Below, in pieces: positions 1 to 41,508 of a DNA stretch of 41,508 nucleotides. The notes under the pieces are model-generated. The model had not been told where the DNA came from. It made no database searches and saw only the letters and a program-made list of their open reading frames with translations. Position 1 is the first letter of the stretch; each line of letters begins with the position of its first letter. Source of the stretch: a virus; IMG/VR virus record IMGVR_UViG_3300049478_000022, positions 1-41,508 of that record, one strand, 5' to 3'. The translations under genes and the position numbers were made by a program.

Positions 1-1
1 T

Positions 2-178
2 CTTCAATGCGTCCAGACCGGGCGGGCCACAATGGGAACCGGACTCACGCTTGGGATCGGCTGCTTTGACCTTTTTGTTATCGCAAAAATGACCTGGCAG
101 AGGAATCTCTGGATGGCTGCCGGTTACATCATCGGGGAGTCCATTGGGACATTCATCAGCATCCGAATTGGCCGGTGA
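2..178 (+). CDS. Small phage membrane protein, C-terminal part (5' end outside window)
   Basis: The frame is open from the left edge to a TGA at 176-178 and encodes the last 58 residues of a protein. Two hydrophobic stretches are visible (around TLGIGCFDLFVIAK and MAAGYIIGESIGTFISI), separated by a short charged loop, so it is an integral membrane protein with at least two helices. The glycine-rich end resembles small membrane proteins often found near phage lysis or tail genes, but I do not recognise a named family. It lies 46 bases upstream of another membrane protein gene on the same strand. Confidence 0.55.
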   Translation, partial: LQCVQTGRATMGTGLTLGIGCFDLFVIAKMTWQRNLWMAAGYIIGESIGTFISIRIGR

Positions 179-224
179 TTGCAATCTATGCGTGGAAGGT
201 TTATAATGCAATGGGAATTTAGGA

Positions 225-596
225 ATGAACGCGGCAATCGTCGTGTTACTTATTCTCGCATTGGCATCTCCGGTTTACAGCCAAGAACAAAAACCTCCGC
301 AATTACTCACCTTCTTTTCCTACACCGCAACCCTTTCAATTTTCACCGACACCATCATCACTTATGACATTATCCTAAATCACAACTGCGTAGAATCGAA
401 TCCGCTTTGGCGGCCCATTATGAAATATCCCCCATTAGTGATGACTTTGGATATGGGAATAGCCACCGGGATTACCCTACTCGCCGATCATCTTTACCGC
501 AAAGATCATAAGACTTTGGCATGGGTATTGCTAATTGCAGTGAATGTAGGTCAGGCTTACGTCATTATCCACAATCTAAGGCTGGCACGTTTGTGA
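225..596 (+). CDS. DUF5658-like small membrane protein
   Basis: The product has 123 residues. The N-terminus (MNAAIVVLLILALASPVYS) looks like a signal peptide or signal anchor with a cleavage-like site after VYS. Three further hydrophobic segments follow, at about 28-48, 68-90 and 98-118. An Asp and Thr in the second segment (TDTIITYD) and the ESNPL motif at about 57-61 match the pattern of DUF5658-type membrane proteins, whose function is unknown. The ATG follows AATTTAGGA, a weak ribosome binding site. The gene ends at the edge of the attP repeats. Function is not established; position suggests a late or lysogenic accessory gene. Confidence 0.6.
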   Translation: MNAAIVVLLILALASPVYSQEQKPPQLLTFFSYTATLSIFTDTIITYDIILNHNCVESNPLWRPIMKYPPLVMTLDMGIATGITLLADHLYRKDHKTLAWVLLIAVNVGQAYVIIHNLRLARL

Positions 597-651
597 CCAG
601 ATTTGTGACCACGAAATTCCCGCCGTAACCGTTAGAAAATCATCCTGCCTG

Positions 652-673
652 ATTTTGTGTCCATTTTGTGTCC
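652..673. repeat. Two tandem 11-bp repeats, possible integrase arm sites
   Basis: ATTTTGTGTCC occurs twice head to tail (652-662 and 663-673). Spacing of one helical turn and position on the left arm of attP suggest protein binding sites for the integrase or an excisionase. This is inference from position and phasing. Confidence 0.5.
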
Positions 674-690
674 ATCCGGCACTGCTCTAT

Positions 691-730
691 TTTCCTGATT
701 TTTCCTGCTTTTTCCTACCCTTTCCCCTAC
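691..730. repeat. Four helically phased 10-bp repeats
   Basis: The blocks at 691, 701, 711 and 721 read TTTCCTGATT, TTTCCTGCTT, TTTCCTACCC and TTTCCCCTAC, giving TTTCC at an exact 10-base step. A related TTTCCTA recurs at 774-780, at the left edge of the tRNA-derived core. Phased short repeats beside the core fit integrase arm-type sites or DNA-bending sites. Confidence 0.5.
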
Positions 731-759
731 AAAATAAAGGGAATGCCCTTTTTGTAGGG
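725..759. terminator. Strong hairpin, possible bidirectional terminator or attP structure
   Basis: CCCTACAAAA (725-734) pairs with TTTTGTAGGG (750-759), and AGGG (738-741) with CCCT (746-749), leaving a 3-base bulge and an AATG loop. The stem contains A and T tracts, so it could terminate transcription in either direction between the integrase and the leftward membrane genes. It could instead be a structural part of attP. Confidence 0.4.
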
Positions 760-774
760 TAAACCGCCGGGAGT

Positions 775-819
775 TTCCTAATCCCTGGGTCGGGAGTTCG
801 AGTCTCCCCAGGGGCACCA
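775..819 (+). other. tRNA 3'-half (Arg-CCT-like), attachment core
   Basis: From 775 the bases fit a tRNA 3' half exactly: anticodon loop TTCCTAA (775-781), 5-base stem strand TCCCT (782-786), variable loop GGGTC (787-791), T stem GGGAG/CTCCC (792-796/804-808) with loop TTCGAGT, acceptor strand CAGGGGC (809-815), discriminator A and CCA (817-819). No matching 5' acceptor strand (GCCCCTG) or D arm lies upstream, so this is not a complete gene. It would rebuild the 3' end of a host tRNA on integration, which fits the adjacent integrase. The arginine assignment rests on loop alignment only. Confidence 0.75.
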
Positions 820-867
820 GCCAAAATCCCCTGCTATTGTGGCTATAGATGTGACCAGATATGCTCG

Positions 868-889
868 AGAATCGCGCCAGAATCGCGCC
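868..889. repeat. Two tandem 11-bp repeats at the integrase 3' end
   Basis: AGAATCGCGCC occurs at 868-878 and 879-889, directly adjoining and touching the integrase stop codon (CTA at 889-891). As the right-arm counterpart of the 652-673 repeats, it is a candidate integrase or excisionase binding pair. Confidence 0.5.
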
Positions 890-1914
890 TACGGGGTTTT
901 TGGCGACTTCTCGTCCTGGACACAGGGTATCCGCGAAATCGCCTCACGCTTGCGATTTTCGCTGGTATGGCTATAAATGAGGGTCGTGGTCATCCGGCTA
1001 TGTCCTAATAGATTAGCGATAGTAACGATATCGACCCCGGCGGCCAGAAGGGTTGAGCCAAAGTAGTGGCGGAGGAGATGGAAGTGCCAATCGATTTTCG
1101 TCGCTACCCTGATCGCGTCCACCGTCCGGCGAAACGTCCCGGTATAATCTGAGCCGATATCGCCCCAGACCCTTGACCCGCGCCGGGGCTGACGGCTTAG
1201 AGCCCTAAGGGCCTCCTCATTTAATGGAATTATTCTGGTCCTCTCGCCCTTGCCCTTGACGATTATCTCGTCGCTTCGGATATCTGCCCAGCGAAGGTTG
1301 AGAAGTTCGCCCTTCCTGAGTCCGGTATTCACGGCCAGCCGGATCATGTCTGGGAATTGACGCTGGAGGCGAGAACGAGGATTTGTAGCGATGGCTTCGG
1401 CGGCCTCGATAATGCGCCGGATCTCATCGGTGGTAAGAAGTCGGCGGTTTGGCTCCTCGTGAAAAAATTTGACTTTACGGAGCGGGTTCTGTCCGGTGAA
1501 GTCGCCCCAATCAGCGGCACGGTAGAACATCCCGCGCAGCAGTTGGCAGTAGCGGTTGATTGTCGCTGGAGACCGCCCGGACTGTCGGAGGTTGGCACGG
1601 AATTCTTCAATAAGATAGGGGGTTATTTCCGCTAACTTCTGTGCTCCATGTTGAGTAAAAAAAGAATCCATTCTGAGTAAACGCTGTTCCTCGCGTTGGG
1701 CACTCGCGGGATGAGCCGACCATGCCCATTCAAGGTACTTTTTAGAAAATTCGTCAATGGAAATTTCGGGGCCGGATGGGGCGGCGAGTTTGTTCTGGAG
1801 ATCCCGGGCCTTCTCGATGGCGAGCCCGCGCTCAGTCGTGTGGAGTGATTCCCGGATCCGCTTCCCGCCGATCCGCATATCGAACCAGAACCAGCGGCCC
1901 CTTTTGGCTATCAA
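889..1914 (-). CDS. int: Tyrosine-family site-specific integrase
   Basis: It catalyses recombination between attP and the host tRNA site. The C-terminal catalytic domain shows TGLRKGE (Arg at about residue 200), the HLLRH box (His 279, Arg 282), LLGHS (His 305) and the nucleophile in LIYSH (Tyr 314). A SAM-like core-binding domain precedes it. The N-terminus, KRGRWFWFDMRIGGKRIRESL, has the arm-binding pattern usual for the first residues of such integrases. I therefore place the start at the TTG at 1914, which overlaps the stop of the upstream AT-hook gene (TTGA). A longer frame opens at TTG 2109, but its extra 65 residues overlap that gene and look non-coding. Length 341 residues is normal for the family. 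Confidence 0.9.
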   Translation of the reverse strand: MIAKRGRWFWFDMRIGGKRIRESLHTTERGLAIEKARDLQNKLAAPSGPEISIDEFSKKYLEWAWSAHPASAQREEQRLLRMDSFFTQHGAQKLAEITPYLIEEFRANLRQSGRSPATINRYCQLLRGMFYRAADWGDFTGQNPLRKVKFFHEEPNRRLLTTDEIRRIIEAAEAIATNPRSRLQRQFPDMIRLAVNTGLRKGELLNLRWADIRSDEIIVKGKGERTRIIPLNEEALRALSRQPRRGSRVWGDIGSDYTGTFRRTVDAIRVATKIDWHFHLLRHYFGSTLLAAGVDIVTIANLLGHSRMTTTLIYSHTSENRKREAISRIPCVQDEKSPKTP

Positions 1915-2075
1915 CTGATTTCGGGTGTCGTGTTCTTCCTGGGCCGTCCCCGCTTCCTTTTCCTTGCCATCTTCGGCTCGATGAGCGGCGGAGGGTCGCC
2001 CTTCCCGGCCCAGATAAAATGATCGAGTTCTTTTGTTTTTACATTGTAAGTGATGATAGCCTTGAGGCCGGTCAT
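1911..2075 (-). CDS. 54-residue AT-hook protein
   Basis: This small gene was found by reading the strand directly. Its ATG (2075) overlaps the repressor stop (ATGA), with GGGGAAGAAAAC upstream as ribosome binding site, and its TGA overlaps the proposed integrase TTG start. Residues 36-47 (MARKRKRGRPRK) contain the AT-hook core RGRP in a basic setting, which in known proteins binds the minor groove of AT-rich DNA. Residues 1-30 have no recognised fold. Location between repressor and integrase suggests a role in attP architecture, directionality of recombination, or repressor-operator binding. Those roles are inference. The frame competes with the long form of the integrase, so only one of the two can be right. 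Confidence 0.6.
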   Translation of the reverse strand: MTGLKAIITYNVKTKELDHFIWAGKGDPPPLIEPKMARKRKRGRPRKNTTPEIS

Positions 2076-2302
2076 GTTTTCTTCCCCGTCGAATTACATA
2101 AATCCTCAAGTGTTAAACCCAATGCCGTTGCTAATTTATCAAGAGTTTTGAGTGTCGGATTGCCCTTGAAATTTTTGAGTTGATAGATCGTTCTTTCGGT
2201 GACGCCGGATTTTTCTGCGAGTTCCTTGCGGTTCAATTTCTTATCGACCATCTCCTGGTAAATTCGGGTGCCGATTTTCCGGAGCATACCTTCATATTCC
2301 AA
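2072..2302 (-). CDS. XRE-family transcriptional repressor (cI-like)
   Basis: About 76 residues make a compact HTH_3/Cro-CI domain: helices around KKLNRKELAEKSGV, ERTIYQLKNFKG (recognition helix) and TLKTLDKLATALGL. There is no C-terminal oligomerisation or protease domain, so it is a minimal repressor. I prefer the TTG at 2302, which has GAGGTG six bases upstream. GTG at 2311 is possible but would be nearly leaderless from the promoter at 2322-2349, and ATG at 2287 is a third option. The gene is transcribed divergently from the Cro-like gene at 2471 and probably sets the lysogeny decision. It overlaps the AT-hook gene by four bases. Confidence 0.8.
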   Translation of the reverse strand: MEYEGMLRKIGTRIYQEMVDKKLNRKELAEKSGVTERTIYQLKNFKGNPTLKTLDKLATALGLTLEDLCNSTGKKT

Positions 2303-2321
2303 GGCGGACACCTCACGGGAA

Positions 2322-2349
2322 ATTATAACAGAGTTTCATAACGATTCAA
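2322..2349 (-). promoter_or_regulatory. Leftward promoter for repressor and integrase operon
   Basis: Read on the minus strand, TTGAAT (2349-2344) and TATAAT (2327-2322) are separated by 16 bases. The predicted transcript start is about 2315, a few bases before the repressor start. Confidence 0.6.
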
Positions 2350-2375
2350 CTTTTTTCAATGGTTTAGTCGTATTT

Positions 2376-2425
2376 CCTTTATTTATAAGGATATTTGACA
2401 AGTGAAATATTTGAAGAAAGTTCTT
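2376..2425. promoter_or_regulatory. Cluster of dyad operators between divergent promoters
   Basis: Three inverted repeats lie side by side: CCTTTATTTATAAGG (2376-2390, one unpaired T), the 20-base dyad with arms ATATTT-n-AC and GT-n-AAATAT (2391-2410), and AAGAA-AG-TTCTT (2414-2425), which overlaps the rightward -35 box. They are candidate binding sites for the XRE repressor and the Cro-like protein. Binding is inferred from symmetry and position. Confidence 0.5.
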
Positions 2426-2452
2426 GACTTTTGGGAAAGAAGGAATTATATT
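2424..2452 (+). promoter_or_regulatory. Rightward early promoter
   Basis: TTGACT (2424-2429) and TATATT (2447-2452) are spaced by 17 bases, a good sigma-70 type promoter. Its start would fall near 2459, just before the GAGGAAA ribosome binding site of the gene at 2471. It should drive the early operon. Confidence 0.7.
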
Positions 2453-2470
2453 ACTTATCGAGGAAATAAG

Positions 2471-2662
2471 ATGCCCGCTAAGACCTCTAAATATCTTCGC
2501 ATTTACGGCATGACCCTCCAACAAATTTCTTCTCTGATGGAACTTTCTATTCCAACGACCCACGCCTTGCTGAATGGCAAGCGGAAAAACTTTCATCCGT
2601 TAACCCTCAAAAGATTTCAATGGTTCCTTCTGGAATATGCCAAGCGCAGGATTGGGAAATGA
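2471..2662 (+). CDS. Small HTH protein (Cro-like)
   Basis: The 63-residue product has an HTH-like core (MTLQQISSLMELSIPTTHALL followed by a basic NGKRKNF). The ATG at 2471 is chosen because GAGGAAA stands eight bases upstream and because the promoter TATATT box lies at 2447-2452. An in-frame start at 2402 would lie upstream of that promoter. It is the first gene of the rightward operon, facing the repressor gene across shared operators, which is the position of Cro in lambdoid phages. Family membership beyond an HTH fold is not certain. Confidence 0.65.
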   Translation: MPAKTSKYLRIYGMTLQQISSLMELSIPTTHALLNGKRKNFHPLTLKRFQWFLLEYAKRRIGK

Positions 2663-2835
2663 CCGTCCTCCTCACCAAACAAGAACTTGCGGCCCATCTC
2701 AAAGTCACGCCCAGGACAGTAGAAAACTATTGCCGGGACGGACTTCCCTTTTATCAGCTTCATGGAGTGAAGCGATTCGACCCCGCCAAGGTTCAGCGTT
2801 GGCTTGCGTCCCGTGAGTTTAATCATCGCCCATGA
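2659..2835 (+). CDS. Excisionase / AlpA-like winged HTH protein
   Basis: The 58-residue protein fits the HTH_17 (excisionase, MerR-like) pattern: LTKQELAAHLKVTPRTVENY, then a short wing (GLPFYQLHGVKRF) and DPAKVQRWL. Such proteins bend attP DNA to direct excision or act as small regulators. The start is ATG 2659, overlapping the previous stop (ATGA); the upstream in-frame extension has no ribosome binding site. It is the best candidate for a classical excisionase here, although the RDF-like protein at 5547 and the AT-hook protein are alternatives. Confidence 0.7.
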   Translation: MTVLLTKQELAAHLKVTPRTVENYCRDGLPFYQLHGVKRFDPAKVQRWLASREFNHRP

Positions 2836-3302
2836 GTATAAAACTTCTCTCTGCCGATGAACAAGCAAAAATTGAGGCCGATATTCGCACAATGATTTTG
2901 GAGCACTCGTCAAAAAACGGCGGGATAACGGAAATGGCACGAACCATGTCTATCGTCTATGACCGCGCCTGGAACCAACTCAATCGCAACCAGGGTGTTC
3001 GTGTCGGATTCCTTGCCGCCTATGAAGTGGCTACGGGAGATTGCCGACCGCTCGATCGTTTGGCGGATGCCGTTGGGCGTCGCATGGTATCCCAGGCAAG
3101 GGGCCATTCCCTCGTTGAGAACCTTCACCGCGAAGTCGTCCAGCTTTCTATCGACTGCGGACGGACGCAAGAGATGATCGAGGTCGCCTATGAGGACCGC
3201 CGCGTAACGGCCCAGGAATACCGACGCGTCCATTCGCTGTGCAATAAACTTATCAGCCTGGTTTCCGCCTTAGATGAGCAGATGAAAAAAGAGGCGATAT
3301 GA
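2832..3302 (+). CDS. CII-like phage regulatory protein
   Basis: The 156-residue product contains a lambda-repressor-like region (GITEMARTMSIVYDRAWNQLN) and a following segment (FLAAYEVATGDCRPLDRLADAVG) that match the phage regulatory CII / CP76 pattern, in which a transcription factor promotes lysogeny genes. The C-terminal half (about 90-156) is helical and charged and may oligomerise. It overlaps both neighbours by four bases in the early operon. The assignment is from sequence pattern only; the family is variable. Confidence 0.6.
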   Translation: MSIKLLSADEQAKIEADIRTMILEHSSKNGGITEMARTMSIVYDRAWNQLNRNQGVRVGFLAAYEVATGDCRPLDRLADAVGRRMVSQARGHSLVENLHREVVQLSIDCGRTQEMIEVAYEDRRVTAQEYRRVHSLCNKLISLVSALDEQMKKEAI

Positions 3303-3622
3303 AAAAGCAATTTCCCGCTACTGTCGAGATTCTGGGAACTAAATATGACATTACCTATTGCGACAAACCGAGTGATGTTGATCTTTTTAAGCGTGAATCC
3401 TTATGGGGGCAAATAGACTATTGGACCCGCACAATTCGGATTTATAGGAATCCAAAGACCGAAGATGTTTGGGATACGATTATTCACGAAACATTACATG
3501 GCATTATCACGGCCTTAAAAATCAAGGGGAAAATCGAAGAACAGCCGAGCGGTGAAGACATCGTTTGGCTTTTGGCACTTGGCCTACGCGATGTTTTATT
3601 CCGTAATGGTTGGATGAAATGA
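3299..3622 (+). CDS. Small putative zinc metallopeptidase (HExxH)
   Basis: The 107-residue protein carries IIHETLHGI at about residues 61-69, an HExxH zincin motif in a helical setting. A conserved-looking GEDIVWLLALGLRDVLFRNGW tail follows, as in small phage and ImmA/IrrE-like proteins. The third zinc ligand may be E85 in GED. The beta-rich N-terminus (ATVEILGTKYDITY) is compatible with a minimal zincin fold. In mobile elements such proteins can cleave repressors, but whether this one does is unknown. It overlaps the CII-like gene by four bases. Confidence 0.55.
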   Translation: MKKQFPATVEILGTKYDITYCDKPSDVDLFKRESLWGQIDYWTRTIRIYRNPKTEDVWDTIIHETLHGIITALKIKGKIEEQPSGEDIVWLLALGLRDVLFRNGWMK

Positions 3623-3897
3623 AACGCCCGCGCATCTTCCACTGCTACTACTGCCCGAATTGCGGGTACGAGCATTTGTTCGATAGCCGGGGACGATGCC
3701 TCAGCTGCGGGAAAAAGATCACGGACACGAAAGAGGAAATCAAAATCAAGGTCAGGACCTGCAGATCGAGGAAACAGGAGTCCGGGCTTTCAGGTGCTGA
3801 AACCGAGGGAGGGGCCCAATCTTCGAGTGCTTCTGCCAACTCCTCCCTCACTATTTCAGCAGGGCAAGGGGAATTGTTTGAAAAGGAGGAGGCATGA
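3619..3897 (+). CDS. Zinc-ribbon protein
   Basis: The 92-residue protein begins with a two-knuckle zinc ribbon: CYYCPNCGYEH and, 15 residues later, CLSCGKK. The rest is basic, then Ser- and Glu-rich and probably disordered. The start is ATG 3619, overlapping the previous TGA. The frame can be opened three codons earlier, but without a ribosome binding site. A nucleic acid binding role is likely for the ribbon; the specific function is unknown. Confidence 0.6.
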   Translation: MKRPRIFHCYYCPNCGYEHLFDSRGRCLSCGKKITDTKEEIKIKVRTCRSRKQESGLSGAETEGGAQSSSASANSSLTISAGQGELFEKEEA

Positions 3898-4055
3898 TTC
3901 TCTATGTTTGCGATTGCGGTTCTCAATTTCAGGTGCCCGACAATAGCGAGGCCAGCCGGAAACAGAAGCGAACCTGGAAAGAGGAACATAAAGCTGGCCA
4001 TGAGAATCCGGGGCATCATTATTTGCGGCGGGTAATTCACAAGAAGTCCAAATAA
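3894..4055 (+). CDS. 53-residue Cys/His-rich protein
   Basis: This small gene starts at ATG 3894 with AAAAGGAGGAGG upstream and overlaps the previous stop (ATGA). The product starts MILYVCDCGSQFQVPDN and ends in a basic His-rich stretch (HKAGHENPGHHYLRRVIHKK). The CxC plus several His residues could bind one metal ion, and the layout is reminiscent of degenerate zinc fingers. A strong SD and tight packing between genes support that it is real. No family recognised. Confidence 0.6.
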   Translation: MILYVCDCGSQFQVPDNSEASRKQKRTWKEEHKAGHENPGHHYLRRVIHKKSK

Positions 4056-4065
4056 AGGAGGGAAC

Positions 4066-4401
4066 ATGAGCGATACAAAGCTGTCCCTGATTCTGGAAAC
4101 CGGGGAAACGCAAGAGATGCGGATCACGATAACCCGCCAGGAATTCAAGAGAATCTTACTCGCCTATGAAAATGAAGTCAAGGAACGCCATGAGATTGAG
4201 GGATTTGTTGATCGGATATTCCTTTCAGCAAATATACGCCTCAATGGCATTCCCTGTATTCCTTGGTGGAAAGACAAAGATGACCCGATCATGTTCGACC
4301 GAGAGGCCCAAGCGGGGGGCAGGTTCGTGGATTCCGGCAAAGGAGACGTCCCGATTTTCAATGAAGAAGGATATTCTAACGAGGAGCGCCCCCATGATTG
4401 A
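4066..4401 (+). CDS. Hypothetical early protein, 111 residues
   Basis: An excellent ribosome binding site (AAAGGAGGG) precedes ATG 4066. The N-terminal 40 residues look like beta strands followed by a helix (ITRQEFKRILLAYENEVKER). A Trp-rich patch, IPCIPWWKDKDD, and a Gly/Asp-rich tail follow. I do not recognise a family. It overlaps the nuclease gene by eight bases, so it is probably co-expressed with the recombination module. Confidence 0.6.
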   Translation: MSDTKLSLILETGETQEMRITITRQEFKRILLAYENEVKERHEIEGFVDRIFLSANIRLNGIPCIPWWKDKDDPIMFDREAQAGGRFVDSGKGDVPIFNEEGYSNEERPHD

Positions 4402-5569
4402 AAAACTTTCAAGCGACCATTTTCTAATCCGCGAACTCGTCCAAAGCTATCTCGAGGAGTGGAAAGAAGGCTCCGGCCAGCGAGATCATCAGAAGCGCGG
4501 CCACTTCTATATCAGTGACGTCAAGAAATGCAAGCGATCGATCTTCTACGACTTCACCAGTCCGGAAAAGAAGCGGCCGATCACGGCCAAGACCCTGATG
4601 ATGTTCAAGGCCGGCAATCTCCTGCACGATGACCTCCAGGCCCGGGCTCGCCAGCGCGGACTCACGGAATCCGGCCGCGACATTGAATACGGCCTCGAGG
4701 ACTGGGCGCACAAGGCGACCGGGCGGTTGGATTTCATCGCCGCAGTTTACAAGTTCATCGAGACGGACCAGGGGATCGCCGTCGTGGAGATTAAGACCAA
4801 GAATCCTTTCGGTTTCGATGCCGAGGAACCGACACAGGACGAACTCGATCAGCTCTTTTGGTATATCGAGCGGCTCAAGGATAGTGCGGCGAAAAGCGTC
4901 CGGCAATCAAAAGTCCTCGATTATGGGTTCATCCTTTATCTTGACCGGGCCGGAATCTCTGATCCGCTTCCCCTCTGCGGCTGGAGAGTCGACTATGACC
5001 CGGAACGGGTCGGGAAGATCAGGGCGGAATTCACGGAGCTTGATCGGGCCATCCAGACCGGCGAGTGCCCGATGCGGCCGCACGAGAGGGATTCCGTCGA
5101 GTGTTCATATTGTCGGTACATAACTCATTGTTGGGACGGGATCCCAAAGGTCGAAGCGCCGGACTTCAAACCGGACGGAACCGAGCCGCCCGAACAGGAA
5201 CTCGTCGAGAGCGCCGCCGCCCGGTATATCGAAGCTAAGGCAGGGCAGGCGAAAATCGAGGAGGAGATCGATCGGCTCCGAAACATCCTCATGCACTATT
5301 TCAAGGCGACTGGCCTTGAACAAATCACCGCAAACGGCCAAACCATCGTCCATGGGACCATGAAGAAATCATTACTCGATGAGGACTATCTCCTTGAACA
5401 CGTCGGCGACAAATGGCTGATCATCGCCCGGCCCGATGTCAAGAAGATTCAAGCCGCGATCAAGGATGGAATCATCGATGCCGGAATTCTGGAGAGCGCG
5501 AAGATCACGACCTTTATCGACACCCTGAGAGTAAAAGGAGGCAAAAATGCCAATCAAGAACCTGTCTGA
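4394..5569 (+). CDS. Cas4/AddB-like PD-(D/E)XK exonuclease with Fe-S cluster cysteines
   Basis: The 391-residue protein shows H78, then GRLDF (D113), VVEIKTK (E132, K134): the H-D-ExK active site of RecB/Cas4-type nucleases. One cysteine near the N-terminus (KKCKRS, C46) and a C-terminal triad CSYCRYITHC (C237, C240, C246) match the four ligands of the Cas4/AddB iron-sulfur cluster. A C-terminal helical extension of about 130 residues is additional. The start is ATG 4394; the frame is open upstream to 4166 but overlaps the previous gene. It probably resects phage DNA ends for recombination or replication, together with the next gene. Confidence 0.8.
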   Translation: MIEKLSSDHFLIRELVQSYLEEWKEGSGQRDHQKRGHFYISDVKKCKRSIFYDFTSPEKKRPITAKTLMMFKAGNLLHDDLQARARQRGLTESGRDIEYGLEDWAHKATGRLDFIAAVYKFIETDQGIAVVEIKTKNPFGFDAEEPTQDELDQLFWYIERLKDSAAKSVRQSKVLDYGFILYLDRAGISDPLPLCGWRVDYDPERVGKIRAEFTELDRAIQTGECPMRPHERDSVECSYCRYITHCWDGIPKVEAPDFKPDGTEPPEQELVESAAARYIEAKAGQAKIEEEIDRLRNILMHYFKATGLEQITANGQTIVHGTMKKSLLDEDYLLEHVGDKWLIIARPDVKKIQAAIKDGIIDAGILESAKITTFIDTLRVKGGKNANQEPV

Positions 5570-6566
5570 TGTCCGGCGGCTTCCCCGCCTGGGGAAGATA
5601 TCGCTCGGTATTAAAAAGACGAGTTCCGGGGGAAAGGAATATCCCTCGGAAGTGGATTATTTTGTAGTGCCGGAAGTCGTCCAGAAGGTCTTCGGCGAAA
5701 AGCCGAAAGAACTCCGAATCATGTTCCCAGTCGAAAATCGGGACGTCTATTTCCAGCAGTGGTACAAGTGCTACGGGACGAGCCTTCTCAAGTGCAAGGG
5801 GGATGGCGAAAAGGCTTGGACGTGGGATGAGAAAGGGGGACTTTCGGAGATTACTTGCCCGTGTGCGAAGCTCGAAAAGAATGAGTGCCGACAGATCGGG
5901 ATTCTCCAGTTCTTGATGCCAGATGTCCCAGGCGCGGGCGTATGGCAGATAACGACGTCGAGTCGCAATTCGATCATCGACATCAATTCCGGCATCGACT
6001 TTGTCCGGGCCATCGCTGGCAGGGCTCACATGGTCCCGCTCCTTCTCAAGCGCGAGAAGATGGAGATCCAGCGCCTTGAAGAAGGCAAGCCCAAGAAGTC
6101 GTCGCATTACACGCTCCATATCGACCTCGATAATGACGTCTCACTTCGGCAGCTTCAACGGTTTGGCCGAATCACGCCGGAGACGATCCTCCTCCCGCCG
6201 GCCGACGAGAGCAAGGATGACCTCCTCTATCCGGCGAATGGCTTCGAACCGGAGAAGAAAGAAACATCCGAAGAAAATACCGAGGATGCGAAAGCGGCAA
6301 CCGCCTCCATTTTGGAGAACGCTGCGAAAGTAAAGCAGGTTCAGGAGAAGGCGGAGTTCGTCAAGGCCGGATATGATCTCGAAGCACTGCTTAAAAATTA
6401 TCAGAAGGTCGGCGGCGAGATCGGCCCGAACCAGGCCAAGCGGCTCGCAGAGCTCAGGACGGCGGCCGAAGTTAAGGCTGCGATCGACTTCTTCGAGGCC
6501 AGAAAAAAGCACCGGGAGGAGAAGGTCCAAGAAGAGAAGAAACTCCGGGACGAGATTCCTTTCTGA
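5547..6566 (+). CDS. Gp3-like recombination directionality factor family protein, SSB-like tail
   Basis: The 339-residue protein resembles the phage Gp3/RDF-like family: an N-terminal RLPRLGKISLGIKK segment, then PSEVDYFVVPE, and a Cys cluster (C75, C83, CPC at 104-106, C114) that probably binds zinc. Residues 230-335 are helical and charged. The last residues, LRDEIPF, closely match the acidic IPF tip that bacterial SSB uses to recruit repair proteins. In serine-integrase phages members act as directionality factors, but this phage has a tyrosine integrase, so a general single-strand binding or recombination role is more likely. A good ribosome binding site (AAAAGGAGGC) precedes ATG 5547, inside the nuclease gene end. 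Confidence 0.7.
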   Translation: MPIKNLSDVRRLPRLGKISLGIKKTSSGGKEYPSEVDYFVVPEVVQKVFGEKPKELRIMFPVENRDVYFQQWYKCYGTSLLKCKGDGEKAWTWDEKGGLSEITCPCAKLEKNECRQIGILQFLMPDVPGAGVWQITTSSRNSIIDINSGIDFVRAIAGRAHMVPLLLKREKMEIQRLEEGKPKKSSHYTLHIDLDNDVSLRQLQRFGRITPETILLPPADESKDDLLYPANGFEPEKKETSEENTEDAKAATASILENAAKVKQVQEKAEFVKAGYDLEALLKNYQKVGGEIGPNQAKRLAELRTAAEVKAAIDFFEARKKHREEKVQEEKKLRDEIPF

Positions 6567-6575
6567 GGAGGCGAT

Positions 6576-7235
6576 ATGAGCACGGAAAATTTAATTGAAA
6601 TTCTATCATCCGAAGCTCTGGCCTATCCGGCCAAGGCCAAGGAAATCAGGATTTACGACCAGACCTCACTCGATACGGCCAATGCGTTTCTTCGTGGTAT
6701 CAAAGGGCTCCTCTCGAAGATCGCCGAGACCTTCGACCCAATCATTAAACGGAACCATGAGGCACACAAAAAGGCGATCGAGGAGAGAAATAAACACCAG
6801 GACCCGCTTCTCCAGGCCGAATGGATCATTAAAACCGAAATGGGCCGCTACCTGACTGAACAGGCTCGGATTCAGCGGGAGGCAGAGGAGAAGGCCAAGC
6901 ATGAAGCTGCGGAGGCAGAACGGAAACGGCTTGAAACTATGCAGGCCGCCATCGAAGCAGAGAATGCTGGCAAGACCAAGGAAGCAGAGCGAATATTCGA
7001 GCAGGCACTTGCGGTCGAGGCCATAAAGACGATTGCGCCGCTGACCATCAAAGCGCAAGGGACATTCGTCCGCAAAGAGTTTAAGTGGCGACTCGTAGAT
7101 AAGTCGAAGATCCCGCTTGATTTCCTGGAACTGGATGAGGTCGCCATTAATAAGCGCGTCCGGGCCTTAGGATTCGAGGCAGACATCCCCGGCATTGAAG
7201 TCTACGAGGATACGACCGTCGTGGCGAGGATCTAA
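6576..7235 (+). CDS. Coiled-coil phage protein of the recombination module
   Basis: The 219-residue product has a long helical middle (about 30-150) rich in Glu, Lys and Ala, including the run REAEEKAKHEAAEAERKR, which predicts a coiled coil. The C-terminal 60 residues (FKWRLVDKSKIPLDFLELDE to GIEVYEDTTVVARI) form a conserved-looking globular end seen in phage proteins encoded beside SSB, Erf or RecT genes. Function is not known; association with recombination proteins is likely from context. The start follows GAGGAGGCGAT. Confidence 0.65.
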   Translation: MSTENLIEILSSEALAYPAKAKEIRIYDQTSLDTANAFLRGIKGLLSKIAETFDPIIKRNHEAHKKAIEERNKHQDPLLQAEWIIKTEMGRYLTEQARIQREAEEKAKHEAAEAERKRLETMQAAIEAENAGKTKEAERIFEQALAVEAIKTIAPLTIKAQGTFVRKEFKWRLVDKSKIPLDFLELDEVAINKRVRALGFEADIPGIEVYEDTTVVARI

Positions 7236-7405
7236 TGCCAGAAGCCATGATCTACTGCCAAAAGTGCCATGCCTGGTCCTGGCATAAGGTCTTACCAGAT
7301 AAGACGGCCAGGTGTATTCCTTGCGGTGATGAGGTCGATCTCAGCAATCCGAGAGTTGTTATCGCCGAAATAGCAAAGCGAGGAAAACAGGAGAAAAGAG
7401 TTTGA
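7235..7405 (+). CDS. 56-residue zinc-ribbon protein
   Basis: The ATG overlaps the previous stop (TAATG). The product has two CxxC knuckles 16 residues apart (YCQKC and CIPC) with His and Trp residues between, a typical short zinc ribbon, then a helical basic tail ending EKRV. It is immediately followed by a terminator, so it closes the recombination operon. Function unknown; nucleic acid or protein binding is likely. Confidence 0.6.
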   Translation: MPEAMIYCQKCHAWSWHKVLPDKTARCIPCGDEVDLSNPRVVIAEIAKRGKQEKRV

Positions 7406-7411
7406 CCATTT

Positions 7412-7475
7412 GGGGCGGGCGGTTTTCAATGGGATATCACCAATCCCTACCCTCCTTTCACGTCCGCCCCTTTTT
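7412..7475 (+). terminator. Branched rho-independent terminator
   Basis: GGGGCGG (7412-7418) pairs with CCGCCCC (7464-7470), followed by TTTTT (7471-7475). Inside the long loop GGGAT (7431-7435) can pair with ATCCC. It separates the recombination operon from the replication genes. The large, structured loop is unusual for a simple terminator. Confidence 0.65.
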
Positions 7476-7489
7476 ATCATGAGTATGTA

Positions 7490-8230
7490 ATGGGATTCAC
7501 AAAATTAGATGAACGGATATTGCAATCATCCATCATGGCCGAATCAGCCGTGACTTTCAAAATCTGGATAACACTACTTGCTGCCTGTCGAGCGAATGGC
7601 ATCGCCTATGTATCAGCAGTCTATTTGTCATCCATCTGCCATTTGCCCCTTTGCCGTGTTGAGGCGGCATTGGCACGTTTGGAAAGCCCGGATGAACATT
7701 CGCGTTCGCTTACTGATGATGGCAGACGCATCCGACGCGTCGATGGTGGTTATGAAATAATAAACTATACTATCTATCGGGATATATCGTTAAAAGATGC
7801 TGAGGCTGAAAGGAAAAGACTTTATCGCAAAAGGATAAAAGGGGGCTGTCCGGACAATGCCGGACGAAGTCCGGACACCTCTGCTTCTGCATCTGCTTCT
7901 GAAGATCTAACAAAGAAGATAGAAGAAATCAAACGGGGTTGGAATGAATTCGCGGCTAAACACAATCTGGCGACGATTACAAAGATAGACCCAAAGTCCG
8001 AGCGCGGCCGGCATCTGGCGGCCCGGATGGCCGAGAAGGATTGGAACTTCCCGAAGCTCCTCAATGCCGTCGCGGAGTCGCCATTTCTCCTCGGTAAAAA
8101 GGGGAAAGAGCCTTTCTTCGTGACGTTTGATTGGCTCCTCTGGCCAGGTAATTATCAGCGAACGATGGAGGGGAATTATAAGGAGCGTCGGCAATCCCTT
8201 GATGAATGGGCGAAAGGGGAAGAGAAATGA
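7490..8230 (+). CDS. Phage replication initiator-like protein (O/DnaD-type)
   Basis: The 246-residue protein has an N-terminal winged-helix region (FTKLDERILQSS, ITLLAACRANGIAYVS, LARLESPDEHSRS) and a low-complexity SASASAS hinge at about 134. Its C-terminal domain (RGWNEFAAKH to WLLWPGNYQRTMEGNY) matches the common phage replisome-organiser pattern. Such proteins bind the replication origin and recruit the helicase loader encoded next. It follows a terminator and is followed with a four-base overlap by a small zinc protein. No in-gene iteron repeats were obvious, though the origin may lie in this gene. Confidence 0.75.
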   Translation: MGFTKLDERILQSSIMAESAVTFKIWITLLAACRANGIAYVSAVYLSSICHLPLCRVEAALARLESPDEHSRSLTDDGRRIRRVDGGYEIINYTIYRDISLKDAEAERKRLYRKRIKGGCPDNAGRSPDTSASASASEDLTKKIEEIKRGWNEFAAKHNLATITKIDPKSERGRHLAARMAEKDWNFPKLLNAVAESPFLLGKKGKEPFFVTFDWLLWPGNYQRTMEGNYKERRQSLDEWAKGEEK

Positions 8231-8403
8231 AAGAAACCCCATATTGTGTTCGATGTTATAAACCCGCGAATATTTGGGCTGGGCATGTTCTTGATCCCGA
8301 GGGTCGGAAAATTATCGCTGGCTGGTGTAGCCGAAGATGCATAAATGTACCGGGATTTAGAGGACATCTTTTGCCGCCCATGCAATATGGATTAAAAAAA
8401 TGA
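8227..8403 (+). CDS. 58-residue Cys-rich protein
   Basis: Start ATG 8227 overlaps the previous TGA, and the gene overlaps the next by four bases. CVRC near the N-terminus and CSRRC 27 residues later suggest a treble-clef or ribbon zinc site. The end is Gly/Pro-rich (GFRGHLLPPMQYG). Wedged between initiator and loader genes, it may assist replication; this is inferred from position only. Confidence 0.55.
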   Translation: MKETPYCVRCYKPANIWAGHVLDPEGRKIIAGWCSRRCINVPGFRGHLLPPMQYGLKK

Positions 8404-9098
8404 CCCGCTCCGAATTCGCCCGAATTTTCGGCCTCCTCGAAAGCGCCTTCGGGGAACAGAAGCCGGAGAGACGGGATTTCTATTTCCGGCAATTCGAGCA
8501 TACGGAGCTCTGGGCCTTTACTCGAGCAGCACGGCGGATCGTTGAGACCAGAGACGACGGTTTTGGCTTCCCACTCATCGCCGAAATAAGCAAGGCCATC
8601 GAGGAGATCCAGCGAGAGCGGCCTACGGCGGATGAGGCAGACATGGAGGCCCGGGGATATTGCCAGCGTTGCGGGAATGTCGGATTTTATCTTAACGTCC
8701 AAGGCGGGGCTTCCCTCTGCTCTTGCCGGGTCGGCCGATTGAAAGAAGCCCGGATGAAACTTGGTCTCTCGGCACGGCGAAGTGAAGTCGAGGAGCTTGC
8801 GAAAAAACTGTCGCCGCCTGAGCCTCCCGTGCGGGGTCTCCAGGAAAAGAATCCGGCCGGCTTCTGGGAGGACATCCAGGAGGAGCACGACCGTTGGTGC
8901 GCAGCCAAACGGGCCGAGATTGAGGAAATCAAGGCTCGGCAGGCCAAGGAGCCCCAGAAACCCTCCGCGCCTTCAGACGAGCTCCGTTTCAAAGAAATTC
9001 AGAGCACGGTCAGCCGAATAAAGTTCCAGGATCAGCATCCTGAGTCGGCCGAACGCGAGCCGGGCCTGGACGAAGAGGAAGATGAGGTCGGATTTTGA
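8400..9098 (+). CDS. Helicase-loader-like protein with zinc ribbon
   Basis: The 232-residue product starts with a helical domain (SEFARIFGLLESAFGEQ to GFPLIAEISKAIEEI, residues 4-68) resembling the N-terminus of SPP1 G39P-type helicase loaders. A zinc ribbon follows (CQRCG near 87 and CSC near 107), then a charged helical C-terminus that ends with acidic residues and GF. Pairing with the initiator-like gene immediately upstream fits a replisome-loading role. Similarity to G39P is by pattern and moderate at best. Start by ATGA overlap. Confidence 0.6.
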   Translation: MTRSEFARIFGLLESAFGEQKPERRDFYFRQFEHTELWAFTRAARRIVETRDDGFGFPLIAEISKAIEEIQRERPTADEADMEARGYCQRCGNVGFYLNVQGGASLCSCRVGRLKEARMKLGLSARRSEVEELAKKLSPPEPPVRGLQEKNPAGFWEDIQEEHDRWCAAKRAEIEEIKARQAKEPQKPSAPSDELRFKEIQSTVSRIKFQDQHPESAEREPGLDEEEDEVGF

Positions 9099-9100
9099 CA

Positions 9101-9403
9101 ATGAGGAAAGACATCGCCCTTAAACTCAGGGAGGAAGCCGACCGCGTAGCCCGGGAATATTCAAATCCCAACCGGGAATATGGGAACGGTGAGACCTTCG
9201 AGGTTGAGGAGATCTTGGCCCTTTCCGAATTCACGGCCGCGGTTATCTTCCGGAAGGATTCCGAGAAACGGGCGGTCGCCTTCTTCTATACCGTCAAGGA
9301 TTCCTGGCGCTATTTCTTCCCGACCGACTCGCACCTCATCGGAATGGAGTCTTTCCCAGAGATCAAGAAGCGGATCGAGATCGAGAATTTCGGGAGGAAT
9401 TAA
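9101..9403 (+). CDS. Hypothetical protein, 100 residues
   Basis: The ATG at 9101 lies three bases after the previous stop, so translation is probably coupled. The product starts with a basic helix (RKDIALKLREEADRVARE), followed by a beta-rich segment (FEVEEILALSEFTAAVIFRK, AVAFFYTVKDSWRYFFP). The aromatic-rich core looks like a small globular alpha/beta protein. No family recognised. Confidence 0.6.
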   Translation: MRKDIALKLREEADRVAREYSNPNREYGNGETFEVEEILALSEFTAAVIFRKDSEKRAVAFFYTVKDSWRYFFPTDSHLIGMESFPEIKKRIEIENFGRN

Positions 9404-9607
9404 ATGAGCGTGAGCCAAGGGGGAGAGGAAGCCAGGGGCGGGGGGATAGCACGAAGGTGTCCGATGCCGACTGACGACGACCGCATCGAATACCCAGACG
9501 GCTACCTATGCGATGAGTGCGGGGGCAAGGAATGGATATGGTCGCACGGGCGGAAGATGCCCTGCAAGAAGTGTCGCAAGCGGAAGGAGGAGGAAGAAGA
9601 TGAGTGA
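9404..9607 (+). CDS. 67-residue zinc-ribbon protein
   Basis: The ATG at 9404 follows the previous TAA directly, with GGGAGGAATTAA as ribosome binding site. The product has CDECGGKEWIW and CKKCRKRK, 16 residues apart, forming a ribbon with a basic then acidic tail (EEEEDE). Residues 1-20 are Gly-rich and the true start could be the ATG at 9464. DNA or RNA binding is likely but the function is unknown. Confidence 0.55.
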   Translation: MSVSQGGEEARGGGIARRCPMPTDDDRIEYPDGYLCDECGGKEWIWSHGRKMPCKKCRKRKEEEEDE

Positions 9608-9710
9608 AGTTTTATTTTGGATGGTATTTGGGGTTTTGTCGGTAGGGTTTTATTTTCTCTTTTCTGTGCTTTATGAAAACAGAAAATCAAGCAAAGGAGG
9701 TCGCCGATGA
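9600..9710 (+). CDS. 36-residue single-pass membrane protein
   Basis: ATG 9600 overlaps the end of the previous gene and is preceded by AAGGAGGAGGAAGAAG. The product is one hydrophobic helix (LFWMVFGVLSVGFYFLFSVL) with a basic tail (ENRKSSKGGRR), orientation N-out by the positive-inside rule. Overlap of four bases with the next ATG supports translation. Function unknown. Confidence 0.55.
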   Translation: MSEVLFWMVFGVLSVGFYFLFSVLYENRKSSKGGRR

Positions 9711-9982
9711 GTGAAATAAACCAAGAGAGAATGCTGGCGACACTCGCCACGCTGTTAAAGGTCTATATTGAGTCGCACCGAAGGATTCCCGATTTGGAAC
9801 GCGATTTGGAAGATGGGGCAGTCAAGGCCATCCGCGCCCTCATCGAGAAGTTGGGGGAGTGGCAGACAAGAGCAGGTGGGTTGACTGATAAAAGAAGCCG
9901 ATACTGGAGCAAAATGGACAATTTCACCCTGGCTTTACTTGAGGAAATCCGCGACTTCGGGAAGGGGGCCGCCGATGAGTGA
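9707..9982 (+). CDS. Hypothetical helical protein, 91 residues
   Basis: The product is predicted almost all helical (ERMLATLATLLKVYIESH, VKAIRALIEKLGEWQTRAGG, MDNFTLALLEEIRDFGKG). The start region (GATGAGTGAAATAAACCAAGAGAGAATG) closely resembles that of the next gene, suggesting a duplicated leader. It overlaps both neighbours. Family not recognised. Confidence 0.55.
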   Translation: MSEINQERMLATLATLLKVYIESHRRIPDLERDLEDGAVKAIRALIEKLGEWQTRAGGLTDKRSRYWSKMDNFTLALLEEIRDFGKGAADE

Positions 9983-10235
9983 GCTGAATAAAGAAAGAAT
10001 GGCTGGAATAAATACGGACAAGGAAATTTGGCGCAAAATCCCCGATGACTATTATTCGCCATCTATGTATGTGACAGAACACGGGGACATCGGAATCAAT
10101 GTTGGCGGCCATGTTTTAGTAGCCCCGATAGAACAATGGCATCGGGCTGGGGCGGTTATTTTCTGCATCCATAATAACCCTAAAAAACGGAAGAAACACG
10201 TGCGATTTTTGAGGTGGGTAAATAAAAATTATTAA
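9975..10235 (+). CDS. Hypothetical protein, 86 residues
   Basis: Start ATG 9975, eight bases before the previous stop, with GAAGGGGGCC upstream. The first residues, MSELNKERMAG, mirror MSEINQERMLA of the gene before, but the rest differs: a beta-rich middle (YVTEHGDIGINVGGHVLVAPIEQW) and a basic end (NNPKKRKKHVRFLRWVNK). No family recognised. The shared leader may reflect duplication followed by replacement of the downstream part. Confidence 0.55.
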   Translation: MSELNKERMAGINTDKEIWRKIPDDYYSPSMYVTEHGDIGINVGGHVLVAPIEQWHRAGAVIFCIHNNPKKRKKHVRFLRWVNKNY

Positions 10236-10255
10236 GTTTGGCAAGGAGGATTCCG

Positions 10256-10432
10256 ATGAGAAGTAAACTACGAGAAATATTGGAGTATTACTGCGGTTTT
10301 AACGGAACCGATAAAACCCTCATGGAATTAGATGAAGAGTTAAAAAAATATTACGCAGAAGAACAGAAAAAACCCGATGGTGGAATGACAGAAGGGGAAC
10401 TCAAACAAAGACAACATCAAAATAAATTTTAA
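10256..10432 (+). CDS. Hypothetical charged helical protein, 58 residues
   Basis: A strong ribosome binding site (AAGGAGG) precedes ATG 10256. The product starts SKLREILEYYCGF and continues as a Glu/Lys-rich helix (KTLMELDEELKKYYAEEQKK), then a Gln-rich tail. The gene is AT-rich compared with its neighbours. Its 3' end is partly repeated at 10829-10857. Function unknown. Confidence 0.5.
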   Translation: MRSKLREILEYYCGFNGTDKTLMELDEELKKYYAEEQKKPDGGMTEGELKQRQHQNKF

Positions 10433-10447
10433 AAAAGGAGAAATAAT

Positions 10448-10636
10448 ATGCCGATAATCAAGAAAATCGTTTGGACCGCGCGGTGCGACAAGTGCCGAAA
10501 GAAATTCGAAGAGGGCGCGCTTCTTCCATTCGTTGACAGCAAGAAGAAGTTGCTGGAGGCGATGGAGGACGCCTTGTGGGAAATCCGGCAAGGGAAAGTC
10601 CTGTGTGATGGGTGTTCCTTTGAAGGGGAGAAATGA
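10448..10636 (+). CDS. 62-residue zinc-binding protein
   Basis: AAAAAAGGAGAAATAAT precedes ATG 10448. CDKC (13-16) and CDGC (53-56) flank a helical spacer of about 36 residues (DSKKKLLEAMEDALWEIRQG), so a single zinc site bracketing a helix is likely. It overlaps the next ATG by four bases. Function unknown. Confidence 0.55.
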   Translation: MPIIKKIVWTARCDKCRKKFEEGALLPFVDSKKKLLEAMEDALWEIRQGKVLCDGCSFEGEK

Positions 10637-10803
10637 CCCGCCTCTCCCATTGCCCTACCATTTTTGGATGCCCGATTAAGGTATCTCCCCGGTGGAAACT
10701 ATGGTTAATGTCTCTCAATCGAAGAAAGTATAAAAAGTTCAAATATAGGGGTGGTTATTTTTTGATAGAACAATCTCCCAAGAATGAAAAGGAGGCGGAA
10801 TGA
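10633..10803 (+). CDS. Small basic protein, 56 residues
   Basis: ATG 10633 overlaps the previous TGA and follows AAGGGGAGAA. The product is basic and aromatic (RWKLWLMSLNRRKYKKFKYRGGYF) with two cysteines near the start, and ends in an acidic stretch (KNEKEAE). The short length and lack of family make it moderately uncertain, but the overlaps at both ends fit the operon style. Confidence 0.45.
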   Translation: MTRLSHCPTIFGCPIKVSPRWKLWLMSLNRRKYKKFKYRGGYFLIEQSPKNEKEAE

Positions 10804-10847
10804 ATATCATACAAGATGAACGCCATTGGAAGGCAATATCAAAATAA
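10800..10847 (+). CDS. Possible 15-residue micro-ORF
   Basis: ATG 10800 has an ideal ribosome binding site (AAGGAGGCGGA) and overlaps the previous stop, but encodes only MNIIQDERHWKAISK. Its 3' end lies in a sequence (ATATCAAAATAAATTTTAAA) that repeats the 3' end and downstream leader of the gene at 10256. It may be a truncated remnant left by deletion between repeats, or a leader peptide for the gene at 10865. Confidence 0.3.
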   Translation: MNIIQDERHWKAISK

Positions 10848-10864
10848 ATTTTAAAGGAGAAAAA

Positions 10865-11026
10865 ATGGAAAAAGCCAAAAAAATCGTAGAGGAAGAAATC
10901 AAGAGGCTGGAACAAATGAAGGAATTCCTGGCGGCCCAGCAGAAGGGTGAAGCAGAAAAGATTGACGCACAAATTTACGAGGCCAGAAACATCCTTGAAC
11001 TGCTTGATGAGGAGGCAGAAGATTGA
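10865..11026 (+). CDS. Small coiled-coil protein, 53 residues
   Basis: AAAGGAGAAAAA precedes ATG 10865. The whole product is an amphipathic charged helix (KAKKIVEEEIKRLEQMKEFL, EKIDAQIYEARNILELLDEE), likely a coiled-coil dimer. The stop overlaps the TTG start of the next gene (TTGA). Function unknown. Confidence 0.5.
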   Translation: MEKAKKIVEEEIKRLEQMKEFLAAQQKGEAEKIDAQIYEARNILELLDEEAED

Positions 11027-11208
11027 CCCGCCCCTCCCGCATCTTCACCGCAATCGCCCTCATCCTGGGGGTCGTGCTGCTCCTTGGGATCCTGGCTGTG
11101 ATGATAGACGAGAGGTGCAGCCGGCACGAGGACGCTTGGGCGAATCGGACTCAGGCCATCGAACAGCTTCAGGACTTGCCGAGCGTGAGGCCGAGCAAGG
11201 GAGAATGA
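11023..11208 (+). CDS. Single-pass membrane protein, 61 residues, TTG start
   Basis: TTG 11023 is used because GGAGG stands seven bases upstream and the TTGA overlap repeats the local pattern; no ATG gives a sensible product. A basic N-terminus (TRPSR) precedes a hydrophobic helix (IALILGVVLLLGILAVMI), then a polar tail of about 30 residues. It may be a small inner-membrane accessory protein. Confidence 0.5.
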   Translation: MTRPSRIFTAIALILGVVLLLGILAVMIDERCSRHEDAWANRTQAIEQLQDLPSVRPSKGE

Positions 11209-11209
11209 C

Positions 11210-11362
11210 ATGAACATCTGGCAAATCGGAGGCATCATGGTCGGCCTGGTCCTCATTCTTATCGCCTGGGCGTGTTGTGCGGTCGGCGGGAAGACGGACG
11301 AATGGGAGGATTGGATGCTGGCTTGGATTTACGGAAAACCGATAGGAGGTGAACCATGTTGA
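11210..11362 (+). CDS. Small membrane protein, 50 residues
   Basis: The ATG at 11210 follows the previous stop by one base, with AAGGGAG upstream. One hydrophobic helix (IMVGLVLILIAWACCAV) is followed by an acidic Trp-rich patch (DEWEDWMLAWIYG). It overlaps the next gene by seven bases. Function unknown. Confidence 0.5.
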   Translation: MNIWQIGGIMVGLVLILIAWACCAVGGKTDEWEDWMLAWIYGKPIGGEPC

Positions 11363-11568
11363 AACTTCACAATATCGAAGTGAATCTCGTGCCCCCAACT
11401 AACCAGGATAATCCCTTTTGCGTCAAGATCGACGGCAAGGAAATCCTGGGTATTGCGGACATTGTCATTCGGGCGGGCGGGGGAATCGGAATTCCGCAGG
11501 TTGAACTGACCCTCTATGTCAAACGGGTATCGGGCATCATTGAAGGCGAACCGAAAGGAGATCCATAA
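11356..11568 (+). CDS. Hypothetical beta-rich protein, 70 residues
   Basis: AGGAGGTGAACC precedes ATG 11356. Alternating hydrophobic residues (LHNIEVNLV, FCVKIDGKEI, IADIVIRAG, QVELTLYVKRV) predict a small beta sheet. It resembles short phage proteins of unknown function that end in a VKRVSGIIEGEP-like strand. Function unknown. Confidence 0.55.
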   Translation: MLKLHNIEVNLVPPTNQDNPFCVKIDGKEILGIADIVIRAGGGIGIPQVELTLYVKRVSGIIEGEPKGDP

Positions 11569-11589
11569 AACTTTTTGTAGGAGGTGCGC

Positions 11590-11925
11590 ATGAAGCGCTT
11601 CATTCTTTTCTTGGCGGTCTTTATTTTCTTGGCCCTCGGGACGGCCCTGGCTGCAGAGCCGACCGAAATCGACCCCGCCGTCATTGACTCGATTCTGGCC
11701 GGGGGTCTTTTGGGATTCGGCGTCATTGCCGTGACCCAAATCCTCAAGACGGCCCTAAAGGTCAACGGCGCGGTGGTCTATGGTATCAGCCTGTTAATTT
11801 CAGCGGCAGCCACGCTGGTCTTTCTTTTCACGGGAGGCGGTGGATTCACGATACTCAAATTGGTGGGGTACACCGTTTCCGTGTGGGCTGTTGCCAACGG
11901 CTGGTACAAGTTCAAGGCCGCCTAA
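11590..11925 (+). CDS. Holin-like membrane protein with signal sequence
   Basis: From ATG 11590 (GGAGGTGCGC upstream) the product has 111 residues. MKRFILFLAVFIFLALGTALA looks like a cleavable signal sequence. Three further hydrophobic stretches follow: ILAGGLLGFGVIAVTQIL, VVYGISLLISAAATLVFLF and FTILKLVGYTVSVWAVANGW. The TQILKTALKVNG segment and glycine-rich helices recall small phage holins, but a signal peptide is not typical. It is separated by a terminator from the next genes and lies about 1.2 kb from the endolysin. Holin is a reasonable guess, not proven. Confidence 0.45.
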   Translation: MKRFILFLAVFIFLALGTALAAEPTEIDPAVIDSILAGGLLGFGVIAVTQILKTALKVNGAVVYGISLLISAAATLVFLFTGGGGFTILKLVGYTVSVWAVANGWYKFKAA

Positions 11926-11931
11926 CGATGT

Positions 11932-11998
11932 GGGGCAGGCCAAAAATGGCGGACCCAGCCCGGGCTGGAGCGAGCCTGCGGTCTGCCCCGTCCTTTTA
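11932..11998 (+). terminator. Branched terminator or attenuator with alternative pairing
   Basis: GGGGCAGGCC (11932-11941) pairs with GGTCTGCCCC (11980-11989), one G-U pair, followed by a T-rich GTCCTTTT. The loop contains the perfect palindrome CCAGCCCGGGCTGG (11955-11968). GCAGGC (11935-11940) can instead pair with GCCTGC (11974-11979), which would break the terminator stem. Confidence 0.55.
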
Positions 11999-12022
11999 AG
12001 GCCGGGAGAGGAAGGAGAGGAA

Positions 12023-12223
12023 ATGAAAGTCATCATAGATCAAGATGAAGCTACCCTTTTGTCCTTGTCCGATAATGGGGCAGGTTGGGCAGAAGAGGAT
12101 AAGGTCGTTGAGATGGACCCGAGGAAATATCGGGCGTTGAAGAAACGGTATGATCATCTGGAAAAGATATTTTGGAGATTGCAAAAGGAATTGTATCAAA
12201 TTTTGCATCCGGGCACCGAATAA
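12023..12223 (+). CDS. Hypothetical protein, 66 residues
   Basis: GGAAGGAGAGGAA precedes ATG 12023. The product begins with a beta-like MKVIIDQDEATLLSL and ends in a basic helix (DPRKYRALKKRYDHLEKIFWRLQKEL) that may form a coiled coil. It sits between the structured terminator and the XRE regulator and may share their regulation. No family recognised. Confidence 0.5.
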   Translation: MKVIIDQDEATLLSLSDNGAGWAEEDKVVEMDPRKYRALKKRYDHLEKIFWRLQKELYQILHPGTE

Positions 12224-12235
12224 AGGAGAGGGAGA

Positions 12236-12715
12236 ATCGACAACCTGCGTGATCTGAGACTCCGGGCCGGGCTGACCCAGGCTGAGCTGGCGAAGCGGAG
12301 CGGCGTCTATATACTAACCATCTCCAATATTGAAACGGGTAAGCATAAACCGAGGGAACTTACCAAGGGCCGACTTCTAAAAGCATTTTACGGACAAAAA
12401 GAGAAACGGCAAGAGGAGCCATGCGAGCAACCAGCCTCGGTTTTCCTCGGTGATATCATGAACCGCGATGAATTCTTTCGCCGCCTAAAGCCGAAGTTGA
12501 GCCAATCGTTGGCCGCGTTCTTCGACGATTTTCTCATCGTGACATTCCTTAAAAACGCCGAATTCTTTTCCCGGCAAAGATACTATCCGGGTGACTTCTC
12601 CACGGCCGCCGAAATTCTGGGCGACTTGCTCAGGGCGCAAAGAAAGTTGTCGATTCCCCCCGAGTTCGAGATCGAATTGGCGATGGCGAGAAGGAAATGC
12701 CCGAAGAAGCGATAA
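12236..12715 (+). CDS. XRE-family HTH protein with C-terminal domain, apparent ATC start
   Basis: An in-frame stop (TAA 12221) lies just upstream, and the first codons read ATC GAC AAC CTG. From the ATC the protein is DNLRDLRLRAGLTQAELAKR, a textbook HTH_3 start, with TISNIETGKHKPRE as recognition helix and following turn. AAAGGAGAGGG ends close to the ATC, so ATC (12236) is the natural position of an initiator. CTG 12245 is an alternative, and the next ATG (12458) would delete the HTH domain. Residues 75-159 form a second, helical domain (FFRRLKPKLSQSLAAFFDDF) unknown to me. It may regulate late genes. If the start is really ATC, expression would be weak. Confidence 0.65.
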   Translation: MDNLRDLRLRAGLTQAELAKRSGVYILTISNIETGKHKPRELTKGRLLKAFYGQKEKRQEEPCEQPASVFLGDIMNRDEFFRRLKPKLSQSLAAFFDDFLIVTFLKNAEFFSRQRYYPGDFSTAAEILGDLLRAQRKLSIPPEFEIELAMARRKCPKKR

Positions 12716-12975
12716 AACGCCAGGGGCGTCGCGCAAAAAGCGCGGCTATCGAGAAGTGTCGAGAAATGGGATATCAAATCCTTATTTCCGACAATTCCCT
12801 TTTCTGCTTTTTAGCCATGCGCCGCCATGAAACGCGGTTGATTAAAGTTATCATTGGCGAATTCAAAGACCGCGATATTAAACTGATCCGCGAGTTCGAG
12901 CCGGCCGGCCCATGCACCAAAGAAATTTGGCGGAGAGATGAGAACGGTCACTTTGAAATCCGCGAAATTCGATAA
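12697..12975 (+). CDS. Hypothetical protein, 92 residues
   Basis: ATG 12697 lies 19 bases inside the previous gene with AGAAGGAA upstream. A basic helix (KRQGRRAKSAAIEKCREMG) leads to strands YQILISDNSLFCFLAM and LIKVIIGEF. The order helix-strand-strand with a central Asp resembles small restriction-endonuclease-like resolvases, but the ExK catalytic pair is missing, so this is weak. It is the last gene before the lysis module. Confidence 0.5.
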   Translation: MPEEAIKRQGRRAKSAAIEKCREMGYQILISDNSLFCFLAMRRHETRLIKVIIGEFKDRDIKLIREFEPAGPCTKEIWRRDENGHFEIREIR

Positions 12976-13046
12976 ATTTTTTTTGTTTGTCAAATAATAT
13001 TCCCTCACGAAACCCGTCCGTTACCCCCATCCCCACTTGATTGAGC

Positions 13047-13064
13047 CGGACAGAAACCTGTCCG
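13047..13064 (+). promoter_or_regulatory. Perfect small hairpin before the lysis module
   Basis: CGGACAG (13047-13053) and CTGTCCG (13058-13064) form a 7-bp stem with an AAAC loop in the 132-base gap 12976-13107. There is no T tract after it. It could be an operator or RNA hairpin controlling the endolysin; an A/T-rich stretch (12977-13000) upstream might carry a promoter, but I see no good -35/-10 pair. Confidence 0.35.
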
Positions 13065-13107
13065 CCCGGGATTTCAGCAAAAAACTATCGCTTAAAATAT
13101 CCTCAGC

Positions 13108-13560
13108 ATGGGCGACATCCTAAAATCCGCCTATCTCCGCACTACCGCCGTAGACTATCTAAAGCATTTTATCGGACTTCCCTACCTATGGGGCGGCGAC
13201 GATCCCCTGGTCGGATTCGACTGTTCGGGCCTCATGGTCGAAGTCCTCCAGGCTGTCGGAATCCTGCCCCACAAGTCAGACTATACCGCTGCCGCGCTCT
13301 ATGAACGGTTCGAGGCCGGCGCTGTTGATCGCGGTTATATGGGCTGTCTCGTCTTTTGGTATGGAAGCGATGTCAAAGAAAAAATCATCCATGTCGAAAT
13401 GATGGTCGATGATTTCCACGTCGTGGGCGCATCCGGAGGCGGGTCAAAGACCAAGTCTATCGCTGATGCGATTAAAAATAATGCCTTCGTCAAGATGCGC
13501 CCCATTTCCTATAGGGGTGATAAGTATTTGATTGTCGACCCATTCAAGGCGGAGGATTAA
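13108..13560 (+). CDS. NlpC/P60-family endolysin
   Basis: The 150-residue protein matches the NlpC/P60 cysteine peptidase fold: YLWGGDDPLVGFDCSGLM (nucleophile C39), then IIHVEMMVDD (H95), with H104 or Asn as third residue. These enzymes cut peptide cross-links of peptidoglycan, here to lyse the host or open the wall. There is no signal peptide or cell-wall binding domain, so release would need a holin. No strong SD is seen before ATG 13108. It opens the lysis cassette and overlaps the next start (TAATG). Confidence 0.8.
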   Translation: MGDILKSAYLRTTAVDYLKHFIGLPYLWGGDDPLVGFDCSGLMVEVLQAVGILPHKSDYTAAALYERFEAGAVDRGYMGCLVFWYGSDVKEKIIHVEMMVDDFHVVGASGGGSKTKSIADAIKNNAFVKMRPISYRGDKYLIVDPFKAED

Positions 13561-13745
13561 TGGACCCCGCAATCACTATCGCCCTAAATCTTCTCTATGA
13601 GGCGTTTAAGTCTTTGCACAAGGACGCACTCGAGAAATTCGAGGAGGAATGGAGAAAAGATGAACAAGCCTTCCTTAAGGCGATGGCTGGGCATAATGCT
13701 CCTGAGCTTGCTCGCCTTATCAGCAAGTATTCAGGTCTCCTGTAA
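13560..13745 (+). CDS. Small helical protein of the lysis cassette
   Basis: The ATG overlaps the endolysin stop. The 61-residue product is mostly amphipathic helix (LNLLYEAFKSLHKDALEKFEEEWRKDEQAFLKAM) with no clear membrane segment. Its last 86 bases overlap the next gene in another frame, as in embedded spanin pairs, but the lack of a membrane anchor argues against an inner-membrane spanin. Function unknown. Confidence 0.5.
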   Translation: MDPAITIALNLLYEAFKSLHKDALEKFEEEWRKDEQAFLKAMAGHNAPELARLISKYSGLL

Positions 13746-13902
13746 GCATCCCCAGCCCGTCTTTGTTCCAATCGATACGAACGTGCAGAGGATCATCGAG
13801 ACGCGGGACTTCGATTCGCTCCTCATACTCTATTTCAAATCACTCGGCCAGGCCCGACTCCTGGAAGTCAAGCTGAGAGAATGCGAGAAGGGGGAAAAGT
13901 GA
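13660..13902 (+). CDS. Small putative lipoprotein (o-spanin-like candidate)
   Basis: GGAGAAAAG precedes ATG 13660, which lies inside the previous gene in another frame. The 80-residue product has a basic start (NKPSLRRW), a hydrophobic stretch (LGIMLLSLLALSASIQVSC) and a Cys at about 28 in the place of a lipobox Cys. The -3 residue is Gln, which is not ideal. The remaining part is short and polar with a Pro-containing PQPVFVP. Overlapping placement after an endolysin recalls Rz1, but an inner-membrane partner is not evident. If confirmed, a Gram-negative host is favoured. Confidence 0.5.
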   Translation: MNKPSLRRWLGIMLLSLLALSASIQVSCKHPQPVFVPIDTNVQRIIETRDFDSLLILYFKSLGQARLLEVKLRECEKGEK

Positions 13903-14334
13903 ATGGGGATTCCGTGTCCAGCTTGCAATTCGACGAACACGTGGCGTCAAGGGTATTCGGCGGGGCATCAACGAATATATTGCAAAGACTGCAAGAGGCG
14001 GCTCGTCGTCGCCGGGGAGAGAAAAACACCGATGGGAATTAACGCCGGGTCGTCAGGGATTATCACGCTCGAGAAGATCAAGAACCGCTTCGACATAGCC
14101 GCGGCAATTATACGCGAGCTCGAAAAGGTAGAGAAGGGAACACTCATTCTGGAGACCGAACTCTGCCAGCGCGCCGCCGGATATGACAAGCAGCGTTTCC
14201 GCCGGACAATCGAGAATAACGAGGAGCTTTTCCGGCCCCACCGCGTTCGGCTCAAGCTCGATGAGGGCGACGCAAAATGGTATTGGGGGTCGAAAGAGGA
14301 CATCGCCGAAGCGATAAAAGAGAGAGACCGATGA
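13903..14334 (+). CDS. Zinc-finger DNA-binding protein, 143 residues
   Basis: The N-terminus carries CPACNSTNTWRQGYSAGHQRIY then CKDCKRR, which is the CxxC-n-CxxC pattern of IS1 InsA / transposase zinc fingers. The remainder is helical (FDIAAAIIRELEKVEKGT, YDKQRFRRTIENN) and basic, possibly a second winged-helix DNA-binding unit. There is no transposase catalytic domain. It is co-directional with the metallophosphoesterase, overlapping by four bases. It may be a late regulator; that is speculative. Confidence 0.55.
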   Translation: MGIPCPACNSTNTWRQGYSAGHQRIYCKDCKRRLVVAGERKTPMGINAGSSGIITLEKIKNRFDIAAAIIRELEKVEKGTLILETELCQRAAGYDKQRFRRTIENNEELFRPHRVRLKLDEGDAKWYWGSKEDIAEAIKERDR

Positions 14335-15227
14335 AGAAGCAGATCAGTCTTTCCGAGCTTCCAGATCTGCTCGCCAAGGGCCCGGTCGGTAAGGAGAAAA
14401 TCGAGAAGTTGACGGCGATTGTCGCCAACTACGCTGAAACGCTTTCCCTGATGATTAAGCGCGGTCGGCCGTACGAGGTTCCGGTCCGCGCCGATGGAAA
14501 TGTCATCCGCTTCGGTCTAATCGGCGACACCCAAATAGGAAGCGCCTACCAGCGTCTGGATGCACTCAAGGCGTTCTATGGGAGGTGTGCGGACGAAGGG
14601 ATAAATACAATTCTCCATGCAGGGGATGTGATCGACGGCTGGCGCGTGTACCGTGGACAGGAGTTCGAGCTTCACCCGAACGGACGAAGCTGGCCGGAAC
14701 AACGCGATATGTTCGCCGATTCCGTCCCGCGTTTTGAAAACATGATCACGATTTTCATCACCGGGAATCATGATAGTAGCTTCAAAAAGCTAATCGGCAT
14801 GATCGCCGGCGATGAACTTGCCCGGGCGAGGCCAGATTGGAAATTTATCGGACAAGACGTGGCGAATGTCATTCTCAAGACTCCGGATGGTAAGAATTTT
14901 ACGGTCCAGCTTCTTCATCCCGGCGGAGGGATAAATCAATACGCCTTGAGTTATAGGCCGCAGCGGATTATCGAGGCGATCCCCGGGGGCCAGAAGCCAG
15001 ACCTCATCGGCATCGGCCATTTCCACAAGGCCTTTTTCATTCCGGATTATCGGAATGTTACGGCGCTTTGTGTCGGCTGCTTCCAATCCCAAACGCCTTT
15101 CATGGCCCAGCAATCCATTGCCGCGCACATCGGCGGCTGGATCGTGACGGTCACGCTCGGCGAGAGAAAGAAACTGACCTCGCGGGTGCAGGCGGAATTC
15201 ATTTCATTCTTCGAGGAGCAAGCGTGA
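14331..15227 (+). CDS. Calcineurin-like metallophosphoesterase
   Basis: The 298-residue protein shows the di-metal phosphoesterase motifs in order: GDTQIG (66-71), HAGDVID (98-102), GNHD (145-148), LLHPGGG (H196) and GIGHFHK (229-232). The first motif is normally GDxHxG; here the His is replaced by Gln (Q68), so one metal site is altered. Phage members act on nucleic acid ends or nucleotides. The first 55 residues (a helical KGPVGKEKIEKLTAIVANYAE) are extra. ATG 14331 overlaps the previous stop. Confidence 0.8.
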   Translation: MKKQISLSELPDLLAKGPVGKEKIEKLTAIVANYAETLSLMIKRGRPYEVPVRADGNVIRFGLIGDTQIGSAYQRLDALKAFYGRCADEGINTILHAGDVIDGWRVYRGQEFELHPNGRSWPEQRDMFADSVPRFENMITIFITGNHDSSFKKLIGMIAGDELARARPDWKFIGQDVANVILKTPDGKNFTVQLLHPGGGINQYALSYRPQRIIEAIPGGQKPDLIGIGHFHKAFFIPDYRNVTALCVGCFQSQTPFMAQQSIAAHIGGWIVTVTLGERKKLTSRVQAEFISFFEEQA

Positions 15228-15697
15228 GTCGGTATTTCCACGAGATGAGATATGCCCTGGCCGCCATCTTCTTTTTGATAATCCTTGCCGCATTCGCATT
15301 TTTCAATCTTATTATGCAGCAGGATTCGCAAGGGCCAATATCATCCGTCGCCGCACCGCCGACATTGGCCTATGTCGAATCGGGGAATATCTTCTCTGCA
15401 TTTTTCAAGGAGCCATTCGAGAGGGTTGTGCTCCTGGCGCGAGACGGAACTTTCTATGCCTTCACGACCCAGGACGAAAATGCCATCGCCGTCTATCCAG
15501 AACAAATCTATAAGCACTTGCTGAAGCAGGGCACCGAAGCGAAAGACCTGGTCATTATCATTCATAACCATTGGTATCCGGATAAATTCTCCCCGGGCGA
15601 TCTCTGTTTCTACCGCTATTTTGTAAAGCGTGGATTCCAGGGAAGCTTCTGCATCTTTTATTCGTATTCCAGGCACGTGCTGGTCAAGGAGGACTGA
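15224..15697 (+). CDS. Membrane-anchored RadC/JAMM-like protein
   Basis: GTG 15224 overlaps the previous stop and has GAGGAG upstream. Residues 10-30 form an N-terminal membrane anchor (ALAAIFFLIILAAFAFFNLI). The soluble part contains IIIHNHWYPDKFSPGD (H114, H116, S123, D126), the HxH...SxxD signature of RadC/JAMM zinc peptidase domains, with six rather than seven residues between. An Arg/Phe-rich region follows (RYFVKRGFQGSFCIFYS). JAMM enzymes remove ubiquitin-like tags or cut peptides; RadC function is unknown. A membrane-tethered phage version next to lysis genes is unusual. Confidence 0.6.
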   Translation: MSRYFHEMRYALAAIFFLIILAAFAFFNLIMQQDSQGPISSVAAPPTLAYVESGNIFSAFFKEPFERVVLLARDGTFYAFTTQDENAIAVYPEQIYKHLLKQGTEAKDLVIIIHNHWYPDKFSPGDLCFYRYFVKRGFQGSFCIFYSYSRHVLVKED

Positions 15698-15951
15698 TGG
15701 CAGAACCGGCAACATGGGCTGCGGTAGGAATGGCGGCCGTCTCCAATGTGGCAACCTGGCTCGTCATTATGAGAAGCAAAAACGGGACCAAAAGACTTAA
15801 CGGGGAAAATAAGGCGCCATGCGCGGATCACGAGAAGCGCCTGATCATCGTGGAAACAAACGAAAAGAACAGGGATAAGGTGATTGATAAGTTCATTGAA
15901 GAGAACAGGGAAGATCACCAGCGAATTATCAGCTTGTTTAGCGGAAAATAA
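15697..15951 (+). CDS. Small holin/hemolysin-like membrane protein
   Basis: Start overlaps the previous stop (TGATG). Residues 6-26 form one membrane helix (TWAAVGMAAVSNVATWLVIM). A basic linker, CADHEKRLIIVET and a charged coiled coil (NRDKVIDKFIEENREDHQRI) follow. The build, one membrane span plus a soluble helical tail, resembles XhlA-type or similar phage lysis membrane proteins, and position in the lysis region agrees. Holin versus spanin cannot be decided. Confidence 0.5.
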   Translation: MAEPATWAAVGMAAVSNVATWLVIMRSKNGTKRLNGENKAPCADHEKRLIIVETNEKNRDKVIDKFIEENREDHQRIISLFSGK

Positions 15952-16191
15952 ATGCCACGCAGCATCATGATCAAAGAGAACCAAAAGCGGGCCGAGGCGG
16001 CCGAGACCCTAATGCTCCGGCTTGAGCAGGCGATAAACTCCAACATCTGTCGGCTCGGGAAAGACCTTGGCGAGATAAAGGAAACGCAAGCCAAAATCCA
16101 GGCAGCCCAGGAGATTTTCTACGAGACGTTTATGGCGCATACGATGACGGGCAGGTGGATAAGGCTTAAGAAGTGGATCGGGAGAAAATGA
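15952..16191 (+). CDS. Coiled-coil protein, 79 residues
   Basis: ATG 15952 follows the preceding TAA without a gap. The product is a continuous charged helix (AEAAETLMLRLEQAINSNIC, LGEIKETQAKIQAAQEIFYE) ending in a basic amphipathic tail (RWIRLKKWIGRK) that could touch membranes or DNA. It overlaps TerS by four bases. It may work with the preceding membrane protein or with the terminase; function unknown. Confidence 0.5.
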   Translation: MPRSIMIKENQKRAEAAETLMLRLEQAINSNICRLGKDLGEIKETQAKIQAAQEIFYETFMAHTMTGRWIRLKKWIGRK

Positions 16192-16730
16192 GCCTTAACG
16201 CGAAACGGAGAAAGTTCGTCCGGGAGTATCTGCTGGATCTTAACGCTACCCAGGCCGCTATTCGCGCCGGCTACAGCAGAAAGACGGCCGGCGAGATCGG
16301 TCATCGGCTGTTGAAAAAAGTTGAGATCAAAAAAGCTATACAGCGGGGCATGGACGCCAAGGCGAAGCGGTACGAGATCTCGCAAAGGCGAATCCTTGAA
16401 GAACTCGCCATCGTGGCCTACTCGGATCTCAAGCATTACATGGATATCGATCCCGATACCGGTGCGATTCGGGCCAAGGGCTTTGAGGATATGCCCGAGA
16501 AAACGAGCCGGGCCCTCAGGGCCATCAAGGAGGACCGGGTTATCAAAGAGGACGCTGACGGGCACAAAGTCACCGTCTTTGACAAGATACGCTTTGAGCT
16601 CCATGACAAACTGAAGGCGCTTGAGCTTCTCGGGAAGCATATCGGAATGTTCGCAGATAAGATGGACCTCAGCGGTGATGTTTCGGTGACTGTCAAGAAA
16701 ATTATTAGCGATGAGAGGCCCGGAGAATGA
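16188..16730 (+). CDS. terS: Terminase small subunit
   Basis: The 180-residue product matches the Terminase_2 family: SLNAKRRKFVREYLLDLNATQAAIRAGYS and SRKTAGEIGHRLLKKVEIKKAI form the N-terminal HTH that recognises packaging sites, followed by a central oligomerisation part (RILEELAIVAYSDLKHYMDI). It binds phage DNA and presents it to TerL. Start ATG 16188 by four-base overlap; an in-frame upstream start at 16173 lacks a better ribosome binding site. It overlaps TerL by four bases. Confidence 0.9.
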   Translation: MSLNAKRRKFVREYLLDLNATQAAIRAGYSRKTAGEIGHRLLKKVEIKKAIQRGMDAKAKRYEISQRRILEELAIVAYSDLKHYMDIDPDTGAIRAKGFEDMPEKTSRALRAIKEDRVIKEDADGHKVTVFDKIRFELHDKLKALELLGKHIGMFADKMDLSGDVSVTVKKIISDERPGE

Positions 16731-17956
16731 TGGAAGCACAGGTGGCAGGGCGGGTCACAATCCCCATTCACTACCACTCCGGCCAGGAGGGGTTCTTTTC
16801 CTTCCCGGCCAAGAAAAAGGTGGTCGCCAAGGGCAGGCGGTGGGGTCTGACCAAGGGGTATGCCAACCGCGCCATTGAATACCTGTTTGACGGCGTTTCT
16901 CCCGGGCTCTGGGTTGATACTGTGAATTCCAACATTGATCGCTATGTAGAGAGATATTTCTATCCCATCCTGCGCCACCTGCCACCCGCGCATTGGGAAT
17001 GGCGGCAACAGAAGAAGGAGCTCACCGTCTTAGGCCGCAAGCTCGATATGCGGAGCGCAGACAGGCCGGAACTTATCGAGGGATTCGCCTATAGGTTCAT
17101 TATGCTTAACGAGGCCGGGATCATATTGCGCGATGAATACCTGTGGCACAATGCGATCCAGCCGATGATGCTTGACTTTAATCCCGATGTCTACGTTGGG
17201 GGAACGCCTAAGGGCAAGGGGCTTTTCCACGAACTCTACGTCAAGGCATCGGAGACGCCGGGTTGGAAAGAGTTTAGGTTCTCCTCGTTCGATAATCCAT
17301 ATCTGCAACAAGAAGAACTCCAAGAGCTCGTGGATGACATTCCCCCATCTATCCAGCGACAGGAAATCTACGCCGAATTCATGGAAGATGCGGGAGCCGT
17401 ATTCCGCAATGTCAAGGCATGCGCAATCGCCAAACCAGCCGAGCCGATTCAAGGCCAACGCTATTTTGCGGGCATTGATTTGGCTAAGGTTAAGGATTTC
17501 ACCACGTTGATTATTTTGGACGCAACGGGGAATCAGGTATTCATGGACCGATTCAACATTCTTGATTGGTCGGTTCAGAAAATACGGCTGGCCAAGTCCG
17601 TACAAAGGTATGGTGCGCGGGTTTTAATCGATTCCACCGGCGTCGGTGATCCGATCTTTGAAGATCTGCGCAGAATGGGCCTCGATATTCAAGGCTATCA
17701 ATTCACCAATGAGAGCAAACGACAACTCATCCAGGCGCTCATCATGGCATTCGACCTCAAACAGATTCAGATATTCGATGATCCGGTTTTGGTCAATGAG
17801 TGCCTGATATTTGGCTATGAGATAACCGGCTCTGGCCAGATCCGATATTCAGCTCCGGAGGGAGAAAAGTATCACGATGATTGTGTGATTGCCTTGGCGC
17901 TTGCCAACTTTGTAAGAACAGCCCCAACCGTGGGCTGGCTTTTTGGTGGAGCGTGA
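16727..17956 (+). CDS. terL: Terminase large subunit
   Basis: The 409-residue protein is the packaging motor and DNA cutter. The ATPase part has GRRWGLTKG (36-44) as a variant Walker A loop and RFIMLNEAG as Walker B with catalytic E129 (Asn in place of the usual Asp). The nuclease part has GIDLAK (D251), LIDSTGVG (D302) and YHDDCVIALALA (D384/D385), the RNase H-like Asp triad. The Walker A lysine follows the threonine rather than preceding it, a variation worth noting. Length is at the short end for TerL. It overlaps TerS by ATGA. Confidence 0.92.
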   Translation: MMEAQVAGRVTIPIHYHSGQEGFFSFPAKKKVVAKGRRWGLTKGYANRAIEYLFDGVSPGLWVDTVNSNIDRYVERYFYPILRHLPPAHWEWRQQKKELTVLGRKLDMRSADRPELIEGFAYRFIMLNEAGIILRDEYLWHNAIQPMMLDFNPDVYVGGTPKGKGLFHELYVKASETPGWKEFRFSSFDNPYLQQEELQELVDDIPPSIQRQEIYAEFMEDAGAVFRNVKACAIAKPAEPIQGQRYFAGIDLAKVKDFTTLIILDATGNQVFMDRFNILDWSVQKIRLAKSVQRYGARVLIDSTGVGDPIFEDLRRMGLDIQGYQFTNESKRQLIQALIMAFDLKQIQIFDDPVLVNECLIFGYEITGSGQIRYSAPEGEKYHDDCVIALALANFVRTAPTVGWLFGGA

Positions 17957-17957
17957 C

Positions 17958-20114
17958 ATGAAACTAATCGATAGATATCTGGCGCGGCGGCTTCAGGGAA
18001 TGGGCTATGCCCCGAAACAGAAGATGGCCGGCTTCATGTCGACTGAGATTGACTCTCAGCCCTGGGCTCGGCGCGTGGAGAGCGGGGAGCTCGTAAATTA
18101 CCAGGACTTCATCGACGCTTTCCGCCACTTGCCCTGGCTCTATGCGGGGGCGACCGCGATTGCCGTAGCCGTGACGAAGCCGGCGCTTAAGGTCTATCGG
18201 GAAATTAAATCGGAAAAGGAAGTAAAGCAAGAAGAAGTCGAGGGCGAGGAGATCAATCGCCTGATCGAACTTCCCAACCCGTTCCTCTCCTACCGCGAGC
18301 TTATCCAGATAACGGCGCTCAACCTACTCATTCCCGGCAATGCGTATTGGAACCTTGTGGGCACGTCTGAGGATCAGCCGATTTCCGAGTCCAATCCGCC
18401 CGTAGAGCTCTGGTGGGTCAAGCCGGAGCAGGTGGACATCGTCACCGATCCCAAGAAATTCATCAGTCATTATCTATTCATATCGCCCACGTCAAAGGAA
18501 AAGAAACTCGACCCGTCCGAGATTATTCACTTCAAAGCGGTCAATCCGGATTCCTACTTCCGCGGCCTGGGGACGATGGAGGCAGCCAGGTTGCCGGCCG
18601 AGCTTGAATTCAAGGCCCTCTCCTACAACAAGCGTTTCATGGAAAACGACGCAAGCCCGGAAGGCCATTTTGCAACGGACCAATTCCTGGAGGAAAACCA
18701 AGTCAAGCGGTTCCTTCGGGAATGGGAGGAGCGACACCAAGGGCCGAAGAAGGCGGGGAAGATCGACGTCACCTGGGGCGGACTCAAATATATGCCGAGA
18801 GGCATCAGCCCCAAAGATGCGCAATACGTTGAGATGCGCAAAATGAACCGGGAGGAAATCCTGGCGACGCTGGGTGTGCCGCCCTCAATTGTCGGCCTGC
18901 TTGAGTACGCCAACTACTCCAACATGGAAATCCAGCAGCGCAAGTTTTGGGAGGACGCGGTCATCCCGATCCTCAACCTCATCGCGGACAAGCTGACGCT
19001 CAACCTGGCCCCGCACTTCGACGAGGATTACTGGTTCGACTTCGATTATTCGGACATCAAGGCACTCCAAGAGGATGAGGAGCGGAAGGCGCGGATAGAG
19101 ACGATGTATCTGCGGCATGGGCTTAGGACACCGAATCAAATCCGGCAGGAACAGGGAAAAGACCCCTACAAGGGTGGCGATAAGTATTACATGGAAATGT
19201 CCCTCATTCCGGTTGGTGAGACGGCAGGGACTTGGTGGACACAGGAAGAAAATGGCGGGAACGACGGAAAGAAACCGGGCTCTGCTAAGAGTAAGCGGGC
19301 TCCCTCCTTCTGGCAGGTTGAATCACGAAAGAAAGTCCTGTGGGAGGACTTCGTCAGGCGCGTCGGACGGAAGGAGCGTATGTTCCTAAGCCGGGTCGAG
19401 GGCTATCTCAAGGATCAGGCGGGGGACATCGCGGCCAGGGCAGTCAAGGCGCAATCGGTGGCCGAGGTCAGCGCCGAGGGCCTTTTGGACAAGGAAGAAG
19501 AGGCCAAGATGTACGCCGAGAAATTCCTTGGGCATTACCTCACCGCATTCAAGGAGGCGGGTGACGCCGGGATGCAGATCAGCGAAGGCAAACTCTATGT
19601 CCCACCCGGAGAACGGATTCTCCGCGATCCAGACAGATTCCAGATTACGCCGGAGATCAGGGCAGAGATCGACAACCTGATCCTCAATTCGGGGACGGAG
19701 ATAAGCAAGACAACGCTGGAAAAGATATCCGCCATGCTACAACTCGGGATTGAGGAAAATTGGACCGTAACGGAATTGGCCAAGACGATCCGTGAAAAAC
19801 TTGTGGAGCTCTCTGCAACCCGGGCCCAACTCATCTCTCGGACAGAGGCGGCGAAGGTTGAGAACTGGGGCCAAGTCGAGGGATATAAACAAACCGAATT
19901 CGTGGAGCTCAAGGGCTGGCTCTGTTCCTTTGTCCCCGACTCACGGCAAGCGCACATGGATGCGGACCGAAGATATGGCGATGACCCCATTCCCCTTGGT
20001 GAGGCGTTTGTCATCGATGGGGAAGACCTTCAATATCCAGGAGACCCGGCAGGCGGACCAGGGAATGTCTGTAATTGCCTTTGCTCCACTTATCCCGAAG
20101 TGCGGACCGAATAG
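17958..20114 (+). CDS. Portal protein fused to MuF-like head morphogenesis protein
   Basis: From ATG 17958 the product has 718 residues. Residues 1 to about 430 match HK97-type portal proteins (VWWVKPEQVDIV, DPSEIIHFKAVNPDSYFRG, ILATLGVPPSIVGL, YSNMEIQQRKFWEDAVIPIL), the ring through which DNA enters the head. After a linker (about 430-560) comes a MuF domain: LISRTEAAKVENWGQVEGYKQ, DSRQAHMDADRR, LQYPGDPAGGPGN and a Cys-rich end (CNCLC). MuF is usually a separate minor head gene. No stop, frameshift or internal start with good SD separates the two parts. Confidence 0.9.
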   Translation: MKLIDRYLARRLQGMGYAPKQKMAGFMSTEIDSQPWARRVESGELVNYQDFIDAFRHLPWLYAGATAIAVAVTKPALKVYREIKSEKEVKQEEVEGEEINRLIELPNPFLSYRELIQITALNLLIPGNAYWNLVGTSEDQPISESNPPVELWWVKPEQVDIVTDPKKFISHYLFISPTSKEKKLDPSEIIHFKAVNPDSYFRGLGTMEAARLPAELEFKALSYNKRFMENDASPEGHFATDQFLEENQVKRFLREWEERHQGPKKAGKIDVTWGGLKYMPRGISPKDAQYVEMRKMNREEILATLGVPPSIVGLLEYANYSNMEIQQRKFWEDAVIPILNLIADKLTLNLAPHFDEDYWFDFDYSDIKALQEDEERKARIETMYLRHGLRTPNQIRQEQGKDPYKGGDKYYMEMSLIPVGETAGTWWTQEENGGNDGKKPGSAKSKRAPSFWQVESRKKVLWEDFVRRVGRKERMFLSRVEGYLKDQAGDIAARAVKAQSVAEVSAEGLLDKEEEAKMYAEKFLGHYLTAFKEAGDAGMQISEGKLYVPPGERILRDPDRFQITPEIRAEIDNLILNSGTEISKTTLEKISAMLQLGIEENWTVTELAKTIREKLVELSATRAQLISRTEAAKVENWGQVEGYKQTEFVELKGWLCSFVPDSRQAHMDADRRYGDDPIPLGEAFVIDGEDLQYPGDPAGGPGNVCNCLCSTYPEVRTE

Positions 20115-20123
20115 GAGATAACC

Positions 20124-22436
20124 ATGTCAGACAAAATCATAAAAATGCTCGAACCCGGGGACATTGATGTCCGTGAGATAAACGAAAAGACGCGGACCAT
20201 CTGGCACCGGATCAGCAAAGAAGTCAAGGACCGGATGGGCGACATCGTACGGATCGACGGGATCGACACGAAGAATTTCCGCAAGAAGCCGACCGTGCTT
20301 TATGGTCACAATTATTCGGGCCTTGATCCCATTCCGGTTATCGGCAGCAATGTCGGTTTCCGCAAGGAAGGTAAGTCATATTATGCCGGGACCAGGTTCC
20401 TCAACCCCGAGGAAGAGAAATTTAGCGGCAAGTTAGCCGATCTGGTCAATGATGCCTGGGTACTCAGCAGGATGAAGCTCATCGGCTGGTCCATCGGGTT
20501 TATCCCCAAAGAGACTGTTCCGCTAAAGGAAAAAGTGGCCGATACAGATGAAGAAGTGACGACCGGCCTGGACTTCAAAAAGTCGGAGCTCCTTGAGTAT
20601 TCGCTTGTCCTCATCCCGGCGAACCAGGAGGCCGTGAACGATGCCATTTCCAAGGGCCTCGTCAGCAAGAACGTCGTCTCTGAGTTTCAGGAGCCGCCGT
20701 TGCTCGTGGATGACCTGACGGCAGACTTGGATGATGACTATGCCCATGACGATGCGGGCTTTGTCACCAAACCATCCAAGGAAAATCATGTTTGTGCTGT
20801 CGGCAAGGGGGATTATGACAAGTATCGGAGCGGTAGCCGTGAACACGATGGAAAGACATACACCATCCGTTATGGCAGGAAGCGCGGCACGGACGAGTGG
20901 GAAGACTACGAATATTTCTATTCCGTCGATACCTGGACCGCCGCCGAAGCCCGCTCCCACTGCAAATCGCACGATGGCACATTCGAGGCGGCGACGGGCG
21001 AGGATACCATGCCTTGCCCATGCTCGGCAACGATAGATGATACGGGTACTTCCCTACCCGTTGACATAAAAAAGGCCGTCCTTGGCCCCGAGATACCCCA
21101 AGGCGGCCCCGTTATCAAGGTGTCTCCCAAATCTACAGGAGGAAAAACAAGAATGAACGCTCGATTGTTGGAACTCATTCAGAAGCTGAAGAAAGGCGAA
21201 GCGCTCACAGCAGAAGAGGATGCCGAGTTCGATACGCTGTTTGCGGAAAGCAAAGACCAGAAGGCCGCGCCTGTCCGCAAGCTCGAATTTTCCGATGCCA
21301 AGAGTGACATCCGCCCGATCAGCTCGATCATGGAGACCCCCTCCCGGCTGCTGACGCCGGTTGAGCAGGAGCTCCAAAGCCGCATGGACGACATCTATAT
21401 TGTGTCGTCCCTCTTGCGGACCAACCCCCGAAACCTCAAGATGTGGACCGACTTGAGGGAAGGCACATCTGCCCTGCGCAAGGCGATGGACACCGCCACG
21501 GCAACGGAAGGTCTGGAATGGGTGCCCACGACCCTTTCCGCGCAACTCATCGAGAAGTACCGGCTCGAAGCGCGAGTGGCCGTGCTGTTTGACGAAATCG
21601 CCATGCCCCGGAACCCCTACGAGCTCCCGACTGACCTCGGCGACATGACCTACTATCTCATGCCCGAGTCGCTCACCCCTGAACCGAGCAAGACCCCTAC
21701 TACCAAACTCACCACCGGGAAAAAGACCCTGACCTCGAAAAAACTCCGCGCCCGTTCCATCTGGTCTGAGGAGCTGGATGCTAATTCCATTATCCCCATT
21801 CTGCCCAGGGTCAAGGACACTATCGCCAAGTCCGCCGCACTTGCGGTTGAGGACGTCATTATCAACGGCGATACGACCGCCCCACACCAGGACGCCGACG
21901 TCACGGATTCCAGGGACCACCGGAAAGCGTGGAAGGGCTTGCGCAAACTCGTCGTGGCCGGCGCTTTCAACGATCTCGGCACTTTCGACAAGGACACCAC
22001 GCGCGGTTTGCTCGTGGATATGGGCAAGTACGGGCTTATCCCGAGCGAGGTCGTCTGGATCGCCGGGGTCGTGAGCTATAACAAGCTCCGCGGCCTGACC
22101 GAGCTGCTCACCGTCGACAAGTACGGTCCGGCAGCCACGATTCTCACGGGCGAGGTCGGCAGGCTTTACGGCTCGCCGGTCATCGTGTCGGAGAAGATCC
22201 GGGAAAACCTCAACGCCACGGGTGTCTATGACGGCAGCGTCGTGGACAACACCCTGCTCTTGGCCGTCAACCGGCGCGCCTGGATTCTCGGGAACGACGG
22301 CGGGTGGAAACTCACCGTGGACTTCGACAACGACGTCGATCAGTACGTGCTCAATGTCCGGTTCCGCAAGGACTTCATCTGCATCTACCCCGCCACGGAT
22401 GCCTGTGTCGCGGTCGGCTACAACGTGACCGTCTAA
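20124..22436 (+). CDS. Prohead protease - linker - major capsid protein fusion (HK97 type)
   Basis: The 770-residue frame joins three parts. Residues 1-190 are an S78-type prohead protease (YGHNYSG with H62, IGWSIGF with S123, LLEYSLVLIPANQEA). Residues 220-300 form a Cys/His domain (NHVC, WTAAEARSHCKSHDGTFEAA, CPC) that is often seen at protease C-termini. From residue 344 (internal ATG 21153) comes a helical delta/scaffold segment, then the HK97-fold capsid protein (PTTLSAQLIEKYRLEARVAV to CVAVGYNVTV). The fusion could supply protease and scaffold within one chain that cleaves itself. The internal start would give most of the capsid as a separate 427-residue protein. Confidence 0.9.
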   Translation: MSDKIIKMLEPGDIDVREINEKTRTIWHRISKEVKDRMGDIVRIDGIDTKNFRKKPTVLYGHNYSGLDPIPVIGSNVGFRKEGKSYYAGTRFLNPEEEKFSGKLADLVNDAWVLSRMKLIGWSIGFIPKETVPLKEKVADTDEEVTTGLDFKKSELLEYSLVLIPANQEAVNDAISKGLVSKNVVSEFQEPPLLVDDLTADLDDDYAHDDAGFVTKPSKENHVCAVGKGDYDKYRSGSREHDGKTYTIRYGRKRGTDEWEDYEYFYSVDTWTAAEARSHCKSHDGTFEAATGEDTMPCPCSATIDDTGTSLPVDIKKAVLGPEIPQGGPVIKVSPKSTGGKTRMNARLLELIQKLKKGEALTAEEDAEFDTLFAESKDQKAAPVRKLEFSDAKSDIRPISSIMETPSRLLTPVEQELQSRMDDIYIVSSLLRTNPRNLKMWTDLREGTSALRKAMDTATATEGLEWVPTTLSAQLIEKYRLEARVAVLFDEIAMPRNPYELPTDLGDMTYYLMPESLTPEPSKTPTTKLTTGKKTLTSKKLRARSIWSEELDANSIIPILPRVKDTIAKSAALAVEDVIINGDTTAPHQDADVTDSRDHRKAWKGLRKLVVAGAFNDLGTFDKDTTRGLLVDMGKYGLIPSEVVWIAGVVSYNKLRGLTELLTVDKYGPAATILTGEVGRLYGSPVIVSEKIRENLNATGVYDGSVVDNTLLLAVNRRAWILGNDGGWKLTVDFDNDVDQYVLNVRFRKDFICIYPATDACVAVGYNVTV
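21068..21108 (+). promoter_or_regulatory. Slippery-like heptamer plus hairpin in the protease-capsid linker
   Basis: A AAA AAG (21068-21074) lies in the reading frame required for -1 slippage (codons ATA AAA AAG). Directly after, GGCCG (21074-21078) pairs with CGGCC (21104-21108) and CCTTGG (21080-21085) with CCAAGG (21098-21103), an 11-bp stem with one bulged T. A -1 shift would end the protein at a TGA about 77 codons later, giving protease without capsid. Function as a frameshift site is speculative. Confidence 0.35.
21137..21155 (+). promoter_or_regulatory. Internal ribosome binding site and start for the capsid part
   Basis: AGGAGG (21137-21142) stands ten bases before ATG 21153, in frame within the fusion. 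The encoded start (MNARLLELIQKLKKGEALTA) looks like the natural N-terminus of a capsid delta domain. It would yield a separate capsid protein of 427 residues in excess of the fusion, as lambda does with its C/Nu3 genes. Confidence 0.6.
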
Positions 22437-22448
22437 TAGGAGAACAAC

Positions 22449-22844
22449 ATGAGCTTGCCTTACAAAGAACTTCAAAAGTCGTTCGTGCTCGGGGTCATTG
22501 CCATCGACTCCGACGCGATCAAGATCCCCCTCTGGAAGCCGAACAGCAAGATCAAGATCACCAAGGTCCGGCTTGGGGCCGACACGGCCTGCACCAAGGC
22601 GGACACCAACTACAACACGTTCCAACTGACGGACGTGACCAACGTCATCGCGTCCATCGCCAACGGACCGGACCCGGAAGGACAGACGTTCGCCGCTGGA
22701 GTCTTCTATGATATGACGCTGGTTGCGGCATATCAGGAAGTGGCAGCCGATACCCAGCTGCAGTTTGAGGTAGTCAAGGCCGGCAACGGCCTGGCCCTGA
22801 CCAGGAGCGTGCTGGAGATCTCGTACTACGATTACGGAAACTGA
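22449..22844 (+). CDS. Small head structural protein, probable decoration protein
   Basis: AGGAGAACAAC precedes ATG 22449. The 131-residue product is beta-rich (IKITKVRLGADTACTKAD, TNVIASIANGPDPEGQTFAAG, LQFEVVKAGNGLALTRSVLE) and has the composition of a virion protein. Location directly after the capsid gene is the usual place of decoration or head-stabilising proteins. No family signature seen, so the role rests on position. Confidence 0.6.
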   Translation: MSLPYKELQKSFVLGVIAIDSDAIKIPLWKPNSKIKITKVRLGADTACTKADTNYNTFQLTDVTNVIASIANGPDPEGQTFAAGVFYDMTLVAAYQEVAADTQLQFEVVKAGNGLALTRSVLEISYYDYGN

Positions 22845-22859
22845 TCCCCACTGACATAG

Positions 22860-22883
22860 GAGGGGGGCCGAAAGGCCTCCCTC
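22860..22883 (+). terminator. GNRA-capped hairpin after the capsid region, possible partial terminator
   Basis: GAGGGGGGCC (22860-22869) pairs with GGCCTCCCTC (22874-22883) around a GAAA tetraloop, ten pairs including one G-U. It is followed by AAATATA rather than a T tract, so it more likely attenuates or stabilises the upstream capsid mRNA than stops transcription. Confidence 0.45.
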
Positions 22884-22907
22884 AAATATACCAAGGGAGG
22901 TGATCCG

Positions 22908-23162
22908 ATGAGGATTAGATTTACGGCCAGCGGGCCACTCGAGAGTTATCGGGGTTGGCATGCGGGACAAAGGGTTTGCTTTGAGCCGGGACAGACCAAG
23001 GATATACCCGATGCCAAGGCGGAGGAGCTGTTGCGCGATTTTCCGGCGAATTTTTCCCCAATTATGGACGTGACAACGGCGGAGATCCCCGCTGCGCCCG
23101 TTGATCGAATGATCAATAAATCCCCTGCGTCGAAGCGGAGGGGGATTAGGAATAGGAATTAA
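22908..23162 (+). CDS. Hypothetical small head-region protein, 84 residues
   Basis: A strong GGGAGGTGATCC precedes ATG 22908. The N-terminus (MRIRFTASGPLESYRGWHAGQRVCFEPGQTKDIP) predicts a small beta barrel, then a helix (DAKAEELLRDFP), and the end is basic (KRRGIRNRN). Short proteins of this type occur between capsid and connector genes in many siphoviruses. Role unknown. Confidence 0.6.
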   Translation: MRIRFTASGPLESYRGWHAGQRVCFEPGQTKDIPDAKAEELLRDFPANFSPIMDVTTAEIPAAPVDRMINKSPASKRRGIRNRN

Positions 23163-23174
23163 GAGGAGAAGATA

Positions 23175-23765
23175 ATGCCTTACTCAACAGCTGGTAAAAA
23201 CTTAATGCTGAACGCCCTCATTGCCACAAACCCGACTACGCCGATAACGCATGCCGGGTTGTACGATGAGGCGGCGGCGATCACGAGCGTGACGGGTGTT
23301 GCCGCGACGGACTTGCTAACCAAGGCAGGACACGGCCTGGTGAACGGCGATCTCGTCGTTTTGCGCTCGCTCACCGGAGGTGCAGGGCTGGTAGTGGAAT
23401 ATCCCTACTATATTGTAGGCGTGAGCGGGAATGACTTCCAGCTCTCCCTGCTTTCCGGGGGTTCGGCCTTTGACTTCACGACCGACATCAGTTCTGTCAG
23501 TGTCGTCAAGCTGGTCGAGCTTTCCGGCGGATCGCCTGCCTATGCGCGGAAATCCATCACGTTCAGCGCGGCGGTTGGCGGGAGCATCGACAGCTCTAAC
23601 CAGCCGGTATTCGATTGCGCGGCTGGCACGGTGGTCAACTATGTCGGGCTTTTCAGTGCATCCACCGCGGGCACGTTGCTTGGGATCGACCCCGTGACGG
23701 AAGAAACTTTCGGAGCGCAGGGGACTTACACGCTGACCGACGCAGATTGTGACCTGAACGCATAA
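23175..23765 (+). CDS. Beta-rich minor virion protein, 196 residues
   Basis: AGAGGAGAAGATA precedes ATG 23175. The protein begins YSTAGKNLMLNALIATN and contains SGGSPAYARKSITFSAAVGG and VVNYVGLFSASTAGTLLGI. These match a family of phage minor structural proteins whose core reads SGGSPAYAR... GT-V-VGL. Residues 35-100 (VTGVAATDLLTKAGHGLVNG, VVEYPYYIVGVSGNDFQL) look like an inserted beta domain. It is probably a head fibre base or virion surface protein. Confidence 0.65.
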   Translation: MPYSTAGKNLMLNALIATNPTTPITHAGLYDEAAAITSVTGVAATDLLTKAGHGLVNGDLVVLRSLTGGAGLVVEYPYYIVGVSGNDFQLSLLSGGSAFDFTTDISSVSVVKLVELSGGSPAYARKSITFSAAVGGSIDSSNQPVFDCAAGTVVNYVGLFSASTAGTLLGIDPVTEETFGAQGTYTLTDADCDLNA

Positions 23766-23780
23766 AATTCTGGATAGGCG

Positions 23781-23809
23781 GCCACGGCTCCTTCGTCTGG
23801 GGCCGTGGC
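23781..23809 (+). terminator. Strong hairpin between virion genes
   Basis: GCCACGGCTCC (23781-23791) pairs with GGGGCCGTGGC (23799-23809) with one G-U, loop TTCGTCT. No T tract follows (TTATGCC). The hairpin sits just before the alternative ATG at 23812 and could reduce read-through or affect translation of the next gene. Confidence 0.45.
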
Positions 23810-23832
23810 TTATGCCCAAGCGGGAGGTAGCG

Positions 23833-24093
23833 ATGGGCCTTGAGATTAAGCGCACACCGCAGGAACAGATGGATCTTATCATGGGCATCATTCTCGACCT
23901 TCAGATGGCCGCGCAGAAGATGGGACGGGAACTGCATGAGCAGATGGACAAGAAAGTGGACGCGGCTCTGGAATCCAAGATTCCGGTTATCCAAGGACGC
24001 GAGGCTTTGCGGGAGGCGGTGAAACTCAAGCAGTTGCTCATCGAGAGGGGTGTTATCACCGCCCAAGAATTTGAGGCGAAGTTGAGGGAATAA
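23833..24093 (+). CDS. Helical hypothetical protein, 86 residues
   Basis: I choose ATG 23833, which has CGGGAGGT four bases upstream; ATG 23812 is in frame but lies at the foot of the hairpin. The product is helical (PQEQMDLIMGIILDLQMAAQKMGRELHEQMDKKVDAAL, and KLKQLLIERGVITAQEFEAKL), the last part resembling the C-terminal SHOCT-like motif (LIERGVITAQEFEAKLRE). It lies directly upstream of the large surface protein and may be an adaptor or assembly factor. Confidence 0.55.
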   Translation: MGLEIKRTPQEQMDLIMGIILDLQMAAQKMGRELHEQMDKKVDAALESKIPVIQGREALREAVKLKQLLIERGVITAQEFEAKLRE

Positions 24094-24094
24094 A

Positions 24095-26110
24095 ATGGCT
24101 ACAACATACTACGTTAGCAAGGTTGACGGCAACGACACCTATGACGGTCTCTATGATACTTGGCAGGGCGGGCTGAACGGCCCCCTGCTGACTATGACCC
24201 ATGCTGTAGTCCATGCGTCGGGGTTGGGGGATATGGTCTATTTCAGGCGTGGCGGAAGCTGGAGGGAAACCCTCACCGTGCCAAGGAGCGGCGATGCCAC
24301 CCATCAGCAAATTTGGGGCGCCTATGGCTCTGGCGATTTGCCGAAAATCTATGGCTCTGACCTTGTGACGGCGTGGGATCAAACTGACATTCCTGGGGAA
24401 TGGGGCGATTTATCTGCCGAATCCTTTGAGGGTGGGGGATATGAAGAAAGTTGGACTGAACAACTTAGCGGAGATTCAATCATAGATGAAGATTGCGTAG
24501 AAGTTACTCCCCCCACCGGAGGTGACAATGAGACATTAAAAATCCAGACAGTTACAGTAGGCGATAGCTGTAGAGTTTATAGAAATATTGGCTCAGATAC
24601 CCCCCTTACATATACAAGGTGTTCTTTCAAAGTAGCGGCGGAGGCAATAGGCGCGGTTTCATCCCAAACCGTTTTGTATACCAACAATGCCGCCTATAAC
24701 GTTCCTTTTTCAATACAGTTATATAAAGACGGCTCCAGCAATAGATATTTTAGATTACAGTTATATAACAACGGGGCCAACGCCTATTACCTTTCGGACA
24801 ACACTGTTAATTTGGATCAATGGTATTGCATCCTTGTTTATTATGATGACACCAGCCATCTTTGGTCATGGGAGATTGATGATGTCGAACAGGATTCTGG
24901 TTCGATAACGGGGACACATCGGACGGGGCCAAAATATTGGTATCTTGGGCAACTCGGGACTGTTAGTGCTACCATGACCGTTTATTGCGATCTTTTTGCA
25001 ATTTCTACTACTGGCGTTGTTGAAGACCCAATTCCCCTTCCAGCAAATTGCTGGAAGGCGGCCCACCCCTGCAATCCTTGGATGGTTTGGTTTAATGAGG
25101 GCGGAACCATTACGGAAGGAACAAGGGAAACGGTTATGGCCAATGTTAATGCAAAATATGATTTTTTTTGGCACACCCTGGGTTATCTTATAACATATTC
25201 GACAACCGACCCGGATTCTGCTTATACGTGGATAGAAGGCGGGAATCGGCATACCGGAATTAACTGCGGCACGTCATACGTTACCATCAAAAATTTCGAA
25301 CTTCTCTACACGGCTCATGGGATTCAACTTACTGGCACTTATAATCTTATAACCGAAAACTATTTTCACGATTTTCTGATGTTTTATATCGGGGCCAACA
25401 GCTTCGGCTGCACTGGAGTAGCAGTTAAAAATACTGACAATGAGATTTCCTACAATACATTTAGAGACCTCGTCCAGCCTTGCACGGATTATTCGCACTT
25501 TGGTAGGTGTGTAGATCAGTTTGGTCAGACATCCAGGACCTATGTTCATCATAATTTTGCCTTTAACGTCTTGGGATTCATGGAAGCGGGCGCGGCGTCG
25601 GGGAACCCGACAATAAGCGATATTAGATATGAATACAATATGAGTCTTGAGTGTGGTCGATTTACCGGAATCAATAATAACGTCGGAGATTATCAGGTTA
25701 CTCCAGATAACTTCAAAGTATTGAACAATACTATCGTAGCTACTTCTGCCTGCACAATTCCAACAACTCCAGTAAACAAGAAATTTTGTGTCATAGCTTT
25801 TGATACAACGGGTTCGTCGGGACAATATTATTTCCGCAATAATATTGTCTCTACTGATGGGTTTAACCGCCTTGCCTCCGGATGGCTAACTTTCGACCAC
25901 GACCACAACTGCTTTTATATATTGAATCCTACTGGCGACGGATTTAATATCGCCGTCGAAGACCCCGACCGTAGAACAAATCCCCTGTTTGTCAATTATG
26001 GTGGGACAACCCCCGAGGACTATAAGCTGGCCTCCAATTCTCCCTGCATCAACGCGGGCGTGGACGTTGGCCTGACTGAGGATTATTTCGGGAATAAGGT
26101 TCCTCAATAA
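24095..26110 (+). CDS. Beta-helix surface protein with lectin-like insert
   Basis: The 671-residue protein starts TTYYVSKVDGNDTYDG, and GLGDMVYFRRGGSWRET follows, both usual at the N-terminus of right-handed beta-helix (pectate-lyase-like) proteins. Residues about 105-311 look like a LamG/jelly-roll insert (SCRVYRNIGSDTPLTYTRCSF, YRLQLYNNGAN region, WYCILVYYDD). The beta-helix resumes from about 330 (YVTIKNFELLYTAHGIQLTG, NLITENYFHDF, YFRNNIVSTDGF). It ends INAGVDVGLTEDYFGNKVPQ, just where a PDIGAYEY-type cap is normal, but lacks that cap. The gene is visibly more AT-rich than its neighbours between 24440 and 25900, which suggests a foreign source. A polysaccharide-binding or degrading head fibre is likely. 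Confidence 0.7.
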   Translation: MATTYYVSKVDGNDTYDGLYDTWQGGLNGPLLTMTHAVVHASGLGDMVYFRRGGSWRETLTVPRSGDATHQQIWGAYGSGDLPKIYGSDLVTAWDQTDIPGEWGDLSAESFEGGGYEESWTEQLSGDSIIDEDCVEVTPPTGGDNETLKIQTVTVGDSCRVYRNIGSDTPLTYTRCSFKVAAEAIGAVSSQTVLYTNNAAYNVPFSIQLYKDGSSNRYFRLQLYNNGANAYYLSDNTVNLDQWYCILVYYDDTSHLWSWEIDDVEQDSGSITGTHRTGPKYWYLGQLGTVSATMTVYCDLFAISTTGVVEDPIPLPANCWKAAHPCNPWMVWFNEGGTITEGTRETVMANVNAKYDFFWHTLGYLITYSTTDPDSAYTWIEGGNRHTGINCGTSYVTIKNFELLYTAHGIQLTGTYNLITENYFHDFLMFYIGANSFGCTGVAVKNTDNEISYNTFRDLVQPCTDYSHFGRCVDQFGQTSRTYVHHNFAFNVLGFMEAGAASGNPTISDIRYEYNMSLECGRFTGINNNVGDYQVTPDNFKVLNNTIVATSACTIPTTPVNKKFCVIAFDTTGSSGQYYFRNNIVSTDGFNRLASGWLTFDHDHNCFYILNPTGDGFNIAVEDPDRRTNPLFVNYGGTTPEDYKLASNSPCINAGVDVGLTEDYFGNKVPQ

Positions 26111-26140
26111 AAATGTGGTGGAAATAAATAGGCGTGAATT

Positions 26141-29100
26141 ATGGCCCTAAACCTTGAAGTCCAACTGCACCTGACAGATAAGTCTGTTAACTCGGGAACC
26201 GCCATTGCAGACCGTATAAGTACGCAGATCAATCTGAATGATGCGGATTACGACGGGGCTACTTATTATTTCGAGGTTGTAGCCGCAAATATCGATACCG
26301 CGGATAAGATAGTTTACCTGCGGTCCGGAACGACTGATTACGCCAGCGTAACTATCCCAGCGGGGACAACTGCCTACCTTAGGGTCAGGTCAACGAGCTT
26401 TACCCCGGCTTCTGGCAACGCGGTTTACTTCGCCCGACTTGCGGGAACGACGAGTAATTATCAACTCGTTGTATACGCGGCAAAAATAATCATCGTCCAG
26501 ACGAATGCCACAAAAACTCGCATCCAGATTCCGTTGATCTTTAATGCTGCCGCCGGTGGAGCCGACACCTATATTGATACCACCACATCAATAACCTATG
26601 TACAAACCACCCCACTTTATTATCCTATTTGGCTGCTTACCCAATCAAATTTTGCCACAATAGCCGCCACGAATCCATATACTTTCGAGGCCCGATTAAA
26701 ATCGACCCAGGCAGCAGCAATCGCCTATGCAAGCCTGTTTAATGCGACGGACAATGCCCAGATAACCGAATCTGAAGTGACTGTAACCGGGACGACGGGA
26801 ACTCTTGTAACCAATGATTTCGCAAGCGACTCGGCTTTCCACGATGGCGACGAATATGAGGTCAGGATAAAATCAAGTGCCGTGACTCGAACTTGTTCGA
26901 TAGCTTCTGCCCGACTCTATATCCGCCTTGAATCCCTATCCAAGACAGAGGTTTATTTTGTTAACGGAAGCACTCATTCGGGGACAGCATCGGGCGCACC
27001 CCGAGGCCAAAGAACCCTATGGACTCCCGGCAATTTTACCGGAACGCCAACTGTCTATTCTCAAGTGACTGGTTTTTGTACCGACAACGCCGAAGTAGAA
27101 TTTGTGAGGGATTGCGGGACAAATGATAGCGGAACCAGCGATGTCGGGAATGTATCTGGTTCTGGCATTAACTTTAATAGCGGAACAAAGGCGAGAAAGC
27201 GGACTGGGTCTCTTTCTTTGACGAGTGGAAATAGATTCTGTATTTACACCACCGCCACCACGGGTACTCAAGACCTTTCCGGGGAATTTCTGTTAATTAA
27301 GGTTGAATACACGAGCGAACCACATTCCGGTTCTGCTGTTGTTTCTGGAAATGGCTCTACTTCTGGGGAGGTTCAAAAGGGCGGATTAGGTGCGGCCTTA
27401 GCGTCTGCAGGGGGGACACTTTTGGCTCTTGGGTTTGCCGCATTTCTTGGCCTTTCCTCTATTCTCGGCGGGGGCAATCCAGTTGCGGCGGGGCAAAAGG
27501 CAACCTCGATGGAGGCTGTCGTTTCCGGCGGGGGTTCGGTAACTGCTGTCGGAGAAAAGTACATTGAACAGCACTCGGGTACGGCGGCGATCTCCGGCGG
27601 GGGAACCCTGGCTTCTACGGGGATAAAATGGGTGCCCAGTCCCCTTATCCCAGACATCGGAGCGCATGAGTACCCAGGATACATTGCACTACCAGACATC
27701 GGTGCCCATGAATACACGGGCGGATTTAGTTCGGGGGCAGCAATCTCTGGTGGTGGGGTGGTATCAACTACAGGGGATAAAGCCGGTCAATCATCCCCCG
27801 TCATTTCAGGCGGTGGGACAATAACTGCGACCGGAGAAAAGTCTGCCGAACTACACTCTGGAACAGCCGCCATATCCGGCGGCGGAGCGATTACGACCGA
27901 GGACGCAAAGGGCGGCCAGAATCTTGTCTCTATTTCCGGCGGTGGAACGGTCTCATCCGAACAGGAAAAGAACGCTCAGGATATTGGCATCATTTCCGGG
28001 AATGGAGTGCTATTATCCACGGGCATAAAGAGTGGCCTGGATTCCGCGCTGGTTTCTGCCGATGGAACAGTAGTCTCAACCGGGGAAAAGGCCGCTTCTG
28101 ACCTTGCGGTTATATCAGGCGGGGGTAATATCGTCGCTGTCGGGACAGCCGCCGAACCCCATTCGGGTACTGGAGTCATTTCCGGCGGGGGGTCTCAGAT
28201 TGCACTCGGCCAAAAGGCAGCCGCCTCTATCGGTTCCGTCCCCGGCGGGGGAATCCTAATAGCGGTTGGTCAAAAGGCTGCATATACCCATCACATTGGC
28301 CTACCGGATATCGGCGCACACGAATATCAAGGTGCTTTAGGAACCGTTGTTTCCGGTGGTGGATCAATAATAGCAACCGGCGAGAAGGCTCTCGTTGAAG
28401 AACATTCCGGCTCGGCAATCATATCCGGTGGGGGGTCTCAGGTTGCGGTCGGGGAAAAGGGCGGCCGGGAATCAGGCTTAATCTCTGCCGCTGGGGCCGT
28501 TGCCTCGACGGGTCAAAAGTCGGCCTCGGATTTGGCGGCCATATCCGGGGGCGGAAACATTACTGCCTCCGGAACGATGGCCGAGTCCCATTCCGGCGTT
28601 GCCGTTATTTCAAGCACAGGTTCGATCACGGGATTGGGGACAAAATCAGTTTCCGGGTCGGGGGTTATCCCCGGCGGCGGGACCGTCGCGGCATCCGGGG
28701 TCAAGGACAGGCCCACAGCCGCATTGATCTCTGGTGGCGGATCGGCGATTGCGGAAGGGAAAAAGGGCGCATCCGATTCTGGAGTAATTTCTGGCGGCGG
28801 CACCATCGTTGCCGTCGGCGTATCGACCGAATCGCATTTTGGATCTGCTGCCATTTCTGGTGATGGAGCCATTTCGGGCATCGGCCTCAAGGCCGGGTTG
28901 GGGACAGCGGCCATCTCCGGTAATGGAACCCTTGCGGTAGTCGGCACGGGGGCCACTCCTGGAACCGCATTGATCTCGGGCGGAGGAAATATAACTGCCT
29001 CCATCAGCAAGGATGGCCGGGATATAGCAACCATATCGGGTGGCGGCATTCTCGTTGGGATCGGCGAGAAGTGGGCCCCTGGTGATTCGGATATTTCCGG

Positions 29101-29332
29101 CGGCGGCGACCTTGCGGTAATCGTCACTGAGGATAAATATGGTCAAGCGGCCATTTCTGGTGGAGGAACACTATCCAGCATAGGAGTGAATAGTGAAAAA
29201 TCACCCCTACCCGGACACGTCTTCCATGTCCATCCCCGCAAGCGCATATTCGATGTCCGGGCAAGGCGTCATGTCCAGCCGGTTGAGCACGGGGACCGGA
29301 TATTCGATGTTTACGGCAGGAGAAGTCAATGA
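26141..29332 (+). CDS. Large ISGGG-repeat surface protein
   Basis: The 1063-residue product has three parts. Residues 1-390 are beta-rich and look like two jelly-roll-type domains (LNLEVQLHLTDKSVNS, YFEVVAANIDTADKIVYLR, EVYFVNGSTHSGTASGAPRG). Residues about 392-1020 contain about 28 copies of a roughly 20-residue unit with consensus AxISGGGxhxAxGxK. Three PDIGAHEY motifs lie within this array. The C-terminus has two copies of an RIFDV motif (KRIFDVRARRH and DRIFDVYGRR). I know of no named family for the repeat; Gly-rich turns with alternating hydrophobics suggest a beta-solenoid or fibrous shaft. It lies among head and connector genes and may be a head fibre. Confidence 0.65.
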   Translation: MALNLEVQLHLTDKSVNSGTAIADRISTQINLNDADYDGATYYFEVVAANIDTADKIVYLRSGTTDYASVTIPAGTTAYLRVRSTSFTPASGNAVYFARLAGTTSNYQLVVYAAKIIIVQTNATKTRIQIPLIFNAAAGGADTYIDTTTSITYVQTTPLYYPIWLLTQSNFATIAATNPYTFEARLKSTQAAAIAYASLFNATDNAQITESEVTVTGTTGTLVTNDFASDSAFHDGDEYEVRIKSSAVTRTCSIASARLYIRLESLSKTEVYFVNGSTHSGTASGAPRGQRTLWTPGNFTGTPTVYSQVTGFCTDNAEVEFVRDCGTNDSGTSDVGNVSGSGINFNSGTKARKRTGSLSLTSGNRFCIYTTATTGTQDLSGEFLLIKVEYTSEPHSGSAVVSGNGSTSGEVQKGGLGAALASAGGTLLALGFAAFLGLSSILGGGNPVAAGQKATSMEAVVSGGGSVTAVGEKYIEQHSGTAAISGGGTLASTGIKWVPSPLIPDIGAHEYPGYIALPDIGAHEYTGGFSSGAAISGGGVVSTTGDKAGQSSPVISGGGTITATGEKSAELHSGTAAISGGGAITTEDAKGGQNLVSISGGGTVSSEQEKNAQDIGIISGNGVLLSTGIKSGLDSALVSADGTVVSTGEKAASDLAVISGGGNIVAVGTAAEPHSGTGVISGGGSQIALGQKAAASIGSVPGGGILIAVGQKAAYTHHIGLPDIGAHEYQGALGTVVSGGGSIIATGEKALVEEHSGSAIISGGGSQVAVGEKGGRESGLISAAGAVASTGQKSASDLAAISGGGNITASGTMAESHSGVAVISSTGSITGLGTKSVSGSGVIPGGGTVAASGVKDRPTAALISGGGSAIAEGKKGASDSGVISGGGTIVAVGVSTESHFGSAAISGDGAISGIGLKAGLGTAAISGNGTLAVVGTGATPGTALISGGGNITASISKDGRDIATISGGGILVGIGEKWAPGDSDISGGGDLAVIVTEDKYGQAAISGGGTLSSIGVNSEKSPLPGHVFHVHPRKRIFDVRARRHVQPVEHGDRIFDVYGRRSQ
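27316..29195 (+). repeat. Array of about 28 degenerate 60-bp coding repeats
   Basis: The repeated unit is about 60 bases and encodes the ISGGG repeat. Many copies share ATTTCCGG(C/T)GG-type cores. PDIGAHEY-coding segments interrupt the array at 27650-27673, 27692-27715 and 28304-28327. Copies have diverged at synonymous and non-synonymous sites, so the array is old or recombined rather than freshly duplicated. Confidence 0.75.
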
Positions 29333-29616
29333 TTGGCGTTGTCGAAAAAAGCACAACGGATGAACTCAAGGTCGGCCTTCGTTATTGGCCGCCCGATCTC
29401 ATAACCGGGGAGACGATCACGGCGGTCGAAGCGACTGTTACGCCCACGGGACTTACTCTCTCTGGCACGGCGACGATCGGCGGGGCCGAAGTATACCAAA
29501 AGGTAACGGGGGGCACGGCTGGAACGGAATATCTCCTGCAATTCAAGGTTACAACCTCCCGTCCCGAAATCTTCAAGAATCCGGAGATCGATGCGATCTT
29601 GGTGAAGGTGGTGTGA
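29329..29616 (+). CDS. Ig-like virion protein, 95 residues
   Basis: ATG 29329 overlaps the previous stop. The product contains ITAVEATVTPTGLTLSGTATIGG and VTGGTAGTEYLLQFKVTTS, the alternating-strand pattern of bacterial Ig-like domains common in small phage structural proteins. It lies between the repeat protein and the connector. A decoration role is likely, but partner unknown. Confidence 0.6.
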   Translation: MIGVVEKSTTDELKVGLRYWPPDLITGETITAVEATVTPTGLTLSGTATIGGAEVYQKVTGGTAGTEYLLQFKVTTSRPEIFKNPEIDAILVKVV

Positions 29617-29617
29617 A

Positions 29618-30442
29618 ATGTCACTGAATGCGAACGCCCTGACGACGCTTGTAAAGGCCAAGAATCTCCTCCAGATTCCCGACACAACTTATGATGTGAT
29701 ACTGGAGCTTCTCATCAACGCCATCTCCACGCTCTTCGACCGCAGCACCAGCCGGAATCTGAAATATGCTGAATATCCAACGATCTATCTTGATGGGAAT
29801 GGTGAGAAGGCGATATCCCTTCCAGATTTCCCCGTCGCCTCGATTGGCTCCGTCACTGAAGATGACATTGTGCTCACAGAAGGCACGACGTCGGATTATC
29901 TTCTCTACTCCTATGACAACGACGCCTATCTCTACAAGATGAGCGGGGTTTGGACGACGGCACGCAAGGGAATAAAACTTACCACGTTCAAGGCTGGGTT
30001 TAAGCTCGAGAATACGGTCTGTTTCGATTCCGGATCAACGGAGCCCGCTGTGGGGGTGACGCTCGTTGGCGCAACCTCTGCTGCAACCGGCGTCATCACC
30101 AAGGTCATTGTTTCAGGCGGGGTCTGGGGCAGTGATTCCGCCCGGGGAGAGGTCGAATTCGCTTCTATAACAGGCGCGTTCGTGGACAACGAGAATATCA
30201 ACATCTCCGGTGGAGCATCCAATATTATGAGCGTAGACCAACCCACAACGCCGGTCCTCATTCCCGCAGACTTGGAGCTCGTCTGCCTCAAGCAGGTCGC
30301 CTGGGAGTGGAAGAAATACAAGGGCGTGCAGTGGGGGGAGAGCTCTCACTCGTTTGAGGCGGGCTCCATCTCAATCGAAATCGATAACCTCCTTCCCGAC
30401 GTGAAGGAAGTCCTGGGTCGATATCGGAAGATTACTCGATGA
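29618..30442 (+). CDS. Head-tail connector (HK97 gp6-like) with an inserted beta domain
   Basis: Residues 1-50 (LTTLVKAKNLLQIPDTTYDVILELLINAISTLFDRSTSRN) and 213-274 (LIPADLELVCLKQVAWEWKKYKG to IEIDNLLPDVKEVLGRYRK) match gp6-like head-tail connectors, ring proteins under the portal. Residues about 131-212 are an insertion with the pattern of virion surface domains (GATSAATGVITKVIVSGGVW, RGEVEFASITGAFVDNENI). Connectors of this family are usually near 100-200 residues, so the insertion explains the 274-residue length. It probably projects at the neck. Confidence 0.75.
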   Translation: MSLNANALTTLVKAKNLLQIPDTTYDVILELLINAISTLFDRSTSRNLKYAEYPTIYLDGNGEKAISLPDFPVASIGSVTEDDIVLTEGTTSDYLLYSYDNDAYLYKMSGVWTTARKGIKLTTFKAGFKLENTVCFDSGSTEPAVGVTLVGATSAATGVITKVIVSGGVWGSDSARGEVEFASITGAFVDNENINISGGASNIMSVDQPTTPVLIPADLELVCLKQVAWEWKKYKGVQWGESSHSFEAGSISIEIDNLLPDVKEVLGRYRKITR

Positions 30443-31002
30443 TCGACATGAAGGTTGATTTCACGGGCGCGGACAAGAAGATGCAGGCACTTTTCCGGCT
30501 GGAGGGGGCAACGAAGAAACAGCTCACAACCGCGCTTGGGCAGACAATAAAGCATACCCAACGGAATGTCACGAATTCCATCTTGCGCGTGCGTACGGGA
30601 CACCTCAAGCGAAATATTGGGGGCCATGTTAGCGAGACGACTCCCGGCATTTTCGAGACATCTATCGGCACTGGAAATCTGATCGGGAGAACCGAAGTCA
30701 TCTATGCCAGTGTCCATGAATTTGGGGCAACCATTACGCCGAAGCATGGGAAATGGCTACGGTTCCCGATCATGGGACGCGGCCAAGTGTTTACTAAAGG
30801 ATTCTTGGCTACCGGCGGAGGGAAGGCAACGCGGACAGTTAGGAGTGCAAATTGGGTGACAGTGGCGAAAGTGGTCATCCCTGCTCGTCATTGGCTATCC
30901 CGTTCAATCCAGGAATCTGAGGGCTATTTCCGCTCCGCGCTTGCACCGCGTCAAATGCTTCACGAGATGGGTTGGCCTGACTTCGAGGCTGGAGGCGACT
31001 AA
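30439..31002 (+). CDS. HK97 gp10-like head-tail / tail completion protein
   Basis: The 187-residue product has the gp10-family signature: an N-terminal helix region (ADKKMQALFRLEGATKKQLTTALGQTIKHTQRNV), then RTGHLKRNI, YASVHEFGATITPKHGKWLRFPI and VVIPARHWLSRSI. The protein completes the tail-side connector. An insert (GQVFTKGFLATGGGKATRTV) widens the middle. Overlaps the connector gene by ATGA and precedes the next by TAATG. Confidence 0.8.
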   Translation: MIDMKVDFTGADKKMQALFRLEGATKKQLTTALGQTIKHTQRNVTNSILRVRTGHLKRNIGGHVSETTPGIFETSIGTGNLIGRTEVIYASVHEFGATITPKHGKWLRFPIMGRGQVFTKGFLATGGGKATRTVRSANWVTVAKVVIPARHWLSRSIQESEGYFRSALAPRQMLHEMGWPDFEAGGD

Positions 31003-31481
31003 TGCCAGGACCTACACAATCAAAACGGCTCCAGGTTATAGACCGCTTTAAAGCCGTACTTTCTGCCATCGTCGCAGGTGACAATTACTTCTATACGCCC
31101 TACGAGGTTGTCAAGGGACCGATGGATGAAAGCAAGATCAAGGGATATCCCACCTACGGGGTTGCGGTGGTTCCCGGCGGGGAAATCGTGGAATACCTTG
31201 ATTCGCAGAACGCCGAAGCCTTTGTCATCGCCGTCTGGGGTATGGTTAGAGACATGGATGACATAACTACGCCGCTTGAGAATGCCGTGCGCGATGTGCG
31301 AAAGGCAATTACAGATGACTTCAAGCCAAGCGCTGGGGCCGGCTCATTGGGGACCCTGGCGACCGATGTACGAATAGAAATGCCGCCGGACATGGCTTAC
31401 AAATATGGGGACCCGGGATTCTTCGGCCTGTTTGAACAGCCGATCCGGGTCCAGTTATTCGGTGAATTCGGAGAGATTTAG
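31002..31481 (+). CDS. Tail terminator-like protein
   Basis: The 159-residue protein sits in the gene order slot of the tail terminator (after gp10, before the tail tube). Its sequence fits: IDRFKAVLSAIVAGDNYFYTP at the N-terminus, YPTYGVAVVPGGEIVEYLDSQ, FVIAVWGMVRD, TTPLENAVRDVRKAIT and a C-terminal strand (IRVQLFGEFGEI). The protein would cap the tail tube at the neck. The call is from position and general fold. Confidence 0.7.
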   Translation: MPGPTQSKRLQVIDRFKAVLSAIVAGDNYFYTPYEVVKGPMDESKIKGYPTYGVAVVPGGEIVEYLDSQNAEAFVIAVWGMVRDMDDITTPLENAVRDVRKAITDDFKPSAGAGSLGTLATDVRIEMPPDMAYKYGDPGFFGLFEQPIRVQLFGEFGEI

Positions 31482-31490
31482 GAGGTCACA

Positions 31491-31670
31491 ATGGCTGACA
31501 AAAAATTTACATGGCTCGCGCAATCGTCCTATCCCCGGCGCGGCCCGATGCTGGAAACAGGAAAAGAGTACGGCGTCGCTGACTATGGGGAGGCGGTCGT
31601 CGCCGAATGGGTGAGGACCGGGGCGGCGAAATACCTCAAAGAGAAGAAAGGCGAAAGCCTGAAGGAGTAA
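31491..31670 (+). CDS. Small tail-region protein, 59 residues
   Basis: TTTAGGAGGTCACA precedes ATG 31491, an excellent start. The product begins ADKKFTWLAQSSYPRRGPML and ends in a basic helix (TGAAKYLKEKKGESLKE). The middle (GKEYGVADYGEAVVAEWVRTGA) resembles small proteins seen before tail tube genes in many siphoviruses, function unknown. Confidence 0.6.
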   Translation: MADKKFTWLAQSSYPRRGPMLETGKEYGVADYGEAVVAEWVRTGAAKYLKEKKGESLKE

Positions 31671-31702
31671 TAAATGGCCACACCAATTAAAGGAGAACTT
31701 TC

Positions 31703-32755
31703 GTGAGTACTCCCGACAAACAGTCAAAGCGTTTTTTCTGCGCCGCAATCAAACGCGGCACGCCCTGGGGTACGGCAGTTGCCCTGGGAGCAACCGATGG
31801 AATCTTGATGCTTGGCGATAGCGGCCTCAAGCGCAATCAGAAGTACGAACAGTACCCGGCCGTTGATCAGATCATCCCGAAAGACGGCCTGCTCGGAGTC
31901 AGCGAAGCTGTGGAATTCACCCCGCCGCTCAACATGCAGTATGAGCTTGGTGCCATCGGCGGCCCGCTTGCCGCGATCTTCGGCACCGCGGGAGCACCCG
32001 TGATTCAAGGCGCGGGCCCAGGCTACAAGCACACCTTCCAGTATGCCGATGAGATTTCCCATTTCTTCACCTACGCCGAGGAGAGACCGGGGAAAATTTG
32101 GGAGGTAGCGTCCGCCATGCCCTACAAACTCAGCATCAAGCCGAGCGGAGCCCAGATTTCCATTGGCATCGGATTCCGCGGGAATACCCTGATCGACGAT
32201 TCGGGGGTTAATGGGGCGGCCCAGATGGATGCCGTTACCTACGCTGACCGCGCCCACTTCCTGCACATGACGCATGGCAAGTTCCTGATGAATGCACAGG
32301 TTGCAGGAGGGGCGTTGGCCGATCCGACCGACGCACTGGAAATTGCTGATTTTGAGGTCAGCATGGAGCGGGCCATCGACAATCTCCACGTTGTCGGGGG
32401 CGCCAACATCGCACTCCCCAAGGAAGGCGATATCCCCAACAACACGCTCAAGATCGTACTCTCCCGCGCAAGCGCTGCGAATGCGGCGTATTTCACAACC
32501 TGGAGTGCCATGACCGGGCAGAAGGCAAAGCTCTATTTCACGGGCGACTTCATCGGCGAGACCTACTATTACGGCGTCGTGCTCTACCTGCCCAGGCTGA
32601 GGCTTGTTTCCCCGCCTGATATCAAGCTCGAAGGCAACATGAAGACTGAACTCCTCTTCGTTATGGAAGAGGCCGCCGCCGCTCCAGCCGGAATGACCTA
32701 TGTCCGGCCGTATATGGAGGTCGTGAACCTGAAAACGACAGACTATCTCGCCTAA
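31703..32755 (+). CDS. Major tail tube protein
   Basis: GTG 31703 has AAAGGAGAACTT upstream. The 350-residue product is of tail-tube type: beta-rich with TPWGTAVALGATDGI at the start, an N-terminal barrel (VEFTPPLNMQYELGAIGGPL), LSIKPSGAQISIGIGFRGNTL and IADFEVSMERAIDNLHVVGG, and a C-terminal LRLVSPPDIKLEGNMKTELL. It forms the stacked rings of the non-contractile tail. A tiny in-frame MATPIKGELS reading frame at 31674-31706 overlaps its start. A terminator follows the gene. Confidence 0.8.
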   Translation: MSTPDKQSKRFFCAAIKRGTPWGTAVALGATDGILMLGDSGLKRNQKYEQYPAVDQIIPKDGLLGVSEAVEFTPPLNMQYELGAIGGPLAAIFGTAGAPVIQGAGPGYKHTFQYADEISHFFTYAEERPGKIWEVASAMPYKLSIKPSGAQISIGIGFRGNTLIDDSGVNGAAQMDAVTYADRAHFLHMTHGKFLMNAQVAGGALADPTDALEIADFEVSMERAIDNLHVVGGANIALPKEGDIPNNTLKIVLSRASAANAAYFTTWSAMTGQKAKLYFTGDFIGETYYYGVVLYLPRLRLVSPPDIKLEGNMKTELLFVMEEAAAAPAGMTYVRPYMEVVNLKTTDYLA

Positions 32756-32765
32756 TTCCGAATCG

Positions 32766-32786
32766 AGAACTCTTGCGAGTTCTTTT
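32766..32786 (+). terminator. Terminator after tail tube gene
   Basis: AGAACTC (32766-32772) pairs with GAGTTCT (32777-32783), loop TTGC, followed by TTT. CGAG (32764-32767) and CTCG (32791-32794) could extend or compete. A partial terminator here would raise tail tube expression relative to downstream genes. Confidence 0.6.
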
Positions 32787-32809
32787 AATTCTCGTTTCGG
32801 AGGAAGTGC

Positions 32810-33214
32810 ATGGATATCGAAAAACTCCTGACTGCCGGAGAGTGGCTGGAAGTGCCCGGTGTGGCTGGCTATAAGGACTTCGGCAGTTTCAGGCTCAAGA
32901 TTACGCTGACCGATCCGCTGGAGCATTATGAGTTTTTAAGCGGGATCGAAAAGACACAACCCGATACCAAAACGGTAGACGAGGCCGTGGCGCAAGCTAA
33001 GGAACTTGCGAATCGCATCCTCGCCCTTGTCGTGGGCTGGGATTTTGACAGCAACGGTGAGGTCGTGGCCTGTACCCCTGAGAATAAATCGCTTTATCTC
33101 AGGCGGCTTCTTTTCCAGATAGTGCTCAAAGAGGACGGAACGCCGGACGGCGTTAACTTGGCCCGGCGGATATTGGATTTTTCGGGCAACATCGAAAGCG
33201 CACTAAAAAACTGA
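32810..33214 (+). CDS. Tail assembly chaperone (G-like), short product
   Basis: GTTTCGGAGGAAGTGC precedes ATG 32810. The 134-residue helical protein (AVAQAKELANRILALVVGWDF, NKSLYLRRLLFQIVLKEDG, RRILDFSGNIESALKN) is in the slot of the first tail assembly chaperone, upstream of the tape measure. Its end contains the in-frame slippery sequence A AAA AAC at 33205-33211 followed by TGA. A fraction of ribosomes would shift -1 into the next frame, making the long GT form. The short form keeps the tape measure from aggregating in lambda-type tails. Confidence 0.8.
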   Translation: MDIEKLLTAGEWLEVPGVAGYKDFGSFRLKITLTDPLEHYEFLSGIEKTQPDTKTVDEAVAQAKELANRILALVVGWDFDSNGEVVACTPENKSLYLRRLLFQIVLKEDGTPDGVNLARRILDFSGNIESALKN

Positions 33215-33265
33215 CGCCTCATCTCCTCTGGCTTCAAGACACGGGCGGTGGGACGAAGCCGGAGG
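33205..33265 (+). promoter_or_regulatory. -1 programmed frameshift site with downstream stem-loop
   Basis: A AAA AAC (33205-33211) is a canonical -1 slippery heptamer read in the zero frame as CTA AAA AAC TGA. Thirteen bases later CCTCTGGCTTC (33225-33235) pairs with GAAGCCGGAGG (33255-33265), 11 pairs with one G-U, which could stimulate slippage. The -1 frame is open through to the stop at 33501. Confidence 0.85.
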
Positions 33266-33501
33266 TGATGGGCAAGGAGATGACGGAACCGCCGCCTCTG
33301 GAGAATGGAGATGCTATTGCGATGGCATTCTACACGCAAAACGCCACGGCCTTCGTCCAGGACTTTGGGTTAATGCCCGATCTTATAGACAGGCTGGGGC
33401 TGGATGAGGCGAGCCGCCGGATTTTCCTGGCAAAACTTAGCAAGATCCACGAGACGGTATTAACAATGAGGAATGCCGAGATAGAAAAAGCGAGCGAATA
33501 A
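33211..33501 (+). CDS. Tail assembly chaperone, T extension reached by -1 frameshift
   Basis: This frame continues from CTG 33211 after slippage and encodes LTPHLLWLQDTGGGTKPEVM and then the region DAIAMAFYTQNATAFVQDFG, MPDLIDRLGLDEASRRIFLAKLSKI, ending EKASE. In known tails, the fused GT protein (here about 230 residues) binds the tape measure. Independent initiation at GTG 33265 is possible but lacks a strong need. The stop at 33499-33501 is one base before the tape measure GTG. Confidence 0.75.
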   Translation: MTPHLLWLQDTGGGTKPEVMGKEMTEPPPLENGDAIAMAFYTQNATAFVQDFGLMPDLIDRLGLDEASRRIFLAKLSKIHETVLTMRNAEIEKASE

Positions 33502-33502
33502 C

Positions 33503-35761
33503 GTGGCCGATATCAAATATATAATTTCTGTTGATGAGAAGGGCGCAATCAAGGCGATCCAGAGTTTTGATAAAGTTCTCGACGATCTCCAAAAAACAAC
33601 AAAAAACAAGACCGCCCCAGCGTTCGCCGGGCTATGGAAGCAAATGACGTTTGGAACACTGGCCGCCGACGCATTCAAGAAGGGAATTGGATTTTTGGGG
33701 CGTGAATTGAAGGGAACCGCCACGGCGGCGATGGATTCAGAAACGGCGACGAAAGGATTGGAATCCGCCTTATCTACGACCGGGCGCACGGTCGACGCAA
33801 TGCTTCCTGATCTTGTAAAATTTGCCTCGGAAATACAGAGCCAGACAACGGTTAGCGATGAAGCGGCCCTTTCAGCCATGTCCTTGTTAGCACAGCTCAC
33901 AAATTTAGACAAGGAAGGATTACAAAGGGCCACGGAAAGCGCCATTGGGTTGACGACCGTGGGCGTTGACCTTGAATCGGGTGCCCGCCTTGTTGCCAAG
34001 GCAATGATGGGACAGGAAGAGGCACTTAGGCGATATGGGATTCAGATAGACAAGAATTTGCCCATCGAAAAACAGCGTACGCAAATCATTGAGAAAATGG
34101 CACCAATGTTCCAGCGTGCGCGAGAAGAAACGGACACCTTTAGGGGCATCCTTAAGCAACTCGGAAACGCATGGGATGAAGTCAAGGAAGCGGTGGGACG
34201 CGCCATCACCGAGAATGATAGCATTAAAAAACTGATAAAAGAAATCAAGGATGACTTGATCGAGTTCGTTAATTCTGGCGCGGCGGCTGAATTAGCGAAC
34301 AGCCTTATTGATGCCCTGCGAGAAGTCGTCGCTTTCATTCAAAATGATTTTATTCCAGCCCTTGGGTTTGTGGCCAAGGGTGTGCAATTTGCCATAGATG
34401 AAGTAAGGAATACCGCCTCCATCATGCGGGGAGAAGGGATTAAATCGCAGGACATATTGGAGGGAATCGCCAAGAATCTTGCTAAATTGGGCGGCGATAC
34501 AGGTGATTATGAAATAATATTAGCCGCGCTTGACCTACAGCTCCACGGACACGATGTCAAACTCGATGAGACGAAAAAGAAAACCGACGAATTGGGCACG
34601 GTAACCGGAGAGCTGGCAACCAAGACGACAAAAGCGGTTACGGACATCTCAAAGGTGGTCAGCAAATACTGGCCAGCGACCAATGCTCTTTTGGTACGGC
34701 TTTGGAAGGACAATGTTCCCGGATTTCAAAAGCTGGGCGAGGTAATGGAAAAAACCTTGCCGCCCGCACTTAAGGGCTTAAAATTTGCTTTTGATGTTAT
34801 GGCAAGCGGAATTCATGCCGCGATGGTGAATTTCGCGTCTGATATTGGAGTTCAATCGGTTGAGGTTATTGCTTACATTTATGACATCAGAAAGGCAATA
34901 TTGGGGCTCATGGGAATTAAGCTGTCTACGCTCGACTGGTCGAAGTTCATCGGTGATGCTAAACCGGTAATATCAGATACACAAAAAGCCTTCGACGGTC
35001 TTTATAACGACATCGCTATGGGCTTCGCCAATTGCATCGAGAACTGGTTTGGCGACTTACAAGATTTCCGATCCCTTTTTGAGGGAATGCTAAAGACAAT
35101 TAAGGATGCCTTCTTCCGCATGATAGGCGAAATGATTGCGGGAGAAATCCTCAATAAATTTAGGAAGTTCTTTACAGAGGTGGGCAACTCCGCAACCGAT
35201 GCGATGGCCAATGCCGCGAAGTCGGCGACGGGTGCGGCCACCAGTATTGTCCAAGGAGCATCCGGGGCAATATCCGGCATGTGGCTGGGTCTGGGCGCGG
35301 CGGTTGGAACATTCCTCGGCACGCTGCTCACCGGGGGCGGGGGGCTCGGAAAGACCGAGGGGAATTGGATTCACGAGATTCGAAACTACGCCGCCGACAT
35401 CAAGGCGGACACCGGCTGGATCTTGGCTAACCTCCACGATATAAAGATTGCAACCTGGGGCCATTCGAACGTCTTCAAATCGATGAATGGCTATCTCAAG
35501 CAGATCGCCTCGCACACCGCCGCGCTGAAGAACATCACCAGTGCCCAGCACGGGCTTGACGCGATGGTCCGACAGCCAACGCTGCTTATGGTTCACGGAG
35601 GAGAGCGAGTCAAGGTCACGCCGCAATCCGGCAGGATGCGAGGCGGAGAAATTATCGAAGTTCACCTGAATAACTACATTGGTGATGACAAGATCGAGAC
35701 GAAGATAATCAAGACCGTGAACCGGGCCATCGGGCTTAAAAGGATAAGGGTCGGAACATGA
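33503..35761 (+). CDS. Tape measure protein
   Basis: The 752-residue protein from GTG 33503 is helical and begins with ADIKYIISVDEKGAIKAIQSFDKVLDDLQ, the usual N-terminus of tape measures. Hydrophobic segments (MWLGLGAAVGTFLGTLLTGG near 592-612, LKFAFDVMASGIHAAMV) fit membrane or channel roles in DNA injection. It determines tail length by templating tube assembly. At roughly 1.5 angstroms per residue, the known rule, the tail would be near 110 nm. No lysozyme or peptidase domain is evident. Confidence 0.9.
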   Translation: MADIKYIISVDEKGAIKAIQSFDKVLDDLQKTTKNKTAPAFAGLWKQMTFGTLAADAFKKGIGFLGRELKGTATAAMDSETATKGLESALSTTGRTVDAMLPDLVKFASEIQSQTTVSDEAALSAMSLLAQLTNLDKEGLQRATESAIGLTTVGVDLESGARLVAKAMMGQEEALRRYGIQIDKNLPIEKQRTQIIEKMAPMFQRAREETDTFRGILKQLGNAWDEVKEAVGRAITENDSIKKLIKEIKDDLIEFVNSGAAAELANSLIDALREVVAFIQNDFIPALGFVAKGVQFAIDEVRNTASIMRGEGIKSQDILEGIAKNLAKLGGDTGDYEIILAALDLQLHGHDVKLDETKKKTDELGTVTGELATKTTKAVTDISKVVSKYWPATNALLVRLWKDNVPGFQKLGEVMEKTLPPALKGLKFAFDVMASGIHAAMVNFASDIGVQSVEVIAYIYDIRKAILGLMGIKLSTLDWSKFIGDAKPVISDTQKAFDGLYNDIAMGFANCIENWFGDLQDFRSLFEGMLKTIKDAFFRMIGEMIAGEILNKFRKFFTEVGNSATDAMANAAKSATGAATSIVQGASGAISGMWLGLGAAVGTFLGTLLTGGGGLGKTEGNWIHEIRNYAADIKADTGWILANLHDIKIATWGHSNVFKSMNGYLKQIASHTAALKNITSAQHGLDAMVRQPTLLMVHGGERVKVTPQSGRMRGGEIIEVHLNNYIGDDKIETKIIKTVNRAIGLKRIRVGT

Positions 35762-36864
35762 CGAAAACGAGGATCATATACGACAACCTCTGGCGAAAAG
35801 CCACGGTCCTGGACAAGTGTTGCGAGCATCCCCAGTATCCAGCGACGGATATCCAGGGCGATACCCCCTCTCAGTTCTGGCGGACTCGGAATGGAACGGG
35901 GTCCGGCAACGGGCTTTTCGTCGTCACCGATAGCAACAAATACATCGACTTCGACGAAGGCGGGGCGGAACTGACCGGGACGCTGACCGCCGGAAGCTAT
36001 AATGGCACAACCTTGGCCACCGAGATCGCGGTAGCCATGAATGCCGCTCCAGGAAAGGCCCTGACCTATGCCTGTGCCTACAACTTAACCGATGCCAAGT
36101 TCACAATCTCCGCCGGCTCAAACTTCACGATCAGGTGGTTCAATGGCACCCATAAAACGACCGATATCAGCGACTTGGCCGGATATTCGGATGCCGCCAA
36201 TGACACCGGGGCCGCAACCTACGACTCCGATTCTCGCCGGATTCATTACCCCCGGGCCTACGTTTCCATAGATTTACTCACCGCAACCGAGGTCAATTTC
36301 CTGGCCATTCTCAATCACAATATCTCGGCCTCAGCCATTATCAAGTGGCGGGGGGCGGACGATGCGGCGTTCACGACGGGCCTTGAGGAAGTGACCATAA
36401 CCCATAATCTGAGCAACATTTTCTATTTTTTCACTTCATCCAAAACGAAGCGCCATGTCCAACTCCAGATCGAAGATCCCACCAACTCCAATTCCTACAT
36501 TCAGATCGGCCCGATTGTTATGGGGACATATTGGGAATTGAGCCGGGAGGCGACGAAACCACACAGCAAGGGCAAGGTCGATAACTCCATCGTTGAAGAA
36601 AGCCAGTCGCTTGTCGAATATGGTCAGCCGCGTCCGCTTCGGAAGATTTGGGGCCTATCCTATGTGGGTATGAACGATACCGATGCCGACAAGGTTATCG
36701 CTTTCTTCGAGGAGGCGGGAGTCTCTCACGGCTTCATCGTGTGCCTGGATTATAATTCGCCGAACACCTATTCCTATTTTGTCCGTAATGCGGACCTTGC
36801 GGAGCCGCAATACAATCATAGCGATCACTGGGATTGGTCGTTGAGTCTCGTGGAGAAACTCTGA
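35758..36864 (+). CDS. Distal tail / tail tip protein
   Basis: ATG 35758 overlaps the tape measure stop. The 368-residue product begins TKTRIIYDNLWRKATVLD, and its central part is beta-rich with lectin-like character (YINLT type strands, FTISAGSNFTIRWFNG, INLLTATEVNFLAILNHNI region). The C-terminus (PRPLRKIWGLSYVGMNDTDADKVIAFFEE) resembles distal tail or minor tail proteins that connect tube and hub. The order after the tape measure supports that. No family is certain. Confidence 0.6.
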   Translation: MTKTRIIYDNLWRKATVLDKCCEHPQYPATDIQGDTPSQFWRTRNGTGSGNGLFVVTDSNKYIDFDEGGAELTGTLTAGSYNGTTLATEIAVAMNAAPGKALTYACAYNLTDAKFTISAGSNFTIRWFNGTHKTTDISDLAGYSDAANDTGAATYDSDSRRIHYPRAYVSIDLLTATEVNFLAILNHNISASAIIKWRGADDAAFTTGLEEVTITHNLSNIFYFFTSSKTKRHVQLQIEDPTNSNSYIQIGPIVMGTYWELSREATKPHSKGKVDNSIVEESQSLVEYGQPRPLRKIWGLSYVGMNDTDADKVIAFFEEAGVSHGFIVCLDYNSPNTYSYFVRNADLAEPQYNHSDHWDWSLSLVEKL

Positions 36865-36865
36865 G

Positions 36866-39800
36866 ATGGCCGTTATCGCCCCGTCTAACTGCCAGGCGAC
36901 TCCTATCAGTCCGACGAAAATCACCGTCACCTGGACGAACGGGCAAACATACGATTCGATCTATCTTTATAGAAAAGTCACCGGTGGTTCATGGTCAAAG
37001 ATTGCGACCCTCGGTGGCGGCGTGACCGGGGTGGGCAATGTGGGACTCGTCGGTGGAACTCAATACAATTACCGGGTGCAGGGCAATGTTGGTGAAGAAA
37101 GCAGTGACTATTCCAACACCGCAACGGCCACAACGCCGCTCGAAACCCCATCCGGATGCGAGGCGAGCTGCATAGACTCCGATTCCGCCTATATTGAATG
37201 GGACGATAAATCTCAAACGGAGTCCGGGTTCAAGATATACAAAGACGGCTCCTACATGGTGACCGTTGGGGCCAACGTCGAGGGCTACCAAAAGAACGGC
37301 CTAACGCCAGGGCATACTTATAAATTCAAGGTCAAGGCATACAATGGCTATGTTGATAGCGCATTCTCCAACGAGGCCAGCGTGACTCTTGTTGAGCCGC
37401 CGGCCAAGCCGACGAACCTTACCGACCAAGCCCAAAGTTCCTCCACCATCCGGCTCAACTGGCAGGACAACTCCAACAATGAGACGGGATTCAAAATCTA
37501 CGAATCCACCAACGGTGTAGATTATAGCCAAATCGATACTGTCGGTCCGAATGTCATAACTTACCTCCGCACGGGCCGGTCATCAAACACTCAATATTGG
37601 CACAAAGTCCGGTCCTATAACGGCAACGGAAATTCCCAGTATTCGAACTCCGCTAACGCCGTGACTTTCGCGGCCATCGCCGCGCCGACAAACTTAGTGG
37701 CGACGCCATTCTCAGACACGAAGAACGAGATAACTTTTCAGGACAACAGCGACGAGGAGGATGATCATCGCCTGGAGAGAAAGCCGGACGGCGGGGCTTA
37801 CGCCGAGGTTGCGACACTTCCGCCTAACGTGACGTTCTACCGTGATTCCGGCTTGGTCAAGGGGACTAAATACTGGTACAAGGTCCGGGCCAAGCAGGGG
37901 GCGGCTTACTCGGATTATTCCAACGAGGACGACGCCACAACGATAAGCGAACCTTCCGCTCCAACCGGATTCTCCATCTCCGAGATCGATGCTGACTATA
38001 TGGTTTTGGCCTGGACAAAAACCTCGGGCGAGACGGGCTACAAGATCGAGAAATCCCTTAACGGCTCAGACTATACGGAAATCTGCGTCATCGACGCCGG
38101 GCTGGAGCGGTTCAAGGTCTTTGGGCTCACGCCGAGCACGCATTACTGGTTCAAGATCCGCGCTTACAACGCGGCGGGGAACTCATCCTATACGGCGGCG
38201 GACGACGATTACACGCTGGCACAGCACGCGGATACGGCGCTTGAGAAAATTTTGCGTCATCCCAAGCCTGAGCTTGTCTATCTTTGCGAGATATATGTCA
38301 AAATGCAGCTTTCGGGATTCGCCCTAACTTCCGGAAAGACATATACTTACGAGGTTGCCGTCGAGGAGCGAGGGATTGACGTCTCCACCGTTCTTGAAAA
38401 TGGCGCGGCCTACACCGAAAAATCAAGCGTCAATGAAGTAGAGGCAACGGCCTCGACCTTCTATTTTGACTACTGGGGCCGGAAACTCTATGTCCACACA
38501 TCGACCGGAGATGACCCGGTCGATTTCCAGATTCTGGCCGAGTTCTGGGTCTATTTCACGGACTACAAGACCGCTGATCATCCGGCCATTTACAACGACA
38601 ACAACTATCTCTGTCTCCTCCGGCGTGACGGCATTCCCGACATCGCTCATGAGATCAGTCGCTATTACACGGGAAACTACATGGTCGACTCCGGCCGCTT
38701 GTCATTCATAAACGGCAAAGTGGGCGACGAATATTATTTCGACAAGCGATATGCTCTATTTATCTGGGAGAATGGCAAGCTCGTGCTCAAGGCCGGGGGG
38801 TTAGATTTCACCTATTCGCAGTTCGAGACAATCTATACCGGCCAGGTCAAAGACCGCTCCATTACCGACGAGGGGTTTTTTCTTGACCTTCGGGATCTCC
38901 GCGAAGGTTGCGAGCGGAGCCTGCCGCTCAATATTTACACGACCGAAGAGTATCCCAACCTGGATACCAAGATCACCCAAGACGTGAAGATCCCGTTCTG
39001 CTTCGGCACTGTCTCTGATTTTGTGCCGGCCTGCATCGACACGGTAAACAAGAAATTCAAGCTCCACGATGGGCGGATAAAGAGCGTCACGTCAGTCAAG
39101 AAGAACGGCGAAATAACGCTCGTAGCGGATACGGATTATTTTATTGATTATCAGAACGGCACCATCATGCTGGCGCGGGCGCTGGGCTGGGAGACCGACG
39201 CCGATTATCTCGTCGTGGAATTCACGGGGGCCGTCAACTCAGCGGACGAGACAATCCAAAACGGCGCGGATGTTTTCAAGTATGCCTGCAATAATTTTCT
39301 CGGCCTCAGCGATTCGGAGCTTAACCTGGATTGGCTCTATTACACGAAGATCAATAATACTACCACCATAGCCATTCCGCTCTACGAGGAGACGGGGTCC
39401 AGTGATTTCATCCGGCAACTGGAGCAGTCAGTCCGGGCCTATAGCTTCCAGGATGCCGAGGGGCGAATAGGGCTCAGGCCCAAACTGACGGCGGCCCTGC
39501 AATCGGCCCGGTATGTGCGCAATCACCAAATCTTTTCCCACTCCCAGACGAAGCGGCTGGAGGACGATTTCTATGAACTGACGATTCATTATGACCGGAA
39601 CCCCCAAACCGGGCAGTATGTGTTTTTGAGAAACTACCGGAATGAATCAACCTGGAAATACCGGACTGCACAACCACTCGAAATATTTACCTACCTCACG
39701 AGCTTGGGCGACGCCCAGACGCTTATGAATGCAATCGTCGAAGAGATGGACAAGGAGATAATCGAGGACACGGTGTCACTCCTTCTCTTAAACGTCATGC

Positions 39801-39937
39801 CTGGCGACATTATCAAGTATTCGCGGGACCGCTTTTTTAACGTCTCCGGCGCGGCATCGGAAGTTGATTTGAGAATCCTGAGCATTACCAAGAGTCCCGC
39901 GTCAGGGAAAACGCGATTCACGGCGGAAATAGTTTAA
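36866..39937 (+). CDS. FN3-domain tail hub / receptor-interaction protein
   Basis: The 1023-residue protein carries five fibronectin type III domains in its first 455 residues, at roughly 1-92, 93-178, 180-272, 273-357 and 358-452. Each ends in a YSNxAxxxT-like strand and contains WxD.. and YxYKVRAYN-type motifs. Residues 470-1023 are a tail-hub-like part: FDLRDLREGCERSLPLN region, ITQDVKIPFCFGTVSDF, IRQLEQSVRAYSFQDAEGRIGLRP and VSLLLLNVMPGDIIKYSRDRFF, as in tail-associated baseplate proteins. FN3 domains are usual decorations of phage adsorption proteins; N-terminal position is less usual. Start ATG 36866 by stop-start proximity. Confidence 0.75.
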   Translation: MAVIAPSNCQATPISPTKITVTWTNGQTYDSIYLYRKVTGGSWSKIATLGGGVTGVGNVGLVGGTQYNYRVQGNVGEESSDYSNTATATTPLETPSGCEASCIDSDSAYIEWDDKSQTESGFKIYKDGSYMVTVGANVEGYQKNGLTPGHTYKFKVKAYNGYVDSAFSNEASVTLVEPPAKPTNLTDQAQSSSTIRLNWQDNSNNETGFKIYESTNGVDYSQIDTVGPNVITYLRTGRSSNTQYWHKVRSYNGNGNSQYSNSANAVTFAAIAAPTNLVATPFSDTKNEITFQDNSDEEDDHRLERKPDGGAYAEVATLPPNVTFYRDSGLVKGTKYWYKVRAKQGAAYSDYSNEDDATTISEPSAPTGFSISEIDADYMVLAWTKTSGETGYKIEKSLNGSDYTEICVIDAGLERFKVFGLTPSTHYWFKIRAYNAAGNSSYTAADDDYTLAQHADTALEKILRHPKPELVYLCEIYVKMQLSGFALTSGKTYTYEVAVEERGIDVSTVLENGAAYTEKSSVNEVEATASTFYFDYWGRKLYVHTSTGDDPVDFQILAEFWVYFTDYKTADHPAIYNDNNYLCLLRRDGIPDIAHEISRYYTGNYMVDSGRLSFINGKVGDEYYFDKRYALFIWENGKLVLKAGGLDFTYSQFETIYTGQVKDRSITDEGFFLDLRDLREGCERSLPLNIYTTEEYPNLDTKITQDVKIPFCFGTVSDFVPACIDTVNKKFKLHDGRIKSVTSVKKNGEITLVADTDYFIDYQNGTIMLARALGWETDADYLVVEFTGAVNSADETIQNGADVFKYACNNFLGLSDSELNLDWLYYTKINNTTTIAIPLYEETGSSDFIRQLEQSVRAYSFQDAEGRIGLRPKLTAALQSARYVRNHQIFSHSQTKRLEDDFYELTIHYDRNPQTGQYVFLRNYRNESTWKYRTAQPLEIFTYLTSLGDAQTLMNAIVEEMDKEIIEDTVSLLLLNVMPGDIIKYSRDRFFNVSGAASEVDLRILSITKSPASGKTRFTAEIV

Positions 39938-40461
39938 TGGGCGAAGATTTAAGGATCGCTCTTCTGAACCATCTCAAAGAGGATTTCCGGAAGGTGCATG
40001 ATATTTGGCCGCATATTGACAGGGCATCTGGGAGGATATTCGTCTCCTCGGATAAAACCAACAGTACCGTGACGCCAGAAAACGTGACGGGGCTTTCCTT
40101 TCCGGTGGAGGCGAACAAAACATACGGTTTTCGGTTTTGCATCAAGGGAAATACGTCAGCCCAGACATGCGCCCTACGCTTGCGCTTTACCGGTCCGGCA
40201 TCGCCCACAAGATTCTGGGCCCGTGTATTTATGAAGATTGTCGGTACGGAATACCAGATCCCGGAGGAATTGACAGCTTTTGATGTATCCACAAGCTTTG
40301 CCTCATTTGCTTCCGCAGGCGATGCCGGTGTGCCGATAGAGGGCTTCCTGGTCAATGGCACGAATGCCGGAACAGTACAACTTCAATTCCATTCTGAGGT
40401 AGGGGGTGAAACGGTGACGATCTACGCCAGCTCGTGGGGCGAATGGCATAGGCTGAATTGA
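39937..40461 (+). CDS. Tail-tip associated protein, 174 residues
   Basis: Start ATG 39937 overlaps the previous stop (TAATG). Residues 1-45 are helical (IALLNHLKEDFRKVHDIWPHID), and the C-terminal 130 residues are a beta sandwich-like sequence (YGFRFCIKGNTSAQTCALRLRF, GVPIEGFLVNGTNAGTVQLQFHSE, ETVTIYASSW), which resembles virion domains that bind surface carbohydrate. It probably links hub to fibre. The family is not identified. Confidence 0.6.
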   Translation: MGEDLRIALLNHLKEDFRKVHDIWPHIDRASGRIFVSSDKTNSTVTPENVTGLSFPVEANKTYGFRFCIKGNTSAQTCALRLRFTGPASPTRFWARVFMKIVGTEYQIPEELTAFDVSTSFASFASAGDAGVPIEGFLVNGTNAGTVQLQFHSEVGGETVTIYASSWGEWHRLN

Positions 40462-40472
40462 GTGAGGTTATC

Positions 40473-41508
40473 ATGGCTGATAAGATTCTTATCATCTACG
40501 GCCCGATGGCCGATTTCTCGACGGCTCCCTGGGGTATCCTCAAGGTTGAGGTCGGCAAGGTGGTGCTGGATAAGATCAAGGCGTTCAACCGTGCCCGCAG
40601 GATGCTTAACCAAGGTGTTAATTATTTCCGCGTTTTGCGTCGGGGTATCTGGTCAACCGAGATGCCTTTCGACTGGATGAGCGATAACTACTGGGAAACG
40701 CTCAGGGACTATCTGAAAATATTACATCAACCGTATCAAGTACCCCTTGGGATGGGGAAGGGGGCCAATATCCTCGTTGAAATCTTCGACGGCTGCTCCG
40801 AGAAATGGATGTATGATTCAGCTAATTATGGGGGGGCCAGATCACTCATCCAGGCCATGTTCTTACACCTGGGCGACCTGCCTTATGTCAAATTCGGGAT
40901 GGGGAACGAGATGCAACAGGCAGCATCCGTGGACTTCGCCACGGCGGTTGTCTATCCTGAATTCAAAAAGGCGGGCCGGATTCCCTTCTCCTATGGGGCA
41001 ACGTATTCTACCAAAGATGATTACGTAGAGAAACAGAAGGCGCGGGCATCTCTGGCCTGGGATGATCCCACGGCTTACTCAATTTATAAGCAAGTCCACG
41101 GCGTTCGAGACAAATCCAGCATCAACCTCGTGGATACCGTCGCATATTGGGCAAATCATCCGCTCTGCACAATCTGGAGCGTGGACGGTGTATTCGACGG
41201 GGCAAGTGATTGCGATTATTACGATGACGGAGTGAGGCGAAAGATGCGGCCCTCGCCCGCACAATGGCGGTCTGCCGTGAAATATGCCCTGGACTATGCC
41301 AAAAAATTCACGCTCTCCACGGGGCAGGTCAAATTCGGCTTTGAATATCTGCCTAAAGCCGTCAACCTCGACACCTGCTCATCGAAAGGTGTACTGGCAA
41401 TCAGCCAGGAATATAAGGCGAAATGGGGGATCTGGCCGGAGAATTATGGCAAGTACCCATCCGATTGGACGGAGCCACCGCCACCCCCGCCGCCGATACC
41501 TCCACCGC
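40473..41508 (+). CDS. Tail glycosidase-like protein with polyproline linker (3' end outside window)
   Basis: ATG 40473 opens a frame that runs to the window edge (345 residues seen); GTGAGGTTATC is upstream. The sequence has TIM-barrel glycoside hydrolase features: strand LPYVKFGMGNEMQ with E146 as candidate acid/base after strand 4, and QVKFGFEYLPK with E291 as candidate nucleophile near strand 7, as in clan GH-A enzymes. A linker rich in proline (EPPPPPPPIPPP) begins at about residue 334, so another domain likely follows. It is probably a polysaccharide depolymerase on the tail tip. Catalytic assignment is by pattern. Confidence 0.65.
   Translation, partial: MADKILIIYGPMADFSTAPWGILKVEVGKVVLDKIKAFNRARRMLNQGVNYFRVLRRGIWSTEMPFDWMSDNYWETLRDYLKILHQPYQVPLGMGKGANILVEIFDGCSEKWMYDSANYGGARSLIQAMFLHLGDLPYVKFGMGNEMQQAASVDFATAVVYPEFKKAGRIPFSYGATYSTKDDYVEKQKARASLAWDDPTAYSIYKQVHGVRDKSSINLVDTVAYWANHPLCTIWSVDGVFDGASDCDYYDDGVRRKMRPSPAQWRSAVKYALDYAKKFTLSTGQVKFGFEYLPKAVNLDTCSSKGVLAISQEYKAKWGIWPENYGKYPSDWTEPPPPPPPIPPP

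What the first reader, a model, noticed from the sequence alone, without database searches (positions are those of the whole stretch)
27316..29195. Unnamed ISGGG repeat array in a large virion protein
About 28 degenerate units of about 20 residues (consensus AxISGGGxhxAxGxK) fill residues 392-1020 of the 1063-residue product. The constant Gly-Gly-Gly turn, alternating small hydrophobics and Lys suggest a beta-solenoid or repeat shaft. I recognise no named family for it. A long, evolvable repeat on a phage head or neck could vary host contact or length by recombination between units.
Basis: partly seen in the sequence, partly recalled or inferred. Interest (0 to 1): 0.75.

Follow-up and report, generated by a model that had tools for sequence, protein, structure and literature searches.

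The report
Modular phage fibre with repeat shaft
A tailed phage known only from metagenomes makes a fibre-like protein whose middle is 28 copies of an undescribed 20-residue "ISGGG" repeat, probably stacked into a stiff beta-sheet rod; relatives carry 9 to 16 copies in the same gene slot, so the rod looks like an exchangeable, length-variable part of a phage particle.

Summary
ORF 26141-29332 (1063 aa) holds 28 units of period 20 at residues 398-1021. No Pfam, PHROGs or NCBIfam family covers them, and no isolate phage in INPHARED encodes a comparable relative. I found nine IMG/VR relatives (9-16 units in those read through) plus a more distant one. All eight loci with upstream sequence (window included) carry a GP4-fibre-I-like (Gp80) gene close upstream; the window and L062 have a GP4-fibre-tail-adaptor-like (Gp77) gene next downstream. 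AlphaFold2 (moderate confidence) gives two strands per unit; best structural matches are beta-solenoids (curli CsgA, TibA/Ag43). Those 9-residue repeats recur, next to Gp77-like genes, on proteins with other shafts (AEAFG, SAGVAT and others), in mirror image in Gordonia phages. I read the protein as a modular virion fibre: variable globular head, 20-residue solenoid shaft, 9-residue docking tail. Recent recombination between units is not seen at DNA level, but copy number varies between relatives. New repeat family of a known kind, in a modular slot for which I found no description.

The parts
26141..29332 (+). repeat-shaft fibre protein, 1063 aa
   Evidence: open frame; nine homologues plus one distant relative in IMG/VR
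26141..27310 (+). N-terminal region, residues 1-390; the equivalent region differs in type among relatives and is nearly absent in L058
   Evidence: all-against-all BLASTP of N-terminal regions: at least three unrelated types; no hit for the window's own; L058 begins at the start module
27317..27559 (+). conserved start module ExHSGSAxISGNGSxxGxxxKGGKGSALxSGxGxLLAxGxAGMLGxASISGGG (residues 393-473)
   Evidence: 8 proteins align over 81 columns without gaps except one residue, 15 invariant columns
27392..27475 (+). hydrophobic second unit and junction, AALASAGGTLLALGFAAFLGLSSILGGG (residues 418-445)
   Evidence: most hydrophobic 19-residue stretch in 9 of 10 ISGGG-family proteins (mean KD 1.8-2.3), second best by 0.05 in L063; keeps the 20-residue period
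27332..29203 (+). array of 28 ISGGG units, period 20 aa (residues 398-1021)
27650..27715 (+). two PDIGAHEY inserts between units (residues 504-511 and 518-525)
   Evidence: the same peptide ends the beta-helix protein of relative L078 (...RHAPDIGAHENQ)
28304..28327 (+). third PDIGAHEY insert (residues 722-729)
29219..29326 (+). C-terminal nonapeptide repeats VFHVHPRKR/IFDVRARRH/VQPVEHGDR/IFDVYGRRS (residues 1027-1062), proposed docking tail
   Evidence: best lag 18 z 3.9; lag 9 z 2.0; similarity to the L079 C-terminus 0/1000 shuffles, BLASTP E 7e-7
29329..29616 (+). Gp77-like protein (Pfam: podophage GP4 fibre-tail adaptor)
   Evidence: PF23148 E 1.1e-10; PDB 8jou_D E 5.8e-5
24095..26110 (+). 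beta-helix (pectate-lyase-like) protein directly upstream; its C-terminus stops where relatives have PDIGAHE
   Evidence: NCBIfam choice_anch_Q weak match at residues 634-668, E 0.006; gene order
23175..23765 (+). Gp80-like protein (Pfam: podophage GP4 fibre I)
   Evidence: PF23140 E 2.9e-8, phrog_240 E 8e-11
29618..30442 (+). gp6-like head-tail connector marking the 3' border of the fibre cassette
   Evidence: phrog_442 head-tail adaptor E 4e-15

Best explanation
The protein is a modular fibre or spike of a siphovirus-like virion. From N to C it has (1) a variable globular region that most likely faces outward, (2) a rigid shaft made of 28 stacked 20-residue beta-arches (strand, GGG turn, strand, short loop), i.e. 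a beta-solenoid about 13 nm long if the rise is about 0.48 nm per unit, with an extra-hydrophobic second rung that most likely serves as a packing or oligomer interface, and (3) a C-terminal tail of 9-residue hxVxPxxR repeats that docks on the Gp77-like adaptor encoded by the next gene. The shaft is an exchangeable cassette: in the same slot of related phages the tail motif is kept while the shaft changes to other 20-residue (Gordonia: 24-residue) repeats, and its length changes by whole units. Shown: the repeats, the period, the relatives, the gene context, the shared C-terminal motif. Inferred: the solenoid fold (moderate-confidence models), virion location, orientation, docking on the adaptor, function of the hydrophobic rung.
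For: Period of 20 in the ISGGG arrays and also in the AEAFG (L079), SAGVAT (L084) and GIGATAYTG (L067) arrays, z about 10 each. AF2 gives two strands per unit in both models. Best structural matches are beta-solenoids: CsgA 8c50_A Z 21.4 (rmsd 8.0, 214 aligned; next Z 13) for L059, TibA 4q1q_A Z 17.7 (rmsd 4.8, 268 aligned) and Ag43 for the window array. Gene order between capsid and head-tail connector, with a Gp80-like fibre gene upstream in 8 of 8 loci with flank (six above the Pfam cut-off, L058 below it at E 9e-4, L065 by likeness only) and a Gp77-like adaptor downstream in the window, L062 and, weakly, L059. Same slot in capsid-relative L079: a minor tail protein family (phrog_13352 E 2e-31) with a homologous C-terminal tail. 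Nonapeptide tails in isolates: Microcystis Mae-JY04, Sphingobium Lacusarx and Mycobacterium Bernal13 at the C-terminus; Gordonia Phendrix and Moosehead at the N-terminus just after Gp77. Within the ISGGG family the nonapeptide tail occurs with Gp77 (3/3) and not without it (0/6), Fisher p 0.012.
Against: pLDDT is 55 and 68; Foldseek E-values are all above 0.05, so two-sided (curli-like) and three-sided (TibA-like) cross-sections are not separated and a trimeric fold was not testable. Nothing shows the protein in a virion. The lag-9 signal of the window's own tail alone is modest (p 0.03) and the Gp77 association rests on few, related loci; L059's Gp77 match is weak (E 0.01, below cut-off). Five isolates have Gp77 without any nonapeptide neighbour (Aegeus, Shagrat, Jabberwocky, prophi86-1, the Bradyrhizobium prophage), and in Bernal13 the tail is at the end away from Gp77.
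Confidence: 0.62

Rival explanations
1. The array is a flexible, small-residue-rich linker or low-complexity spacer without a fixed fold, kept only for length.
For: 23% Gly, 14% Ser, 13% Ala; AF2 confidence moderate to low.
Against: Exact 20-residue spacing kept across diverged proteins, short insertions confined to one place in the unit, alternating hydrophobic pattern, conserved I, G, G, K positions, and two strands per unit in both models.
Confidence: 0.12
2. The hydrophobic second unit is a membrane-inserting segment, so the protein takes part in envelope penetration during infection rather than being only a shaft.
For: Mean Kyte-Doolittle 1.8-2.3 over 19 residues, flanked by KGGKG, in all ISGGG-family proteins.
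Against: It keeps the 20-residue period and the GxG core, and AF2 gives it the same two strands as its neighbours; the more distant L067 lacks it.
Confidence: 0.15
3. The array is a functional-amyloid-like or self-associating surface (as in curli or Ag43) that makes virions clump or stick to biofilm matrix.
For: Nearest structural matches are CsgA, TibA and Ag43.
Against: No curlin sequence motif and no curlin Pfam hit; matches rest on moderate models; no sorting machinery expected in a phage.
Confidence: 0.08

Closest known systems
Curli subunit CsgA (8c50) and curlin repeats
   Same: About 20-23 residue strand-arc-strand units stacked as a solenoid; number of units varies widely between homologues (PMC10192328); closest fold match of the L059 array.
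   Different: No N-$-Psi-$-Psi-$-Q motif: one N.....Q and no QX10Q in 624 residues; GGG turn and Lys instead; phage gene cassette, no csg operon.
Self-associating autotransporters TibA / Ag43 (4q1q, 4kh3)
   Same: Best VIA matches of the window's own array, Z about 17-18; glycine-rich repeats of about 19-20 residues (own knowledge).
   Different: No autotransporter domain found by Pfam; no sequence relation detected.
phrog_13352 minor tail proteins (mycobacteriophage Marvin gp88 and kin)
   Same: A member fills the same slot in capsid-relative L079, with a 20-residue repeat and the same C-terminal nonapeptide tail.
   Different: Different repeat sequence (SGIASAEAFGT).
Microcystis phage Mae-JY04 WWT39678.1
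   Same: Same gene order Gp80-like, shaft protein, Gp77-like; 20-residue array; nonapeptide tail.
   Different: Repeat is of the type SAGVATVSGAGRTIAAGAG, no ISGGG core and no hydrophobic second unit; annotated as hypothetical.
Podophage GP4 fibre I (gp80) and fibre-tail adaptor (gp77)
   Same: Neighbouring genes of the window belong to these Pfam families.
   Different: The repeat protein itself matches neither.

Membership tests
ISGGG-array family defined here | 20-residue ISGGG units in tandem | tested here: met
   28 units, lag 20 z 11.9
ISGGG-array family defined here | start module with ExHSG and hydrophobic second unit | tested here: met
Curlin repeat (CsgA) | N-$-Psi-$-Psi-$-Q motifs / QX10Q kernel | tested here: not met
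   1 N.....Q, 0 QX10Q in the array; no curlin Pfam hit at E up to 1
Curlin repeat (CsgA) | strand-arc-strand beta-solenoid | tested here: inconclusive
   Z 21.4 with rmsd 8.0 on a pLDDT 68 model of relative L059
Self-associating autotransporter passenger (TibA/Ag43) | beta-solenoid passenger fold | tested here: inconclusive
   Z about 17-18 on a pLDDT 55 model; Foldseek E 0.8 or worse
Self-associating autotransporter passenger (TibA/Ag43) | translocator domain and secretion signal | not tested
   No dedicated search; Pfam scan of the protein shows no such domain
DUF2807 / GIN (toast-rack) domain | significant profile match | tested here: inconclusive
   4opw_A E 0.045 with the array profile; no Pfam hit at E up to 1. 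That 4opw is a DUF2807 entry is my own knowledge
Slot protein next to Gp77 adaptor (architecture class proposed here) | repeat shaft plus nonapeptide hxVxPxxR tail on the side facing a PF23148 gene | tested here: met
Virion protein | present in purified particles | not testable with these tools
   metagenomic contig, no proteomics

The most novel reading that the evidence does not exclude
Many unrelated tailed phages share an undescribed plug-in fibre system: a small Gp77-type adaptor, a docking peptide made of 9-residue hxVxPxxR repeats that can sit at either end of the fibre protein (mostly the end facing the adaptor gene), and an exchangeable solenoid shaft of fixed 20-residue (or 24-residue) pitch that sets how far a swappable globular head stands off the particle.
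Probability: 0.4. Interest if true: 0.62.

Novelty: new variant of a known kind. Interest (0 to 1): 0.47.

Why it matters
If right, it names a repeat family and a docking motif that annotation now leaves as 'hypothetical' or 'minor tail protein', gives a sequence rule for spotting length-variable phage fibres from gene order, and offers a small two-part test (docking peptide plus adaptor) of how phages swap receptor-binding parts. The 20-residue pitch shared by arrays without clear sequence relation suggests the geometry, not the sequence, is selected.

Tried and rejected
Direct searches with the whole protein found nothing (INPHARED; viral contigs); in IMG/VR the conserved part is the 81-residue start module, and searching with that succeeded. 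A first tandem DNA pattern had the wrong spacing and found nothing; the corrected one gave two true relatives among 24 viral stretches and none confirmed among 32 genome stretches. SEG masking as the cause of the INPHARED miss was tested and rejected for the window protein: with SEG on and that database size it still finds all seven relatives at E 2.3e-4 or better; for the L059 and L067 array queries masking does make the miss uninformative. Prophage copies: 0 of 1571 genomes in four phyla, with 6 of 6 virus records as positive control, so no host assignment. A phase-shifted alignment for AF2 was dropped because MAFFT re-registered the fragments. Foldseek against PDB and BFVD gave nothing significant; BFVD lists 'Curlin associated' phage proteins at E about 0.3 only. 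A Gp77 scan of viral contigs returned only loci already held. GP4's record was not found under the accession I tried and the Marvin genome paper is not held under the DOI I tried. The idea that every Gp77 gene has a nonapeptide neighbour was rejected. Paper searches for this repeat or for such repeats in phage minor tail proteins found nothing on the point.

Full report
OBSERVATION. The finding is real. The gene is 26141-29332 on the + strand, 1063 aa. Residues 398-1021 contain 28 units; of 27 spacings nineteen are exactly 20 residues, six carry an extra 2-4 residues (ExHSG), and two carry longer inserts with the peptide PDIGAHEY. Autocorrelation peaks at lag 20 (z 11.9) and lag 40, above every shuffle. 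Units average 37% aa and 47% nt identity; the closest pair is 67% nt, within what random synonymous recoding of the same amino acids gives (mean maximum 65%, 95th percentile 70%), so no unit appears to have been duplicated recently. A block of units at 615-697 resembles 758-840 more than expected (p 0.01-0.02 by permutation of unit order), a weak sign of an old block duplication.

FAMILY. Pfam, PHROGs and NCBIfam do not recognise the array. INPHARED holds no comparable relative, and one search shows that this search would have found relatives as close as those in IMG/VR. A DNA pattern for two consecutive units and then the conserved 81-residue start module found nine IMG/VR relatives (L058 to L066; L012 and L008 are the same contigs as L062 and L063) and the divergent L067. 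Unit numbers are 28 in the window, 13 in L058, 10 in L059, 11 in L060, about 15 in L061, 9 in L062, 14 in L063, 16 in L064 (leaving out low-scoring calls outside the arrays; L060 and L061 are cut at the 5' end). No copy was found in 1571 genomes of four phyla.

ANATOMY. (a) The N-terminal region is variable: L062, L064, L066 and the second domain of L065 share one type, L061 and L065 another, L063 a third that is a separate upstream gene in L058; the window's 390 residues match none. (b) The start module is the most conserved part. Its second unit is strongly hydrophobic (window LLALGFAAFLGLSSILGGG) in all ISGGG members while keeping the 20-residue period. (c) Three PDIGAHEY peptides sit between units. 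The same peptide ends the beta-helix protein of capsid-relative L078, whereas the beta-helix gene just upstream in the window ends before it, in a weak choice-of-anchor-Q match. The simplest reading is past fusion and recombination between the two neighbouring genes (inference). (d) The C-terminus is VFHVHPRKR/IFDVRARRH/VQPVEHGDR/IFDVYGRRS, a 9-residue repeat.

CONTEXT. The cassette lies between the capsid gene (20124-22436) and a head-tail connector (29618-30442). Upstream is a Gp80-like gene (Pfam: podophage GP4 fibre I) and next downstream a Gp77-like gene (Pfam: GP4 fibre-tail adaptor; PDB 8jou_D E 6e-5). A Gp80-like gene is found, with 0-2 genes between, upstream of the repeat protein in all eight loci with flank, window included; Pfam recognises six above its cut-off and L058 below it at E 9e-4, while L065 is recognised only by its likeness to the window's. 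The architecture of GP4's tail fibres is published (Zheng et al. 2023 J Mol Biol, cited in PMC11784390), but I could not read that paper.

THE SLOT. In L079, whose capsid protein is about 50% identical to the window's, the gene before Gp77 encodes a different 20-residue repeat (SGIASAEAFGT) of the phrog_13352 minor tail family, with a C-terminal tail similar to the window's (0 of 1000 shuffles; E 7e-7). In the isolated Microcystis phage Mae-JY04 the same gene order holds a third 20-residue repeat and again nonapeptides. Sphingobium phage Lacusarx and Mycobacterium phage Bernal13 have C-terminal nonapeptide tails; in Gordonia phages Phendrix and Moosehead the order is reversed, with Gp77 first, then nonapeptides at the N-terminus, a 24-residue shaft and a C-terminal globular domain. 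In Lacusarx the tail faces Gp77, as in the window; in Bernal13 the shaft protein follows Gp77 and its tail is at the far end, so 'faces the adaptor' has one exception among those read. Within the ISGGG family the nonapeptide tail is present where Gp77 is (window, L062, L059) and absent where it is not (L058, L060, L061, L063, L064, L066): p 0.012, few loci, not corrected for relatedness; L060 is borderline at lag 9 (p 0.017) and L066 changes frame. Five other isolates have Gp77 without such a neighbour.

FOLD. AF2 on the window array (eight-row alignment) has pLDDT 55; on the L059 array (16 rows) 68. Both are all-beta with two strands around each GxG. Foldseek finds nothing significant, but its PDB list is almost all beta-solenoids. 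VIA-align 2 places L059 nearest curli CsgA (Z 21.4, rmsd 8.0, 214 aligned; next Z 13) and the window array nearest TibA and Ag43 (Z 17-18). I conclude 'beta-solenoid, cross-section unresolved'. It is not a curlin: the curlin motif is missing (motif as defined in PMC10192328).

MECHANISM. Most likely the array is a stiff rod of about 28 rungs (about 13 nm at 0.48 nm per rung, inferred), holding the N-terminal region away from the particle, with the C-terminal tail docking on the Gp77-like adaptor. The basis for the orientation is that the N-terminal part is variable or missing while the C-terminal motif is kept across different shafts. The hydrophobic second rung is probably an interface; membrane insertion is a less likely alternative. 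Varying the number of rungs changes reach without touching either end. None of these functional steps has been tested.

VERDICT. The array is a new repeat family of a known kind (beta-solenoid phage fibre shaft). The more interesting part is the modular slot around it.

Noticed in passing
window 24095-26110 and 27650-28327: The beta-helix gene ends before the usual PDIGAHE tail peptide, while three copies of that peptide sit inside the next gene's repeat array; suggests past fusion or recombination between neighbouring fibre genes.
   Followed up: partly
L066 8001-8840: The array of this Mu-like phage changes reading frame partway; array-like sequence goes on in another frame and ends in exact nonapeptide repeats ITAEALAPS encoded by a 27-base repeat.
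   Followed up: no
L067 2-1375: Distant relative with repeat GIGATAYTGAKGAKVAGLAS, period 20, no hydrophobic second unit.
   Followed up: partly
L091 4283-6352 and L097 4276-5784 (Gordonia phages Phendrix, Moosehead): Mirror-image fibre proteins: nonapeptide repeats at the N-terminus next to Gp77, then a 24-residue repeat shaft, then a C-terminal globular domain.
   Followed up: partly
window 20124-22436: Head maturation protease and major capsid protein appear fused in one 770-aa frame.
   Followed up: no
L083 6060-13218: Viral contig with a distantly related capsid carries glycosyltransferase-, radical-SAM-, sugar-epimerase- and sulfatase-like genes (by eye, not searched).
   Followed up: no
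JN116825.1 25177-25428 (Rhodococcus phage REQ1): A Gp77-like match lies under a feature annotated primase/polymerase; probably a misannotation.
   Followed up: no
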